Below are positions 1 to 64,000 of a DNA stretch of 64,000 bases, in pieces. The DNA comes from an uncultured Pseudohongiella sp. (GTDB lineage Bacteria; Pseudomonadota; Gammaproteobacteria; Pseudomonadales; Pseudohongiellaceae): the NCBI GenBank assembly GCA_902531515.1, contig CACAEJ010000002.1:62001-126000 (forward strand), in the 5' to 3' direction. Within the stretch, counting starts at the first letter, position 1; each line of letters starts with the position of its first letter. The translations under genes were made by a program, and so were the position numbers. The notes below the pieces were generated by a model, which was not told the DNA's origin, searched no databases, and worked only from the letters and a program-made list of their open reading frames with translations.

Positions 1-214
1 TGTGATCTCTCTCGTCTACATCTACTCCAATAGTATTTCCCTGAACCCAATGATTTGGAAGTGGCTTTGGCCACAAAGGATCCACTAGGAAATGTGGTGC
101 CATGACGTCGTTATTAGCCGCGACGACAGGCTCTTGCAGTTGGGATTGGCCAATCTGTAGAGCCGCCAAAGCAACTAATAGACCTGCTCCTATCAACACC
201 TTGATCTTTGTCAT
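1..214 (-). CDS. 5' part of a secreted NHL beta-propeller protein, peptidyl-hydroxyglycine amidating lyase-like (partial)
   Basis: Reading the minus strand from ATG at 214 gives 71 open codons that run off the window. The start has a strong Shine-Dalgarno (AGGAG within 221-230). The first ~25 residues form a signal peptide (MTKIKVLIGAGLLVALAALQ). After a short linker come VDPLWPKPLPNHW and GVDVDERDH. From memory, this N-terminal pattern is typical of bacterial six-bladed NHL propellers annotated as peptidyl-alpha-hydroxyglycine alpha-amidating lyase-like. The catalytic part lies outside the window, so activity cannot be judged. The gene is divergent from the HupE-like gene and close to two PHM-like copper monooxygenases, which catalyse the partner half-reaction in eukaryotes. 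It could equally be another NHL-repeat protein of unknown activity. Confidence 0.6.
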   Translation of the reverse strand, partial: MTKIKVLIGAGLLVALAALQIGQSQLQEPVVAANNDVMAPHFLVDPLWPKPLPNHWVQGNTIGVDVDERDH

Positions 215-274
215 TTTTTTTCTCCTCTACATGCCCGCAAAATGGCGAGCTTACTAACTTTCAGAGCGAGCTCC

Positions 275-307
275 GAGTATACTGACTTATGCAGAGACAG
301 TATACTC
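275..307. promoter_or_regulatory. Paired AGTATACT palindromes between divergent genes; candidate operator or divergent promoter
   Basis: GAGTATACTG (275-284) and CAGTATACTC (298-307) form a perfect 10-bp inverted repeat with a 13-nt spacer. Each arm contains the self-complementary octamer AGTATACT, and the two octamers are 23 bp apart. On both strands the embedded TATACT hexamers are separated by exactly 17 nt, so either can serve as a -10 element. The site lies 61 bp before the minus-strand propeller gene and 178 bp before the plus-strand HupE-like gene. A regulator site is inferred. The rest of 215-484 is AT-rich and shows no gene. Confidence 0.45.
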
Positions 308-484
308 ACTTCGAAAATTTTCGGATAAGCCTTTGTAAGAATTTGTAACAAGAAAGACGATTACTATCCATATTTGCATTACGCTACGGTTTGGTTTTTT
401 GAGTGAGTAGTACTAACTGTTTGTATTTCATGTAAAAATATAAAAATTAAGAAATTTTTTCGGACTAAATAGACTATATCTCTT

Positions 485-1834
485 ATGAAAAATTCGGTAA
501 AAACATTCTGTCTAATTCAATTAATTTGCCTTGCCGGACTTGTTCAAGCTCATGATATTCCTTCTCGTGTCACTGTAAACGCATTCGTCAAACCTGAAGG
601 TAATGAGCTGACTGCACTAATTCGAGTCCCAATGGAGGCTCTCGGAGAAGTTAGTTTTCCTTTGCGCGGGCCGGGGTTTTTGCAATTCTCTGAAGCGCAG
701 TTTGCTCTCGATGATGCAGCAAGAATTTACATAACCGAATCTCTTAAGTTCTATGAAAATGGTGAGGAGTTGACGGAGAAACAGCTTCGTCGAACAAGAG
801 TGTCTTTACCTTCAAACCGGTCTTTTTCGAGTTTTGAAGTTGCTCTAGACAATATAATGAGCCCTCCGTTGGATGATAGTACAGATTTGTTTTGGAGGCA
901 GGGAGTGCTCGATGTGCTGGTGACTTATCCAATCCAGTCGGACGAATCTGATTTTTCGGTTAACCCCGAACTTGCCACTTTATCTGATCAAACGACTACG
1001 GTGCTGCGATTTTTAGTGCCTAACGGTGCTGAAAGAGTGTTTAATTATTTAGGCAACCCAGGTGTTGTAGAGTTGGATCCGCGATGGCATCAGGCAGCGC
1101 TTAGATTTGTGACTATGGGTTTCGAGCACATTTTAGAAGGGATTGATCATCTTCTGTTTTTGTTCTGTCTAGTGATTCCCTTGCGTTCCATGCGAGGGTT
1201 AATTCCCGTAATTACCTCTTTCACTGTTGCGCATTCAATCACTCTAATAAGCGCATCTTTTGGAGTCGCGCCGAGCGCTTTATGGTTTCCCCCTCTTATC
1301 GAAACTTTGATTGCTTTATCAATTGTGTATATGGCATTTGAAAATATTGTAGGCGTTAAATTAGAGCACCGCTGGATGATAACCTTTGGCTTCGGCCTTA
1401 TTCACGGTTTTGGTTTCTCGTTTCTGTTTAGTGAAACCCTACAATTTGCGGGTGGACACTTATTTTCCTCACTTTTGGCATTTAACATCGGCGTCGAAAT
1501 TGGGCAGATATTTATTCTAATCTTGGTGATACCAGTGATAAACCTTTTGTTCAAATACTTGGTTGATGAACGGATTGGGACGATACTTTTGTCAGCTCTG
1601 TTGGCCCATAGCGCCTGGCATTGGATGATAGAGCGGGGAATCACGCTAAATTTATATCAGTTCCAAATGCCAGTGTTCGATTCTCTTTTCTGGGCTGCAT
1701 TGATGCGTTGGGGAATGATGTTCATCGTTATAATCGCTGTGCTGTGGGGTATGTATGAATTATTCCGAAAGTTTTCTCTGATCGAAGCTATTCCAGGATT
1801 CGGTAAACAAGAGAAAATTGGGTCAGATGGTTAG
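485..1834 (+). CDS. HupE/UreJ-2 family membrane protein
   Basis: A 449-residue protein with a signal peptide (cleavage likely after ...LVQA, residue 22), an extracytoplasmic beta-rich segment to about residue 200, and then about seven membrane helices. The helical part carries family motifs: GFEHILEGIDHLLFL (212-226), FTVAHSITL (246-254) and a later FGLIHGFGF, all with conserved His/Asp/Glu typical of HupE/UreJ-type proteins. HupE and UreJ relatives are nickel permeases; for this long two-part version the transported metal is unknown. The neighbouring copper-dependent monooxygenase genes make a role in metal supply to secreted enzymes plausible, but that is inference. The gene is 97 nt upstream of the first monooxygenase gene on the same strand, so they probably share a transcript. 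Confidence 0.75.
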   Translation: MKNSVKTFCLIQLICLAGLVQAHDIPSRVTVNAFVKPEGNELTALIRVPMEALGEVSFPLRGPGFLQFSEAQFALDDAARIYITESLKFYENGEELTEKQLRRTRVSLPSNRSFSSFEVALDNIMSPPLDDSTDLFWRQGVLDVLVTYPIQSDESDFSVNPELATLSDQTTTVLRFLVPNGAERVFNYLGNPGVVELDPRWHQAALRFVTMGFEHILEGIDHLLFLFCLVIPLRSMRGLIPVITSFTVAHSITLISASFGVAPSALWFPPLIETLIALSIVYMAFENIVGVKLEHRWMITFGFGLIHGFGFSFLFSETLQFAGGHLFSSLLAFNIGVEIGQIFILILVIPVINLLFKYLVDERIGTILLSALLAHSAWHWMIERGITLNLYQFQMPVFDSLFWAALMRWGMMFIVIIAVLWGMYELFRKFSLIEAIPGFGKQEKIGSDG

Positions 1835-1931
1835 CAACTGGGGACACACTCTTACTTGGTATCAAAGGTCACAAGCAACTATCGTATGTCGCGCTAAGAG
1901 AAATATCTTAAGGGAGTCAGCGGGGTTGAAA

Positions 1932-3692
1932 ATGTTAGGTTGCCGCTTTTTTTGGATCGTTGCGATAGTTTCGACTGCGGCTTTGGCTGATGATACAGCA
2001 AAAAAAATCGGTGACTTTGCACTGCTTGATCAAAACGGTAGGCAACATCAACTCAGAAAATATAGTGAAAGAGACGCAGTATTTTTATTATCCATCGGTC
2101 AGCAATGTTCAAAGTCTCTAAGAATTTTGGATCGATACAACTTGCTTCGCAAAGGTGCTCACAGTCCAAACATAGTTTTTTTTGCGATAGATTCGACATC
2201 CCGCGCAAAGGGCGTTGATGCCTCTAATAGATATGGAACCGCAGGCTCTGATTTGCCCATACTTATTGATGATTCTCTCCTAATTACTGAAAGCCTGGGT
2301 ATGCATCGGGCTGGGGATTTGGTTATCGTCGAACCGGCTTCCGGAGAGATTCTTTATAATGGGACAATAGAAGCATACGAGGGCATGGGAATAAATGCGC
2401 TTGATTTTTCGCCTGGGGATTCGGCAGTATCTATCGCAGAAATTCTTTCCGCTATGAAATCTGATGAGGATGGTCAAAAATTCGCTCTGTCAGGAGGACA
2501 AACCGATAGCTGTGAGCCTTTTCTGCAGGGCGAGCAGATTAATCGGGAATCGCCAGATTACACTACTGAAGTTGCTCCAATTCTGAAGGAGAAATGCGTG
2601 CACTGCCATTCCCGAGGCGGCATTGCGCCTTTTGCAATGGACTCGTACGAGGTTGTAAAGGGCTGGTCCTCAATGATTAAGGAGGTTCTTCTCACAAGAA
2701 GGATGCCACCTATGCAAATAGATCCTCGCGTTAAACACTTTGCTAATGCTAACTACATCGAACCTTCGGAAATGAGAATTTTGATTCGTTGGATTGATGA
2801 GGGAGCTCTATTCAGTGAAAACTTAGATGACCCCTTAAAGCGTGTTTCGCCAAGTGCAACTCAATGGCAGTTGGGGGAACCTGATCATATTCTTCAACTA
2901 CCAGCATTTAGGGTTCCGGCGACGGGGGTTCTTGACTATGAGAATGTTACAATAAACCTTCCCTTCACAAATAGTGTCTGGATAAAATCCGTGCATTTCA
3001 TCCCAGGAGATAGGCGCGTATTGCATCATTTGATGAGTTACATAGCCCCCAGAGATTCGCGCTTGAGTGATGCCGCAAGAGAGGAAACTGGCGCTTGGAA
3101 ATTCCTCGAGGGCTATGCTCCAGGGAAAGATGGTGCGGTGACTTTTCCGCATCAAACGGGTGTTTTTATCCCCGCTGGTTCATCCTTGGAAGTATCACTC
3201 CACTATACAACTTTCGGCAGAGAAGTGGTTGATCAGACGAGTATAGGTCTATATTTTTCCGATGAAGACCCGCGGTATGAGTATTCAACCTATGCTCTGA
3301 GTAACGGAGGCTCAAACATCTCAATACCTCCGGGTGTTGAAGAATATAAAATGAGTTCATCTCATACTTTTGAGGATGCGATAATGCTTTATGGGCTCAG
3401 ACCCCATATGCATTATCGAGGGAAGTACATGCGGATGAGTGTTGAGTATCTTGATGGAACTGTCGAAGACATAATAAATGTGCCCAACTACAATTTTGCT
3501 TGGCAGCCTACCTATAGGCTGTCAGAGCCAATGCTTTTGCCCTCTGGCAGTCGAGTGATCGTCGATGGAGCTTTTGACAACTCAAGGCACAATCTGGGTA
3601 ATCCCGACCCCGACGCTTGGGTTCGAGGAGGGGCGCAAAGTTGGGACGAAATGTTTATAGGCTACTTTTCTTACCATAGGATAGGGAAGTAG
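1932..3692 (+). CDS. Secreted thioredoxin-like / cytochrome c / PHM-like copper monooxygenase fusion, copy 1
   Basis: I chose ATG 1932 (586 aa) because it begins directly with a signal peptide (MLGCRFFWIVAIVSTAALA); the open frame upstream to 1818 would bury that peptide. Domains in order: a redoxin-like fold (about 25-175) that keeps one Cys (GQQCSKS) instead of CxxC; a c-type haem site CVHCH (222-226) followed by RMPPMQIDP; and a C-terminal copper type II, ascorbate-dependent monooxygenase-like domain. The usual copper ligands of PHM/DBH are visible: His-His 365-366, a candidate third His at 424, HMH 492-494, and Met574 in WDEM. The substrate is unknown. The protein is strongly similar to the next gene, so the pair is a tandem duplication. 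Location is periplasmic or extracellular. Confidence 0.75.
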   Translation: MLGCRFFWIVAIVSTAALADDTAKKIGDFALLDQNGRQHQLRKYSERDAVFLLSIGQQCSKSLRILDRYNLLRKGAHSPNIVFFAIDSTSRAKGVDASNRYGTAGSDLPILIDDSLLITESLGMHRAGDLVIVEPASGEILYNGTIEAYEGMGINALDFSPGDSAVSIAEILSAMKSDEDGQKFALSGGQTDSCEPFLQGEQINRESPDYTTEVAPILKEKCVHCHSRGGIAPFAMDSYEVVKGWSSMIKEVLLTRRMPPMQIDPRVKHFANANYIEPSEMRILIRWIDEGALFSENLDDPLKRVSPSATQWQLGEPDHILQLPAFRVPATGVLDYENVTINLPFTNSVWIKSVHFIPGDRRVLHHLMSYIAPRDSRLSDAAREETGAWKFLEGYAPGKDGAVTFPHQTGVFIPAGSSLEVSLHYTTFGREVVDQTSIGLYFSDEDPRYEYSTYALSNGGSNISIPPGVEEYKMSSSHTFEDAIMLYGLRPHMHYRGKYMRMSVEYLDGTVEDIINVPNYNFAWQPTYRLSEPMLLPSGSRVIVDGAFDNSRHNLGNPDPDAWVRGGAQSWDEMFIGYFSYHRIGK

Positions 3693-3708
3693 AAATTGTT
3701 TTTGGCAT

Positions 3709-3738
3709 TTGCCGAAAATTTTAACAAGTTAATATAAT
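3709..3738 (+). promoter_or_regulatory. Candidate sigma70 promoter for the second monooxygenase gene
   Basis: TTGCCG (3709-3714), an 18-nt spacer and a consensus TATAAT (3733-3738) lie 85 bp before the ATG at 3823. The -10 is perfect and the -35 weak. It implies that the second copy can be transcribed independently of the first. Confidence 0.5.
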
Positions 3739-3822
3739 TTTAGTTAGGAATTTAGATTTAGCTGCTCTATTCTCTTGCAATCTCGATTGGTTATCGACTG
3801 GAACCCGAATGAGGTGTATCAA

Positions 3823-5535
3823 ATGAAAAAGTTGACAAGCAGTCGAATTATCCTGCTCGCCTTGTTGGCCATTCAATCTTCTGAGGCCGCTCTAGATCGT
3901 ATTAGTGATTTTGCGCTCTTGGACTCAAAGGGTGAGTTCTATCAACTCAGTCGTTATCGTCACCAAAAGGCGATGGTTATCATGGCCTTAGATGGGACGT
4001 GTTCGGAGACGATGGATTCCTTAGATCAATTTGAAAGTCTCCGGTCTAAGTTTGGCGATCAACCTGTTACTTTTTTGTTATTAAACTCCTCCGACAATTT
4101 GAAATTCGAGAATACACAAACACTGTCTGACAGAGCGTTAGATGCTCATTTACCGTTGCTTAGAGACAATGGGCAACTGGTATCAGAAGCTATGTCGGTT
4201 ACAAAATCTGGCGAAGTAGTAATTGTAGATCCAAACGCTTTAACACTTTTATATCGGGGAATTGGTGGTGAGGAGGCAAGTGCTGTAATTAAAGAGCTGC
4301 TTGCGGGTGAGGTATTTCAAACTGAGACTAAGATAACTTCATTAGACGGCTGTGGGTTACGATTCCCCGCTAGGGAAAAGCATGCGAGCGAAGTTCCCGA
4401 CTATGGTACAGAAATAGCGCCGATCATCGCTGAGCAATGTGCCGCATGCCATCGAGAGGGTGGTATTGGTCCGTTTGCAATGGATAGCCATTTGATGCTG
4501 CAAGGTTGGGCGCCCATGATTAAAGAGGTGTTACTCACTAAGCGTATGCCACCGATGCAAGTAGACCCTAGTATCGGACATTTTACCAACGCCCGATACG
4601 TTTCGGACGCTGATTTTCAAAAGCTTGTGCATTGGATCGATTCTGGAGCTCCGAGAGGAACCTCGTCAGTCGATCCGCTTACGCTATTGGAATTTCCCGA
4701 TCGAAGACAATGGCAGCTTGGTGAGCCTGATTACATAATTACTGCGCCACGACATGAGATTCCTGCAACCGGAGTTCTGGACTACATAAATGTTGATGTT
4801 GAGTTACCTTTCCAAGAGGACAAGTGGGTGAAGGCAGTCCAGTACATACCAGGAGATGAATCGGTATTACACCATCTGCTGACTTATGTCACAGCACCTG
4901 ACGAGGCAGTTCAAGGCGAGGCCGCAACAGTAAACGTTGCAACACGTTTTCTGGAAGGCTATGCCCCAGGAAAAGTTGATGCCATGACTTTTCCAAAGGA
5001 TACAGGAGTGTACATACCTGCAGACCATAAGTTGAGTATGCAGTTCCACTACACTACTAATGGAAAGGCGACGAGTGATGAGACCGTCTTAGGGTTGTAT
5101 GTGTACGATCAACCACCTAGGTATGAGAACTTTACCCAGTCTGTTTCTGGTTTGTTTCGAATCCCTCCTTATGCGCGTGATCACAAAGCATCAGCACGCT
5201 ATATTTTCGAAGAGGATGTCACCATCACGGGATTGAGGGCACACATGCATTTTAGGGGCAAAGATATGAAATTCAGCGCAGAATACCCTGACGGAACGAT
5301 GCGTGAATTGTTGAGTGTCCCTAACTACAGTTATGCTTGGCAGCCAACCTATGCATTCGAACAACCGGTCAATTTACCAGCAGGAACTAGAGTACATGTT
5401 ACTGGGGCTTTTGATAATTCCGAAAATAACCCTGCTAACCCTGATCCAAGCAAGGAATTAACTTTTGGGTTGCAGAGCTGGGATGAAATGTTTATTGGCT
5501 ACTGGACTTACCATTATTCAGATAGTCACGAGTAA
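3823..5535 (+). CDS. Secreted thioredoxin-like / cytochrome c / PHM-like copper monooxygenase fusion, copy 2
   Basis: Start taken at ATG 3823 (570 aa), with GAGGTG upstream and a signal peptide right after it (MKKLTSSRIILLALLAIQSS). The architecture is the same as copy 1: a redoxin-like domain with a single Cys (GTCSET), a CAACH haem site (206-210) with RMPPMQVDP, then the PHM-like domain with His-His 350-351, a candidate third His at 409, HMH 474-476 and Met556 in WDEM. All expected copper ligands are present in both copies, so neither looks degenerate. The longer frame back to 3775 adds residues with no signal-peptide logic. Divergence from copy 1 is spread along the protein, suggesting an old duplication and possibly different substrates. 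Confidence 0.75.
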   Translation: MKKLTSSRIILLALLAIQSSEAALDRISDFALLDSKGEFYQLSRYRHQKAMVIMALDGTCSETMDSLDQFESLRSKFGDQPVTFLLLNSSDNLKFENTQTLSDRALDAHLPLLRDNGQLVSEAMSVTKSGEVVIVDPNALTLLYRGIGGEEASAVIKELLAGEVFQTETKITSLDGCGLRFPAREKHASEVPDYGTEIAPIIAEQCAACHREGGIGPFAMDSHLMLQGWAPMIKEVLLTKRMPPMQVDPSIGHFTNARYVSDADFQKLVHWIDSGAPRGTSSVDPLTLLEFPDRRQWQLGEPDYIITAPRHEIPATGVLDYINVDVELPFQEDKWVKAVQYIPGDESVLHHLLTYVTAPDEAVQGEAATVNVATRFLEGYAPGKVDAMTFPKDTGVYIPADHKLSMQFHYTTNGKATSDETVLGLYVYDQPPRYENFTQSVSGLFRIPPYARDHKASARYIFEEDVTITGLRAHMHFRGKDMKFSAEYPDGTMRELLSVPNYSYAWQPTYAFEQPVNLPAGTRVHVTGAFDNSENNPANPDPSKELTFGLQSWDEMFIGYWTYHYSDSHE

Positions 5536-5647
5536 ACAAGAGTATATTTGTCATCTGTTATTTGACTTATCAAAATTCTTTGCCTTGGTTTGAAATTATT
5601 GAAAACGGTATTTTGGGCTTACTTTAGCATTCCGAGTTTAACGTCAA

Positions 5648-5677
5648 TTGTGTCTATGCTGACTAACTTGCTATGAT
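5648..5677 (+). promoter_or_regulatory. Candidate promoter of cstA
   Basis: TTGTGT (5648-5653), an 18-nt spacer and TATGAT (5672-5677). The -10 is preceded by TGC, an extended -10 element. It lies about 40 bp before the cstA ATG. Confidence 0.45.
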
Positions 5678-5715
5678 ATTAGAAAGCTTACAATAATAAT
5701 CCCGGAGAACTCGCT

Positions 5716-7431
5716 ATGTCCTCGCTCTTTATAGTTCTTTTTGGCCTCGTCGGTCTGGCTTTCGGATGGTTTGTCTATTCAAAATTCATCGCTGAAAAGA
5801 TTTATAAGTTGGATCCTAATTACGTTACTCCAGCTCATAAATTTGAAGATGGTGTCGACTACGTTCCCACTAATAAGTTTGTCCTTTGGGGGTCTCATTT
5901 TACGGCAGTAGCGGGAGCGGCTCCCATAGTAGGCCCCGCTATAGCGGTCTATTGGGGGTGGATGCCGGCTCTGTTGTGGGTAACTTTTGGCTCTATTTTC
6001 TTTGCTGGTGTTCACGATTTTGGAGCGCTTTGGGCCAGTAATAGACATGACGCTAAGTCTATAGGTGCTTTGTCGGAAAGTATCGTGGGGCAGCGCGTAC
6101 GTGCTGTTTTGATGATAATCATTTTTTTACTTCTTGTTCTCGTTAACGCGATGTTCGCGACGATAATTGCTGATGAAATGGTTATTTATCCAGAGTCAGT
6201 ATTCCCGGCTTGGGCAGCAATTCCAGTTGCTATAGCTGTGGGGGTTCTGATTCGGAAAAAAATTAGTCTGTTGGCTATATCAATTATTGGGGTCGCAATT
6301 CTTTACTTTACAATATACGTGGGTAGCACAATGCCCCTTGCATTGCCCGGTGACGTATTTGGCCTCGGTGAACGCGGCGACTGGATAATCTTATTGTATG
6401 TTTATGCCGGAATCGCTTCCATGTTACCAGTCTGGTTACTACTGCAACCGAGAGACTATATCAATGGGGCTCAGTTGGTTTTGGGTTTGTTTGTTCTTTA
6501 CTCAGCTGTTCTTTTGACGACTCCTGATGTGGCTGCGCCCATGTTTAATGACGTGGCCGAAGGAACACCTCCAATATTTCCAATTTTATTTGTTACGATT
6601 GCATGTGGGGCGCTTTCAGGATTCCATGGCATAGTTTCCTCTGGCACCAGTGCTAAGCAGCTAGACAACGAAAAAGACGCTAGATTTGTCGGTTATTTGG
6701 GCGCTTTGGGCGAGGGTTCTCTTGCTTTGATTACTATAACCGCTGTTACCGGTTCACTGTATGCGTCCTCCGTCGCGGGCGGATGGGACGCTATTTATCC
6801 TAGCTTTACTGGCGGGCCATCTGCCGGAGGGTTCATAGCAGGAGGTGCACTACTTATTTCAGAGGGATGGGGCATCCCCTTGGCTTTCGCACAGACCATG
6901 TTGGCCGTTATGGTCGTGTTGTTTGCAGGAACAACAATGGACGCCGGATTGAGGTTAACACGCTACATAATCCAGGAATGGGGAAGTATTTACCAAATAA
7001 GTCCTCTCAAGAACAATTATATATCAACCTTAGTTGCCGTTGCTGCTTGTTTATTACTAGCATTTGGCGTTTCAAATGGTAACTATCCGGGAGATGGGGG
7101 TACCTTGATCTGGCCTGTCTTTGGCGCTACCAACCAAATACTAGCAAGTATGACACTAATAGTGCTTGCCGTTTATCTGTTAAAGTTAGGTCGTTCGGCG
7201 AAACCGTTAATTATACCAATGTGTTTTATTTTGTTTATGGCGAGTTGGGCCGGTGTATGGTACATCGCAGATTACATTAGCAGAGGGCAGTGGATATTGG
7301 TTGTGATCCAGGTTGCGGTTATGGGTCTTGCATTGTTCATTATACTTGAAGCTTGGTCCACAGTTACGAAATTAAAACAAGCTGAAGATTCTCAAGAGGA
7401 GCCCGAATCTGCAGCTTCTTCGAACGATTAG
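5716..7431 (+). CDS. cstA: Carbon starvation protein A family transporter
   Basis: A 571-residue, very hydrophobic protein with more than a dozen membrane segments. The CstA family signature is clear near the N-terminus: VDYVPTNKFVLWGSHFTAVA, then GAAPIVGPAIAVYWGW and FFAGVHDFGALWASNRHDAK. Characterised members take up pyruvate (BtsT, CstA of E. coli) and have been linked to peptide uptake; which applies here cannot be read from the sequence. It is shorter than E. coli CstA (about 700 aa), which is common in the wider family. The C-terminus is a short acidic cytoplasmic tail. The start is supported by GGAGAA upstream (5703-5708). The gene appears monocistronic. Confidence 0.85.
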   Translation: MSSLFIVLFGLVGLAFGWFVYSKFIAEKIYKLDPNYVTPAHKFEDGVDYVPTNKFVLWGSHFTAVAGAAPIVGPAIAVYWGWMPALLWVTFGSIFFAGVHDFGALWASNRHDAKSIGALSESIVGQRVRAVLMIIIFLLLVLVNAMFATIIADEMVIYPESVFPAWAAIPVAIAVGVLIRKKISLLAISIIGVAILYFTIYVGSTMPLALPGDVFGLGERGDWIILLYVYAGIASMLPVWLLLQPRDYINGAQLVLGLFVLYSAVLLTTPDVAAPMFNDVAEGTPPIFPILFVTIACGALSGFHGIVSSGTSAKQLDNEKDARFVGYLGALGEGSLALITITAVTGSLYASSVAGGWDAIYPSFTGGPSAGGFIAGGALLISEGWGIPLAFAQTMLAVMVVLFAGTTMDAGLRLTRYIIQEWGSIYQISPLKNNYISTLVAVAACLLLAFGVSNGNYPGDGGTLIWPVFGATNQILASMTLIVLAVYLLKLGRSAKPLIIPMCFILFMASWAGVWYIADYISRGQWILVVIQVAVMGLALFIILEAWSTVTKLKQAEDSQEEPESAASSND

Positions 7432-7468
7432 GTTGTTCTAAAAACCACTTTTGGGGAAAATTTAAATC

Positions 7469-7509
7469 CCATCAAGCAGTTTTGATGGTCCGCATTAAAA
7501 CTGTTTGAT
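7469..7509 (+). promoter_or_regulatory. Alternative hairpins between cstA and birA
   Basis: The 13-nt arm at 7471-7483 pairs with 7497-7509 (one G-U), giving a long stem with a 13-nt loop. A competing 7-bp hairpin uses 7469-7475 with 7482-7488. The two cannot form together. There is no U-run after the long stem, so it is not a standard terminator; it could be a leader element for birA or the 3' end of cstA mRNA. Confidence 0.35.
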
Positions 7510-7536
7510 CAGCGGTGAAATTTACTCTGATAAATT

Positions 7537-8346
7537 ATGTCTCAATACCCAATCGGCCCTAACTCACTTGATCAAATAGAACCCCTATTCAGTCAGATTC
7601 GGTTATTTAAAGAAATTGATTCTACAAATGATGAAGCTCGCCGGGCGATAAAATCGGGTGTCTCAGGAATTAATCTGATAATAGCGGATTCCCAAACTGG
7701 GGGGCGAGGCAGAAGAGGTAGAACTTGGGTTAGCCCGGCCGGGGGGTTGTACATGAGTTTTATATTTCCATTTCAAAAAGATTTAATCCAGCCTCAGGCC
7801 TTGAGCCTTGTCGCGGCTATAAGTGTTAAAAACTCTTTAGAAGAGTGGTCTATGACGCCGATAAAATTAAAGTGGCCTAATGACCTTCTCGTCGAAGGTA
7901 AAAAACTAGCAGGCATTCTCCTGGAGCTAGAGACTTCGGGAAAAAATAACCATGTTGTTTTTGGAATAGGAGTGAACTATTTACTTACTGTTGACCAGAA
8001 AGTGAAGATTGATCGTGAAGTAACGGATTTAAACGAGCACGCCGAAAGCATCCCCGCTAGAGAGAGAGTAATAACAAAAATTTGTATTGATTTGCTGAAC
8101 AATGTTCGGGAATTCGTTGGTGAAGGTTTCGCGCCCTTTAAATCGGTTTGGAACGAAAGTGATCACTATTTAGGATCAAGTGTTGTCGTAAGTGATGGAA
8201 AATCGCAGAAGTCAGGTATATCTCTCGGAGTCAATGACGGAGCTGAATTAATAATTGAGTCAGATTCTGGCAAAGAATTAATATCGAGTGGAGAGATCGC
8301 CTTCGGTCTGCGAGAACTAGTGGGGACAATTAATTGTGATACTTGA
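7537..8346 (+). CDS. birA: Biotin--[acetyl-CoA-carboxylase] ligase without DNA-binding domain
   Basis: Activates biotin with ATP and transfers it to the carboxyl carrier protein AccB. This 269-residue protein shows the catalytic core: the biotinyl-AMP loop GRGRRGR (56-62), KWPNDL (112-117) and KKLAGILLE (122-130), followed by the small C-terminal domain. E. coli BirA is about 321 residues with an N-terminal winged helix; here that helix is absent, so this is a monofunctional (group I type) ligase and not a repressor of biotin synthesis. It overlaps coaX by 11 nt, so the two are co-transcribed and probably translationally coupled. Confidence 0.9.
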   Translation: MSQYPIGPNSLDQIEPLFSQIRLFKEIDSTNDEARRAIKSGVSGINLIIADSQTGGRGRRGRTWVSPAGGLYMSFIFPFQKDLIQPQALSLVAAISVKNSLEEWSMTPIKLKWPNDLLVEGKKLAGILLELETSGKNNHVVFGIGVNYLLTVDQKVKIDREVTDLNEHAESIPARERVITKICIDLLNNVREFVGEGFAPFKSVWNESDHYLGSSVVVSDGKSQKSGISLGVNDGAELIIESDSGKELISSGEIAFGLRELVGTINCDT

Positions 8347-9082
8347 GTTAGATATAGGTAATTCAAAAATAAAATGGCGTCGGATGCCTGGAAAACACAA
8401 TAAGTTTCCAATTCGCGGCATTAACGATGGTGTAGGTGACTTTCTTAGAGAGCAAGCAAATTATGGGAAGCCGTCTCTCATTCGTATGAGTAATGTCTCT
8501 CACCGCAGTATAGCGAGATCTATAGCTGAATGGACTCATGTAAATTGGAACATAAAACCGGTCGAAGCAGCTGTGATGAGGCGTTGTGGTCGTGTTGAGG
8601 TTCAGTATTCAGATATAAGCCGGCTAGGGGTCGATAGATGGCTGGCAATGCTTGCTGCTTTTGATAAGTCAAATGGTCCTTGCCTCATAGTGGATTGTGG
8701 AACTGCTTTTACTCTGGACATATTGAGCGAAGAGGGAATGCACTTAGGAGGTTTTATCTTGCCAGGTCTTAGACTGATGGCAGATATTTTAGTATCTGAA
8801 ACAGGTATCAGGCTTGACGGGAAAGGTGTTGAGCCCACGCTGGGATTGGGGAATTCGACCCATGAGGCCGTTGTTAATGGCGCAGTAGCTTCCTTGGTGG
8901 CCTTGGTTGAAAAAAATATGGGAGAACTTGCTAAAAACAGTCCAGATCCGAAGGTATACATTACTGGCGGGGATGCAGCCCTATTGGCAGCTTTAATGAA
9001 TTGTGCTCAGTTGAATATTGAAGAGGATTTGGTTCTCGATGGTTTAGCAGTGGCGTGTGCAGCAAAACCAGATACTGACTAA
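8336..9082 (+). CDS. coaX: Type III pantothenate kinase
   Basis: First step of coenzyme A synthesis: phosphorylation of pantothenate. The 248-residue protein has the ASKHA-fold signatures of CoaX: LDIGNSKIKWR at the N-terminus (phosphate-binding loop), a central LGVDRWLAM and VDCGTAFTLD near residue 120. It starts with GTG inside birA (11-nt overlap), an arrangement common in gammaproteobacteria. Length is usual for the family. The next features downstream are the tRNA-tuf promoter and tRNAs, so the birA-coaX unit ends here. Confidence 0.9.
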   Translation: MILELDIGNSKIKWRRMPGKHNKFPIRGINDGVGDFLREQANYGKPSLIRMSNVSHRSIARSIAEWTHVNWNIKPVEAAVMRRCGRVEVQYSDISRLGVDRWLAMLAAFDKSNGPCLIVDCGTAFTLDILSEEGMHLGGFILPGLRLMADILVSETGIRLDGKGVEPTLGLGNSTHEAVVNGAVASLVALVEKNMGELAKNSPDPKVYITGGDAALLAALMNCAQLNIEEDLVLDGLAVACAAKPDTD

Positions 9083-9171
9083 CAGAAAATTTTAGGTTCG
9101 AGTGCTGCGATAGCTAGACTTTTCAGTAATCACAACTAGTTTGACAGAAGCAGAAAAACTGGGTGAAACGA

Positions 9172-9200
9172 TTGCACAAGCACCTCAATTCTCATAAAAT
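9172..9200 (+). promoter_or_regulatory. Promoter of the tRNA-tuf transcription unit
   Basis: TTGCAC (9172-9177), exactly 17 nt, then TAAAAT (9195-9200), followed by the GC-rich discriminator GCCGCTCC. Such discriminators are typical of stringently controlled stable-RNA promoters in proteobacteria. It sits about 50 bp upstream of tRNA-Tyr. A TTGACA at 9141 has only a poor -10 partner. Confidence 0.65.
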
Positions 9201-9251
9201 GCCGCTCCTGAGTGAGAGAGCCAGGGAAATCTGCCCTTTCGGGTTCTTGTG

Positions 9252-9335
9252 GGAGGGGTTCCCGAGTGGCCAAAGGGATCAGACTGTAAATCTGACGCGC
9301 AAGCTTCGGTGGTTCGAATCCACCCCCCTCCACCA
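9252..9335 (+). tRNA. tRNA-Tyr (anticodon GTA)
   Basis: The acceptor stem GGAGGGG pairs with CCCCTCC, followed by discriminator A and an encoded CCA. The T arm is GGTGG-TTCGAAT-CCACC. The anticodon GTA is at 9286-9288. A long variable arm makes it a class II tRNA, as expected for bacterial Tyr. First gene of the tRNA-tuf unit. Confidence 0.95.
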
Positions 9336-9382
9336 ATAGATGTGCGCGATGACGGCACGGAAGTAAGGGCGGAGAAGATCAG

Positions 9383-9456
9383 GCGGGTATAGTTCAGAGG
9401 TAGAACCCCAGCCTTCCAAGCTGGTTGCGCGGGTTCGATTCCCGCTACCCGCTCCA
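9383..9456 (+). tRNA. tRNA-Gly (anticodon TCC)
   Basis: The acceptor stem GCGGGTA pairs with TACCCGC, followed by discriminator T and an encoded CCA. The anticodon stem is CCAGC/GCTGG with loop CTTCCAA, so the anticodon is TCC (9415-9417). 74 nt. Lies 47 nt after tRNA-Tyr. Confidence 0.95.
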
Positions 9457-9468
9457 TGTGGCCATGTG

Positions 9469-9544
<76 letters not shown>

Positions 9545-9677
9545 TCTCGATAAAACTGGACGTATAGCTGGAAGATAATTTGGTGGTTGAGAAACGGTTT
9601 TACTTAGCGTTCTACTGGTCATCATATTTATCGTCGATTGAACCGCAACTTTGAGACAGTAAAAAGAGGGTAGAAAA

Positions 9678-10871
9678 GTGTCGAAGGAAAAATTTGAAAG
9701 AACAAAGGTGCACGTTAACGTCGGAACTATTGGTCACGTAGACCACGGTAAAACAACGTTGACTGCAGCACTAACAAAAGTGTGCGCTGAAGCATTTGGT
9801 AGCGGTGACCTAAAGGCGTTTGATGAAATTGATAACGCTCCAGAGGAGAAAGAGCGAGGCATTACTATTGCTACTTCTCACGTGGAATATGATTCCCCGA
9901 ACCGACACTATGCCCACGTAGATTGTCCCGGGCACGCAGACTATGTAAAAAATATGATTACTGGTGCGGCTCAAATGGACGGGGCGATCCTCGTTTGCTC
10001 TGCTGCTGATGGTCCAATGCCTCAAACGAGGGAACACATTTTGCTCTCCCGACAAGTGGGAGTTCCATACATCGTAGTCTTCATGAATAAGGCAGATATG
10101 GTTGACGATGCAGAACTGCTGGAACTCGTAGAAATGGAGATCAGAGAACTACTTGATCAATATGAATTTCCTGGGGATGACACACCCATCATAATTGGCT
10201 CCGCTTTAAAAGCATTAGAAGGTGATACGTCGGATATTGGAGCACCCGCTGTTCAAAAGCTGGTTGAAACTTTGGACGACTATATTCCGGAACCAAAGCG
10301 TGATATCGAGAAGCCGTTCCTAATGCCAATCGAAGATGTATTTTCTATCTCAGGTAGAGGGACAGTGGTTACTGGCCGGGTAGAGCGAGGTGTGGTCAAA
10401 GTAGGAGAAGAAATAGAGATTGTAGGGATTAAAGCTACTGAAACCACAACTTGTACCGGGGTTGAGATGTTTAGGAAGTTGCTTGATGAGGGGCGAGCTG
10501 GAGAAAATGTAGGGGTACTATTAAGAGGAACAAAGCGAGAGGAAGTGGAGCGCGGTCAAGTTCTGGCGGCTCCTGGTACTATCACTCCGCATACAAAGTT
10601 TGAAGCCGAGGTATATATTTTGAGTAAAGATGAAGGTGGTCGTCATACACCTTTCTTCTCAAATTATAGACCGCAGTTTTATTTTCGAACGACTGACGTC
10701 ACTGGTGCAGTTTCGCTTCCTGATGGAGTTGAAATGGTGATGCCCGGTGATAACATAAAAATGGTAGTTGAACTAATTGCACCAATAGCAATGGATGAAG
10801 GTCTAAGGTTTGCGATTCGCGAAGGCGGAAGAACTGTCGGTGCCGGTGTAGTTAGTAAAATCGTCGAGTAG
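9678..10871 (+). CDS. tuf: Elongation factor Tu
   Basis: GTP-dependent carrier of aminoacyl-tRNA to the ribosomal A site. 397 residues, full length. GTPase motifs: GHVDHGKTT (19-27), [13 protein letters not shown] and NKADMV; domains 2 and 3 follow intact. The GTG start at 9678 has GAGGG about 8 nt upstream. The tRNA-Tyr/Gly/Thr - tuf - tRNA-Trp - secE order matches the tufB locus of gammaproteobacteria. No second tuf follows fusA in this window, so this may be the only copy. Confidence 0.97.
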
Positions 10872-10893
10872 GAGTTTCAGGTGCATTTGCGAG

Positions 10894-10925
10894 AGCCATC
10901 GTATTCCGAGAAGGGTACGGTGGCT
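10894..10925 (+). other. Hairpin after tuf
   Basis: AGCCATCGTA (10894-10903) pairs with TACGGTGGCT (10916-10925), a 10-bp stem with one G-U. It is not followed by a T-run, so a processing or partial attenuation signal before tRNA-Trp is more likely than a true terminator. Confidence 0.4.
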
Positions 10926-11016
10926 TGGTCGTCTTTGAAGAGTAGTGTACTTAACTAATACATTAGAAATAAATTGCAGGGTTAAAGGTCGAAAAGCGAG
11001 TCGTTTCGAACCCAAT

Positions 11017-11092
<76 letters not shown>

Positions 11093-11145
11093 CTAAAAAA
11101 GGCTGGCTACGCTATGAATGCCGCACAGGAAAGAGTAGTTAACTC

Positions 11146-11514
11146 ATGTCAGAAAAAATAGATGATGAAGGGCGCAATCAAGATTGGATTAAGTGGATTG
11201 CGGCCGCGGCTTTGGTGGTTGCTGGGGTCTATTCGAATTCGTATTTTTCTTCAGAGTCTTTGTTGCTTAGGACGATAGGTCTGATTCTTGTTGCTGGTAT
11301 TGCTGGGTGGGTTGCTGCGCAAACTGAAAAAGGGAGTGCCTTTATAGATCTCTGTTTGGAAGCTAGGGTTGAAATACGAAAGGTTGTGTGGCCTTCAAGA
11401 CAAGAAACCACTCAAACTACGATTGTAGTATTAATTGTTATATTTATAGTTGCGATAATTCTATGGCTGCTTGATTCGATGCTCAATGGAATCATTTCAT
11501 CGTTTATTACGTAG
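11146..11514 (+). CDS. secE: Preprotein translocase subunit SecE
   Basis: Inner-membrane SecYEG subunit that clamps SecY. The 122-residue protein has three membrane helices, the long gammaproteobacterial form. The conserved amphipathic helix and hinge EIRKVVWPSRQETTQT precede the last helix. Begins 53 nt after tRNA-Trp and is followed directly by nusG, the usual pair. Confidence 0.95.
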   Translation: MSEKIDDEGRNQDWIKWIAAAALVVAGVYSNSYFSSESLLLRTIGLILVAGIAGWVAAQTEKGSAFIDLCLEARVEIRKVVWPSRQETTQTTIVVLIVIFIVAIILWLLDSMLNGIISSFIT

Positions 11515-11523
11515 AGAGAATTG

Positions 11524-12057
11524 ATGGCTAAACGCTGGTACGTAGTCCATGCCTATTCGGGTTACGAAAAGAAAGTAAGAGACGCTTTGAGCGAGAGAAT
11601 TAACCTCTCTGGCATGGGCGACCATTTCGATGAGGTTCTTGTTCCTACAGAAGAAGTGCTTGAAATGAGAGCGGGTCAGAAAAGAAAGAGCGAGCGTAAG
11701 TTTTTCCCGGGCTATGTTTTGGTTCATATGGAACTTAATGACGAGACTTGGCACCTCGTAAAAGAAACTCCGCGAGTGATGGGGTTTATCGGTGGTACGG
11801 CGGAGAAACCAGCTCCCATAACCGATAAAGAGGCGGACAGGATTCTCCAGAGAATGGAAGATAGTGGAGAGACGCCGACGCACAAGACTATTTATGAGCC
11901 AGGTGAGATGGTGAGGGTAACAGATGGGCCATTTAATGACTTTACAGGAACTGTAGAAGAAGTTAATTATGAAAAAAGTCGCCTACGAGTAGCAGTGCTA
12001 ATCTTTGGAAGGTCGACACCAGTCGAACTGGAATTTGATCAGGTAGAAAAGAGCTAA
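11524..12057 (+). CDS. nusG: Transcription termination/antitermination protein NusG
   Basis: Binds RNA polymerase, links it to Rho and to ribosomal S10. 177 residues from ATG 11524; an in-frame TTG just before it at 11521 is unlikely to be the start. The N-terminal NGN domain ([16 protein letters not shown]) and the C-terminal KOW domain ([17 protein letters not shown]) are both intact. 9 nt after secE. Confidence 0.96.
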
Positions 12058-12250
12058 ATAACATGAAAATATGGGGCAGAATTAATTCAGCCTCGCTTTA
12101 AAGTCGCATTTCCTGTAACAGGAAAACGCCGGGGAGTTTGAAGATTGGTTTGTGAAGACGGTTTATGGTGCTTAATCGAGCGCATCTGCTAAATAAAAGC
12201 CTCAACAGAGCAAACAACAACGAACGCTTGTACCCAAAGGAGAGAAGAAG
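12058..12250 (+). promoter_or_regulatory. Leader region of the rplKA unit
   Basis: A 193-nt spacer holding a perfect 7-bp hairpin, TTTCCTG-taa-CAGGAAA (12109-12125), and a good Shine-Dalgarno (AAGGAGAG) before rplK. In E. coli this leader contains a promoter and the L1 translational operator. I could not identify a convincing -35/-10 pair or the L1 site by eye. Confidence 0.4.
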
Positions 12251-12685
12251 ATGGCAAAGAAAGTTATAGCTTACATCAAGCTGCAAGTGGGAGCCGGACA
12301 AGCTAACCCCAGTCCGCCTGTAGGCCCGGCCTTAGGCCAACATGGCGTTAACATAATGGATTTTTGTAAGGCATTCAATGCCCAGACCCAGGGGACAGAA
12401 GCTGGATTACCAATTCCTGTTGTGATTACTGTATACGCAGATCGTAGTTTCACATTTATCACAAAAACACCGCCTGCTTCGGTTTTGTTGCGAAAGGCAG
12501 CTGGTATCCAAAAAGGCAGCGGGCGTCCAAACACAGAGAAGGTTGGTCAAGTAAAACGTAGTCAGTTAGAAGAAATCGCAAATCAAAAGATGCCTGATCT
12601 CACTGCTGCAGATATGGATGCAGCAGTAAGGACCTTGGCAGGCAGCGCTCGGAGTGCCGGCCTGGACGTTGAGGGAGTAGAGTAA
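12251..12685 (+). CDS. rplK: 50S ribosomal protein L11
   Basis: GTPase-centre protein that contacts EF-G and EF-Tu and is needed for RelA activation. 144 residues, close to the usual 142. The proline-rich N-terminal segment [17 protein letters not shown] and the C-terminal rRNA-binding domain ([17 protein letters not shown]) are intact. Only 1 nt separates it from rplA. Confidence 0.97.
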
Positions 12686-12686
12686 T

Positions 12687-13382
12687 ATGGCAAAACTATC
12701 TAAGAAACAGAAGCAAATAGCAGAAAAAATTGAACCCGGTAAAAATTACCCGATAGAGGAGGCTGTTTCTCTAATTTCGGAGTTTGCATCTTCTAAGTTT
12801 TCTGAATCTTTTGATGTATCAATTAATCTTGGAGTTGACCCTCGAAAATCTGATCAAGTGGTCCGGGGCTCGACAATTTTGCCAGCGGGCTCCGGGAAAA
12901 CTGTAAAAGTTGCAGTTTTCGCGCAGGGTGAGAATGCAGAAAAAGCTTCAGCCGCTGGAGCCGACTTGGTCGGGTTCGAAGACCTCGCTGAGACAATCCA
13001 GGCGGGTAACCTTGATTTTGACGTGGTTATTGCAACTCCGGATGCCATGAGAATTGTTGGAAAACTGGGAACTGTTCTTGGCCCGCGCGGTTTGATGCCG
13101 AACCCTAAGGTTGGAACTGTGACACCTGATGTTGAAACAGCTGTAAAAAATGCAAAAGCTGGCCAATTGCGTTTCAGGACTGATAAAAATGGCATAGTTC
13201 ATGGTGGTATTGGAAAAATTGGGTTTGATGGCGCTGATGTAAAATCGAATCTCGAGGCCTTGTTAAGTGACTTGAACAAGGCTAAACCGGCCTCTGCTAA
13301 AGGCGTTTACATCAAGAAGGTAGTTCTCTCCTCAACTTTGGGGCCAGGGTTACAAATAGACCAGTCGTCTTTATCATTATAG
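12687..13382 (+). CDS. rplA: 50S ribosomal protein L1
   Basis: Forms the L1 stalk that moves deacylated tRNA out of the E site; in E. coli it also represses its own operon. 231 residues, normal length, with the signature [20 protein letters not shown] and [11 protein letters not shown]. Co-transcribed with rplK. Confidence 0.97.
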
Positions 13383-13669
13383 AGGTGGTATTTAATTTTT
13401 GAGGCCAGTGATTTCTGGTGCTCTATAGACTTTGTGGTAATTGTCGTAAAGACAGTTCCATCAGAGACCGCAGGAGACGCAGGGTTATTTCACTGTTTCT
13501 TAATTCCCTGCGCAGATGGTGACACTTAATTCGAGTAATCACTCGAATTCCGATCACCGAACATACGAACCAGTGAGAGTTTACTGGTTACGTAACGCTG
13601 GCTCTCTTGGGAGTCTGAATGGGAAATTGTTGAAAAACAATTTTTGTAATTAATTGTGAGGTTAAAATT
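13383..13669 (+). ncRNA. L10 leader (autoregulatory mRNA element)
   Basis: The untranslated region before rplJ has the gammaproteobacterial L10-leader hallmarks: GAGACCGCAGG, then CGCAGGG (13478-13484) pairing with CCCTGCG (13506-13512), then CAGATGGTGA. GGTGA (13518-13522) pairs with TCACC (13554-13558) and encloses a perfect hairpin, AATTCGAGT/ACTCGAATT (13528-13549). In E. coli the L10(L12)4 complex binds this type of structure and shuts off translation of rplJL. The structural core is 13451-13560; the rest of the region shows no gene. Confidence 0.75.
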
Positions 13670-14200
13670 GTGGCGATAGGATTGGAGGAGAAGAAACAAA
13701 TTGTTTCCGAAGTCAATCAGGCTGCTACATCTGCATTGTCTGCTGTTTTGGCGGATTATCGCGGGGTCAATGTTGATGAACTAACTGCGCTTCGTAAAAC
13801 AGCTCGAGAGAATCAAGTGTATCTTCGTGTCGTTAGAAATACTTTGCTCAAAAGGGCGATAAAAGATACTGATTTTGAGTGTATTAAAGAGGTGTTAGAG
13901 GGGCCGACTCTCTTAGCATTATCCAAAGAGGACCCAGGTGCTGCTGCACGTGTACTTAAAGATTTTGCTGAGGAAAATGAAAGCTTTCAGATTAGGGCTC
14001 TCTCGGTTGGTGGCGAGTTATTGGATGCGAATCAGATCGATGTGCTGGCTAAATTGCCAACTATGGATCAGGCGAGGTCCATGTTAATGAGCGTTATACT
14101 GGCGCCAGTAACGAAACTTGCTCGCACAACCTATGAAATTCCTTCTAAAGTTACAAGGGTCGTTGCTGCTGTGCGTGACCAAAAGAAGGAAGCAGCCTAA
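13670..14200 (+). CDS. rplJ: 50S ribosomal protein L10
   Basis: Base of the L7/L12 stalk. 176 residues, slightly longer than the 165 of E. coli, with the conserved N-terminal rRNA-binding part (VLADYRGVNVDELTALRK, RVVRNTLLKRA) and a C-terminal helix that binds L7/L12 dimers. GTG start at 13670, with GTGAGG upstream. Expression is expected to be controlled by its own product through the upstream leader. Confidence 0.95.
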   Translation: MAIGLEEKKQIVSEVNQAATSALSAVLADYRGVNVDELTALRKTARENQVYLRVVRNTLLKRAIKDTDFECIKEVLEGPTLLALSKEDPGAAARVLKDFAEENESFQIRALSVGGELLDANQIDVLAKLPTMDQARSMLMSVILAPVTKLARTTYEIPSKVTRVVAAVRDQKKEAA

Positions 14201-14247
14201 TTGCAAATTAACCGTTTTATAAATTATTAATTTAGGAGATAAGAGTC

Positions 14248-14631
14248 ATGGCTCTATCTAAAGAAGAAGTTTTGGATGCTATAGCTGATATGTCAGTAAT
14301 GGACGTAGTCCAATTAGTGGAGGCTATGGAGGAAAAGTTTGGAGTATCTGCCGCGGCCGCGGTGGCTGCTGCTCCGGCAGCGGCAGCTGCAGGTGGAGAT
14401 GCCGCTCCTGCGGAAGAGAAAGACGATTTTGATATAGTTCTCACTGCAGCTGGAGACAAAAAAGTCAATGTCATCAAAGCTGTTCGCTCTATTACCGGTC
14501 TTGGTTTAAAAGAGGCGAAAGAAATGGTGGATGGCGCGCCTTCTACGCTGAAGGAAGCCGCTCCGAAAGCTGAGGCAGAAGAGGCGAAAAAAGCTCTTGA
14601 GGAAGCTGGCGCTTCTGTTGAGCTTAAGTAA
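14248..14631 (+). CDS. rplL: 50S ribosomal protein L7/L12
   Basis: Multi-copy stalk protein that recruits translation GTPases. 127 residues. N-terminal dimerisation domain, an Ala-rich flexible hinge (about 35-55), and a C-terminal domain with [20 protein letters not shown]. Strong AGGAGA Shine-Dalgarno upstream, in keeping with its higher stoichiometry. Confidence 0.97.
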
Positions 14632-14650
14632 ACACGTTAGGCATAGATGT

Positions 14651-14671
14651 GCACCAGGCTGAGCTTGGTGC
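14651..14671 (+). terminator. Attenuator-like hairpin between rplL and rpoB
   Basis: GCACCAGGC pairs with GCTTGGTGC (9 bp, one G-U, 3-nt loop) and is followed by GTTTCTGTT. In E. coli a partial terminator at this place lowers rpoBC transcription relative to rplJL; the position and shape match. The weak T-tract suggests partial termination only. Confidence 0.6.
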
Positions 14672-14823
14672 GTTTCTGTTAATAACATTTTTGAAGAAAG
14701 AATTTGGAAGCCTTGAAATTTACGCTGAATTTGGTTGGCGAATTGTGTAAATAATTCGAAAAAGTCAGTGTGTTTCAAACCCAGTCTGTATTTGGTGAGA
14801 GCTTACTGCTCCAGGGACACGAT

Positions 14824-17800
14824 ATGGCCTATTCATATACTGAGAAGAAACGTATCCGTAAGTACTTCGGGAGATTGCCGAGCGCAATGGACATCCCCTA
14901 CTTATTGTCGATACAAATTGATTCTTACAAGCAATTTACACAGAGTGACTCTTTGATCGAAGACCGTGTTGACCAAGGTTTGCATGCTGCTTTTAAGTCT
15001 GTTTTCCCGATCGTAAGTTACTCTGGTAAAGCCATTCTTGAATACGTTAGTTATGACCTCGGGAAGCCAGTATTTGACGTCAAGGAATGTCAGCTTCGAG
15101 GTTCAACCTACTCTGTGTCTCTTCGAGTGAAAGTCAGATTGATACTGTATGATAAGGAATCAACATCTCAGACAATAAAAGATATTAAAGAGCAGGAAGT
15201 CTACATGGGAGAGATCCCACTGATGACAGACTCCGGAACTTTCGTGATAAATGGCACTGAGCGTGTGGTTGTTTCACAGTTGCATCGCTCACCTGGAGTA
15301 TTTTTTGATCATGATCGTGGAAAAACCCACAGTTCTGGAAAGCTACTCTACTCCGCAAGAGTAATACCTTATAGAGGTTCTTGGTTAGATTTCGAATTCG
15401 ACCCCAAAGACATGGTTTATGTCCGTATTGATAGACGCCGAAAACTCCCAGCGTCAGTGCTTTTGCGTGCTTTAGGCTTCAGTTCGGAAGAGATTCTTTC
15501 GATGTTTTATGAAAATAATAGTTTTTCAATTAAAACAAAAAAAGGTCAGGCTGAGATATCTCTTCATCTTGTTCCCTCGCGGTTGCGTGGTGAAGTTTTA
15601 ACTTTTCCGATTAAAGATAAGAAGGGAAAGATCATTGTTGAAGAAGGGCGCAGGATAACATCGCGTCATATTCGTCAGATGGAAGCAGCGAAACTAACTG
15701 AGTTGAAAGTTTCTCATGATTTTTTGGAAGGCAGTTCGTTAGCTAAAGATGTTATTGACGAAGAAACCGGAGAGGTGATTTTTCCATGCAATACTGAAAT
15801 AACGACCGAGCTCGTAGAAGGAATTTTGGAGGCCCCGGTAGCGAAATTTGAGACAATTTATACGAACGACCTCGATTGCGGACCATTCGTTTCAGACACA
15901 CTGCGTATTGATTCTACAACTTCGAAATTAGAGGCAATGGTAGAAATATATCGAATGATGCGTCCAGGCGAACCACCGACGAAGGAGTCGGCTGAGAACC
16001 TTTTTTCCAACTTATTTTTTGCCCCTGAAAGGTATGACTTGTCCGCAGTTGGGCGTATGAAATTTAATAGACGTTTAGGTCGAAAGGAGTCAGAGGGTGA
16101 GCCAGTTCTAAGTAGCGACGACATAGTGGATGTTCTGAAAACACTGGTGGGGATACGAAATGGATTCGGTTCCGTTGACGATATCGACCACTTAGGGAAT
16201 CGTCGCATTCGTTCAGTAGGCGAGATGGCTGAAAACCAATTTCGCGTGGGGCTTGTAAGAGTTGAGCGAGCTGTTAAAGAAAGGTTGAGCATGGCAGATT
16301 CAGAGGGCTTGATGCCGCAAGATATGATCAATGCTAAACCAGTAGCAGCTGCGATAAAAGAATTTTTTGGGTCAAGTCAGTTATCACAGTTCATGGATCA
16401 AAATAATCCGCTATCTGAAGTAACTCATAAAAGAAGAGTTTCAGCTTTGGGGCCTGGCGGTCTGACTAGAGAGCGAGCTGGTTTTGAGGTACGTGACGTA
16501 CACCCTACTCACTACGGTCGAGTCTGCCCAATTGAGACTCCCGAGGGTCCAAATATTGGCTTAATTAACTCTTTGGCAACGTACGCAAGAACTAACGGCT
16601 ATGGTTTCTTGGAAAGCCCTTACAGAAAAGTTACGAAAAATAAAGTTACTGACGAAATCCACTACCTTTCTGCTATCGATGAAAGCGACTTTGTAATTGC
16701 TCAAGCTAGTGCAGAGTTAGATAAGAAAAAAGGGTTTGTTGAAAATCTAGTAACAGTGCGGTTTAAAGGAGAGACTACCCTTAAGCCTCGAGAGGAGGTT
16801 GACTACATGGATGTTGCTCCTCAACAGATGGTGTCTGTAGCGGCAGCATTGATTCCATTTTTAGAGCACGATGATGCCAATCGCGCTTTGATGGGCTCAA
16901 ATATGCAGAGGCAAGCTGTTCCTACTCTTAAAACGGAGAAGCCCTTAGTAGGAACCGGAATGGAACGAAATGTAGCAAGTGATTCTGGGGTTTGTGTGGT
17001 GGCATTTCGAGGAGGAACAATAGAGTCTGTAGACGCTGCGCGCGTTATTGTGAGGGTTAATGATGAAGAGACCGATGCCGGTGAGGCTGGCGTCGACATT
17101 TACAATTTGACGAAATATACACGCTCAAACCAAAACACATGCATATCTCAAAGACCTTTAGTGAAGCAGGGCGACGAGGTGGCGCGAGGTGACATTCTGG
17201 CTGACGGCCCTTCCATAGATATGGGTGAGTTGGCGCTGGGCCAAAATATGCGTATAGCCTTTATGCCTTGGAATGGCTACAACTTCGAAGATTCAATTTT
17301 GATTTCGGAACGCGTGGTTAAAGAGGATCGTTTTACTACGATACACATTCAAGAACTAACTTGCGTGGCTCGGGATACAAAGCTTGGCTCTGAGGAAATT
17401 ACGGCAGACATACCTAATGTCGGTGAAGGCGCTCTCAGTAAACTGGACGATTCTGGAATCGTTTATATTGGAGCGGAAGTAGATGCTGGGGATATCTTAG
17501 TAGGCAAAGTTACTCCTAAAGGGGAAACGCAACTTACTCCGGAAGAGAAGCTACTTAGAGCGATATTTGGAGAGAAGGCTTCGGATGTCAAGGACACTTC
17601 TTTGAGAGTGCCTACCAGTGTTACAGGGACGGTGATTGATGTTCAAGTTTTCACTAGAGATGGCCTTGTTAAGGATGATAGAGCAAAAGAAATCGAAAAG
17701 TCTCAGTTAAGTAAAATACGAAAAGATATCGACGATGAATATCGAATTATTGAGGGCGCAACTTTTGAAAGGCTTCGCAATTCACTTTTGGGGAAAGTGG

Positions 17801-18912
17801 TAGCAGGTGGTCCAAAAATCAAAAAAGGACAAAAAGTCACAGCAGATTATTTGAGCAAGATAGATCAAAGTGATCTGCTTAAACTACGTATGGTCAACGA
17901 TAAATTGAATGAGCAGCTAAAACTTGCTGCAGATCAACTGGAAGAGCGAAGGACGGAGCTCGAGGAACGTTTTGAAGATAAAAAGAATAAATTAACTCAA
18001 GGAGACGATCTAGCCCCAGGTGTACTGAAAATTGTTAAAGTTTATTTGGCAATAAAAAGGCGTATTCAACCGGGAGACAAAATGGCAGGGCGCCACGGGA
18101 ATAAGGGCGTTATTTCAGTGATTATGCCCGTTGAAGATATGCCTTATGATCAAAATGGTGAGCCTGTTGACATCGTTCTAAATCCTTTAGGCGTTCCATC
18201 GAGAATGAATGTTGGACAAATACTTGAGACTCACCTTGGCGCTGCAGCAAAGGGATTGGGAGAACGCATTGGGCGCTTAATTGACTCGCAAAAGAGAATA
18301 TCTGAAGTTCGAAAACTTCTGACAGAAATATACAATAAGATAGGGGAACGTCCTGAAAATATTAGGGGTTTGACGGATGCTGAAATTTTGGAGTTAGCTG
18401 AAAATCTGAGGCAGGGTGTTCCTATGGCGACCCCCGTTTTTGACGGGGCGGCTGAGTCAGAAATTAAAGAGATGCTTGATTTGGCTGAGTTAGACGACAG
18501 CGGACAAGTGACACTTTTTGATGGAAGAACTGGTGATTCTTTTGATAGGCCTGTGACTGTCGGCATAATGTACATGCTCAAACTTAACCACTTGGTTGAT
18601 GACAAAATGCATGCTAGATCTACTGGGTCTTACAGTCTGGTAACACAGCAACCTCTTGGTGGTAAAGCTCAATTTGGTGGTCAGCGCTTTGGAGAGATGG
18701 AAGTATGGGCACTTGAAGCATACGGCGCCGCTTATACTTTGCAGGAAATGTTGACAGTGAAATCAGACGATGTCGCCGGGCGGACTAAAATGTACAAAAA
18801 TATTGTCGACGGAGATCATCAAATGGAGCCTGCTATGCCAGAGTCTTTTAATGTTTTGGTTAAGGAAATTCGATCTCTTGGAATCGATATGGAGTTAGAC
18901 ATAAGTAAATAG
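14824..18912 (+). CDS. rpoB: DNA-directed RNA polymerase subunit beta
   Basis: Catalytic core subunit. I use ATG 14824 (1362 aa), where the family N-terminus [16 protein letters not shown] begins; the 18 codons upstream in the same frame have no match to the family. The rifampicin-binding cluster [18 protein letters not shown] is of the wild-type, drug-sensitive form at Asp516, His526 and Ser531 (E. coli numbering). The C-terminal [20 protein letters not shown] is intact. Co-transcribed with rpoC 98 nt downstream. Confidence 0.97.
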
Positions 18913-19010
18913 GTCGCATTGTTTAAAATGGTGATGATCGCAAAGTAGAGTTATTGATTATTTTTACCTGGTGCCGAATTTAGAAAAAGGTTCGCAGGGG
19001 AGGAAATAGA

Positions 19011-22000
19011 ATGAAAGACCTTTTAGGTTTGTTAAAATCTCAGACTCAGTCTGACGAGTTTGATTCCATTCGAATTGGTTTGGCTTCACCAGAGATGATC
19101 AGGGCCTGGTCGTTTGGAGAAGTGAAGAAGCCGGAGACGATAAATTATAGGACATTTAAGCCGGAAAGAGATGGTCTTTTTTGTGCAAAAATATTTGGTC
19201 CTGTAAAAGACTACGAATGTCTCTGCGGGAAATACAAGCGCCTTAAGCATAGAGGCGTGATCTGCGAAAAATGTGGAGTTGAGGTAGCTCTCTCAAAGGT
19301 CCGTCGCGATCGAATGGGGCACATTGAACTCGCTAGTCCAGTAGCTCATATCTGGTTTTTGAAGTCTTTACCATCTCGCATAGGACTACTGTTGGATATG
19401 ACCTTGAGGGACATCGAGCGTATTCTATATTTTGAGTCTTTTGTGGTAACGGATCCTGGCATGACGACCCTTGAAAAAGGTCAACTGCTAACCGATGAGC
19501 AGTACTACGAAGCGATGGAAGAGTTTAGCGATGAATTCGAAGCGAAAATGGGTGCTGAGGCAGTTCAGGCTCTCATGAAAGACATGGAGGTAGACGCCGA
19601 AGTCGCAAGGTTAAGGGAAGAAATTCCGGCGACTAATTCGGAAACCAAATTAAAGAAGTTATCCAAACGTTTAAAACTTTTGGAAGCATTCGAAGAATCT
19701 GGAAATAAGCCAGAGTGGATGGTGATGAACGTCCTCCCAGTCTTACCTCCTGATCTCCGTCCTTTAGTTCCCCTTGATGGGGGACGTTTTGCGACCTCGG
19801 ATTTAAATGATTTGTATCGTCGGGTAATCAATAGAAATAATCGACTAAAGCGGCTGCTTGATTTAAATGCACCAGACATTATTGTCCGGAATGAGAAACG
19901 TATGCTACAAGAAGCTGTTGATGCACTCCTTGATAACGGTCGACGTGGGAGAGCTATTACAGGCTCGAATAAAAGGCCTTTGAAGTCGTTAGCAGATATG
20001 ATTAAAGGTAAACAAGGTCGGTTCCGGCAAAATCTACTTGGAAAGCGAGTGGATTATTCTGGTCGCTCAGTAATCGTTGTTGGCCCAACTCTTAGACTGC
20101 ACCAGTGCGGATTGCCGAAAAAGATGGCTTTGGAATTATTTAAACCATTTATTTTTGGGAAACTCGAGCGTCGAGGTTTAGCCACCACTATTAAAGCAGC
20201 AAAGAAAATGGTGGAGCGGGAAACCGCTGAGGTTTGGGATATCCTCGCAGAGGTGATTCGTGAACACCCAGTTCTCTTGAATAGAGCTCCGACCTTGCAT
20301 CGGCTTGGAATTCAGGCCTTCGAGCCAGTACTAATCGAAGGAAAAGCAATTCAACTACATCCATTAGTTTGTGCGGCATACAATGCAGATTTTGATGGTG
20401 ATCAAATGGCAGTTCACGTCCCATTAACACTGGAGGCTCAGCTCGAGGCTCGGACATTAATGATGTCGACAAACAACATTCTAGCTCCTGCTAATGGTGA
20501 GCCAATAATCGTGCCTTCGCAGGATGTTGTTTTGGGCCTGTATTACATGACTAGGGAGAGAATAAATGCGGCGGGAGAGGGCATGATTTTTGCCGACGCG
20601 AAAGAAGTTCAGCGAGCATATGATACCGGCCAAGTTCATTTACAAGCGAAGATTAAAGTCCGAGTCATTGAAAAACTTGAGAACGAGGATGGGGAATTAG
20701 AGGAGAGTAGTGAGATTTTCGACACCACTGTGGGAAGAGTCTTGCTTTATAACATTGTTCCCGCTGGTTTACCTTTTTCAATGGTGAACAAAAAAATGGC
20801 GAAAAAAGCGATTTCCCAAATTCTCAACGCCTGCTACAGAAACATTGGCCTAAAAGAGACAGTAATCTTTGCCGACCAATTAATGTACACCGGTTACGCG
20901 TATTCCACCCGGTCGGGTTCTTCCATCGGGGTAAATGATTTTGTGATACCAGATGAGAAAGCTCAAATAATCGGGCAGGCCAACTCCGAAGTAGAGGAAA
21001 TCGAAGCACAGTTTTCCTCTGGGCTTGTTACACAGGGGGAAAAATATAACAAGGTTATTGATATTTGGTCACGAGCAAACGATATTGTCGCGAAATCAAT
21101 GATGGAAGGTTTATCGAGTGAGTCAGTAGTAAACAAAGAGGGCAAAAAAGAGCAACAAGAGTCTTTTAATTCTGTTTATGTTTATGCGGATTCTGGAGCA
21201 AGAGGATCTCCTGCTCAGATAAGACAACTCGCCGGAATGAGAGGTCTAATGGCGCGCCCAGACGGTTCGATTATTGAGACACCGATAACCGCTAATTTTC
21301 GAGAAGGGTTGAGTGTGTCGCAATATTTTACTTCGACACACGGAGCGCGGAAAGGGCTGGCTGATACAGCACTAAAAACCGCTAATTCTGGTTATTTAAC
21401 TAGACGTCTTGTCGACATTTCGCAGGATTTGGTGATTACGGAAACGGATTGTGGAACGACACAAGGTCTGACAATGTCACCCATAATTGAGGGAGGAGAT
21501 ATTATTGCGCCGCTAGGCGATAGAGTTCTGGGTCGAGTTTTAGCTTCGGACGTCGTTGATCAGGAAAATAATACTATTGCTGAAGCTGGAACGATGATTA
21601 ATGAGAGAATGGTGGATATTCTGGAGACTCGCGGCGTAGACCAGGTTCATGTTCGGTCTCCAATCACCTGTGAGACTCGATTCGGTATTTGCAGTCTTTG
21701 TTATGGGAGAGACCTAGCTCGTGGTCATCTAGCAAATGTGGGTGAGGCTGTTGGTGTGATCGCAGCACAATCTATTGGTGAACCTGGTACACAGTTGACT
21801 ATGCGGACATTTCACATTGGGGGAGCCGCGTCGCGAGCAACAGCAAGTGATAATATTCAAGTCAAGAATGCCGGAACCATTCAGCTGAGTAATATGAAGA
21901 CCGTAGAGAATTCTAAAGGAGCATTGGTTGTAGTTTCACGGTCTGGAGAGTTAATTGTTAACGACATAAACGGAAGGGAGCGAGAGAGATACAAGTTACC

Positions 22001-23243
22001 TTATGGAGCAATAATAACTATTGGAAAGAAAAACGAGGTTGAGGCTGGGCAAGTTGTAGCTAATTGGGATCCACATACTCATCCAATAGTGTCAGAAGTT
22101 GCCGGCAAGGTTTCATTTGAGGCAATGGATGAAGGTATAACTGTGCGTGAACAAACGGACGAAATTACAGGGCTATCTAGTATCTCGGTGATTGATCCAG
22201 CCGAGCGTGCTTCGTCAGCCAAAGAGATTAGACCAGCTGTTAACGTTGTTGATAAGAAAGGCAAAGAGGTTTGTTTGCCTGGAACGAATGTCCCAGCTCA
22301 TTACTTTCTTCCAGCTAATGCCATTGTAGGGTTGAAAGACGGTTCAGCATTGAATATCGGTGACTTCATAGCACGAATTCCACAAGAAGGGTCTAAGACG
22401 CGAGATATAACAGGTGGTTTGCCTCGCGTAGCGGATTTATTTGAAGCGCGAAAACCAAAAGAGCCGGCAATTCTAGCAGAGATCTCGGGAACGGTTAGCT
22501 TTGGGAAAGAGACTAAAGGTAAACGGCGTCTAGTAATTACGCCAAAGGATGGCGTGAACCCAATCGATGGTTCTGATCATTATGAAACATTAATTCCAAA
22601 ATGGCGCACAATGACAGTATTTGAGGGAGAGTATATAGAGAAAGGAGAAATTGTCTCGGAAGGTCCACCAGCGCCACACGATATTTTGAGGCTTAAGGGG
22701 GTAGAGGCGCTAGCTCAATATATAGTTAACGAAGTGCAGGACGTATATCGGTTGCAAGGTGTTCGAATCAACGATAAGCACATAGAGGTGATTGTCCGGC
22801 AAATGCTTCGAAAGGTAGAGATCACCAAGTCTGGTGATTCTAGTTTGATTAAAGGGGAGCAGTTGACGTTTACCCAGATTCTAGAAGTAAATGATAAGTT
22901 AATCGAAGAAGATAAATTGCCCGCGAAATTTGACCGGATGTTGCTGGGAATTACTAAGGCATCCCTTGCCACTGATTCTTTCATATCAGCCGCTTCCTTC
23001 CAGGAAACAACGCGAGTTCTTACTGAGGCGGCTGTTACAGGTAAGCGTGACTATTTGCGTGGGTTGAAAGAAAACGTTGTGGTAGGCCGTCTAATCCCAG
23101 CTGGAACTGGTCTTGCGTATCATGAGGCCAGAAAGGCAGGCTATTTGGACGACTCGGAACCTGAGGTTAGCGTCAGTGATGTTGAAGCGGCGCTTAGTGA
23201 AGCGCTGAACGAGGAAATTGTTGAAGAAACAAAAAGTTCCTAA
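19011..23243 (+). CDS. rpoC: DNA-directed RNA polymerase subunit beta'
   Basis: Carries the active-site magnesium in [15 protein letters not shown]. The N-terminal zinc site (CLCGKYKRL...CEKCG), the rudder/lid region, the trigger-loop segment and a second zinc site ([19 protein letters not shown]) are all present. 1410 residues, the normal gammaproteobacterial length. Shine-Dalgarno GGGGAGG upstream of ATG 19011. Ends shortly before a strong terminator. Confidence 0.97.
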
Positions 23244-23279
23244 AGATTGATTCCTCGGAAATGTAAAGGAGTTGACTAG

Positions 23280-23313
23280 AGGAGGCGAGATTATTAAACT
23301 CTCGCCTCCTTTT
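23280..23313 (+). terminator. Rho-independent terminator after rpoC
   Basis: GGAGGCGAG (23281-23289) pairs with CTCGCCTCC (23301-23309), with extra A-T pairs at both ends of the stem, and is followed by TTTT. It ends the rplJL-rpoBC unit; rpsL begins 40 nt later and may need its own promoter or readthrough. Confidence 0.8.
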
Positions 23314-23353
23314 GCAACGTTGAAATTAGAACGCGTTGAGAACGAGAATAAAG

Positions 23354-23725
23354 ATGGCAACGATTAACCAGTTAGTAAGAAAGCCGCGCAAGAGTAAAGT
23401 CTCTAAGAGTGATGTGCCTGCTTTGCAGCGTTCTCCCCAAAAAAGAGGGGTTTGCACGCGTGTATATACGACTACACCTAAGAAGCCAAATTCTGCTCTG
23501 CGCAAGGTTTGCAGAGTCAGACTTGTCAATGGTTACGAGGTAACATCCTACATAGGCGGAGAAGGACACAATCTGCAAGAACACTCGGTTGTTTTAATTC
23601 GCGGCGGCCGGGTAAAGGATTTGCCGGGTGTCCGTTATCATACGGTTAGAGGAAGTCTAGATACTTCGGGCGTGTCAGACCGCAAGCAGAGTCGCTCAAA
23701 ATATGGGACAAAGCGTCCGAAATAG
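23354..23725 (+). CDS. rpsL: 30S ribosomal protein S12
   Basis: Decoding-centre protein. 123 residues from ATG 23354; the six codons before it in frame are not part of the family. [17 protein letters not shown] and [13 protein letters not shown] are conserved, and the two Lys positions linked to streptomycin resistance (K42 and K87 type) are the sensitive form. First gene of the str operon. Confidence 0.97.
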
Positions 23726-23762
23726 TGAAGTTGCGAAAGAAACTAATCACAAAGGAATGAGT

Positions 23763-23801
23763 ATCTCACAATCCCTCTTCAATGATTAAGAGATAGTGAG
23801 T
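23763..23801 (+). promoter_or_regulatory. Hairpin in the rpsL-rpsG spacer, candidate S7 operator
   Basis: CTCAC (23765-23769) pairs with GTGAG (23796-23800), and CTCTT (23775-23779) pairs with AAGAG (23888-like arm at 23788-23792), giving a two-part stem with an internal loop. In E. coli, S7 binds the rpsL-rpsG intercistronic mRNA to repress str-operon translation. The spacer here is 152 nt, long enough for such a site. Function is inferred from position. Confidence 0.4.
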
Positions 23802-23877
23802 TTGAGTAAGGCCAGGTTTCCGATCGTTTCGGTCGAGTAATTCTGGATCAACCTGAATTAACATAGAGGTCGTAGTT

Positions 23878-24348
23878 ATGCCCAGACGAAGAGTGGTGGC
23901 GAAGCGCGAGGTTTTGCCAGATCCAAAATTCGGTAGCAAAATATTAGCGAAATTCATGAATCACGTAATGGTTGACGGCAAGAAATCCATCGCCGAAAAA
24001 ATCGTCTACGGGGCGCTTGATGTTGTTTCGGAAAAAACTGGCTCAGAACCTCTCGAGGTTTTTGAAAAAGCACTTGATACCATAGCTCCTATGGTTGAGG
24101 TTAAATCTCGTCGTGTTGGAGGTGCCACCTATCAGGTGCCTGTCGAGGTCAGGGCTGAGCGCCGCAACGCTCTTGCGATGCGCTGGCTAGTGGAACACGC
24201 GAGAACACGAGGAGAAAAGTCAATGGCACTTCGATTGGCTGGGGAAATAGCAGATGCTTCAGAAGGAAGAGGAAGTGCCGTTAAAAAGCGCGAGGATGTG
24301 CATCGGATGGCTGAAGCGAATCGAGCTTTTTCACATTATCGTTTTTAA
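23878..24348 (+). CDS. rpsG: 30S ribosomal protein S7
   Basis: Primary binder of the 16S rRNA 3' domain, at the E site. 156 residues, normal for bacteria. Conserved N-terminal [20 protein letters not shown] and [13 protein letters not shown] are present. Likely translational regulator of its operon. fusA follows after 25 nt. Confidence 0.97.
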
Positions 24349-24373
24349 TTAATTATTATTTGAGGGTAAAGCT

Positions 24374-26470
24374 GTGGCAAGAAAACACCCCCTTAGCCGT
24401 TATCGGAACATAGGTATCGCGGCTCATGTGGATGCAGGGAAGACGACAACCACGGAACGCGTGCTTTTCTACACTGGAATTTCCCACAAAATTGGGGAGG
24501 TGCATGATGGCGCCGCGGTAATGGATTGGATGGAGCAAGAACAGGAGCGGGGAATCACTATTACCTCGGCTGCGACGACTTGCTTTTGGAATGGAATGGA
24601 TAATCAGTATGACGAGCATAGGATAAATATTATCGATACCCCGGGCCACGTCGATTTCACCATCGAGGTCGAGAGGTCCTTGCGTGTTCTTGATGGAGCG
24701 GTAGTTGTTTTATGTGCATCCTCAGGGGTTCAGCCTCAAACGGAAACCGTTTGGCGTCAAGCTAATCGTTATGAAGTGCCGCGCATGGTATTTGTGAATA
24801 AGATGGATAGAGCTGGAGCTGATTTCCTAAAGGTGGTTCAGCAGATGAAAGAGCGACTTGGAGCAAATGCTGTTCCCTTGCAGCTAGCGATTGGGGCGGA
24901 GGACGAGTTTAAGGGTGTAATAGATCTTGTGAAAATGAAGTCCATCGTATGGAGCGAGGAAGATCAGGGAACCTCTTTCGAATACAAGGATATACCAGAA
25001 GAGTTGCAATCTCTCTGTAATGAATGGAGAGAGCATATGCTTGAAGCAGCTGCGGAAGCTAATGAAGAAGTAATGGAGAAATACCTCGAAGGAGGAGATT
25101 TAACTGAAGAGGAAATCATGAAAGCTATTCGCCAGCGAACGCTGGCCAATGAAATAGTGCCTGTGCTTTGTGGGTCAGCATTCAAGAATAAAGGAGTTCA
25201 AGCAGTACTTGATGCGGTTATAGATTACATGCCTGCACCAACCGAGGTTAAAGCGATAGAGGGTATTAAGGAAGATGGAGAACCAACGACTTGTGAAGCA
25301 GACGACGATGCTTCGTTCGCTGCACTCGCATTTAAAATTGCTACTGACCCGTATGTAGGAACTCTCACGTTCTTCAGAGTGTATTCAGGTTCACTTAGCT
25401 CAGGAGACACTGTATATAATCCGCTAAAGAGCAGAAAAGAAAGGGTCGGGCGCATGGTGCAGATGCACTCAAACTCTAGAGAAGAGATCAAAGAGGTTTT
25501 AGCGGGAGATATCGCCGCAGCTATTGGACTAAAGGATGTGACGACTGGAGAAACCTTATGCAACCCGGATAATATGGTGACATTGGAAAAAATGGATTTC
25601 CCTGAGCCTGTGATATCTGTTGCAGTTGAACCTAAAAGCAAGGCTGATCAAGAAAAAATGAGTATTGCTCTAGGAAAACTGGCGCAGGAAGACCCCTCGT
25701 TTCGAGTTGAGTCAGATGAGGAGTCAGGTCAAACCATAATTTCAGGTATGGGAGAATTACACCTAGACGTCTTGGTTGATAGGATGAGAAGAGAGTTCTC
25801 CGTTGAAGCAAATATCGGAAAACCTCAAGTAGCCTATAGGGAAACAATTAAAAGAGCTATTGAGATCGAAGGTAAACATGTGAAGCAATCTGGTGGCCGT
25901 GGTCAATATGGGCATGTTTGGTTGAGACTTGAGCCTTTGGATCCAGACGCGGATTACGAGTTTGTTAATGAGATAGTAGGAGGAGTTGTTCCACGAGAAT
26001 ACATACCCGCAGTCGACAAAGGCGTACAAGAGCAAATGCAAAATGGTTGCCTTGCCGGTTATCCGCTCCTGGCGATGAAGGTAACTTTATATGATGGTTC
26101 ATTCCATGACGTTGATTCCAGTGAGATGGCATTCAAAATCGCCGGTTCTCAAGCCCTGAAGAAAGGTGCTTTGGAAGCCGATCCAGCTTTATTGGAGCCG
26201 ATGATGGCCGTCGAAGTGGTAACACCTGAAGAATATATGGGCGATGTCATGGGTGACCTTAATCGTCGTCGAGGCATCGTTGGAGGAATGGAAGATAGTC
26301 CTTCAGGTAAGGTTATAAATGCCGATGTTCCGTTGGCCGAAATGTTTGGATATGCCACTGATTTGCGTTCAGCAACGCAAGGAAGGGCAACATATACGAT
26401 GGAGTTTAAACAGTACGCTGAGGTGCCCGGCAATATAGCTGGTTCGATTATTGATAATACGGTTACGTAG
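24374..26470 (+). CDS. fusA: Elongation factor G
   Basis: Translocase GTPase. 698 residues, five domains. G1 motif [19 protein letters not shown]; switch II and the G-domain core [22 protein letters not shown] for guanine recognition. GTG start at 24374 with GAGGG upstream. No tuf gene follows, unlike the E. coli str operon. Confidence 0.97.
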
Positions 26471-27090
<620 letters not shown>

Positions 27091-27251
27091 GTGTGAGATG
27101 ATAGCCAGGCATTTGGGTATTCAGTCCTCAATGCCCTTTTGGAAGTTTTGGAGCACTGAATTTTCTAATTCCCCCTTAGGCGAGGGAACATGAGTGTAAC
27201 ACGTCAGTGGCCACAGCGGGTTTTAGCCCCTTGCACAATGAGGTTAATAAA
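27091..27251 (+). promoter_or_regulatory. Structured spacer between rpsJ and rplC
   Basis: GGCATT (27108-27113) pairs with AATGCC (27130-27135). ATTCAGT (27119-27125), inside that loop, pairs with ACTGAAT (27155-27161) downstream. Together these have H-type pseudoknot topology, or act as two alternative stems. TTCCC/GGGAA (27169-27188) forms a third hairpin. E. coli has only a short spacer here. A ribosomal-protein (L4 or L3) control site is possible. Confidence 0.4.
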
Positions 27252-27893
27252 ATGTCGATAGGATTAGTCGGTCGAAAGAGCGGCATGACTCGCGTCTTCA
27301 ACGAAGAGGGAAGCTCCATCCCTGTTACAGTGGTGGAAGTTCAACCTAATAGAGTTACACAAATTAAGACTCAGGAAAGCGATGGTTATAGCGCAGTCCA
27401 AGTTACTGCCGGATCTCGTGCTTCGAATAGGGTTAATAAAGCTCAGGCGGGACACTTTGCCAAAGCAAATACAATGGCTGGTTCTGGTCTGTGGGAATTC
27501 CGGACTGACGAGCTCGCTGAGTTTGAATTAGGAAGTGAAATAACAGTAGATCACTTTGAAGTCGGTCAAAAGGTTGATGTGACCGGCACATCAAAAGGGA
27601 AGGGTTTTCAGGGAGGAGTTAAACGCCATAACTTTCGCATGCAGGATGCGACTCACGGCAACTCAATATCGCATCGTGCGCCTGGGTCTATAGGTCAATG
27701 TCAAACGCCAGGTAAAGTCTGGAAAGGAAAAAAGATGGCTGGTCAGATGGGAGCTGTCCGGAAAACTTTGCAGTCGTTAGAAGTAGTTCGTGTTGATTCA
27801 GAGAATAATCTTTTACTTATTAAAGGTGCAGTTCCCGGTGCAACGGGCGCTGATTTAATCGTAAAGCCTGCTGTAAAAGCGAGAGGTGATTAG
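27252..27893 (+). CDS. rplC: 50S ribosomal protein L3
   Basis: Assembly-initiating protein near the peptidyl-transferase centre. I use ATG 27252 (213 aa), where [16 protein letters not shown] begins, with GAGG upstream; a GTG 45 nt earlier adds residues foreign to the family. [20 protein letters not shown], which includes the methylated Gln region, is intact. 3 nt before rplD. Confidence 0.96.
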
Positions 27894-27896
27894 TCT

Positions 27897-28517
27897 ATGG
27901 AATTACCTTTAGCAACACCTGGGGAAAAAGGAGGTAGCGAGAAGATCTCACTTTCTGATGAGGCGTTTGGGCGTGATTTTAATGAACCATTAGTGCATCA
28001 GACTGTAGTTACTTTTCTGGCAGGCGCACGACAAGGTTCAGTGAAGCAGAAGAATCGCTCAGAGGTCAGGGGAGGCGGCAGAAAGCCTTGGAGACAAAAA
28101 GGTACCGGTAGAGCCAGAGCAGGAACTATAAGGAGCCCGATTTGGCGTTCTGGTGGTGTAACTTTTGCTGCAAAGCCTCAAGACCATAGCAAAAAATTGA
28201 ATAAGAAAATGTATCGCGGCGCTATGCAATGTATTCTCTCGGAACTTATTCGCCAAGGCCGACTAATCGTAGTTAGTGAATTTTCAGTCGAATCGCATAA
28301 AACTAAAGAGCTACTAGCTAAGTTAGGCGAATTTGATTTAAGCAATGTACTGATTGTTACTGATCAGGTCGAACGGAATTTGTACCTTGCAGCTCGCAAT
28401 CTTCATAAAGTCAACGTTTTAGATTCCAATGGGTTAGATCCCGTAAGTTTGATCGACTTTGAGAAAGTATTGATAACTGTACCTGCGTTAAAAAAGGTAG
28501 AGGAGATGCTTGCGTGA
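27897..28517 (+). CDS. rplD: 50S ribosomal protein L4
   Basis: Lines the exit tunnel; in E. coli it also represses the S10 operon at transcription and translation. 206 residues. The tunnel loop [20 protein letters not shown] is conserved. Overlaps rplW by 4 nt (GTGA), so translation of L23 is coupled to it. Confidence 0.97.
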
Positions 28518-28819
28518 ATAATGAAAGAATGTACAGCATATTGATTGCTCCGCATGTTTCTGAGAAGTCGGCTCTTATAGGCGAGTTAGCAAATCAATAT
28601 GCTTTTAAAGTAGCAAGAGATGCGACGAAATCTGAGATAAAAAGTGCAGTTGAGCAGTTGTTTAATGTTAGCGTTGTTGAACTTCAGGTTCTTAATGTCA
28701 AAGGTAAAGTTAAACGAAACTCGTTAGGAAAAATGCGTCGACGTCCTAATTGGAAAAAAGCCTATGTGAGGCTTGATCAAGGACACGAAATTGATTTTTC
28801 TGACATGGGTCAATCATAG
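28514..28819 (+). CDS. rplW: 50S ribosomal protein L23
   Basis: Sits at the tunnel exit, where trigger factor and SRP dock. 101 residues, GTG start within the rplD stop. [15 protein letters not shown] and the C-terminal [15 protein letters not shown] match the family. Confidence 0.96.
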
Positions 28820-28834
28820 TGGTAGGAAATAATT

Positions 28835-29668
28835 ATGCCAGTAGTTAAGTGTAAGCCAACATCTCCTGGCCGGCGTTTTGTCGTAAAAGTGGTTCATCCA
28901 GATTTACATAAAGGGGAACCTCATGCTCCTTTGACTTCAGCGAAAACTAAAACTGGAGGTAGAAATAATAAAGGTAGAATTACTAGGAGACATCAAGGTG
29001 GTGGACATAAGCAAAAGTATCGCAAAATAGATTTTCGCAGAGATAAGGACGGCATTCCGGCGAGAGTCGAGAGACTTGAATATGATCCTAATCGTTCAGC
29101 TAATATAGCTTTACTGCTTTACGCTGATGGGGAACGTCGCTACATCGTAGCGCCGGCAAAAGTAGACGCGGGCGCTGTTCTTCAATCTGGCGAGGAAGCT
29201 CCAATAAAGACAGGAAATTGCTTGCCACTGAGAAATATTCCTTTAGGCAGCACGGTACATTGTTTGGAAATGAAACCTGGAAAAGGCGCTCAAATAGCTC
29301 GTAGTGCCGGAACTTCCCTTCAACTAGTCGCTAGGGAAGGTGATTACGCTACTTTGAGGTTGCGGTCTGGAGAAATGAGAAAAGTCCCGAGTGATTGTAG
29401 AGCTACTTTAGGAGAAGTTTCTAATTCCGAGCACTCGTTGAGATCTTTGGGGAAGGCAGGCGCGAAACGTTGGCGCGGTGTTCGACCGACGGTTCGGGGC
29501 GTAGCGATGAACCCTGTAGATCACCCTCATGGAGGAGGAGAGGGGAGGACCTCTGGAGGTAGACATCCGGTTTCTCCATGGGGTGTGCCATCTAAGGGAT
29601 TTAAAACTCGAACAAATAAACGAACTGACAATATGATTGTCCGCCGCAGAAATGCGAGTCGTAAATAG
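28835..29668 (+). CDS. rplB: 50S ribosomal protein L2
   Basis: Largest 50S protein, needed for subunit association and peptidyl transfer. 277 residues. The catalytic-region signature [18 protein letters not shown] is intact, as is the N-terminal [20 protein letters not shown]. Slightly longer than the 273 of E. coli. Confidence 0.97.
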
Positions 29669-29693
29669 CGAGATTTGATAGAGGATATTATTT

Positions 29694-29966
29694 GTGCCAC
29701 GTTCATTAAAAAAAGGACCATTTATCGATCTTCACTTATTGAAGAAGGTACAGGTTGCGTCAGAGAATAAGGATAAAAGGCCCATAAAGACTTGGTCTCG
29801 TCGATCAATGGTTTCTCCAGAAATGCTTGGCCTAACCATAGCTGTCCATAATGGTAGACAGCATGTTCCGGTATTTATAACTGAGGATATGGTTGGACAT
29901 AAACTTGGTGAATTTGCGCAAACACGTACCTATCGCGGGCATTCTGCTGATAAAAAGGCCCGTTAG
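29694..29966 (+). CDS. rpsS: 30S ribosomal protein S19
   Basis: Head protein contacting S13 and the A-site tRNA. 90 residues, GTG start at 29694. [18 protein letters not shown] and the C-terminal [17 protein letters not shown] are typical. 8 nt before rplV. Confidence 0.97.
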
Positions 29967-29974
29967 GAGAATAT

Positions 29975-30307
29975 ATGCAAGTACAAGCAAAAATAAGGGG
30001 TGCGCGCCTTTCGGCCCAAAAAGCAAGATTGGTGGCAGATCAGGTCCGAGGAAGACAGGTTGAGGAGGCTATAGATTTACTTACTTACAGCACAAAAAAA
30101 GGTGCTGATGTAATTAGAAAGCTTTTGAATTCAGCTATTGCCAATGCTGAACATAACGAAGGTGCTGATGTAGATGAGCTTAAAATATCAGAAATTTGTG
30201 TAGATGAGGGTATGACAATGAAACGCATTATGCCCAGAGCTAAAGGGCGTGCTGATAGAATCCTCAAACGTTCTTGTCACATATCAATCACAGTTGCTGA
30301 CAACTAG
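29975..30307 (+). CDS. rplV: 50S ribosomal protein L22
   Basis: Exit-tunnel protein that contacts all 23S domains; its hairpin loop is a macrolide-resistance site. 110 residues, normal. The loop region [20 protein letters not shown] shows no deletion or duplication. Confidence 0.97.
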
Positions 30308-30316
30308 GAGATTCGG

Positions 30317-30988
30317 ATGGGTCAAAAAGTACATCCAATAGGTATACGTCTTGGCATAGTCAAGAAACATACCTCGGTTTGGTACGCCGAAGGCGAAGAA
30401 TATGCAAAAAATCTACTCGTCGATCTTCAGGTGCGTGAATTCGTAAAGAAGCGGCTGGCAAACGCGTCAGTAGCTCGGGTTGATATAGAGCGCCCGGCAA
30501 AAACTGCGAAAGTTACAGTTTATACCGCTAGGCCTGGCATAGTCATAGGTAAAAAAGGAGAGGATGTCGAAAAATTAAGGACCATTTTAACTAAGAAGAT
30601 GGGCATCCCAGTGCAGATTAACATTGAGGAAATCAGAAAACCTGATTTGGAAGCGCAGCTCGTGGCGGATAGTGTTGCTCAGCAACTTGAGCGAAGAGTT
30701 ATGTTTCGGCGTGCGATGAAGCGGGCGGTCCAAAATGCAATGCGTCAAGGTGCGGAAGGTATCAAGGTTCAGGTTGGAGGACGTCTTGGAGGAGCCGAAA
30801 TAGCTCGTTCAGAATGGTATCGAGAGGGACGAGTACCATTACATACTCTCAGAGCTAATATCGATTACGCAACTTCTGAAGCATCCACAACCTATGGAAT
30901 AATTGGTGTAAAAGTGTGGATTTTTAAGGGTGAAATATTAGATCTTGAAGAAGCGATTTTGCCCAAGACGGCCCAGTCTGCAAATTAG
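30317..30988 (+). CDS. rpsC: 30S ribosomal protein S3
   Basis: mRNA entry-channel protein with helicase activity together with S4. 223 residues. KH domain with [13 protein letters not shown], then the C-terminal [20 protein letters not shown]. Short gap to rplV (9 nt). Confidence 0.97.
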
Positions 30989-31012
30989 ATGTAAAAATTT
31001 GAGGAATGAACT

Positions 31013-31426
31013 GTGTTACAACCTAAGCGAACAAAATTCCGAAAGATGATGAAAGGAAGAAATAGAGGACTTTCGCATCGTGGTAGCAAAGTTGATTTTG
31101 GCGAATATGGATTAAAAGCTGTTACTAGAGGTAGATTAACAGCACGTCAAATTGAAGCTGCTCGAAGAGCAATGACAAGGCGCGTAAAGCGTGGAGGTAA
31201 AATCTGGATTCGTGTCTTCCCAGACAAACCGATAACTCAAAAACCTTTGGAAGTTCGTCAAGGAAAAGGGAAGGGGTCTGTTGAATATTGGGTAGCGCAA
31301 ATTCAGCCTGGCCGGATTATGTTTGAAATTGAAGGCGTGGATGAAGAGCTTGCGCGGGAGGCATTTTCACTTGCCTCAGCAAAGTTACCGTTTGAAACGA
31401 GCTTTGTTAAAAGGACACTAATGTAA
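31013..31426 (+). CDS. rplP: 50S ribosomal protein L16
   Basis: A-site protein of the 50S subunit. 137 residues, GTG start at 31013 with GAGGAA upstream. The N-terminal [18 protein letters not shown] is highly conserved. Its TAA stop overlaps the rpmC ATG by one base (TAATG), so the two are coupled. Confidence 0.97.
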
Positions 31427-31644
31427 TGAGTGCAGAAGAATTGCGAGAGAAGTCGGTAGAAGAATTGCAAGAAAGTTTGGTCGAGCTCTATAAAGACCAA
31501 TTTAACTATCGTATGCAAAACAGTGCAGGACAGTTAGCGCAGGTGCATTTAATTGGTTCAATTCGCAGGGATATTGCTCGTGTGAAAACAATAATCACTG
31601 AGAAGAAAAATTTAGAGACAACGCAGCGAGAGAGTGAAGCTTAA
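31426..31644 (+). CDS. rpmC: 50S ribosomal protein L29
   Basis: Small two-helix protein near the exit tunnel. 72 residues versus 63 in E. coli; the extra length is a polar C-terminal tail. [19 protein letters not shown] identifies the family. Begins on the last base of rplP. Confidence 0.94.
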
Positions 31645-31646
31645 AA

Positions 31647-31931
31647 ATGTCGGAAACAGACGTGCAGGATAACACAAGCAAAAGTGCAAGGACTGCCACT
31701 GGTAAAGTGGTGAGTAACGGTATGGATAAGTCAATTACCGTTCTAATTGAGCGCAGAGTTAAACATCCCGTATATGGGAAAATTATTAAGAGATCTACAA
31801 AAATCCATGCGCACGATGCAAACAATGAATGTTCGCTGGGTGATGAGGTTACTATCAAGGAAGTGAAGCCAATTTCGAAAACAAAAAGTTGGGCCTTGGT
31901 TTCCATCGATGAGAGAGCGACACAATTATAA
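31647..31931 (+). CDS. rpsQ: 30S ribosomal protein S17
   Basis: Primary 16S 5'-domain binder, OB fold. 94 residues, with about ten extra polar residues at the N-terminus before [39 protein letters not shown] is typical. 2 nt after rpmC. Confidence 0.95.
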
Positions 31932-31982
31932 AATAGTTAAGAAATTTTGTGCCTTTTATAGAGCACAAGATGGAGTGTTTTA

Positions 31983-32351
31983 ATGATTCAAGTGCAGTCT
32001 TACTTAGATGTTGCTGATAACAGCGGAGCTAGGCGCGTAATGTGCATAAAGGTTCTCGGCGGCTCGCACCGCAGGTATGCTCGTATCGGAGATGTAATCA
32101 AAGTAACGGTTAAAGAGGCGATTCCTCGCGGAAAAGTTAAAAAGGGAGAGGTATTATCGGCATTGGTTGTAAGAACAAAGAAAGGCGTTCGTCGCAGTGA
32201 TGGCTCTTTAATTAGATTCGACGATAATGCGGCAATTTTGCTCAATAATCAGGAGGCTCCGATAGGCACTCGAGTATTTGGACCTGTTACAAGAGAGTTA
32301 AGAACAGAGAAATTTATGAGAATTATTTCACTTGCACCTGAAGTTTTATAA
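31983..32351 (+). CDS. rplN: 50S ribosomal protein L14
   Basis: Interface protein and binding partner of RsfS. 122 residues, with [20 protein letters not shown] at the start. First gene of the spc group. The 51-nt spacer before it contains a small hairpin, TTGTGC/GCACAA (31947-31968), without a T-run. Confidence 0.97.
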
Positions 32352-32405
32352 CGATTTACAGAATTTATTTTCATAAGAAAGATTAAACTATAAAGAAGAA
32401 ATAGA

Positions 32406-32717
32406 ATGCAAAAGCTAAGACGAGATGACGAAATTATTGTTCTAGCGGGAAAGGATAAAGGGAAGCGCGGCACTATCTCCCAGATAGCTGGGGATCGTGT
32501 AATCGTAAGTGGTGTGAATATGGTGAAAAGACATACAAAGCCTAATCCCAACTTGGGACAGCCTGGTGGAATTATTGAAAAAGAGGCGGCAATCCATATC
32601 TCAAATGTAGCGATTTTCAATCCTGAGAAAAATGCCGCGGATAAAGTTAAGATTCAATTAGGTGATGATGGTTTGAAAAAGCGCGTTTTCTCATCAAATA
32701 ATGAGTCTGTAGATTAA
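32406..32717 (+). CDS. rplX: 50S ribosomal protein L24
   Basis: Assembly initiator with a KOW motif ([18 protein letters not shown]). 103 residues, normal. [20 protein letters not shown] is the conserved rRNA-contact loop. 11 nt before rplE. Confidence 0.97.
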
Positions 32718-32728
32718 GGAACACGGTT

Positions 32729-33358
32729 ATGGCCCAGTTAAAAGAGTATTACAAAGAGAAGGTTGTGCCGGAGTTGGCTCAGCAATTGGGTTTTGGCAAT
32801 ACGATGCGTGTGCCAAAGGTCACTAAAGTTGTCTTAAATATGGGTTTAGGCGAAGCCGTAGCGGATAAAAAAATACTCGAGAATGCAACTAACGATCTTG
32901 CATCCATTAGTGGTCAAAAAGTGGTAGTAACAAAAGCTCGTAAAAGTATAGCAGGATTTAAAATTCGAGATGGGTGGCCAATTGGTTGCAAGGTTACTCT
33001 TCGTGGAGAACGCATGTATGAATTTTTAGAGAGATTAGTAAACATAGCGATTCCTCGAATAAGAGATTTCCGTGGTTTAAGTCCTAAATCCTTTGATGGT
33101 CGCGGAAACTTTGCGATGGGAGTCAACGAGCAAATAATCTTCCCGGAAATTGAATACGATAAGATAGATAAGTTACGAGGTTTAGATATCGCAATTACTA
33201 CCACAGCTAGCAATGATGATGAGGGCAGGGCTTTGCTGAGCGCTCTTCGTTTTCCATTCAAAGGTATGTCGGTAGATTCAGAAGAAGACTCACGAGAGAA
33301 CAAAAAGATTGGGTCGTCGACAGATCAGGACTCTAAACAAGATAGAGAGGATATATGA
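32729..33358 (+). CDS. rplE: 50S ribosomal protein L5 with acidic C-terminal extension
   Basis: Central-protuberance protein that binds 5S rRNA and the P-site tRNA. The core (to ...[11 protein letters not shown], about residue 180) matches the 179-residue E. coli protein. It is followed by about 28 polar residues rich in Asp, Glu, Ser and Lys, an uncommon tail. The frame is open and runs to within 1 nt of rpsN, so the extension is not an assembly or frame error that I can see. Confidence 0.95.
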
Positions 33359-33359
33359 C

Positions 33360-33665
33360 ATGGCTAAAGCGTCAATGATAGCCAGAGAAAATAAAAGAAT
33401 GCGCACTGCGGAAAAGTACGCGAATAAGCGCAATAGTTTGAGAGCTGTGTTGAAGGATTCAAATTCTTCAGAGGAAGAAAGATGGGCGGCGCAAGTCAAG
33501 TTACAAAAATTACCGCGGGATGCAAGTCCGTGTCGGCGCCAGCGTCGGTGTCTTATAACTGGTAGACCTCATGGGGTATATCGCAAATTTGGGCTCTGTC
33601 GAAACAAGTTACGCGAAGCTGCCATGCGTGGAGACATACCTGGTTTAACAAAGGCAAGTTGGTAA
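33360..33665 (+). CDS. rpsN: 30S ribosomal protein S14
   Basis: 30S head protein. 101 residues from ATG 33360, the long form without a full zinc ribbon. An in-frame upstream start at 33309 lies inside rplE and adds nonfamily residues, so I reject it. [20 protein letters not shown] is the signature. Confidence 0.96.
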
Positions 33666-33681
33666 TCGGAGTTTCTATTTT

Positions 33682-34077
33682 ATGAGCATGTCAGACCCGA
33701 TAGCAGATTTTCTAACTCGAATTCGAAATGCCCAAATGGCGTCTATGCCCGGTGTCACTTGCCCATCATCAAAGATCAAGGTAGAGATAAGTAAAGTACT
33801 TCAAGATGAGGGTTACATTAGCGGATTCGCAGTAACCGAGACGGATGGAAAACCGATGATTAATCTTGATCTCAAATATTTCAATGGTAAGCCGGTGATA
33901 GAGGAAATCAAGCGAGTTAGTCGGCCAGGGCTTCGTAACTATCAAGGCAAAGATAGCTTACCTGAGAACCGAGCTGGTTTAGGAGTTGCTATCGTAACGA
34001 CTAGTCAGGGATTAATGACAGAAAAGCAAGCTCGTTCTGCTGGCGTTGGTGGTGAAGTTTTGTGCACAGTTTTTTGA
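33682..34077 (+). CDS. rpsH: 30S ribosomal protein S8
   Basis: Binds 16S helix 21; in E. coli it also represses the spc operon by binding the rplE start region. 131 residues with [18 protein letters not shown] and the C-terminal [15 protein letters not shown]. Both domains intact. Confidence 0.97.
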
Positions 34078-34105
34078 TTCAAGTGATGGTTTAGAGTGAT
34101 TAAAA

Positions 34106-34639
34106 ATGTCTAGAATTTCGAATGTTCCAGTAATGCTTCCTAAAGGCGTAGAGGCCACAGTGAGCGAATCAAGTATCGCAGTCAAAGGAAGTAAAGGAAG
34201 TTTAAACCTTGCGTTGCATCATTTAGTCAATGTGGAACGGAATGACGAGAATTTAAAAGTCTCTGGGAAGGATGATTCGCGAGAATCGGGAGCTATGGCT
34301 GGCACATTTCGGGCCTTGATTAATAACATGGTAGTAGGGGTTTCAGAGGGATATCAAAAGAAATTAGAACTCCAGGGAGTGGGTTACCGAGCAAAGGCTT
34401 CTGGTAAGTCAGTCAATTTAACCGTAGGTTACTCGCACCCTATAGATTATAGACTACCGGAGGGAATCACCGCTGAAACTCCTTCTCAAACAGAAATAGT
34501 CATTGCCGGAGTAGATAAACAGCTGGTGGGGCAAGTGGCGGCAGAACTCAGAGATTTTCGTCCACCAGAGCCATATAAAGGTAAAGGCATTCGTTATTCC
34601 GATGAGCGGGTATACAGGAAAGAGGCTAAGAAAAAGTAG
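34106..34639 (+). CDS. rplF: 50S ribosomal protein L6
   Basis: Near the sarcin-ricin loop and the L7/L12 base. 177 residues, two repeated domains. The C-terminal signature PEPYKGKGIRYSDERVYRKE is complete. Confidence 0.97.
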   Translation: MSRISNVPVMLPKGVEATVSESSIAVKGSKGSLNLALHHLVNVERNDENLKVSGKDDSRESGAMAGTFRALINNMVVGVSEGYQKKLELQGVGYRAKASGKSVNLTVGYSHPIDYRLPEGITAETPSQTEIVIAGVDKQLVGQVAAELRDFRPPEPYKGKGIRYSDERVYRKEAKKK

Positions 34640-34645
34640 GAGTAA

Positions 34646-34999
34646 ATGATGAATGTGAAGAAGTCAGCCCGCTTAAGACGAGCCAAGCGGACGCGGTCAA
34701 AAATAAATCAACTTCGAATGAAGCGCTTATGTGTGTATAGAACTCCTCGCCATATTTATGCGCAAATTATTTCTGAGCAAGGTGATCGCATTATCGCTTG
34801 CGCCTCAACAGTGGAGAAAGAGAATAGAAAGAACAAGACAGGCAATGTTGAAGCTGCGAGCACGGTGGGAAAACTTATCGCTAAGCGATCGATAGAAGCT
34901 GGGATAGACAGAGTTGCTTTCGATAGATCGGGTTACGCCTATCACGGTCGTGTAAAGGCATTAGCAGAGGCAGCTCGAGAAAGCGGGTTAAAGTTCTAA
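34646..34999 (+). CDS. rplR: 50S ribosomal protein L18
   Basis: 5S rRNA-binding protein. 117 residues from 34646 or 116 from the second ATG at 34649; the latter sits at a better distance from AGGAG (34638-34642). [13 protein letters not shown] and [17 protein letters not shown] identify it. Confidence 0.96.
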
Positions 35000-35010
35000 G
35001 GAATTAAGTT

Positions 35011-35520
35011 ATGGCATTTAAAGACGAGCCAAATAAAAACGAAGAAGGTCTGCAAGAGAAACTTATACAAGTTAACCGAGTGGCGAAAGTGGTCAAGGGT
35101 GGTCGAATTTTTGGTTTTACCGCACTCACAGCGGTGGGTGATGGCAACGGAAAAGTCGGTTTTGGTAGGGGCAAAGCTAGAGAAGTCCCATTGGCAATTC
35201 AAAAAGCAATGGAAAGTGCCAGACGCAATATGATAACGGTAAGCCTTGACGGACACACTCTGCAATATCCCATTAGATCAAGGCATGGAGCGTCAAAGGT
35301 TTACATGCAGCCCGCCTCAGAAGGTACGGGAGTGATTGCTGGAGGAGCTATGCGAGCGATATTAGAGCTAGCGGGAGTTCAAAACGTTCTTACTAAGTGT
35401 TACGGCTCAACTAATCCCGTGAATGTAGTTCAAGCTACTTTCAAAGGCTTAAGGGATATGAGATCACCTGACGATGTGGCCGCTAAAAGAGGTAAAGCGC
35501 TTGAAGAAGTAGCTGGGTAA
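35011..35520 (+). CDS. rpsE: 30S ribosomal protein S5
   Basis: mRNA entry and decoding-fidelity protein. 169 residues. The N-terminal dsRNA-binding-like domain [20 protein letters not shown] and [18 protein letters not shown] are conserved. Confidence 0.97.
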
Positions 35521-35576
35521 AATTTACCTGAGTGGGTTCATAACAAAAGAAAGATCACTAATTAAAGTAGAATTAT

Positions 35577-35768
35577 ATGGCTAAAAAAAAGACTGTGAAA
35601 GTCACTTTAACAAAGAGTCCGATAGGTGCCCTGCCTAAGCATAAATTGTGCTTAAGGGGCCTAGGATTGCGTCGTATGCATCAATTAGTTGAAGTTGAAG
35701 ATACTCCTTCTGTGCGTGGGATGATACATAAAGTTAACTATATGTTAACTGTAGAGAGTGAGGGATAG
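35577..35768 (+). CDS. rpmD: 50S ribosomal protein L30
   Basis: Small 50S protein, 63 residues, only a few longer than usual. [19 protein letters not shown] and [20 protein letters not shown] are the family motifs. 2 nt before rplO. Confidence 0.96.
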
Positions 35769-35770
35769 TT

Positions 35771-36283
35771 ATGCAGTTGAATGAATTAAGTCCAGCTCCC
35801 GGCAGCACCAAGATAAAAAAAAGAGTCGGCCGTGGTGTAGCTAGTGGTTGGGGTAAAACGTGTGGAACTGGCCACAAGGGACAAAAATCACGGAGTGGTG
35901 GTACTGTCAAACCAGGGTTTGAAGGCGGTCAGATGCCATTGCAGATGCGGTTACCTAAATATGGCTTTACCTCTCGTATTGGATTGGTGACTTCGGAGGT
36001 AAGGACTTCCGAATTGAATAAAATTCAAGACGGCATTGTATCTCTAGAGACCCTAAAAAAATCTGGCGTCATTACGGCAGGAACTAAACGAGTAAAGATC
36101 ATGCTATCTGGAGAAGTCAAAAAAAAATTGACTGTTCAAGGCTTGTCGGTTTCCAAAGGGGCAAGAGATTCAATTGAGCGGGCTGGCGGCGAGGTTCTTG
36201 ATGTTAAGACAGAAAATCCATCGAAAGGCTCTAAGGCAAAAAAGCAACAAGATATAACAAAGCCCGAAGAACAAAAAGACTAA
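35771..36283 (+). CDS. rplO: 50S ribosomal protein L15, extended C-terminus
   Basis: Late-assembly 50S protein. The core ends near residue 146; the protein is 170 residues, with about 25 extra charged residues (Lys, Glu, Gln). [20 protein letters not shown] and [15 protein letters not shown] mark the family. secY follows after 64 nt. Confidence 0.95.
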
Positions 36284-36347
36284 TGCGGTAATCAGATGAC
36301 CCAAAAAATTATTAAGTATAAATTTCTGGATAAAGTAAATTGAGATA

Positions 36348-37673
36348 ATGGCAAATAAACCAAACATTAATCCGGAAAACATAGGTGCGGGCTTGGGTGA
36401 ACTTAAGTCGCGGTTATTATTTCTTTTGTTTGCTATTTTCGTCTATAGGATTGGTACACATATCCCTGTCCCAGGTATTGATCCTTTGCAATTGCAAGCT
36501 TTCTTTGAGCAAAATGAAGGCACGTTCGCAGGTCTGTTCAACATGTTTTCGGGTGGTGCTTTAGAGAGGATGAGTATAGTTGCTTTAGGCATCATGCCAT
36601 ATATTTCGGCATCCATTATCATGCAACTTCTCACGGCGGTTAGTCCTCAACTTGATCAATTAAAGAAAGAAGGAGAATCGGGGCGCCGAAAAATTACTCA
36701 ATATACACGTTATGGTGCCCTCGCACTTGCAACTGTTCAGGGGACTGGTATGACTGTTGGCCTGCTTGCCCCTATTGCTTATAACCCCGGACTAGCCTTT
36801 AACTTAACCGCTATAATTTCTTTAGTAACTGGTGCTATGTTTTTGATGTGGCTAGGTGAGCAGATAACAGAAAAAGGAATTGGTAACGGTATCTCCATGC
36901 TGATTTTTGCGGGAATTGTTGCTCTCTTTCCAGCCGCTGTTGGCTCATCCCTCACCCAAGCTTATGAGGGACAGATTAGCGGTGTTTTATTACTAATTGT
37001 TGGATTAATCGCCATAGGTGTTGTTGCTGGCATAGTTTACGTAGAGCGAGCTCAGCGCCGTATTACGGTCAACTATGCGAAAAGGCAACAAGGGCGTAAG
37101 ATGTATCAAGCGCAAGCAAGTCATTTGCCTCTTAAAATTAACATGGCGGGCGTTATACCAGCGATTTTTGCAAGTAGCATACTACTTTTCCCCGCGTCTC
37201 TTGGTCAGTGGTTCGGTCAGTCTGAGGGAGCCGAATGGTTACAGGACCTTGCTTTACTGATCGGTCCAGGGCAGCCTTTGTATATCATAATCTTTAGCGC
37301 GATGATTATATTCTTTTGTTTTTTTTACACAGCATTGGTTTTTAATCCAAGAGATGTGGCTGAAAATTTAAAACGTTCAGGCGCGTTTATCCCCGGAATA
37401 CGGCCTGGAGAACAAACGGCGAAGTATATCGACGGAGTTATTACGCGTTTGACGATGTTTGGTGCGATATACATAACACTCGTATGCTTGCTTCCTAATT
37501 TTATGCAGATGATGGCTAATGTTCCTTTTAACCTTGGAGGAACGGCGTTATTGATTTCTGTTGTGGTGACTATGGATTTTTGGTCTCAAGTGCAATCTCA
37601 TCTTATGTCGCATCAGTACGATTCATTAATGAAAAAGTCAAAGTTAGGTAATTATGGCAGAACTGGAATTTAA
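36348..37673 (+). CDS. secY: Preprotein translocase subunit SecY
   Basis: Protein-conducting channel of the inner membrane. 441 residues, ten membrane helices. [13 protein letters not shown] in helix 1, [15 protein letters not shown], and the C-terminal cytoplasmic [20 protein letters not shown] are conserved. The usual place in the spc operon before rpmJ. The start is by family alignment. Confidence 0.97.
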
Positions 37674-37702
37674 TAGGTGTTGTCTGTCATTAGGAGTGAA
37701 AA

Positions 37703-37819
37703 ATGAAAGTTAGAACTTCTGTAAAGAAGATATGCCGCAACTGTAAAGTAATTAGAAGGAACGGATCAGTGCGAGTCATTTGTAGTTCTGAACCACGACA
37801 TAAGCAACGACAGGGCTAA
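37703..37819 (+). CDS. rpmJ: 50S ribosomal protein L36
   Basis: Only 38 codons: ATG 37703 to TAA 37819, preceded by TAGGAGTG. The zinc-binding type is evident from Cys11, Cys14, Cys27 and His33 ([17 protein letters not shown]). N-terminal [10 protein letters not shown] is typical. Located between secY and rpsM as in other gammaproteobacteria. Confidence 0.95.
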
Positions 37820-37837
37820 AACAACGGAGTTAAATGT

Positions 37838-38194
37838 ATGGCGCGTATTGCCGGAGTCAACATCCCAGATGATAAACACATTGTCATATCCTTACGTTAC
37901 GTGTATGGAATTGGCCCTACAGCTGCTCAAAATATTTGTATGGCTAGCGGTATCGAGCCCTCGGTTAAGGTTTCCGAGCTCAATACAGAGCAGTTGGATT
38001 TGATAAGGTCAGAAGTAGCTAAACTTACTACAGAGGGAGACCTTCGTCGCGAAGTTAGCATGAACATTAAAAGACTTATGGACCTTGGTTGTAATCGAGG
38101 TATAAGGCATAGACGTTCGTTACCAGTGCGAGGGCAGAGAACAAAAACTAACGCGCGGACTCGAAAAGGTCCAAAAAAACCAATCAGAAAATAG
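37838..38194 (+). CDS. rpsM: 30S ribosomal protein S13
   Basis: Head protein at the subunit bridge. 118 residues. [20 protein letters not shown] and [20 protein letters not shown] are conserved. Only 18 nt after rpmJ, so I see no separate S4-type leader as in E. coli. Confidence 0.97.
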
Positions 38195-38224
38195 TATGTG
38201 AAATAGAGTATAAAAGGTATTTAG

Positions 38225-38614
38225 ATGGCCACACCAAAAACTACAAAGAAGAAAGTGCGTAACAGTGTAATAGATGGTATTGCGTTTATTCATGCCTCTT
38301 TTAACAACACCATTATTACAATCACAGACAGGCAGGGAAACGCTCTTTCTTGGGCGACCGCCGGGGGATCTGGGTTTAGAGGGTCAAGGAAAAGTACACC
38401 TTTCGCTGCTCAGGTTGCTGCGGAAAAGGCTGGTAAGCAAGCTATGGAATTGTATGGCCTGCAAAATTTAGATGTAAAAGTTAATGGTCCTGGCCCTGGA
38501 CGTGAGTCTGCAGTTCGAGCTTTAAATACCTGCGGATTGAAAGTCAGCAACATCACTGATGTCACACCGATTCCACATAATGGTTGCCGACCACCAAAGA
38601 AGCGTCGCGTGTAA
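38225..38614 (+). CDS. rpsK: 30S ribosomal protein S11
   Basis: Platform protein near the mRNA exit. 129 residues. [20 protein letters not shown] and the C-terminal [18 protein letters not shown] are complete. Confidence 0.97.
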
Positions 38615-38628
38615 ATGGGAGATAAATT

Positions 38629-39249
38629 ATGGCCCGTTATCTAGGCCCTAAATGCAAGCTAGCTCGTCGTGAGGGAACAGATCTTTTTCTAAAAAGTGGT
38701 GTTCGACCTATCGATAGTAAATGCAAGACCGACACTAATCCGGGCCAACATGGTCAGCGGAGAGGTCGTTTATCAGACTACGGTGTTCAGCTTAGAGAAA
38801 AGCAAAAGGTAAAGCGCACCTATGGCGTTTTAGAGAAGCAATTCCGAGGCTACTACAAGGAAGCTGCGAGACTTAAGGGTGCTACCGGTGAAAACTTACT
38901 CCGGCTATTAGAATGTCGACTCGACAACGTAGTGTATCGGATGGGTTTTGGCTCGACTAGAGCGGAGGCGCGTCAACTAGTCTCTCACAAGTCAATTTGT
39001 GTGAATGGTGATGTTGTCAACATTCCGTCCTATCAAGTTGCAGCAGGTGATGTAGTTGGTATACGAGAGAAATCAAAGCAACAGCTGAGAGTCAAATCTG
39101 CGTTGGAATTATCTGCTCAACGTTCTGAAGTTGATTGGGTCTCGGTCAATACGTCAAAAATGGAGGGCGAGTTTACTCGCAAACCGGATCGTATGGATCT
39201 CCCCTCAGAGATTAATGAAAACTTGATTGTCGAACTGTACTCGAAGTAG
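38629..39249 (+). CDS. rpsD: 30S ribosomal protein S4
   Basis: Primary 16S binder; in E. coli it regulates the alpha operon and acts in antitermination. 206 residues. Zn-free N-terminal domain and the S4 RNA-binding domain ([20 protein letters not shown]). Confidence 0.97.
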
Positions 39250-39277
39250 CAACCAAAAATATTAAAGGATAGGTCAC

Positions 39278-40276
39278 ATGCAAATATCTTTATCAGACTT
39301 TCTTACTCCACAAGTAATTCAAGTTGATGAATACGATAACTGCCACTCCAAAGTAGTATTAGAACCATTAGAGAGGGGTTTTGGACATACTCTCGGAAAT
39401 GCCTTGAGGCGTATTTTGCTTTCCTCTATGCCTGGGTGCGCGATTGAAGAAGTCGAAATTGATGGAGTAGTTCATGAGTACAGCACAATTGAGGGTGTTG
39501 GAGAAGATGTTATTGAGATATTGCTCAATCTCAAGGGTGTAGCAGTTGTTTTAAACGAAAGAGATGAAGCGATCTTGCATATTTCCAAAAAGGGTCCAGG
39601 CCCAGTAACAGCAGCTGATATCCAAGAGGATCATGACGTTGAGATTGTGAACCCTGACCATGTTATTGCAAATCTAAATAACAATGGGGAGCTCAACATG
39701 AGGCTTACTGTTCGCAAAGGGAGAGGCTACTCACCGGCAGATAATCGTTTACAGAAGGATGACGAAACTCGCTCAGTGGGCAAATTAGTGCTTGATGCTT
39801 CTTATAGTCCTGTAATTCGAGTTTCCTACTCTGTTGAGAATGCTCGTGTGGAGCAACGAACTGACTTAGATAAACTTATTATTGATCTTGAGACAAATGG
39901 CTCCATTGAACCAGAAGAAGCAATTAGGCGCGCTGCTACAATTCTTCAGCATCAACTTAGTGTATTCGTTGATCTTCAGAGTGAGATTATTGCGGAGCCA
40001 GAGGAACGAGAGGATGAGATAGATCCGATTCTTCTCCGTCCAGTTGATGACCTTGAACTTACGGTTCGTTCAGCTAATTGCTTAAAAGCAGAGGACATCT
40101 ACTACATAGGAGACTTGATTCAGCGAACGGAGGTGGAGCTACTGAAGACACCTAACCTTGGTAAGAAATCTTTGACAGAGATAAAAGATGTTTTGGCTAC
40201 GCGAGGGCTTTCATTAGGCTTGCGTTTGGAGAACTGGCCGCCTTCTAGTCTGAAAACTGATGATCGTGCTGCCTAA
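39278..40276 (+). CDS. rpoA: DNA-directed RNA polymerase subunit alpha
   Basis: Assembly platform of RNA polymerase plus the C-terminal UP-element and activator contact domain. 332 residues. [20 protein letters not shown] in the N-terminal domain and [20 protein letters not shown] in the C-terminal domain are intact. 22 nt before rplQ. Confidence 0.97.
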
Positions 40277-40298
40277 CAGAAATTTGGGGTAAATTTTT

Positions 40299-40712
40299 AT
40301 GAGACACAGACAGAGTGGCCGTCAACTAAACCGAAACAGTCCTCATAGAACAGCTATGTTTAGGAATATGGCCTCTTCTTTGTTCGAACATGAGATTATT
40401 AAAACGACTCTTGTTAAGGCAAAGGAACTACGGACAGTCGCGGAGCCATTAATTACGCTTGCGAAGAAAGATTCGTTGGCAAATCGAAGACTTGCCTTTG
40501 ATCGAACACGAAATAAAGAAATGGTTGGAAAGTTATTTTCAGAGCTTGGGCCTCGCTATGCTGAAAGGCCAGGAGGCTATATACGAATTCTAAAGTGTGG
40601 TGAAAGGACAGGAGATAAGGCACCTATGGCCTACGTAGAATTAGTAGATAGACCAAAGCGGGAAGACTCCGATATTGATAGTGATGGCGCAGAGATTACA
40701 GAAGAAGATTAG
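40299..40712 (+). CDS. rplQ: 50S ribosomal protein L17, acidic tail
   Basis: 50S protein near the tunnel exit. 137 residues versus 127 in E. coli. [20 protein letters not shown] is the family start; the last ~17 residues are strongly acidic (Asp/Glu/Ser). Last gene of the ribosomal block. Confidence 0.96.
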
Positions 40713-40740
40713 ATAGAAAAGCTTGTTAGTATTTCAATAA

Positions 40741-40774
40741 AGCCCGATCTCTGAAGAGTAGTCGGGTTTTTTTT
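40741..40774 (+). terminator. Rho-independent terminator after rplQ
   Basis: CCCGAT (40743-40748) pairs with GTCGGG (40761-40766), with an inner CTC/GAG stem, followed by eight T. Closes the S10-spc-alpha transcription block. Confidence 0.88.
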
Positions 40775-40797
40775 AGTCTTAAATTTTTCAACTATTT

Positions 40798-41685
40798 ATG
40801 CAAAGTGTCAGTTTGAAAGCGTTTTTTGAATTAATAATCCTCTCTGCTATTTGGGGATCTTCGTTTCTGTTCTTGCGGTTGGCAACACCAGAGTTTGGCC
40901 CTGTTTTTTTAATAGAGATGAGAGTTCTGAGCGGCCTCATAGTTCTATTACCGATAGTGTTACTCCTGGATAAATTTAAGGAATTCAAATCTAATTGGAA
41001 GATGATAGCTATAGTAAGCCTGATGAATATGGCTATACCTTTTTGTTTCTTCGCATATTCTTCACTGTATATTGGAGCGGGTCTTCTCTCCATCATTAAT
41101 GCAACTGTTCCTATGTTCACTGCGGTTGTGGCTTATGCTCATTATGGAGAGAAATTATCCAAGGGTGGCTTTCTGGGATTAATGCTCGGATTCTTAGGTG
41201 TGGTTGCTCTCATGTTTAACCCCAGAGAAAGTCTCGGATCGTCGGAATTATTAGCAATACCGTCAGCTCTATTTGCTTGCTCGTTATATGGGATAGCGAT
41301 CAATTTGACGGCGAATAATTTGAGGGGAGTGTCGGGTCTGACAATTACTACAGGTGGACTTTTCTTTTCGACTTTAGTCTTGCTACCGTTTGCTTTTCTG
41401 GGACAACCAGAGGTACTTCCGAAGGGAAATATTTGGTGGAGTGTTTTTGCTTTAGGTGTTATTTGTACGGGTTTTGGTTTTATTATGTTCTATCGTTTGG
41501 TGGATCGGGTAGGCACAAGTCGAGCCATAATGACGACTTATTTGATCCCAGTGTTTTCGATTCTTTGGGGTAGTATTTTTTTGTCAGAAATCATCACGTT
41601 CAACATGGTATTTGGTTTTATTTTGATTCTTTTTGGCGTGGGATTGACAACTAAAAAGTCGAATGTGAGTTCAGTCAGAAAATAA
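40798..41685 (+). CDS. EamA-family (DMT superfamily) transporter
   Basis: 295 residues, ten predicted membrane helices in two homologous EamA halves. AIWGSSFLFLRLATPEFGP near the N-terminus and NATVPMFTAVVAYAHYGEKL mark the first half; MTTYLIPVFSILWGSIFLSE marks the second. Such transporters export or import amino acids, nucleosides or other metabolites; the substrate cannot be read. It stands alone, between the rplQ terminator and a bidirectional terminator. Confidence 0.85.
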   Translation: MQSVSLKAFFELIILSAIWGSSFLFLRLATPEFGPVFLIEMRVLSGLIVLLPIVLLLDKFKEFKSNWKMIAIVSLMNMAIPFCFFAYSSLYIGAGLLSIINATVPMFTAVVAYAHYGEKLSKGGFLGLMLGFLGVVALMFNPRESLGSSELLAIPSALFACSLYGIAINLTANNLRGVSGLTITTGGLFFSTLVLLPFAFLGQPEVLPKGNIWWSVFALGVICTGFGFIMFYRLVDRVGTSRAIMTTYLIPVFSILWGSIFLSEIITFNMVFGFILILFGVGLTTKKSNVSSVRK

Positions 41686-41731
41686 AATGCCCAGCCACCT
41701 TTCGGCAGCCGGGCATTATATTGTTTTTAGG
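41686..41731. terminator. Bidirectional terminator between convergent genes
   Basis: AATGCCC (41686-41692) pairs with GGGCATT (41711-41717), with an inner GCC/GGC pairing. T-rich sequence follows on the plus strand (ATTGTTTTT) and on the minus strand (TTATTTT). It sits between the EamA gene and the oppositely oriented PQQ dehydrogenase gene. Confidence 0.75.
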
Positions 41732-41754
41732 GTTTTCTTTTACTCTAGCATTAT

Positions 41755-43791
41755 TTAGTGATATCCAGTCTCCGCAGGTTTCGCGGCAGGTAATGCTACA
41801 GCCGTAAGCTTAGAACCCGTCTGTAACATTATGTACTGGTGTCCGTCGTGGGTCCATGAACTCATACCGTAACGACTTCGATCGGGTACTTCGATAGATC
41901 CCACAGTTTCACCTGTGTTTTTGTCAACCGCATAAAGCATTGGCGTTCCATCGGTTCTAGTGTCTGAATAAACTAGCATGCTGGGTGTAACAACCATGGG
42001 TACAAGTGCGCCCGTTCCAGTATTGGAAATATCCAGATTGTTTTCGTCAATCACTTCTTGCACTCGGGCTGGGGTTTCACCGGTAGGTATTACCCAAGCG
42101 TGTTCTCCTGTATTCATATCTATCGCAGTTATGCGACTGAACGGTGGTTTAAAAAGTGGTATTCCCTGAGGATGTCGTGGTGCTCCGGCTCCCGGGCCAC
42201 TTGCGTACTGCGCATATGTCGTGCCGGTAGGAAGGGCATATTGCAAGTCGGCTTCTTCTCCTGGCACTAAGAGTATTGGACTGCATGCAGACCTAGATGA
42301 AACGAAAAGATACCCCGTGTTCGGATCAGCTACCGAAGGCGAGGTTATATTCGCACCACCTCCGCCACCTGGACAGAACATCGCAGCCCTTTTACCAGAT
42401 TCGTGACCGCGCTGGATAGGTGGATTGAATAATGGTCCCATCTGATAATCTGCAAAAGCATTGATTGCTTGCTGACGTATCTCAGGAGTCCAATCTATCA
42501 AGTCATCTATGGAGACACCTTGAATATCGAATGCAGGAGGTTTGGTTGGAAATGGTTGGGTTTCAGATAGCACCTCACCCGGAACTGTTGACTGAGGAAC
42601 TGGCCGTTCGATTATTGGCCAGATTGGCTCGCCTGTTAAACGATTGAATGCATATACGAAACTTTGTTTTGTTACTTGCATAACTGCCGGAACCTCCCCT
42701 TGTCCCGGTACGTTCAAGTCTAGAAGCACAGGAGCCATAGGGTTGTCATAATTCCAAATGTCATGATGCACAGTTTGGAAGTGCCAAGCTCTCTCTCCAG
42801 TACTTGCTCTTAGGGCAATCAGGCTAGTTCCAAATAGGTTATCCCCGGGTCTAAAACCCCCGTAGTAGTCTATAGTTGCACCATTCGTGGGTATATAAAC
42901 TAGATCGTTTTCAATATCTGCTGAGATCGGGGCCCAGGATGAAACGTCACCAGTCCATTCCCATGCGTCATTCTCCCATGTCTCGTGTCCGTACTCACCC
43001 GGCTTTGGAATCACATTAAATTTCCACTTAAATTCGCCAGTGCTTTTGTCATAGGCGAGAATATCTCCTGGAATGTTTTCGATTCGGGATTGATTGTAGC
43101 CTTGCTCAGCTGAGTTGCCGACAATCACTGTATCATTTACTACAATTGGTGGCGACGACCCAGTGATATATCCAGTTTCGAGAGGAATACCTTCGTAAGG
43201 GTCGAATGGGTGGCCAAGGTCTGCAAGGAGATCAACGATGCCAGTCTCAGGGAAACCATCAATTGGAACTGGTTGCCCAAATCCTTCGAGTGGAGCGCCC
43301 GTCTCGGCGTCAAGAGCGGTCAGGAAAAAGCCGGGCGTGATCATATACACGACCCCTTTCCCATTTACCTCTGAATAGCCAATTCCCTTTCCATAATCTG
43401 CTCGCATGGAGTACTCCCAGCGTCCAGTATTTGGAAGTCTGTAGCTCCATATTGTTTCACCAGTCTTTGGGTCAATGGCTACCACATGCCGACGAGATCC
43501 AGCGACCGTGTAAAGTGTTCCATTGATGTAGCTTGGGGTGGATCTTCCGCTGGCGGCGCCCAGGCTCGCTCCGTCCCACTCCCAAACTACCTCTAAATCA
43601 CTAAAATTCTCAGAAGTAATTTCTTGGGATGCAGTGTAACGAGTATTCCCATAGTCATTACCTAAGGTAGTCCACTCAACACTATCTTGTGCAACTAGAG
43701 TAGTTGCTGCCCCGCTGAACACCAGCCCCAGAAAGGACAATTGTTTGATGGCTTTCGATATATTCAGTTGTACTGTCATTTGTCGCCCCAT
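41755..43791 (-). CDS. PQQ-dependent dehydrogenase (quinoprotein glucose/alcohol dehydrogenase type)
   Basis: 678 residues; a second ATG at 43779 begins right at the signal peptide and may be the true start. The mature protein is an eight-bladed propeller with repeated tryptophan-docking-like motifs (for example IDPKTGETIWSYRL, YDKSTGEFKWKFN, VDKNTGETVGS). The segments TGSSPPIVVNDTVIVG and FQTVHHDIWNYDNPMAPVL match soluble periplasmic PQQ dehydrogenases. No haem-binding CxxCH is present, so electrons must pass to a separate acceptor. The substrate is unknown (sugar, alcohol or polyol). No pqq biosynthesis genes are in the window. Transcribed alone. Confidence 0.85.
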   Translation of the reverse strand: MGRQMTVQLNISKAIKQLSFLGLVFSGAATTLVAQDSVEWTTLGNDYGNTRYTASQEITSENFSDLEVVWEWDGASLGAASGRSTPSYINGTLYTVAGSRRHVVAIDPKTGETIWSYRLPNTGRWEYSMRADYGKGIGYSEVNGKGVVYMITPGFFLTALDAETGAPLEGFGQPVPIDGFPETGIVDLLADLGHPFDPYEGIPLETGYITGSSPPIVVNDTVIVGNSAEQGYNQSRIENIPGDILAYDKSTGEFKWKFNVIPKPGEYGHETWENDAWEWTGDVSSWAPISADIENDLVYIPTNGATIDYYGGFRPGDNLFGTSLIALRASTGERAWHFQTVHHDIWNYDNPMAPVLLDLNVPGQGEVPAVMQVTKQSFVYAFNRLTGEPIWPIIERPVPQSTVPGEVLSETQPFPTKPPAFDIQGVSIDDLIDWTPEIRQQAINAFADYQMGPLFNPPIQRGHESGKRAAMFCPGGGGGANITSPSVADPNTGYLFVSSRSACSPILLVPGEEADLQYALPTGTTYAQYASGPGAGAPRHPQGIPLFKPPFSRITAIDMNTGEHAWVIPTGETPARVQEVIDENNLDISNTGTGALVPMVVTPSMLVYSDTRTDGTPMLYAVDKNTGETVGSIEVPDRSRYGMSSWTHDGHQYIMLQTGSKLTAVALPAAKPAETGYH

Positions 43792-43905
43792 TTATAAAGA
43801 TCTATATCAAATTCATTTAGTATTCAGTGTGCAATTTTACTATATCCAGTCAAATTTTCATATAATTAAATTCAATAAAATCAGTTACTTAAATGATTAT
43901 TAAAA

Positions 43906-43917
43906 CCGCCTAGGCGG
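43906..43917. promoter_or_regulatory. 12-bp perfect palindrome CCGCCTAGGCGG
   Basis: A GC-only island in very AT-rich surroundings, 115 bp before the PQQ dehydrogenase start and 88 bp after the end of the DHDPS-family gene. Possibly an operator for the dehydrogenase gene, or a short hairpin at the lyase gene's promoter-distal side. No T-run follows. Confidence 0.3.
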
Positions 43918-44005
43918 ATACATCATGACATTGAGGCTACCGGAAGGAATGAGCAATGTCTACGCCCAAAAAGTTACGAGATGTTGCATAACCAGCATCA
44001 ACAAA

Positions 44006-44929
44006 TTATTGCGTATCAAACAGCTCATCCATTACAAAACTCGCGGCCTTAAGTTCGTCTCTCAATGCATCAGACTGATTTTTAGAGATCGGAATAAGCG
44101 GAGCGCGAACTCTAGACCATTCTTTATCTCTGCTGTGGAGCGCTATAGCCTCCTTTAAAGCCGGTATCATTGGATAGCGCTGAAAGATATTTCTGATTTT
44201 GTTAACTCTGCTTTGCTGCAACTCAGCATCTGGGTGGGCCCAGTTTTTGAAAAGCTCGTTTATCGCCAGGGGATTAACATTGGCGGTCGCTGAAATACAT
44301 CCTGCACCGCCAGCTTGCATATTCTTGAGAAGAAAGCTCTCTGAGCCACAAAAAATACGAAAATTAGGTAGATTCAACTTATGGAAGGATTCAGTTTGGT
44401 TCCAGTCTCCCGAGCTGTCCTTGATTCCAGCAACGACCTCGGGGTATTTGCTGACTAATTGATTCACTAAAGTGCTCGAGAGCGGTATCTGTGAAATAGG
44501 AGGTATGTGGTACAAGTATATGGATAGGTGCTCATGGTTTACGCGCTCTATTACTTCTGAGAAATAGTTGAAAAGACCTTCGTCCGTGACCCCTTTGTAA
44601 TAAAATGGCGGGAGCATAAGAACCCCGCGGCATCCCAAAGATACAGCAAGTTTCGTCAGCTCGACCGTTTCACTAATTGAACAACATCCTGTGCCAGGCA
44701 TAAGAGAATCGCCTGAAATTCCAGAAGATAATAGCTTCTCGAGTAGGTTAATTTTTTCTTTTACTGATAGCGAATTAGCCTCACTGTTTGTCCCGAAAAC
44801 AGCAAGATTTGCTTTCTGGGATACAATCCACCGGCAAAGATTTAGAAATCGTTCTGTATCTGGACTGAGATCTTTCTTGAAGGGTGTGACTACAGGTGCC
44901 AATACTCCGCTAAACCTCTCTTTGGTCAT
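44006..44929 (-). CDS. DHDPS/N-acetylneuraminate lyase family aldolase
   Basis: 307 residues, TIM barrel. The Schiff-base lysine is Lys170 (VVAGIKDSSGD) and the catalytic Tyr is in YLYHIP (about 140). The pyruvate-carboxylate loop reads GTNSEANSL instead of the usual GTTGE(A/G), so the substrate probably differs from aspartate semialdehyde. Housekeeping dapA normally lies elsewhere. Neighbours (PQQ dehydrogenase, lspA) do not reveal the pathway. A sugar-acid or hydroxyproline-type lyase is possible. Confidence 0.75.
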   Translation of the reverse strand: MTKERFSGVLAPVVTPFKKDLSPDTERFLNLCRWIVSQKANLAVFGTNSEANSLSVKEKINLLEKLLSSGISGDSLMPGTGCCSISETVELTKLAVSLGCRGVLMLPPFYYKGVTDEGLFNYFSEVIERVNHEHLSIYLYHIPPISQIPLSSTLVNQLVSKYPEVVAGIKDSSGDWNQTESFHKLNLPNFRIFCGSESFLLKNMQAGGAGCISATANVNPLAINELFKNWAHPDAELQQSRVNKIRNIFQRYPMIPALKEAIALHSRDKEWSRVRAPLIPISKNQSDALRDELKAASFVMDELFDTQ

Positions 44930-45047
44930 GTGATCTACCGTTTTAGTTTCGAGTTAAAGGTTAAAACAAATGTTTCATGTAATTCTGCAGATCCTAAGAA
45001 TAACAGACGGTAACTGTTTATGGATAACTCGGGATGCTTTAAAAACT

Positions 45048-45560
45048 TTAGTTGCTGGAATTTTTTGATATCGTTAGGCTTAAAATTAGCATAGGCCAAA
45101 TTCCAATATGAATCATTAAGTCGGCTGTATTAAAAATATAGTTCCAGAGCGGAATATTCTGAACGTCAATAAAATCAATTACACTACCGTAGATGAGTCT
45201 ATCTAAGACATTGCTTAGCCCACCTCCCACGATAAAACCAAAGCAAACATACTCATACCTTTGAACGGAGGACTGTGTCCACAAATACGCTGAAACACCA
45301 ACTAACAGAAAAAGGCTTATCAGCCCAAATAACCAGCCCATATTCTGAGCCAGGCCAAAAATTCCGCCGAAATTTCGAATGTGTGTCAAATAAAGGAAAT
45401 TGCTAATCTCAACAGATGTATTCTGTGGGATGCTATTGTTGACCCAAAAGCCGCTGAGTTGGCAAAACACCAAAACTACTAAGACAACAAGGCCATAAAG
45501 GCGCATATACCTTTTGTTTTTCAAACTTAGTAAACCGTCAAAATTTCTCGATGAATTCAA
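45048..45560 (-). CDS. lspA: Signal peptidase II (LspA) family protein, diverged
   Basis: Aspartic protease that removes signal peptides from prolipoproteins. 170 residues, four membrane helices. Catalytic aspartates are visible: Asp120 in SNVLDRLIYGSVIDFID and Asp147 in FNTADLMI. NFGGIFGLA (63-71) fits the conserved NxGxxFG motif. The conserved N-terminal D-x-x-(S/T)-K is not seen (VFCQLSGF instead), and the gene is not next to ileS. It may be an additional, specialised copy. Confidence 0.75.
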   Translation of the reverse strand: MNSSRNFDGLLSLKNKRYMRLYGLVVLVVLVFCQLSGFWVNNSIPQNTSVEISNFLYLTHIRNFGGIFGLAQNMGWLFGLISLFLLVGVSAYLWTQSSVQRYEYVCFGFIVGGGLSNVLDRLIYGSVIDFIDVQNIPLWNYIFNTADLMIHIGIWPMLILSLTISKNSSN

Positions 45561-45601
45561 GACTGATCATAACATAACTGAAGCCCTATAAGCTTTATCG
45601 A

Positions 45602-46219
45602 CTATCGCCTTAGTTGTTCATAAGGGACATCAGCGTATTGAAGAATTTGCCCGGGTGTCTCTTTCTTATATAGGATGATGCTATGGGCACAGTTATGCAT
45701 GCGGGGTGGGCTCCATAATTCTTTAATAGATTTTTTTTCTGCGTCACAAAGCAAGGATTTGATGAGAGCACCATGACTGACTATCACCACTTTTTTTGAG
45801 GTAAAATTCTCCGCAATTCTTTGGACAGTGCTTATTGCTCTTTTTTGAAGCTGATAAAAACTTTCGGCTCCCCTTAAATCGAATAAGTGTGGCTTTTCCC
45901 AAAAATGTTTGTGTGAATCGGGGTTTGTGACTTCTATGTCCCTGTATAATTGACCTTCCCATGGACCTAGGAATATTTCTCTTAAAGAGTCTAGATATTC
46001 AATATCCGATAGCGCATCTGGGAAGATAAGTTCTGCAGTTTGTCTAGTTCGAAGAGAAGAGCTGCAGAATATTTTGTCAAATTTTATGTGGTAAATTTTT
46101 TTACCTAGCGCGAGTGCTTGTTCCTCTCCCGCTTTTGTAAGCTGAGAGTCACTTTGTCCCTGAGCTCGACGCTCTTCATTCCAATTCGTTTGACCGTGAC
46201 GAATTAAATGTAATTCCAC
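45602..46219 (-). CDS. Histidine phosphatase family protein
   Basis: 205 residues, phosphoglycerate-mutase-like fold. The phosphohistidine motif HLIRHGQTNWNEERRAQGQ is at the N-terminus and the second catalytic His is in VIVSHGALIKSLL. Sequence resembles GpmB/CobC-type phosphatases; the substrate is unknown. Ten nucleotides separate it from glpK, so the two are probably one operon. Confidence 0.85.
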   Translation of the reverse strand: MELHLIRHGQTNWNEERRAQGQSDSQLTKAGEEQALALGKKIYHIKFDKIFCSSSLRTRQTAELIFPDALSDIEYLDSLREIFLGPWEGQLYRDIEVTNPDSHKHFWEKPHLFDLRGAESFYQLQKRAISTVQRIAENFTSKKVVIVSHGALIKSLLCDAEKKSIKELWSPPRMHNCAHSIILYKKETPGQILQYADVPYEQLRR

Positions 46220-46229
46220 GAAATTTCTC

Positions 46230-47705
46230 CTAGGATATAGTTCTTCTTACTGCTGTTTTCCATCCGGTATATTGTGTTTTTCGCCAGGTTTCATCTTTTG
46301 TGGGTTCGAATGTCACGTCCTTTTGCCATTTTCCCTTGATTTCATCCAACGAAGAAAACACTCCCGATTGAAGACCTGCCACGTAGGCGGCGCCAAGCGC
46401 CGTAGTTTCAGTTATTTTAGGTCTGTGTACCTTGCAGTTTAGAAGATCTGCCAGTCGTTCAATCACAAAGTTATTTGCTGACAATCCTCCATCGACTCGG
46501 AGCTGAGACAGCTTGGCGCCATCAGCTGAAATAGCATCTATTAATTCTTTGGTTTGATAAACGATCGACATCAGGCCGGCTGTGACGATTTCTGGGATGC
46601 CGGTATCACGCGTCATACCATACAATGCCGCTCTTGCTCTCGGATCCCAATACGGTGCTCCCAACCCAGTAAAAGCCGGAACTAAGTATACACTAAGGTC
46701 TTCAGGAACCTGTCTTGCAAGTCCTTCTGATTCGTTTGCATTCTGAATTATTTGTAACTTGTCTCGAAGCCACTGTATAGTCGCTCCGGCCATAAAGATG
46801 CTACCCTCGATAGCATAATACGTGTCACCATCCAATCGATAGGCGATAGTTGATAACAGACGATTTGAAGAATAGACAACATTTGTCCCGGTATTTAAGA
46901 GCAGAAATCCACCCGTCCCATAAGTGCTTTTTGCTTCACCTTCTTCAAAGCAGCATTGACCAAACGCGGCTGCTTGTTGGTCGCCCATTACGCCTGAAAT
47001 CGGTATCGCGCCTCCGAGAATTGATTTGTCGGTACAACCATAATCAGCTCCGCAGTCTTTTATCTCTGGAAGAATATGTTGGGGTATTTCAAAAAGTTTG
47101 AGTAAATCTATATCCCATGATTGCTCTTTAATGTTAAATAGCATAGTTCTAGAAGCATTGGTGATATCAGTGTAATAGCTTTTACCATTTGTTAATTTCC
47201 ACAGTAAATATGTGTCAATGGTCCCGATGGCGAGCTGTCCCGCATCTGCTTTTTTTCTTGCGTCGGGAACATTTTCTAAAAGCCACTTAAATTTAGTTGC
47301 TGAGAAGTAGGGGTCTAATAGTAATCCCGTTTTTTGTTGAATTTCGTCTGCATGCCTATCTTGCAATGAATTGCAAAGAGTCGCTGTTCGTCTATCCTGC
47401 CAAACGATTGCTCTATAGAGAGGTTCACCGGTTTGTCTATCCCATACAACTGAAGTCTCTCGTTGATTTGTTATTCCTATAGAGACAATGTTTTTCCAAG
47501 TTGTGTTGAGCTCTGCCAGGACCGATCTGCAACTTCGGAGTGTGGTGTCCCAAATTTCAGAAGCGTCGTGTTCAACCCAACCATCTGCCGGAAAGTGTTG
47601 CTGAAATTCTTCTTGTTTTATAGCCACAGGTTTTCCATCGAGATCAAAAAGCAAGGCCCGACTGCTGGTTGTTCCTTGATCAATCGCCAATATGTATTTT
47701 GTCAT
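46230..47705 (-). CDS. glpK: Glycerol kinase
   Basis: Phosphorylates glycerol to glycerol-3-phosphate. 491 residues, FGGY family: DQGTTSSRALLFD at the N-terminus, RAIVWQDRRT for substrate binding, GVMGDQQAAAFGQCCF, and the C-terminal LRVDGGLSANNFVIE. Full length. No glpF or glpD neighbour is seen; the histidine phosphatase is downstream. The divergent neighbour is a hydroxylase-like gene. Confidence 0.93.
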   Translation of the reverse strand: MTKYILAIDQGTTSSRALLFDLDGKPVAIKQEEFQQHFPADGWVEHDASEIWDTTLRSCRSVLAELNTTWKNIVSIGITNQRETSVVWDRQTGEPLYRAIVWQDRRTATLCNSLQDRHADEIQQKTGLLLDPYFSATKFKWLLENVPDARKKADAGQLAIGTIDTYLLWKLTNGKSYYTDITNASRTMLFNIKEQSWDIDLLKLFEIPQHILPEIKDCGADYGCTDKSILGGAIPISGVMGDQQAAAFGQCCFEEGEAKSTYGTGGFLLLNTGTNVVYSSNRLLSTIAYRLDGDTYYAIEGSIFMAGATIQWLRDKLQIIQNANESEGLARQVPEDLSVYLVPAFTGLGAPYWDPRARAALYGMTRDTGIPEIVTAGLMSIVYQTKELIDAISADGAKLSQLRVDGGLSANNFVIERLADLLNCKVHRPKITETTALGAAYVAGLQSGVFSSLDEIKGKWQKDVTFEPTKDETWRKTQYTGWKTAVRRTIS

Positions 47706-47894
47706 TTTTGTTTAGCCTCATGCCGGAGCTATCTGTGATGTGTTGTAAAGATAGCACTAGTAGCAAGGTGATCAGATTGATTGACGGGGTTTGCGTCAAG
47801 TACTTGATTTATTAAACTAGTGAAAATGGTTTCTGTCTTCGAACGCACTATAAGTATATCGTACCTTGCTGTCCCAATAAATTGGTGAGCATAA

Positions 47895-47922
47895 TTGCAA
47901 AATTTTAATCAAAACATATAAA
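47895..47922 (+). promoter_or_regulatory. Candidate promoter of the Asp/Asn hydroxylase-like gene
   Basis: TTGCAA (47895-47900), 16 nt, TATAAA (47917-47922), 24 bp before ATG 47946, in AT-rich DNA of the 240-bp divergent spacer shared with glpK. Confidence 0.45.
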
Positions 47923-47945
47923 TTTAGTTAAGTAGTTGGGTTCCC

Positions 47946-48644
47946 ATGTCTATAACGTATGACATTGCTAGAGTTACCTTAGCAAAAATTTACAATAGTT
48001 TTGTTAAAACTCCAGCTGTGTTGGACTCAAAGGACTTTTTCCCCCAAGCTTTTATTTTCGTTGATAACTGGACAAAGATACAAGACGAGGCGAAACTTCT
48101 GATTGATAATGTTAAGAATATCCCTCGCTTTCACGATTTAATGCCAGAACAACATAAGCTCTCAGCTCATGGGGAAAAGGAGTGGCGTATGCTCGTTGTT
48201 CGAGCATATGGCCTGGATATTATAGAGAATATGGAAAAGTGCCCAACGTTGGCGAAACTCGTTCGCTCAAACCCAAATGTAAAATCAGCCTCTCTCTCAT
48301 TTCTAGCACCTGGAAAACGAGTCCCCACACACACTGGGCCTTTTAGAGGCATTACTCGTTTCTACTTGGGCATCGACGTTCCCTTAGATGCTGAGGGTAG
48401 GCCGGGTGTTGTTCTTACTATTGAGGATAAGGACTATCGTTTAGGTAGTGGTGAAAGCTTACTTTGGGATGATACATATGCTCATAGTGCTCACAATACG
48501 ACCAAGGAATGGAGGTGCGCTTTGCTGCTAGACATCTACAGGGTGAACATGCCAGCGTTTCTTCGCCTGCTGACAAATATGGTGCTTGGCTTGGCGCGTT
48601 TAACGATAAAGTGGCGTGGAATTTTCCCCAAAGAATTTCCCTAG
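47946..48644 (+). CDS. Aspartyl/asparaginyl beta-hydroxylase family dioxygenase
   Basis: 232 residues, cupin-type Fe(II)/2-oxoglutarate oxygenase of the AspH/LpxO group. Iron-binding His129 lies in VPTHTGPFRG, the second His in WDDTYAHSAHN (about 180), and the 2-oxoglutarate-binding Arg is near 190. The C-terminus has a hydrophobic segment (LLTNMVLGLARL) that may attach it to the membrane, as in LpxO-type enzymes that hydroxylate lipid A acyl chains. Whether the substrate is a protein or a lipid is not known. Confidence 0.8.
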   Translation: MSITYDIARVTLAKIYNSFVKTPAVLDSKDFFPQAFIFVDNWTKIQDEAKLLIDNVKNIPRFHDLMPEQHKLSAHGEKEWRMLVVRAYGLDIIENMEKCPTLAKLVRSNPNVKSASLSFLAPGKRVPTHTGPFRGITRFYLGIDVPLDAEGRPGVVLTIEDKDYRLGSGESLLWDDTYAHSAHNTTKEWRCALLLDIYRVNMPAFLRLLTNMVLGLARLTIKWRGIFPKEFP

Positions 48645-48699
48645 TTTGATTCTTGTATAAAACTTAGAGTGAGGATTTCGATTAAAAAGGTTCTTACCG

Positions 48700-50094
48700 T
48701 TAGTTTTTGGCAGGTATCTGGGTCTTTCGAAAAATTCCGAATCCCATATAAGCCAGCCCGATGGATAACAAAGGATTTAAATAATTAAAGAACGTCCACG
48801 GCGCAAATTCTAAAGGCGAAATGCTTAGAACTCCTGTGATAAAGGCGCCAGAGGTTGTCCAGGGTATGAGCGATGTGCTAAGAGTTGCTCCTTCTTCTAA
48901 ACATCTTGATAGCATATGATTTTCTAGCCCGCTCTCCTTATAAGATTCTTTGAAAATTTGTCCTCCGAATATAATGGATAGATAGCCTTCACCCATACTC
49001 ATGTTCCCGACAATGCCCGCACTAATTGTTGCCGTCATTAAAGTGGCAGCTCGGTGTATTCGCTCTAAAATACCTTTCAAAAGCACTTGTACAAAGCCCG
49101 AATGGTCGAGTATTCCGCCGAGTGACAGCGCAATCAAAGCAAGAGACATCGTCCACATCATGCTTGTGATTCCTCCTCTTGTCAGCAGTGAGTCAAGTTG
49201 CTCATTACCTGTGTCGGAGACGTATCCAGTGTGTAAGCTGTTAAGAACATCGACTAGGGATCGTTCTTGAATTAATACCGCAAGTATCACGGCCGCTGCG
49301 ACACTAGCAAGCATGCTTGCCTCTGCTGGGGTTCGATTAATACTTAATGTGAGCAAAACAAACAGAGGTAATAAAGTTAGCGGGTTGATAAGGAATTCGA
49401 CTCCTAAAAGTTCGCGAAGTCGAAATATCTCCTGATCTGAAATTGTCTCAGTGGCAAAGTAAAAACCAATAATTGTAAAAATTAGCACACAGATTAAGTA
49501 GGTCGGAACGGTGCTGTACATCATGGATCGAATATGTGAGTACAGATCAGTGTCAGCGCTCATCGCCGCGAGATTAGTGGTGTCCGAGACGGGAGACATT
49601 TTGTCTCCAAAGCTTGATCCCGAGACCACCATACCGGCTACAAGTGCGGGCGACATTCCGAGAGCTTGACCCAAGCCCATTAGCACGACACCTAGTGTGG
49701 CAATAGTTCCCCATGCAGTTCCTGTCGCCAGAGACATCAAACTGCACAAAACCAGCCCCGCGGGCAGGAAAAAGTTTGGATGGAGTATGTCTAGGCCATA
49801 ATAAATTAGCGCTCCGATTGTCCCGCCTTCTATTAAGGAGGCAACAAGTATGCCGATCAAGAAAAATATAAAAATGGCACCGAGGCCTTTTTCAATGCCG
49901 GAAATCATCGAAGATTTTATCTTTTGATAAGAGAGACCCAGCCAGTAAGAATGACCAGCGACCCATATAAGTGCAATAACCAATAGGCTGTGTAAGCTAA
50001 TTTCAAATCGTAGCAAACCCGCGATAACAATTAATATAACCCCTCCGAAACATACTAAGGATTGGAGGAAAGTTGGAGCCTGTGAATCTTGCAT
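48700..50094 (-). CDS. nhaC: NhaC family Na+/H+ antiporter
   Basis: 464 residues, about twelve membrane helices. Family motifs: GTAWGTIATLGVVLMGLGQ, SGSSFGDKMSPVSDTTNLAA, and near the C-terminus EEGATLSTSLIPWTTSGAF. NhaC exports sodium in exchange for protons, common in marine bacteria. Convergent with the hydroxylase gene; 52 nt downstream of the SorB-like gene, which points the same way. Confidence 0.88.
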   Translation of the reverse strand: MQDSQAPTFLQSLVCFGGVILIVIAGLLRFEISLHSLLVIALIWVAGHSYWLGLSYQKIKSSMISGIEKGLGAIFIFFLIGILVASLIEGGTIGALIYYGLDILHPNFFLPAGLVLCSLMSLATGTAWGTIATLGVVLMGLGQALGMSPALVAGMVVSGSSFGDKMSPVSDTTNLAAMSADTDLYSHIRSMMYSTVPTYLICVLIFTIIGFYFATETISDQEIFRLRELLGVEFLINPLTLLPLFVLLTLSINRTPAEASMLASVAAAVILAVLIQERSLVDVLNSLHTGYVSDTGNEQLDSLLTRGGITSMMWTMSLALIALSLGGILDHSGFVQVLLKGILERIHRAATLMTATISAGIVGNMSMGEGYLSIIFGGQIFKESYKESGLENHMLSRCLEEGATLSTSLIPWTTSGAFITGVLSISPLEFAPWTFFNYLNPLLSIGLAYMGFGIFRKTQIPAKN

Positions 50095-50146
50095 AAACTA
50101 ACTTCTTAGTCACCCAGCGATCGTGGTTTTCGAAACGCGTAGATTC

Positions 50147-50521
50147 TTATTCCTCAGATTGATAGGGGTTTTCTGGCATTAATTCAATGTTAAGTGGTGC
50201 TCTTCTCGAAAAAGTTTTTGCGCCGTAATTGGTGGCGAGATAATTCAGAATCGACTCTTCTATATCCGAAGCTAGAATTTGAAGCCCCTGTGTGTCCTGC
50301 ATCCATCGAATGCGACTCTCCCATACCGCTTTGTTACCTGAATTTTGTGTGATCAATAGTGACGAGTGGCACTCTGTGCAATTTGCTTGTACGTCTTTCC
50401 ATCCATCGGCAACAATCAAACTTGAAGAATCAGGTGTCTCTATTTGTGCTACGGAAAGGTCGGTTAGAAAAGCCGCTGCTAATCCAAGAGTTATTATCGC
50501 TGGGAATAATCTCTTTGTCAT
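50147..50521 (-). CDS. SorB-like monohaem cytochrome c
   Basis: I use ATG 50521 (124 aa), which begins directly with a signal peptide (MTKRLFPAIITLGLAAAF) and falls just after the sulfite oxidase stop; a longer frame from 50560 would overlap that gene. One haem motif, CTECH (48-52), in NCTECHSSLLITQ, followed by RIRWMQDTQGL and LNYLATNYG. This layout matches the cytochrome subunit of SorAB-type sulfite dehydrogenase, accepting electrons from the adjacent molybdenum subunit in the periplasm. Confidence 0.8.
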   Translation of the reverse strand: MTKRLFPAIITLGLAAAFLTDLSVAQIETPDSSSLIVADGWKDVQANCTECHSSLLITQNSGNKAVWESRIRWMQDTQGLQILASDIEESILNYLATNYGAKTFSRRAPLNIELMPENPYQSEE

Positions 50522-50525
50522 ATTT

Positions 50526-51839
50526 TTAAGTGGCTTGCACCGCCACTCTGTGGCAGGCATTGTTTAAGTAACCTCGAGGATTCCATCCGGGAACAACCAT
50601 TGGCTGCGAGCGACCCATGTTATCCATTGCTCGAGCCCATATTTCATAATAACCTGGTTCTGGGAACTGGACCCAAGACTCAAAGTTCTGCCAAGAAAGA
50701 CGATTTGAAGCTGAGCCTACAGCAGTTGGTATCCAAGTGGCTCCGAAGTCAATTGACAGGAACACACCACTAGTTTGATCGTCGCCTGCCCAGGCATGGC
50801 CTCTTACTGGCATTCTTTGTCGGTAATCATGATTGACGCCCGACTGCGGGAAGGTTATCAGTGATTTGACGGGCATAGATTCGATGATTTGCATGTCTGC
50901 ATTTGGAACCCTGCTGCCAGGGGCGACACTTTTGTTCGGAACCGAGTAAGATGGGGCAGCCATTTTTTCGCCATCGTGCACCTGGTTGCGTATAACTAGT
51001 CGATTTAGCCATTTACCCGAGACTGAACCTGGCCAGCCAGCGCAGATCAGGCGAAGAGGGAAACCGTTCTGCAAGGGTATTTCTTCATCATTCATAGACC
51101 ATGCAATTAGAGATTCTCTTTCCATAGCCTTACTAATTGGTACACCTCGAGAAATAGGATCAACATCCGGGTTTCCGCTAGTGTGTGTGTCAGCGCCGTA
51201 ATATCCAACATAAACCGCATCTCTGGCTACACCACAATAATTGAGTACGTCCCTTAGCCTCACGCCAGTGAATTTAGGACAGCCTATAGCCCCTGTCGTC
51301 CACTGATTCCCACTTGCCGCAGGCACGAATTCGCTCCGACCGTTACCGCCGCACTCTAACTGCAGTTGCAAAGTAACCTCTTCGAACCTCTCTCTTAGAT
51401 CCCTTATTGAAAAGGTGGTAGGCGTGACACATGACTCACCCCCAATCTCTAGTCTCCAATTCTCTGGATCAACACTTTCAGGCGGGATACCGTTGTTTCT
51501 TATAAACATGTGTCTGTTGGGAGTAACAGCTGCATCCAATAAGTGAGCTGGCGTTTCCGCGTTGACCGGCCTGTCGTTAAGAATTATCAGGCCGTCTTTG
51601 CCTTCGATCATATCGGGTGCACTTTCAGCAGCAAAGGCTGCAGGAATGAGACCCGCAGGCATAAACCTCGCAAACGGAATAGTCAAACCAAGTGCCGTAG
51701 AGAGTGAAACTAGACCTGCATTTTGCAGAAAACCCCTACGAGACGTTTTGTAAGCTTGCCTTCCCCAGAACTTTGCGTCAGCAGCGATTGGATCACTTCC
51801 ATAAAGCTGATTAAGTTTTGCGGCTTCTTTTTTCGACAT
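50526..51839 (-). CDS. SorA-like sulfite dehydrogenase, molybdenum subunit
   Basis: 437 residues with a Tat signal (SRRGFLQNAG, 33-42). The molybdopterin-binding oxidoreductase domain has the Mo-ligand Cys163 in LECGGNGR, then YYGADTHTSGNPD and LRLICAGWPGSVSGKWL; the C-terminal dimerisation domain follows. Predicted to oxidise sulfite to sulfate in the periplasm and reduce the adjacent cytochrome, 4 nt downstream. This is distinct from the SoxC-like enzyme at 61.9-63.2 kb. Other molybdenum sulfoxide or sulfite-like substrates cannot be excluded. Confidence 0.83.
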   Translation of the reverse strand: MSKKEAAKLNQLYGSDPIAADAKFWGRQAYKTSRRGFLQNAGLVSLSTALGLTIPFARFMPAGLIPAAFAAESAPDMIEGKDGLIILNDRPVNAETPAHLLDAAVTPNRHMFIRNNGIPPESVDPENWRLEIGGESCVTPTTFSIRDLRERFEEVTLQLQLECGGNGRSEFVPAASGNQWTTGAIGCPKFTGVRLRDVLNYCGVARDAVYVGYYGADTHTSGNPDVDPISRGVPISKAMERESLIAWSMNDEEIPLQNGFPLRLICAGWPGSVSGKWLNRLVIRNQVHDGEKMAAPSYSVPNKSVAPGSRVPNADMQIIESMPVKSLITFPQSGVNHDYRQRMPVRGHAWAGDDQTSGVFLSIDFGATWIPTAVGSASNRLSWQNFESWVQFPEPGYYEIWARAMDNMGRSQPMVVPGWNPRGYLNNACHRVAVQAT

Positions 51840-51880
51840 TAGTCTGTCTCGCCTCTCTTCTCGAATTTCTCACATTTAAG

Positions 51881-51908
51881 ATTATCAGAATATTGGTTAA
51901 CGGTGCAA
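51881..51908 (-). promoter_or_regulatory. Candidate promoter of the SorAB-like operon
   Basis: On the minus strand: TTGCAC (51908-51903), a 16-nt spacer, GATAAT (51886-51881), about 41 bp before the SorA-like ATG. The remaining spacer to 52115 is AT-rich with no visible gene. Confidence 0.45.
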
Positions 51909-52115
51909 AAACACTTGCAATATCAAATCAAATAAACAAGAAATTCTGTACGTTGATTTAGAGATACATCTGCAGGAAACGAATTTTTAAAACCAAGAAT
52001 TTAAGGTGTTGCTGTATTTAAAAATTAGACAACTACCTGGGTATTACTACACTCGGCAAGCTCAAATTTAATTCAGAGGGTTCTCATCCTTAGTTAATGC
52101 AAGTAGCTAATAAGC

Positions 52116-52556
52116 TTAATACCCAAGACCAACCCCTCTGGCTACAAAAAATGCGAGGATCATAACCATTACAAAGAGAGCTAATTGTAGTCTAAGGAAA
52201 AAAATAATGATTGGTGGTACTGCTATTATTTCACTGATTCTATTTCTGTGGCTCCTGAAGAAAACTGTGGTAACCAGCCCGGCGACTAGGATGAACGTGA
52301 AAATGATTATTTTTGTCACAAACAAGGGGTTCTCTGTGTAGAAATCACTGGGTTTTCCTATCCAAAGCCAAAGTGTAAATCCGACGAGAAAAGTGAGAAT
52401 CGAACTGACATTAAAAACGATATTTACCTTTGCAAGGTTAATAGCATCTTCTTGAGTGATTGAGGGTTTTATAGCAATGTTCTCAATGACTAAGGTTGCT
52501 ATGACGCCAAAAACTGCAAAGAAATGAAAGTAACGGGCTAATATGTAGATCAACAT
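52116..52556 (-). CDS. DUF2214 family integral membrane protein
   Basis: 146 residues, four membrane helices. The start MLIYILARYFHFFAVFGVIA with a conserved RY-x-H-F pattern and a later FWLWIGKP-like TLWLWIGKPSDFYTENP fit the DUF2214 family as I remember it. Function unknown. Its position next to the SorAB-like genes may be coincidental; a 276-bp spacer separates them. Confidence 0.65.
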   Translation of the reverse strand: MLIYILARYFHFFAVFGVIATLVIENIAIKPSITQEDAINLAKVNIVFNVSSILTFLVGFTLWLWIGKPSDFYTENPLFVTKIIIFTFILVAGLVTTVFFRSHRNRISEIIAVPPIIIFFLRLQLALFVMVMILAFFVARGVGLGY

Positions 52557-52655
52557 AATTGGATTAAGATCTGAAAATTTTCGATATCGGTAAAGATTCT
52601 ACCCTATTCTTGATATGCTTCCGTAAAAGAACTAGAAAAAACTTTTGGGGGATAT

Positions 52656-54017
52656 ATGGCAGAACAATCAAATCCTACAGATTCACATAAAGATGATGAA
52701 CAGCTAAAGTCAAATATGAGGAAGGTCGCTATCACTGCTCTGGCTGGGACAAGTATAGAGTGGTATGACTTTTTCCTTTATGCCACGGCTGCCGCTTTGG
52801 TTTTCCCCGCGGTATTTTTCCCTGATTCAGACCCTACCATGGGGCTGATTTTATCTTTTGGAACTTTTGCTTTTGGTTTTATAGCAAGACCAATAGGCGG
52901 AATTTTGTTTGGGCATTTCGGAGACCGGATAGGAAGGAAAAAAACCTTAGTGATTGCTTTAATGTTGATGGGAGTAGCATCAACACTTATTGGGTTGATG
53001 CCAACCTATGCAACTATAGGCATTGCCGCACCAATTTTGTTAACAGTCTTGCGTTTCATACAAGGGCTCGCAATAGGCGGCCAATGGGGTGGGGCAATGT
53101 TGTTAGTGACCGAAAGTGCACCTTCAGATAGGCGAGGCTATTATGGTGCCTATGCTCAAGCTGGAGCGCCAGTGGGAGTCATACTGGCGAACCTGGCCTT
53201 TATAATCATTAGTTCATTAGTATCAGAGGAGTTTTTTCAGGCATGGGGTTGGCGTATACCTTTCATTTTGAGTGTTATTCTAATTGGAATTTCCATGTAT
53301 ATTCAGCTTAATGTTGAAGATACAGAGGCATTCAGGGAACTGGAAGCCGCGAGAAAGAATCGTTTAGAAAACAATGTCACAGAATCTTCGACTCGTCGAT
53401 CCCCAGTACTAGAAGCCATTGCAAAGTATCCCAAAAGAATCGCACTTGCGGCCGGGGCATTCCTCTCCGTTCAGGTAAATTTCTATATTTTGATTAGCTT
53501 TATCCTAGCGTATGGGAGTGATCCCACTGGAGGAGGGATGAGTCGTGATACAGTTCTTGTTGCTGTCTTGATAGCTTCAGCGTTAATGATAGTGGTCCAA
53601 TTTTGGGCCTCAGCCTATTCGGACAGGCATGGAAGGCGAGGCATATTCATTTTGGGAGCGGCACTAACTGGCATATCAGCCTTTGCTCTCTTCCCTCTCG
53701 TCTCGACTGGAAACTTCTGGTTGAGCGTTCTGGGGATCAGTGCGGGGCTTTGTTTTGTTGGAATGATGTATGGCCCACAAGCTGCCTTCTTTACTGAACT
53801 ATTTTCAACTGAAGTTCGTTACTCAGGAGCATCTTTGGGCTATCAACTCGGTGCTATCGTAGGAGGAGCGTTTGCTCCGGCCATTGCAACCTTTCTTCGA
53901 GCCGAGTATTCAGTTTTTTGGGTCGCGATGTACATGGCTTTAGCATCGATATTGACTATAATTTCAGTCGCGTTCTTATCAGAGACCTACAAAACTAGTT
54001 TAACAGAGGAAAACTAG
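52656..54017 (+). CDS. MFS transporter, metabolite:H+ symporter (MHS) family
   Basis: 453 residues, twelve membrane helices. MHS markers: TSIEWYDFFLYATAAALVFP, FGHFGDRIGRKKTLVIAL, RFIQGLAIGGQWGGAMLL, SDRHGRRGIF in the central loop. Family members carry proline/betaine, citrate, ketoglutarate or shikimate; the substrate is not decidable here. It lies 40 nt before an ArgD-like aminotransferase on the same strand, so the cargo may be an amino or dicarboxylic acid used by that enzyme. GGGGGATAT precedes the start. Confidence 0.85.
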   Translation: MAEQSNPTDSHKDDEQLKSNMRKVAITALAGTSIEWYDFFLYATAAALVFPAVFFPDSDPTMGLILSFGTFAFGFIARPIGGILFGHFGDRIGRKKTLVIALMLMGVASTLIGLMPTYATIGIAAPILLTVLRFIQGLAIGGQWGGAMLLVTESAPSDRRGYYGAYAQAGAPVGVILANLAFIIISSLVSEEFFQAWGWRIPFILSVILIGISMYIQLNVEDTEAFRELEAARKNRLENNVTESSTRRSPVLEAIAKYPKRIALAAGAFLSVQVNFYILISFILAYGSDPTGGGMSRDTVLVAVLIASALMIVVQFWASAYSDRHGRRGIFILGAALTGISAFALFPLVSTGNFWLSVLGISAGLCFVGMMYGPQAAFFTELFSTEVRYSGASLGYQLGAIVGGAFAPAIATFLRAEYSVFWVAMYMALASILTIISVAFLSETYKTSLTEEN

Positions 54018-54057
54018 TAAAAAGCATTAAGTTAACGATGTATCAGTGGAGTAACCT

Positions 54058-55272
54058 GTGAAAGATAAAATTGCTGAGGAGAGGGCATCCCTCAATGCGA
54101 GACAATCGCTTTGGCCCAACTACAGCCCGCCGGAGGATTTAGTTTTTACTCATGGCATTGGAAGTGAGTTGTTTTCTGAGGATGGAGGTTCTTACTTAGA
54201 TTTCTTATCTGGTATCGCTGTAACTAGTTTCGGTCACTCTCATCCTTATTTGAATAATGCCTTAAAGAACCAAGCCGACAAGCTTTGGCACGTGTCAAAT
54301 CTGTTCAGAATTCCTGCCGCTGAGTCATTGGCGGAACGCCTTGTAAAACATAGCTTTGCCGACAGTGTCTTTTTTGCAAATTCTGGTGCTGAGGCGGTTG
54401 AAGCGGGATTAAAAGCGATTAGGGGCTACCATGCAGCCAGTGGTAACCCAAAGCGCACAAGGATTATTGGGTTTTCCGATAGCTTTCATGGAAGAACAAT
54501 AGCGACTGTGGCGGCAGCAGGGAACAAGTCACACATGCAAAATTTTGTGCCGGGTGATCAAGGTTTTGACCAAGTTGAATGGGGAAATTACGAGGCACTT
54601 GAGATAGCGGTTGATGATTGCACCGCGGGGATTATTTTAGAGCCAGTGCAAGGCGAGGGTGGTATTCGCCCTATTACCCATGAGTTTCTATCAAGTATAA
54701 GAAAGCTGTGCGATGAACGAGGTGTTCTGTTGTTTTTTGATGAAGTTCAGTGCGGCATTGGAAGAACAGGACATCTTTTTGCTCACCAGCATTATGGTTT
54801 GAATCCTGATGTTATGGCTCTTGCAAAAGGGCTGGGAGGAGGATTCCCTATTGGAGCTTGCCTCACTACCAAGGAGGTTGGTGGTTCGATGGTGGTGGGT
54901 ACTCATGGGAGCACGTTCGGCGGAAATCCTCTGGCAACAGCAGTTGGAAATGCAGTAATGGATTTACTTTTGGAGGACGGGACGCTAACAAAAGTGATCG
55001 AGAAAGGTAGCTATCTAAATAAAGAGTTAAAACGACTCCAATTAAGGCATCATGATTTTCTGGATTCGGTGCACGGACTAGGATTGATGATTGGAGTAAA
55101 ATGCAAGATACCTTGTGCAGATCTAGCATTCAGTTTGAGAAATAATAACCTTTTAGTCGGACAATCTGGAGCTAACATGGTGCGTTTATTGCCGCCACTA
55201 AATGTCGCGGAACCAGAACTCGAAAAAGCCATAAGTATTTTCGATAAGACGTTAAACGAAATTACCCGGTAG
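54058..55272 (+). CDS. argD: Class III aminotransferase, acetylornithine aminotransferase-like
   Basis: 404 residues, PLP fold type I. The PLP Lys is 257 in ALAKGLGGGFPIGA; LFFDEVQCGIGRTGHLFAHQ and ANSGAEAVEAGLKAIRGYHA are typical of the ArgD/AstC group. Likely converts N-acetylornithine or a related omega-amino acid with 2-oxoglutarate. GTG start at 54058 is uncertain. The preceding transporter gene suggests either catabolism or arginine synthesis; the exact substrate is inferred. Confidence 0.8.
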   Translation: MKDKIAEERASLNARQSLWPNYSPPEDLVFTHGIGSELFSEDGGSYLDFLSGIAVTSFGHSHPYLNNALKNQADKLWHVSNLFRIPAAESLAERLVKHSFADSVFFANSGAEAVEAGLKAIRGYHAASGNPKRTRIIGFSDSFHGRTIATVAAAGNKSHMQNFVPGDQGFDQVEWGNYEALEIAVDDCTAGIILEPVQGEGGIRPITHEFLSSIRKLCDERGVLLFFDEVQCGIGRTGHLFAHQHYGLNPDVMALAKGLGGGFPIGACLTTKEVGGSMVVGTHGSTFGGNPLATAVGNAVMDLLLEDGTLTKVIEKGSYLNKELKRLQLRHHDFLDSVHGLGLMIGVKCKIPCADLAFSLRNNNLLVGQSGANMVRLLPPLNVAEPELEKAISIFDKTLNEITR

Positions 55273-55314
55273 CGAAGTACAAAAACGGTTTATCCTAATT
55301 CAATTTATTTTAGG

Positions 55315-56811
55315 CTAGTCACGATCCGTCATTCTGGATGCTTCCATCATGACATGAAATATGACGTGTTGTTCCATAACGCCCCTCACTAAATCGGAAC
55401 CCGCTCCCACTGCGTAGATGGGAACGTCCTCTCCCCCGTGAGTCTCGCTGGACAGAGGGATAAGAGCTTCCGAACGGTAACCTTCGTTAGCGGTATCCAC
55501 ATCAGTCAGGTCGGTACGCTGTCCCCTTCCATTGATGTAACCGAGAGTCGTATAGGGTAGTCCATCGGATGCCAGCCTTGGTTCATTGCCGGCACTAACT
55601 TTACCCAGAATAGGGTTACCACGACCCGGATAACCCGCGATTGTTAAAGTGTGGCTATGATCCGCGGTAACAATTATTAGTGTCTCTGACAGATCCACTT
55701 TTTCAAAAGCAGTTTTAACCGCTTTTGAAAACTCGATGGTATCCATCAGTGCCCTAAAGGGATTTAAGGCATGGTGAGCATGATCGATGCGACCGCCTTC
55801 AACATTCAAATAGAACCCTTTGTCATTTTTACTAAGTAAGTCAATGGCCTTTGAAGTCATCTCGCTTAGGGTCGGTTCACCCCCTATGTCCGATTGATTG
55901 TCATAGGCATATTGCATATGGGACGGCTGAAACAATCCAAGAAGGTGATCGGTCGCATTAATGTCTATATTTTCAAAATCGCGTTTATTCCATACGTAAG
56001 CACTATTTTGATGAGCATCTAGCCACTCTTGAGTCAAATTGCGACCATCGAGCCTCTCTCCTTGGTCTCCCGTTTCCGGATCAGCTCCATCCACTCTTTG
56101 TAAAAAACTTCTCCTACCTCCGCCTAACGCTACTTCTAAGCCATCGCTACTAGGAATGTTTGCACTTAACTCGATTAGTTGTGCTGCAATATCCCTGCAG
56201 TTTTCGGGATCTGTAAGACGAGTCACATCCCGATCATCCTCGTGGTCGCGCTCGACGGAATGAGCATAATTAGCTGCGGGTGTTGCATGCGTAATCCTGG
56301 CCGTACTGACTATCCCTGTGGACATGCCTTTTTGCTCGGCTATTTCCAAGAAGGTAGGCACTTCATTTCCCAGAGAGGAGTTACAGTTGCTCCTTGTTAC
56401 TTGCTGATTAACACTTAATACTCCGCGATCAGTTTTTATTCCGGTGACCATTGCGGACATTGTTCCTGCTGAGTCGGGGACTTGCGCATCGGTATTGTAT
56501 GTTTTTGAGAGAGCGACGTTCGGAAAAGTTTCAAAGAAAAGCTCATTTTCCTCACCGAATTTACCGTTGAGTTGGCCTTCTAATATCCTGGCTGCAGTGA
56601 CAGTTGAAACACCCATTCCATCTCCGACAAAAAGGATCACGTTTTTAGCAAATGGAACCTCTATATTAGGATAACGGTATGAAAGATTGCGTTCGACAAC
56701 TGCTCTGCCTTCTTCATACCATGTCTCAGCGGACTCCTGAGCGAAAATAGGAGCGGTTAAAGACAGCATCAGGCAAACTGGCCAGATAGTTTTATTCTTT
56801 TTGCCTTGCAT
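55315..56811 (-). CDS. phoA: Alkaline phosphatase
   Basis: 498 residues with a signal peptide (cleaved near ...APIFAQ). Metal and nucleophile motifs: ILFVGDGMGVST, Ser114 in VPDSAGTMSAMVTG, EGGRIDHAHHA, TADHSHTLTIAG and SSETHGGEDVPIYA. Secreted phosphomonoesterase, PhoA family (zinc/magnesium type). No convincing Pho box was found upstream by eye. Its promoter region is shared with the divergent selenoprotein gene. Confidence 0.9.
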   Translation of the reverse strand: MQGKKNKTIWPVCLMLSLTAPIFAQESAETWYEEGRAVVERNLSYRYPNIEVPFAKNVILFVGDGMGVSTVTAARILEGQLNGKFGEENELFFETFPNVALSKTYNTDAQVPDSAGTMSAMVTGIKTDRGVLSVNQQVTRSNCNSSLGNEVPTFLEIAEQKGMSTGIVSTARITHATPAANYAHSVERDHEDDRDVTRLTDPENCRDIAAQLIELSANIPSSDGLEVALGGGRRSFLQRVDGADPETGDQGERLDGRNLTQEWLDAHQNSAYVWNKRDFENIDINATDHLLGLFQPSHMQYAYDNQSDIGGEPTLSEMTSKAIDLLSKNDKGFYLNVEGGRIDHAHHALNPFRALMDTIEFSKAVKTAFEKVDLSETLIIVTADHSHTLTIAGYPGRGNPILGKVSAGNEPRLASDGLPYTTLGYINGRGQRTDLTDVDTANEGYRSEALIPLSSETHGGEDVPIYAVGAGSDLVRGVMEQHVIFHVMMEASRMTDRD

Positions 56812-56941
56812 AGACAGCTTCCAAGAGAAAAGGCTATAGTTTTATTGCTCGATTTTACATGAAAACGAATAATAAGTTCAGCACTGCGTTGATCCAACAA
56901 CTGTGACGTTCACAAGGACTTATCTTGGGGAGGGTGAAAAG

Positions 56942-57160
56942 ATGGATATAGAAATTGTTTTTTGTATGGCGTGAAATTACAGACCAGATGCCGACCGTGT
57001 GTCGGAAGAGGTGAGAACCGCGACTGGCATAGTTCCTGAATTGACGCCTGGGTTAGGAGGCATATTTGACGTAAAACTAAACGGTGAAACTGTTTTTTCA
57101 AAGCACCGGTCAGGGAGATTTCCAAAAGATGGTGAAATTTCGGACCTTTTAGACAAATAA
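56942..57160 (+). CDS. SelW-like selenoprotein (Rdx family), in-frame TGA read as Sec
   Basis: ATG 56942 to TAA 57160, 72 residues if TGA 56972-56974 is read as selenocysteine (Sec11). A strong Shine-Dalgarno, GGGGAGGG (56927-56934), precedes the ATG by 7 nt. The N-terminal IVFCMAUNYRPDADRV aligns with the CxxU redox motif of SelW (VVYCGAU in human). The rest, including GGIFDVKLNGETVFSK and SGRFPKDGEI, is characteristic of the Rdx (SelT/SelW/SelH) thioredoxin-like fold. Ordinary gene finders would stop at codon 11. A suitable stem-loop follows the TGA. Likely a small cytosolic thiol/selenol oxidoreductase. Divergent from alkaline phosphatase, convergent with the OFA transporter (10 nt apart). 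The Sec machinery must be encoded elsewhere. Confidence 0.85.
56991..57005 (+). promoter_or_regulatory. Candidate bacterial SECIS element
   Basis: CCGAC (56991-56995) pairs with GTCGG (57001-57005), loop CGTGT. The stem begins 16 nt and the loop 21 nt after the TGA; the loop has G in its second position. This fits the general bSECIS rules (4 or more bp upper stem, small loop with an early G, within roughly 16-37 nt of the UGA). SelB binding is inferred. Confidence 0.7.
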
Positions 57161-57170
57161 GACGGTTAAC

Positions 57171-58856
57171 TCATTCATTCAAATGATGCTTCGGATCGAC
57201 GGGCCGCATGAGTGCGTTGCTTACCAAGGCAATTGCAAGCAGAGCGGCCATGAGCAGCATCGTCGAGTTATATAGGCCGCTAGTTGGATCAGGAGTGCCA
57301 GGTGGTGCAATTTCCATCAAACGAGCGATATTAACCGTATTGGATGCCACTAGGGCTTCTATCTGATCAATTCCGGCGCCAAATTGTGCCTGGAATGCCG
57401 AAGGCTCAACTCGAGAGACTAAATCGTCAATTGCGGTGTTCACTGAGTTTTGGCGAAGTGAAGTGATGGCTAATGGACCGAGGACCCCGGCTGTACTCCA
57501 AGCAGTAAGAAGTCTGCCGTGAATCCCGCCAACGTATTTAGTGCCGAAAATATCAGCAAGATATGCTGGTATGGTGGCAAAACCACCACCGTACATAGTG
57601 AAAATAATCATGGTCGCTGCATAGAAATATACTAACCAGACAACTGATGGGCTTGCGCTAACTTGTTGAGCTGAGAATGGTATGGAAAGATACAGAACAA
57701 TGCCGAGCAAGAAAAATATCCAGTAGGTATTCCTCCTACCTATATAATCTGACGCGCTAGCCCAGATAAACCTCCCAACCATATTGAACGCGCTAATCAT
57801 AACCACATAAGTTGCGGCGAAAGCGGTATCTACAATGTGGGGTAGGGAGGAACCAAAAATTTCAGTTATCATTGTCCGAGCTACTCCTAAGACACCTATC
57901 CCAGCAGTAACGTTAAAGCACAGAACTATCCATAGCTGATAGAATTGACGGGTCTTTAATGCCTCATCGAGATGAACATTGTGGCTCGAGATCAGAGTTC
58001 CTCGTTTTTCATTGTTCGGTTCAGTCCATCCTGCAGGTTTCCAACCTTCGGCAGGTATACGATAAGAGAAAGCGGCGATGAGCATCACTAGGAGATAAAT
58101 AAGTCCGATAACCAAAAATGTTTCAGCTACCCCAGTTGCTCCAGTATTAACGAGATAAACTCCCTCAGGTCCGGGCACAGTCATTTCTCTGACCTCTGCG
58201 GCTCCAATTACTACCACTTCACGCAGTGTTCCACTGACCTCTGCAAACCTTCTGCCAGCCTCCGTTACAAGACTTACCTCGGAAACTGTTCCAAGGTAAT
58301 CAGGTGCTCGGTAAAACATTCTTATAAAGAACTCCTTCATGGGCGTTCCTATCATCGCGCCGCCGCCGAACCCCATGATAGCCATTCCAGTTGCCATACC
58401 ACGTCTATCAGGAAACCAACGAATTAAGGTGCTTACCGGAGAGACATAACCCATTCCAAGGCCACAGCCACCTATCACGCCGTAACCGAGATATAGCAAC
58501 CATAGCTGGTGAGTTAGGATTCCGATGGCGCCTACTAGGTAGCCCCCTCCCCAGCATACAGCCGCAACCACGCCTACTTTTCGCGGTCCAGCTTCCTCTA
58601 ACCATTTTCCCGCAAACGCCGCAGCTAGGCCCAGAGAGACAATTGCAACAGTGAACACCCAAACGACTGCACTTAGGCTCCAGTCATCCGCAGAGCTCGC
58701 AACAACCCCTTGAATCCGAGTGAGAGGAGGGTTGTAGATGCTCCAGGCGTATACCGACCCTATGCATAAATGGATTGCAACAGACGCCAGTGGCACACGC
58801 CAGCGGTTATAGTCGCTTGGGGCAATGATGCGCTCTTTAGATAGAAGTCCTGCCAT
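57171..58856 (-). CDS. MFS transporter, oxalate/formate antiporter (OFA) family
   Basis: 561 residues, about twelve membrane helices. OFA traits: HLCIGSVYAWSIYNPPL in helix 1, GGCGLGMGYVSPVSTLIRWF in helix 4-5, and PDRRGMATGMAIMGFGGGAM. A roughly 60-residue polar insertion (about 185-245) between helices 6 and 7 side is longer than in many relatives. Family members exchange oxalate/formate or move other monocarboxylates such as lactate; the substrate is unknown. Transcribed alone. Confidence 0.85.
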   Translation of the reverse strand: MAGLLSKERIIAPSDYNRWRVPLASVAIHLCIGSVYAWSIYNPPLTRIQGVVASSADDWSLSAVVWVFTVAIVSLGLAAAFAGKWLEEAGPRKVGVVAAVCWGGGYLVGAIGILTHQLWLLYLGYGVIGGCGLGMGYVSPVSTLIRWFPDRRGMATGMAIMGFGGGAMIGTPMKEFFIRMFYRAPDYLGTVSEVSLVTEAGRRFAEVSGTLREVVVIGAAEVREMTVPGPEGVYLVNTGATGVAETFLVIGLIYLLVMLIAAFSYRIPAEGWKPAGWTEPNNEKRGTLISSHNVHLDEALKTRQFYQLWIVLCFNVTAGIGVLGVARTMITEIFGSSLPHIVDTAFAATYVVMISAFNMVGRFIWASASDYIGRRNTYWIFFLLGIVLYLSIPFSAQQVSASPSVVWLVYFYAATMIIFTMYGGGFATIPAYLADIFGTKYVGGIHGRLLTAWSTAGVLGPLAITSLRQNSVNTAIDDLVSRVEPSAFQAQFGAGIDQIEALVASNTVNIARLMEIAPPGTPDPTSGLYNSTMLLMAALLAIALVSNALMRPVDPKHHLNE

Positions 58857-58963
58857 ATTTGGGATCCGTTTAGTTGTTTTTATTTAAAGGATTTAAGAAC
58901 TAAATTCAGTTCCCGTAAATTAACTCATTCGGTGGAGTCTGTAAAAGGCAGGAAACTTTATCC

Positions 58964-61243
58964 TTAACGCTGGAAAAGGTAGGAGAATTTTACAAAAAAC
59001 TGATCGCCATCATTTCTTAGTTCATCGGCGGTAATCAGCTCTCTTTCATCCTCAAAGTCGACAATATCAAAGTTACTCTGGTTCGAGTTGTACCCAATAT
59101 AGAAGGACGACCAGGGGTTAATGACATATCTAAGCAAAACGTCAAAGTTTAAATTCTCGTCGTTCTCAAGTCTTGTGGCAGGCCCGGCTTCAGTTTTGTC
59201 ATACTGTGCAATAAATCTTAAAGACAGCTCTCTCGTGAATTGGTAGTTCCAGTTTGACCGAAAAATTTCATTTGAAAAAACTTTTTGTCCACCAAGGGTG
59301 TCGAGTTGGGTTAGGAAATAAGTGTTAGCGATACTGAGTTGTGTGGTTGGTCTCAAAAGAATATTAAGGTCGATTCTACTTGTGTCGGCTACGGAGGGAA
59401 GAGCGCCTATTTGGGGAACCAAGTTTAGGGTGGTTCCCTTACGATAATTAGCTTTGATCTGCAGTGACTCTAATGAGTTGTTATCAAATCCTATTTGCCA
59501 ATTGTCATAGTCATACGACATTATTCTATTGACCCCAGGGAATTGGCCTGGCTGTACCATCTCAGTATAGTCGGTCCAACGAGCATTAATGCCCGTTGTT
59601 TCAAAACGAACATCGAATCGCGGGCCCAATTCTGAATAAATTCTTGTGCCCTCCATGTCCTCTAAATAAACACCAAAGCCGTTCATGTTCCACCTATTAA
59701 CGGCTGAATTTTCCGGATAGAAGTTGATAGTGGAGGACTGATGACATCCGGATGTGTTTGGTCTGAAGTATCGGTTTTGAAAGCCGAGTTCCGCTTTGAA
59801 ATCCGAAGTAGTCTCAATACAGTGGCTATGATTCCTATAAGTTCTCCCCTCTCGATTGAACATAACATTTCTCTGATAACCTGTCGTCACGTCTCCCCCA
59901 ATAGAAGGTTCGCTTTCGGTTCCGATCACCTGCATTTGGGTAAACCAGTTGTCAGTGAATTTGATTCTGCTGTCTAGACTTAACACTCTGTTGAAACCGT
60001 CTCCTAGTTGTCGCTCAGTAGCTAAAAATCCCGCACGATTTTGATTTCCAAAATCTTTGAAACCCCTAATTATCGCGATATTTGCTTTTTCACCGTTGAG
60101 TGGGTCATCGGCCTCTCTATTGAGGCCAGGTGCAGCATCATTGATTAGAATACCTCCAAAACCATAATCACCCTCTCGGCCTGTGAGACGGATACCACCC
60201 TCCGGATCGACTATTCTGCGCGTAAATACCAAATTCGAGTCGGTCGAGAAGAAGTTAGCGTTTTCGATAAAAAAAGGCCGCCGCTCCGGAAACTGCACTT
60301 CAAACCTTTCATTCACGGTGACCTGGGGCTGGTCAGATTCAATTTGACTAAAGTCTGGGTTGAGGGTTAGATCGAGAGCCCAACTGTCATTGAATACAAA
60401 CTTTGCATCGACGCCTACCTCTTGCTCAGAAGAACGATCGAATTTAGGACCACCGATTGCTGAGGTGTCTAACGCATCTAACTCTCTTGCGAAAAAGAAA
60501 GGTATAACCTGGTAATTATTACCTGAAGATACATCTTTGATCCCTGGCATTAGGGCAGCTTGATTTAACCTCCCCTCTACATTTATTGAATACTCGGGCC
60601 AAAATGATTGCTCACCGTATCGAGTTGTCTGTCTATTAAATTGAACCCGCCACAATTGCTCATCAGACTCATTAAAACGCAGACTTTTCATTGGTACGGT
60701 TATCAAGACCATATAGCCCTGATCCGTGAGCTCTCCTTCGCTGAACCACACCGCATCAAATGTTCGGTCAAACCCCGCGCGTCTTCCCGAGCCCTCAGCC
60801 CATCTCATATCCAGTTGGATTCCTCGCGAGTTAGAGTAAAAGGCGAAAGCAGATCGTTGATTGTTAAAGGTGTCGACCATGAATCCGACGTGATCATCCT
60901 GACCAATGTTTTCGCGCGCGGCCATGTTAGATCTTATGAGTTCAGGACTCTCATCAAAAGCCAAGAAAACAACATAGAGGCTTTCGTCATCGTATCCGAT
61001 GTATGCTTCAGTATGCTGAGCTGAAGGTTCCCCAGGGTAGGGCTCACGTTGAACAAAGTTTCCAGCTTTGTTCATCGATTTCGCTAGTGAAGTGCTCGGT
61101 TGCATGCCTGCAAAGTCGGATAGTGTTGGCTGCCCATCAATTCGAGGAATTAAGAACTCTCCATCTGCAGCTTGACACGCAATGCTTATGAACACGGTGA
61201 GAAGGGCGCATATCGCCCAGCGTTGAAATAATAAATGCTTCAT
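58964..61243 (-). CDS. DUF5916 outer-membrane protein with CBM9-like N-terminal domain
   Basis: 759 residues with a signal peptide (ends near CQAADG). The N-terminal ~200 residues resemble a carbohydrate-binding family 9-like sandwich (EAYIGYDDESLYVVFLAFDE; DDHVGFMVDTFNNQRSAFAF). The following segment, LNPDFSQIESDQPQVTVNERF and FPERRPFFIENANFF, is the DUF5916 signature. The C-terminal half consists of alternating amphipathic strands ending in an aromatic residue near the terminus (KFSYLFQR), indicating a beta-barrel. Function of the family is unknown; often found with TonB or hydrolase genes. No such partner is adjacent here. Confidence 0.85.
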   Translation of the reverse strand: MKHLLFQRWAICALLTVFISIACQAADGEFLIPRIDGQPTLSDFAGMQPSTSLAKSMNKAGNFVQREPYPGEPSAQHTEAYIGYDDESLYVVFLAFDESPELIRSNMAARENIGQDDHVGFMVDTFNNQRSAFAFYSNSRGIQLDMRWAEGSGRRAGFDRTFDAVWFSEGELTDQGYMVLITVPMKSLRFNESDEQLWRVQFNRQTTRYGEQSFWPEYSINVEGRLNQAALMPGIKDVSSGNNYQVIPFFFARELDALDTSAIGGPKFDRSSEQEVGVDAKFVFNDSWALDLTLNPDFSQIESDQPQVTVNERFEVQFPERRPFFIENANFFSTDSNLVFTRRIVDPEGGIRLTGREGDYGFGGILINDAAPGLNREADDPLNGEKANIAIIRGFKDFGNQNRAGFLATERQLGDGFNRVLSLDSRIKFTDNWFTQMQVIGTESEPSIGGDVTTGYQRNVMFNREGRTYRNHSHCIETTSDFKAELGFQNRYFRPNTSGCHQSSTINFYPENSAVNRWNMNGFGVYLEDMEGTRIYSELGPRFDVRFETTGINARWTDYTEMVQPGQFPGVNRIMSYDYDNWQIGFDNNSLESLQIKANYRKGTTLNLVPQIGALPSVADTSRIDLNILLRPTTQLSIANTYFLTQLDTLGGQKVFSNEIFRSNWNYQFTRELSLRFIAQYDKTEAGPATRLENDENLNFDVLLRYVINPWSSFYIGYNSNQSNFDIVDFEDERELITADELRNDGDQFFVKFSYLFQR

Positions 61244-61278
61244 TAATCTTGCTGCAAATATAGACGGAGAGGAATGGT

Positions 61279-61431
61279 ATGTATTTTATGGAGGACTACA
61301 ACCCAAGGTTTCAAATTGTTGCAGGTTCGCAATCTGAGGTTTATTCAAGAAATTTAGCAGATGTTCATCAAGGAGGCGTTCTACTGAATTTTGACACTGA
61401 AGGATTTATTGAATATGACTTCGGTCGATGA
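61279..61431 (+). CDS. Possible small protein of 50 residues
   Basis: ATG 61279 to TGA 61431 in the gap between two minus-strand genes, overlapping the 3' end of the cytochrome gene by 26 nt. GAGAGGA lies just upstream. The peptide (MYFMEDYNPRFQIVAGSQS...) has a balanced composition and no membrane segment. I do not recognise it. It may be a chance frame. Confidence 0.25.
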   Translation: MYFMEDYNPRFQIVAGSQSEVYSRNLADVHQGGVLLNFDTEGFIEYDFGR

Positions 61432-61936
61432 ATCCGTTGGCGTTCGGCATCTCAATTTCCCGGATAGTGTCTCCATTAATTTGAGTGCCTTCTTCAACTA
61501 TACCATTCATAAAAAGGACGTATGCGGTCACTTGATAGACCTGCTCGTTAGTTAAGGACTTAGGAGCAGTTGCTGGCATGGCTCTTCTTATGAAATCAAA
61601 TAATGTACTTGCGTAAGGCCAGTAGCTCCCAACTGTTCTCAGAGGAGGTCCTTCGGATTGCATGTCTCCTCCAACAATCACAGTGTTCCCCGAGGTACCT
61701 TCTCCGCCAGCGCCGTGACAAACAGCGCAGTTGACATCATAGATTTGCTTTCCTTCTTGAGCGGTCCCGCCTCCAGGAGGAAATCCTGAGCCATCCGGAG
61801 GGGCAATTAGATCAAATTCCAAAAGGTCCTCTTCAGTTACTGGTATCCCTAACCTCACAGATTCTTGGGAATTCGCTATTAAAGGTACATGGGCTAAGAT
61901 AAGAAAGAAAACCGAGCAAAGAAATTCCTTAAACAT
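61406..61936 (-). CDS. SoxD-like c-type cytochrome
   Basis: 176 residues with a signal peptide. A single class I haem site: Cys70, Cys73, His74 in NCAVCHGAGGEG, and the likely distal Met120 in FIRRAMP. The sequences SYWPYASTLFDFIRRAMP and QVYQVTAYVLFMNGIV match the N-terminal cytochrome domain of SoxD. Starts 8 nt inside the soxC gene, so the two are translationally coupled and the product is its probable electron acceptor. Shorter than classical SoxD, which has two haem domains. Confidence 0.85.
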   Translation of the reverse strand: MFKEFLCSVFFLILAHVPLIANSQESVRLGIPVTEEDLLEFDLIAPPDGSGFPPGGGTAQEGKQIYDVNCAVCHGAGGEGTSGNTVIVGGDMQSEGPPLRTVGSYWPYASTLFDFIRRAMPATAPKSLTNEQVYQVTAYVLFMNGIVEEGTQINGDTIREIEMPNANGFIDRSHIQ

Positions 61937-63197
61937 AGACGTTTCTGACCTCTCCTGCTGGGCCTACCTGCCAACTCTGTATGCATGGATTATGGTAGAA
62001 ACTCAGTGTACCTCTGCTCGCGATTACGTCACTGCGAGTTGGCTGAATGCTCCCACGGCTATCTGTTGCGCGGCTTTGCAAGATGGCGTCTCCTCCATTC
62101 CACTCCCACGGAATGGTGAAACGTGTTAAAGCCCTATCCAACTGATGACCTTGAATTGCCGCTTCCGCCCAGGTCTTTCCCCCGTCTGCACTAACCTCGA
62201 CCTGCCGTATACTTCCTCGGCCGCTCCAAGCTATTCCCGTAATTTGGTAGATTCCGGGTTGGTTAAGAGTCATCTCACCGGATGGTGAGGTGATAAGCGA
62301 CTTCGTGCCCATCGGGAAGGTGAATTGATAACTCGATCTATTTTGCAGGGTATCTGTATATTTACTTGTTTCGTCACGAAATTGAGCTGGTTCTTGTGTG
62401 ACCTTAATTTGCGTCAACCACTTAACGCTCACATTGCCCTCCCAACCCGGACAGAACAAGCGCATCGGGTAGCCTTGGCCCGGCCTTACCGCTTCACCAT
62501 TTTGATAGAGCGCCACCATCACATCATCAAGTGCTTTTGTCAGAGGTATTGATCGACCCATGCTTGCGGCATCTGCTCCGACCGCTGCGACCCATGCCGC
62601 TTCGGGTAGAACGCCTGCTTCATCCAGTAGGGTGGATAAAGGAATGCCTGTCCACTCTGCGCATGACACTAGACCGTGCAGGCTCTGTGCAGAACCCCCA
62701 ATTTCTCCACGCAGGAGTGCTCCGCTATTGCCAGAACATTCCAAGAAGTGAATGCGGCTCACCATCTGGTACTTCAATAAGTCCTCATAACGAAAAGCAA
62801 GTGGCTGTCTGACGAGCCCATTGATTACTAGCATGTGTTGTGAAGGGTCGATATTTGGAACACCGGCGTGATGTCTTTCAAAGTGTAGGCTATTTGGCGT
62901 GATGGTGCCCTGTAAGTGTTGTAAGGGAGAGCGAGACGAGCCGCCACCGGGGTAAGTTGGGTTTGGTTGAGCGGCTAGTCTTTGCAGATCGTCAGCGAAG
63001 GGTGAGCGCGCGCCATAGGCGGTTGCCCCCGGGCCGGGCTGACGCGACCATGTCGGAATTTGAAAACTTAATCCTTGATCAGCGCCAAGGGCCCCTGCAG
63101 ACAGAGCAAGTCCAGCCCCAGAGGCTCCAACTTTGAGTAGGTGCCTTCGGCTGATAAGTCCATTACCCGCTACTTTCCCAAGTTTTTCATCCGACAT
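61929..63197 (-). CDS. soxC: SoxC-like sulfite dehydrogenase, molybdenum subunit
   Basis: 422 residues with a Tat signal (SRRHLLKVGASG). Molybdenum ligand Cys154 in HFLECSGNSGA; MRLFCPGWEGNVSVKWLTQI and ITGIAWSGRGSIRQVEVSAD are typical of SoxC. Together with the downstream cytochrome it forms a SoxCD-type sulfane dehydrogenase or sulfite dehydrogenase. The other sox genes (soxXYZAB) are not in this window, so a stand-alone sulfite or sulfoxide-type enzyme is possible. Confidence 0.88.
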   Translation of the reverse strand: MSDEKLGKVAGNGLISRRHLLKVGASGAGLALSAGALGADQGLSFQIPTWSRQPGPGATAYGARSPFADDLQRLAAQPNPTYPGGGSSRSPLQHLQGTITPNSLHFERHHAGVPNIDPSQHMLVINGLVRQPLAFRYEDLLKYQMVSRIHFLECSGNSGALLRGEIGGSAQSLHGLVSCAEWTGIPLSTLLDEAGVLPEAAWVAAVGADAASMGRSIPLTKALDDVMVALYQNGEAVRPGQGYPMRLFCPGWEGNVSVKWLTQIKVTQEPAQFRDETSKYTDTLQNRSSYQFTFPMGTKSLITSPSGEMTLNQPGIYQITGIAWSGRGSIRQVEVSADGGKTWAEAAIQGHQLDRALTRFTIPWEWNGGDAILQSRATDSRGSIQPTRSDVIASRGTLSFYHNPCIQSWQVGPAGEVRNVYV

Positions 63198-63213
63198 GGC
63201 TCTACTCCTCTAA

Positions 63214-64000
63214 CTATAGACCTAGATAATTTTCTGCCTCGGCTACCGCGGCAATATCAGAGTCCTTCCAAAGGGAATAAAAAGCTTGGAACTTCTGTCG
63301 AGCGTTGTATTCGTCACTCAGGCCAGCATAACTCCTAGCAGCTCCCAAAAGAGCTCGAGGTCGATTTGCCATTCTTCCCAGCGACGTTTCATAAAGTTCA
63401 GCCGCTTCACTATGACTACCCATTGCTAGCAAAATATCTCCAGCAAGTTCATGGACCGGTTTTAATGGGCTAGCTGCGCCTCTTGGCGGGGATTGATTCT
63501 CAGCAATGGATACTGCGTTCATCAGCATATCGATAGCCGCATTCTCCTGGCCTTTCTTGAACATCGTTAGCGCGTTTATCTCCATGCTAATTAAATTAAG
63601 AGTTGTATTATTCGGACTATTAGACGCAAGCGTTGAAAGCCTGTCTGCTACAGCTTGAGCAAGCTCAAGTTCCCCCAAGTTTGCAGCACTGAGACCAAGT
63701 GCTAATAATTCATCAGCATTCAGTGCATCGCTTAACTCATAAGTTTCCCAGTTTTCAGTCTCAATAATATGTCGGGCCTTCATGGTTTTGAGAGTCCCAG
63801 TAGACCTACCGTCACCTGGATTGTTTTGTAGTACATCACTTGCCCTCTCGATCCACATTTCAGAGCGGTCAAAGTTGCCGCGCTGAAGGTCTCCATACTG
63901 ACCCCAGTCAGAAGAATGGTTTTGGTCTCCGGCAGCGTCACCTGGTTCCCATAGATCCCAGCCGGCAAGGAAAGCTGAATCATTCCATTCGGCTACTCTA
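63214..64000 (-). CDS. TPR-repeat protein, partial (5' end beyond the window)
   Basis: The frame remains open from its stop at 63214 to the window end, 262 codons; the internal ATG at 63858 is not the start. Helical repeats with TPR character are visible (LLALGLSAANLGELELAQAV; AGDILLAMGSHSEAAELYET; RALLGAARSYAGLSDEYNAR). The part before 63858 includes GWDLWEPGD and RGNFDRSEMWIERA. Likely a secreted or periplasmic scaffold. Lies 16 nt upstream of soxC on the same strand, so probably the same operon. The function is unknown. Confidence 0.7.
   Translation of the reverse strand, partial: RVAEWNDSAFLAGWDLWEPGDAAGDQNHSSDWGQYGDLQRGNFDRSEMWIERASDVLQNNPGDGRSTGTLKTMKARHIIETENWETYELSDALNADELLALGLSAANLGELELAQAVADRLSTLASNSPNNTTLNLISMEINALTMFKKGQENAAIDMLMNAVSIAENQSPPRGAASPLKPVHELAGDILLAMGSHSEAAELYETSLGRMANRPRALLGAARSYAGLSDEYNARQKFQAFYSLWKDSDIAAVAEAENYLGL

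Follow-up and report, generated by a model that had tools for sequence, protein, structure and literature searches.

The locus considered here raises the question of whether a TGA at codon 11 of a short frame, in the draft genome of an uncultured Pseudohongiella sp., ends a 10-residue peptide or is read as selenocysteine (Sec) in a protein of the SelW type. The genome (1,918,941 bases in 81 contigs) is 66.91% complete, and the host bacterium is likely of marine origin. The window, i.e., the whole stretch of 64,000 nucleotides that was analysed, lies within contig C2. The original prediction had placed an overlooked selenoprotein gene in it, and direct reading found the start codon ATG at 56942, the TGA at codon 11, the TAA ending at 57160 and the C-M-A-U motif as claimed, together with a Shine-Dalgarno-like sequence at the expected place. 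The features of the locus are as follows.

56927..56934, + strand: Shine-Dalgarno-like GGGGAGGG, 7 nt 5' of the ATG at 56942, read directly
56942..57160, + strand: predicted gene for a SelW-like selenoprotein of 72 aa, one of them Sec, ending in TAA, from Rdx and NCBIfam profile matches across the TGA
56963..56974, + strand: CxxU redox motif C8-M9-A10-U11, located after the first strand and before the first long helix of the model
56972..56974, + strand: in-frame UGA, codon 11, predicted to be read as Sec; TGA in 24/24 genus loci, selA and selB in the genome
56989..57007, + strand: putative bacterial SECIS, core stem 56991-56995/57001-57005, loop 56996-57000 (CGUGU); two outer pairs in some relatives only

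The frame comprises 73 codons including the TAA stop (57158-57160), and its TGA is the single one in frame. With TGA translated as U, the product is MDIEIVFCMAUNYRPDADRVSEEVRTATGIVPELTPGLGGIFDVKLNGETVFSKHRSGRFPKDGEISDLLDK. The gene has an alkaline phosphatase gene on one side and an MFS gene on the other, and both neighbours lie on the - strand. Among the 24 loci of the genus described below, several of which are truncated at a contig end or at the limit of the retrieved stretch, an alkaline phosphatase homologue was found upstream in 12 and an MFS homologue as the next downstream ORF in 10. We read these shared neighbours as a sign of common descent that gives no hint on function. Elsewhere in the window, at 50147-51839 and 61406-63197 on the - strand, are two copies of one gene pair that by eye resembles a sulfite-oxidase-type molybdoenzyme and a small c-type cytochrome.

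Family and predicted fold of the read-through product

In a whole-genome search, the Rdx profile matched the locus above its cut-off with an alignment that spans the TGA (E 7.2e-12). The read-through protein scored 55 bits with PF10262 (Rdx; cut-off 22.6) and 50.9 bits with TIGR02174 (CXXU_selWTH; cut-off 34.2). Its best NCBIfam E-value (1.5e-20) was obtained with NF041051, the model of Campylobacter-type SelTWH, and its score of 73.2 bits was below the equivalog cut-off of 88 bits of that model. A family profile built from 23 sequences, i.e., from 21 of the 24 genus loci (the present one included; L023, L026 and L029 left out) plus L032 and L033, also found solved SelW-related proteins, such as 2fa8 (E 9.1e-14) and mouse SelW 2npb (E 2.6e-5).

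The AlphaFold2 model, made with four sequences, had a mean pLDDT of 94.9. In this model a strand at residues 3-8 is followed by the CxxU motif and then by a helix at residues 14-28, which puts the motif at the strand 1/helix 1 junction of a predicted thioredoxin-like fold. All of the 23 best PDB matches of the model were SelW-related or other Rdx proteins, and the first 21 (TM 0.86-0.92) were chains of six bacterial Rdx proteins (2fa8, 2oka, 2ojl, 2p0g, 2obk, and 3dex), which share family and predicted fold with the present protein and are 19-28% identical to it. Mouse SelW 2npb, a member of the same family, matched the model less well (TM 0.63); its CxxU presumably lies at the same place as that of the present protein. 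Thus, the claim that the gene belongs to the Rdx (SelT/SelW/SelH) family and is selW-like, which the original prediction proposed to check by a search against Rdx proteins, is supported by the profile matches and by the modelled fold.

Conservation of the UGA codon and of the hairpin

Rdx matches were found in 29 of the 58 genomes searched. Within the genus, 24 of 37 genomes (own included) had an Rdx gene, each with one internal TGA, which was at the same codon in 24/24 loci; the Cys form was found in 0/24. Relatives with neither Sec nor Cys at this position, which would speak against the gene as first proposed, were looked for and did not occur among these loci. No Rdx match was obtained in the remaining 13 genus genomes, 11 of which carry selA. 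In other families of the order, Rdx genes were found in 5 of 21 genomes; unlike the present CxxU protein, all five products are CxxC proteins with a longer C-terminal end. The UGA form is also present in L032 and L033, from MAGs that bear the titles Phycisphaerae and Deltaproteobacteria. Downstream of the TGA the frame is under purifying selection, with dN of 0.10 and dS of 0.66 against the nearest relative, L016, from which alone the values are quoted, as the distant relatives were unusable (dS of 1.9-2.6 for L021, dS of 27 by one method for L008 and no valid dS for L024). It should be noted that the start of the gene is missing in L020 (contig end) and L028, and that the C-terminal part of L029, which was counted in the SECIS tallies nonetheless, departs from the family, so that the L029 gene may be damaged.

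The stem and the G-containing 5-nt loop that had been claimed after the TGA are present: CCGAC (56991-56995) and GTCGG (57001-57005) enclose the loop CGTGT, whose second position is G, and the stem begins 16 nt after the TGA. Alignment of the 24 post-UGA stretches gave a 7-bp stem and a 5-nt loop in one register throughout. In comparison with shuffles, whose figures are not probabilities because the sequences are related, pairing was high (87.5% of 168 stem cells vs 72.4% in shuffles and 16-48% in slides) and so was the number of stem cells with a double change (26 vs 9.4), and 0 of 500 shuffles were as high in either measure. Two of the five covariation measures were weak, namely the number of stem pairs with a double change (4 vs 3.0; 96 of 500 shuffles reached 4) and that of further pair types (13 vs 10.6; 25 of 500 shuffles reached 13). 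The inner five stem pairs are well kept (unpaired in 0 to 4 of 24 loci), the outer two fail to form in 8/24 and 7/24, and RNAalifold recovered the inner four pairs unaided.

All loops have the form N-G-U-N-U (CGUGU in 19/24, AGUCU in 4/24 and AGUGU in 1/24), with G, U and U at positions 2, 3 and 5 in 24/24 loci. The codons above the loop are nearly fixed, with CGT for 19/19 Arg, GTG for 19/20 Val and GAC for 18/19 Asp. Apart from the TGA, these three are the most codon-conserved of 67 columns (0.90-1.00 vs a median of 0.38), on a scale that permits comparison only with other columns, as the sequences are related; the share of CGT among Arg codons elsewhere in the selW-like genes is 14%. The near freezing of the loop codons suggests that not only the protein but also the RNA is constrained. 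The invariant GU of the loop also fits G23 and U24 of the Escherichia coli SECIS, which are critical for SelB and located in the apical loop according to the accessible text of a review (PMC8659212). The SECIS reading of the hairpin is upheld by the invariant loop positions, by the frozen loop codons and, in part, by covariation.

By itself, the hairpin is weak evidence. A loose, home-made rule for bacterial SECIS elements, modelled on bSECISearch, was passed by 968 of the 2342 TGA triplets in the window (41%), and a geometry like that of the selW-like hairpin was found at 9 of the 2342, its own TGA included. Folding of single sequences was unremarkable (z of -0.72, -1.79, and -0.74, with 54, 11, and 42 of 200 shuffles folding equally well), the 60-nt stretch favouring a different fold. 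What lifts the hairpin above chance is its conservation in the 24 genus loci. Rfam, searched with the window at the gathering threshold, returned four tRNAs only and no match at the hairpin, for which it may hold no family. Our literature search listed no paper in which a GGUCU loop, SelB and SECIS occur together. The scan of the window for TGA read-through with a hairpin also listed two further short candidates, at 5548-5676 on the + strand and 47729-47917 on the - strand.

Selenocysteine machinery and the reading of the UGA codon

It had been inferred at the outset that the organism encodes selA, selB, selC, and selD elsewhere. The models of selB, selD and tRNA-Sec also matched all 14 control genomes below the cut-offs, and therefore only matches over the cut-offs were counted. 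On this basis selA (563 bits, G000:C24:10407-11780) and selB (380 bits, G000:C24:2125-4038) were confirmed in the genome that carries the gene, with a SelB that includes the C-terminal winged helix PF09107. The other half was not recovered in this 66.91%-complete bin: no tRNA-Sec (selC) was over the cut-off, even with all 135 candidates scored, and no SelD, for which the single model match reached 54 bits vs 125. In the 14 genus genomes with selB and tRNA-Sec on one contig, the tRNA-Sec is encoded on the strand opposite to selB, at a distance of at least 2.65 kb on its 3' side. Given that contig C24 stops about 2.1 kb 3' of selB, the contig end possibly explains the missing selC.

Counted by hand, selA was found in 32, selB in 30, tRNA-Sec in 29 and SelD in 34 of the 37 genus genomes, and in 21, 18, 17, and 21, respectively, of the 24 with the UGA gene. 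At least one of selA, selB and tRNA-Sec was present in 23 of these 24; G016 and G032 had a partial selB only, below the cut-off. In G019, an 85%-complete bin, the UGA gene lies between its usual neighbours and selA, selB, tRNA-Sec and SelD were all absent over the cut-offs. Outside the genus, selA was found in 4 of 21 genomes. In G012 and G014, ARAGORN called a tRNA-Sec whose anticodon is TCA.

Several observations concern the machinery genes themselves. SelD sits within an open frame of 753-873 aa in 29 of the 34 genus genomes in which it passed the cut-off. That of G012 (L052, G012:C3:930000-934000) has by eye a long N-terminal part like an NADH-dehydrogenase-type flavoprotein fused to a Cys-type SelD, and fusions of this kind are described in the accessible text of an earlier paper (PMC4561486). 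G028 (L053, G028:C40:1-2500) has a stand-alone Sec-type SelD with one in-frame TGA near the N-terminus, where G012 has Cys. The best selB match of G035 (G035:C105:47295-49205) holds one internal TAA, which reflects either assembly error or decay.

The frame could instead be a pseudogene or a sequencing error, in which a former CxxC Rdx gene acquired a premature stop, as the standard code, which ends the frame after 10 codons, would have it. The recurrence of the same TGA in 24/24 genus loci and in the two MAGs from outside the genus, the low dN relative to dS downstream of it and the covarying hairpin make this very improbable. Chance coincidence of hairpin and frame, with a 10-aa leader peptide or no product at all, draws on the ease with which TGA triplets pass the loose hairpin rule. 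We regard it as extremely improbable in view of the Rdx E-value across the TGA, the relatives, the covariation and the frozen loop codons.

It is likewise very unlikely that the UGA is decoded independently of SECIS or SelB, by insertion of Cys or Trp, by near-cognate read-through or by a reassigned UGA. Such decoding would accord with G019 and with an apparent rarity of UGA as a stop, since TGA ends 2 of the 24 ORFs of at least 250 aa in the window. Several relatives, however, close the selW-like gene itself with TGA, the adjoining MFS gene ends in TGA, selA and selB are present, and loop and stem are constrained in the way of a SECIS. Pseudogene, leader peptide and SelB-free read-through were thus rejected on the conserved TGA and downstream frame, the constraint on the hairpin and selA/selB.

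The best explanation, which we hold to be highly probable, is that this is a selW-like gene of the Rdx family in which UGA codon 11 is decoded as Sec via SelB and the hairpin. Family, predicted fold, conserved UGA, SECIS constraint and the presence of selA and selB are evidenced here; Sec insertion itself, the supply of selC and selD within this genome, and the redox reaction and its partners are what we infer. Counted against this explanation are the selC and selD not found, G019, the 13 genus genomes without the gene, the two weak covariation measures, the unremarkable folding, the absence of an Rfam match and the missed NF041051 cut-off. The CxxU selenoprotein reading originally put forward is supported by the Rdx match across the TGA, the TGA in 24/24 loci and the constrained hairpin.

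Proposed function and relation to known SelW-like proteins

In the proposed mechanism, SelB carrying Sec-tRNA would bind the hairpin, which begins 16 nt downstream of the UGA, recognise its GU-containing 5-nt loop and deliver Sec at codon 11. The 72-residue product would be thioredoxin-like, with its C-x-x-U site between the first strand and the first helix, and the selenol-thiol pair of this site would most likely perform thiol-dependent redox chemistry. The product is most likely a small thiol/selenol oxidoreductase whose redox partner is probably glutathione or a related thiol. In the accessible text of the Sargasso Sea survey, the function of SelW-like proteins is termed unclear, a redox role is inferred from the CxxU motif and an interaction with glutathione is cited (PMC1088965).

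The SelW-like selenoproteins of the Sargasso Sea and GOS surveys (PMC1088965, PMC2398784), as far as the accessible text describes them, are likewise small CxxU proteins with UGA-encoded Sec, a SECIS close behind the UGA whose small loop contains a G, and a marine setting. No substantial difference from them was apparent in that text; what the present copy adds is its assignment to a defined genus, along with machinery genes and gene neighbours. In a later marine survey the SelW-like family is given as 11.3%, again in the accessible text (PMC9402790). The eukaryotic SECIS, which sits in the 3' UTR (PMC1088965, accessible text), differs in position from the hairpin after the UGA here. Campylobacter SelW is alike in UGA-encoded Sec, and the present protein scores below the cut-off of its model. 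Full-length translation of Campylobacter jejuni SelW past the UGA is backed by Ribo-seq and proteomics, according to the accessible text of that study (PMC11955535).

To look for other selenoproteins that could account for the Sec machinery, 41 genus genomes were searched with the formate-dehydrogenase model; 16 of them matched over the cut-off, and none of the matches listed had an internal TGA. A CMD/AhpD-type search of the genome that carries the gene gave 5 matches, and again none of those listed had an internal TGA. FdhA is frequently the only selenoprotein of a bacterium, according to the accessible text of one paper (PMC13188914).

The UGA gene is a sound and well-supported fresh example of a SelW-like family that is already known and abundant in the sea, and it leaves the knowledge of SelW-like proteins unchanged. 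The gene is common to two thirds of the genus genomes searched, and a standard-code gene caller would cut it after 10 codons. The alignment of 24 naturally occurring SECIS variants, in which some changes are compensatory and the loop hardly varies, could be used for testing SelB recognition and SECIS finders. A more tentative reading, which we hold to be less likely than not, is that the N-G-U-N-U loop is a genus-specific SECIS dialect and that SelW rather than formate dehydrogenase helps to keep the Sec trait, given that no listed formate-dehydrogenase match has an internal TGA. If the dialect is real, SelB and the loop would have co-evolved within one genus.
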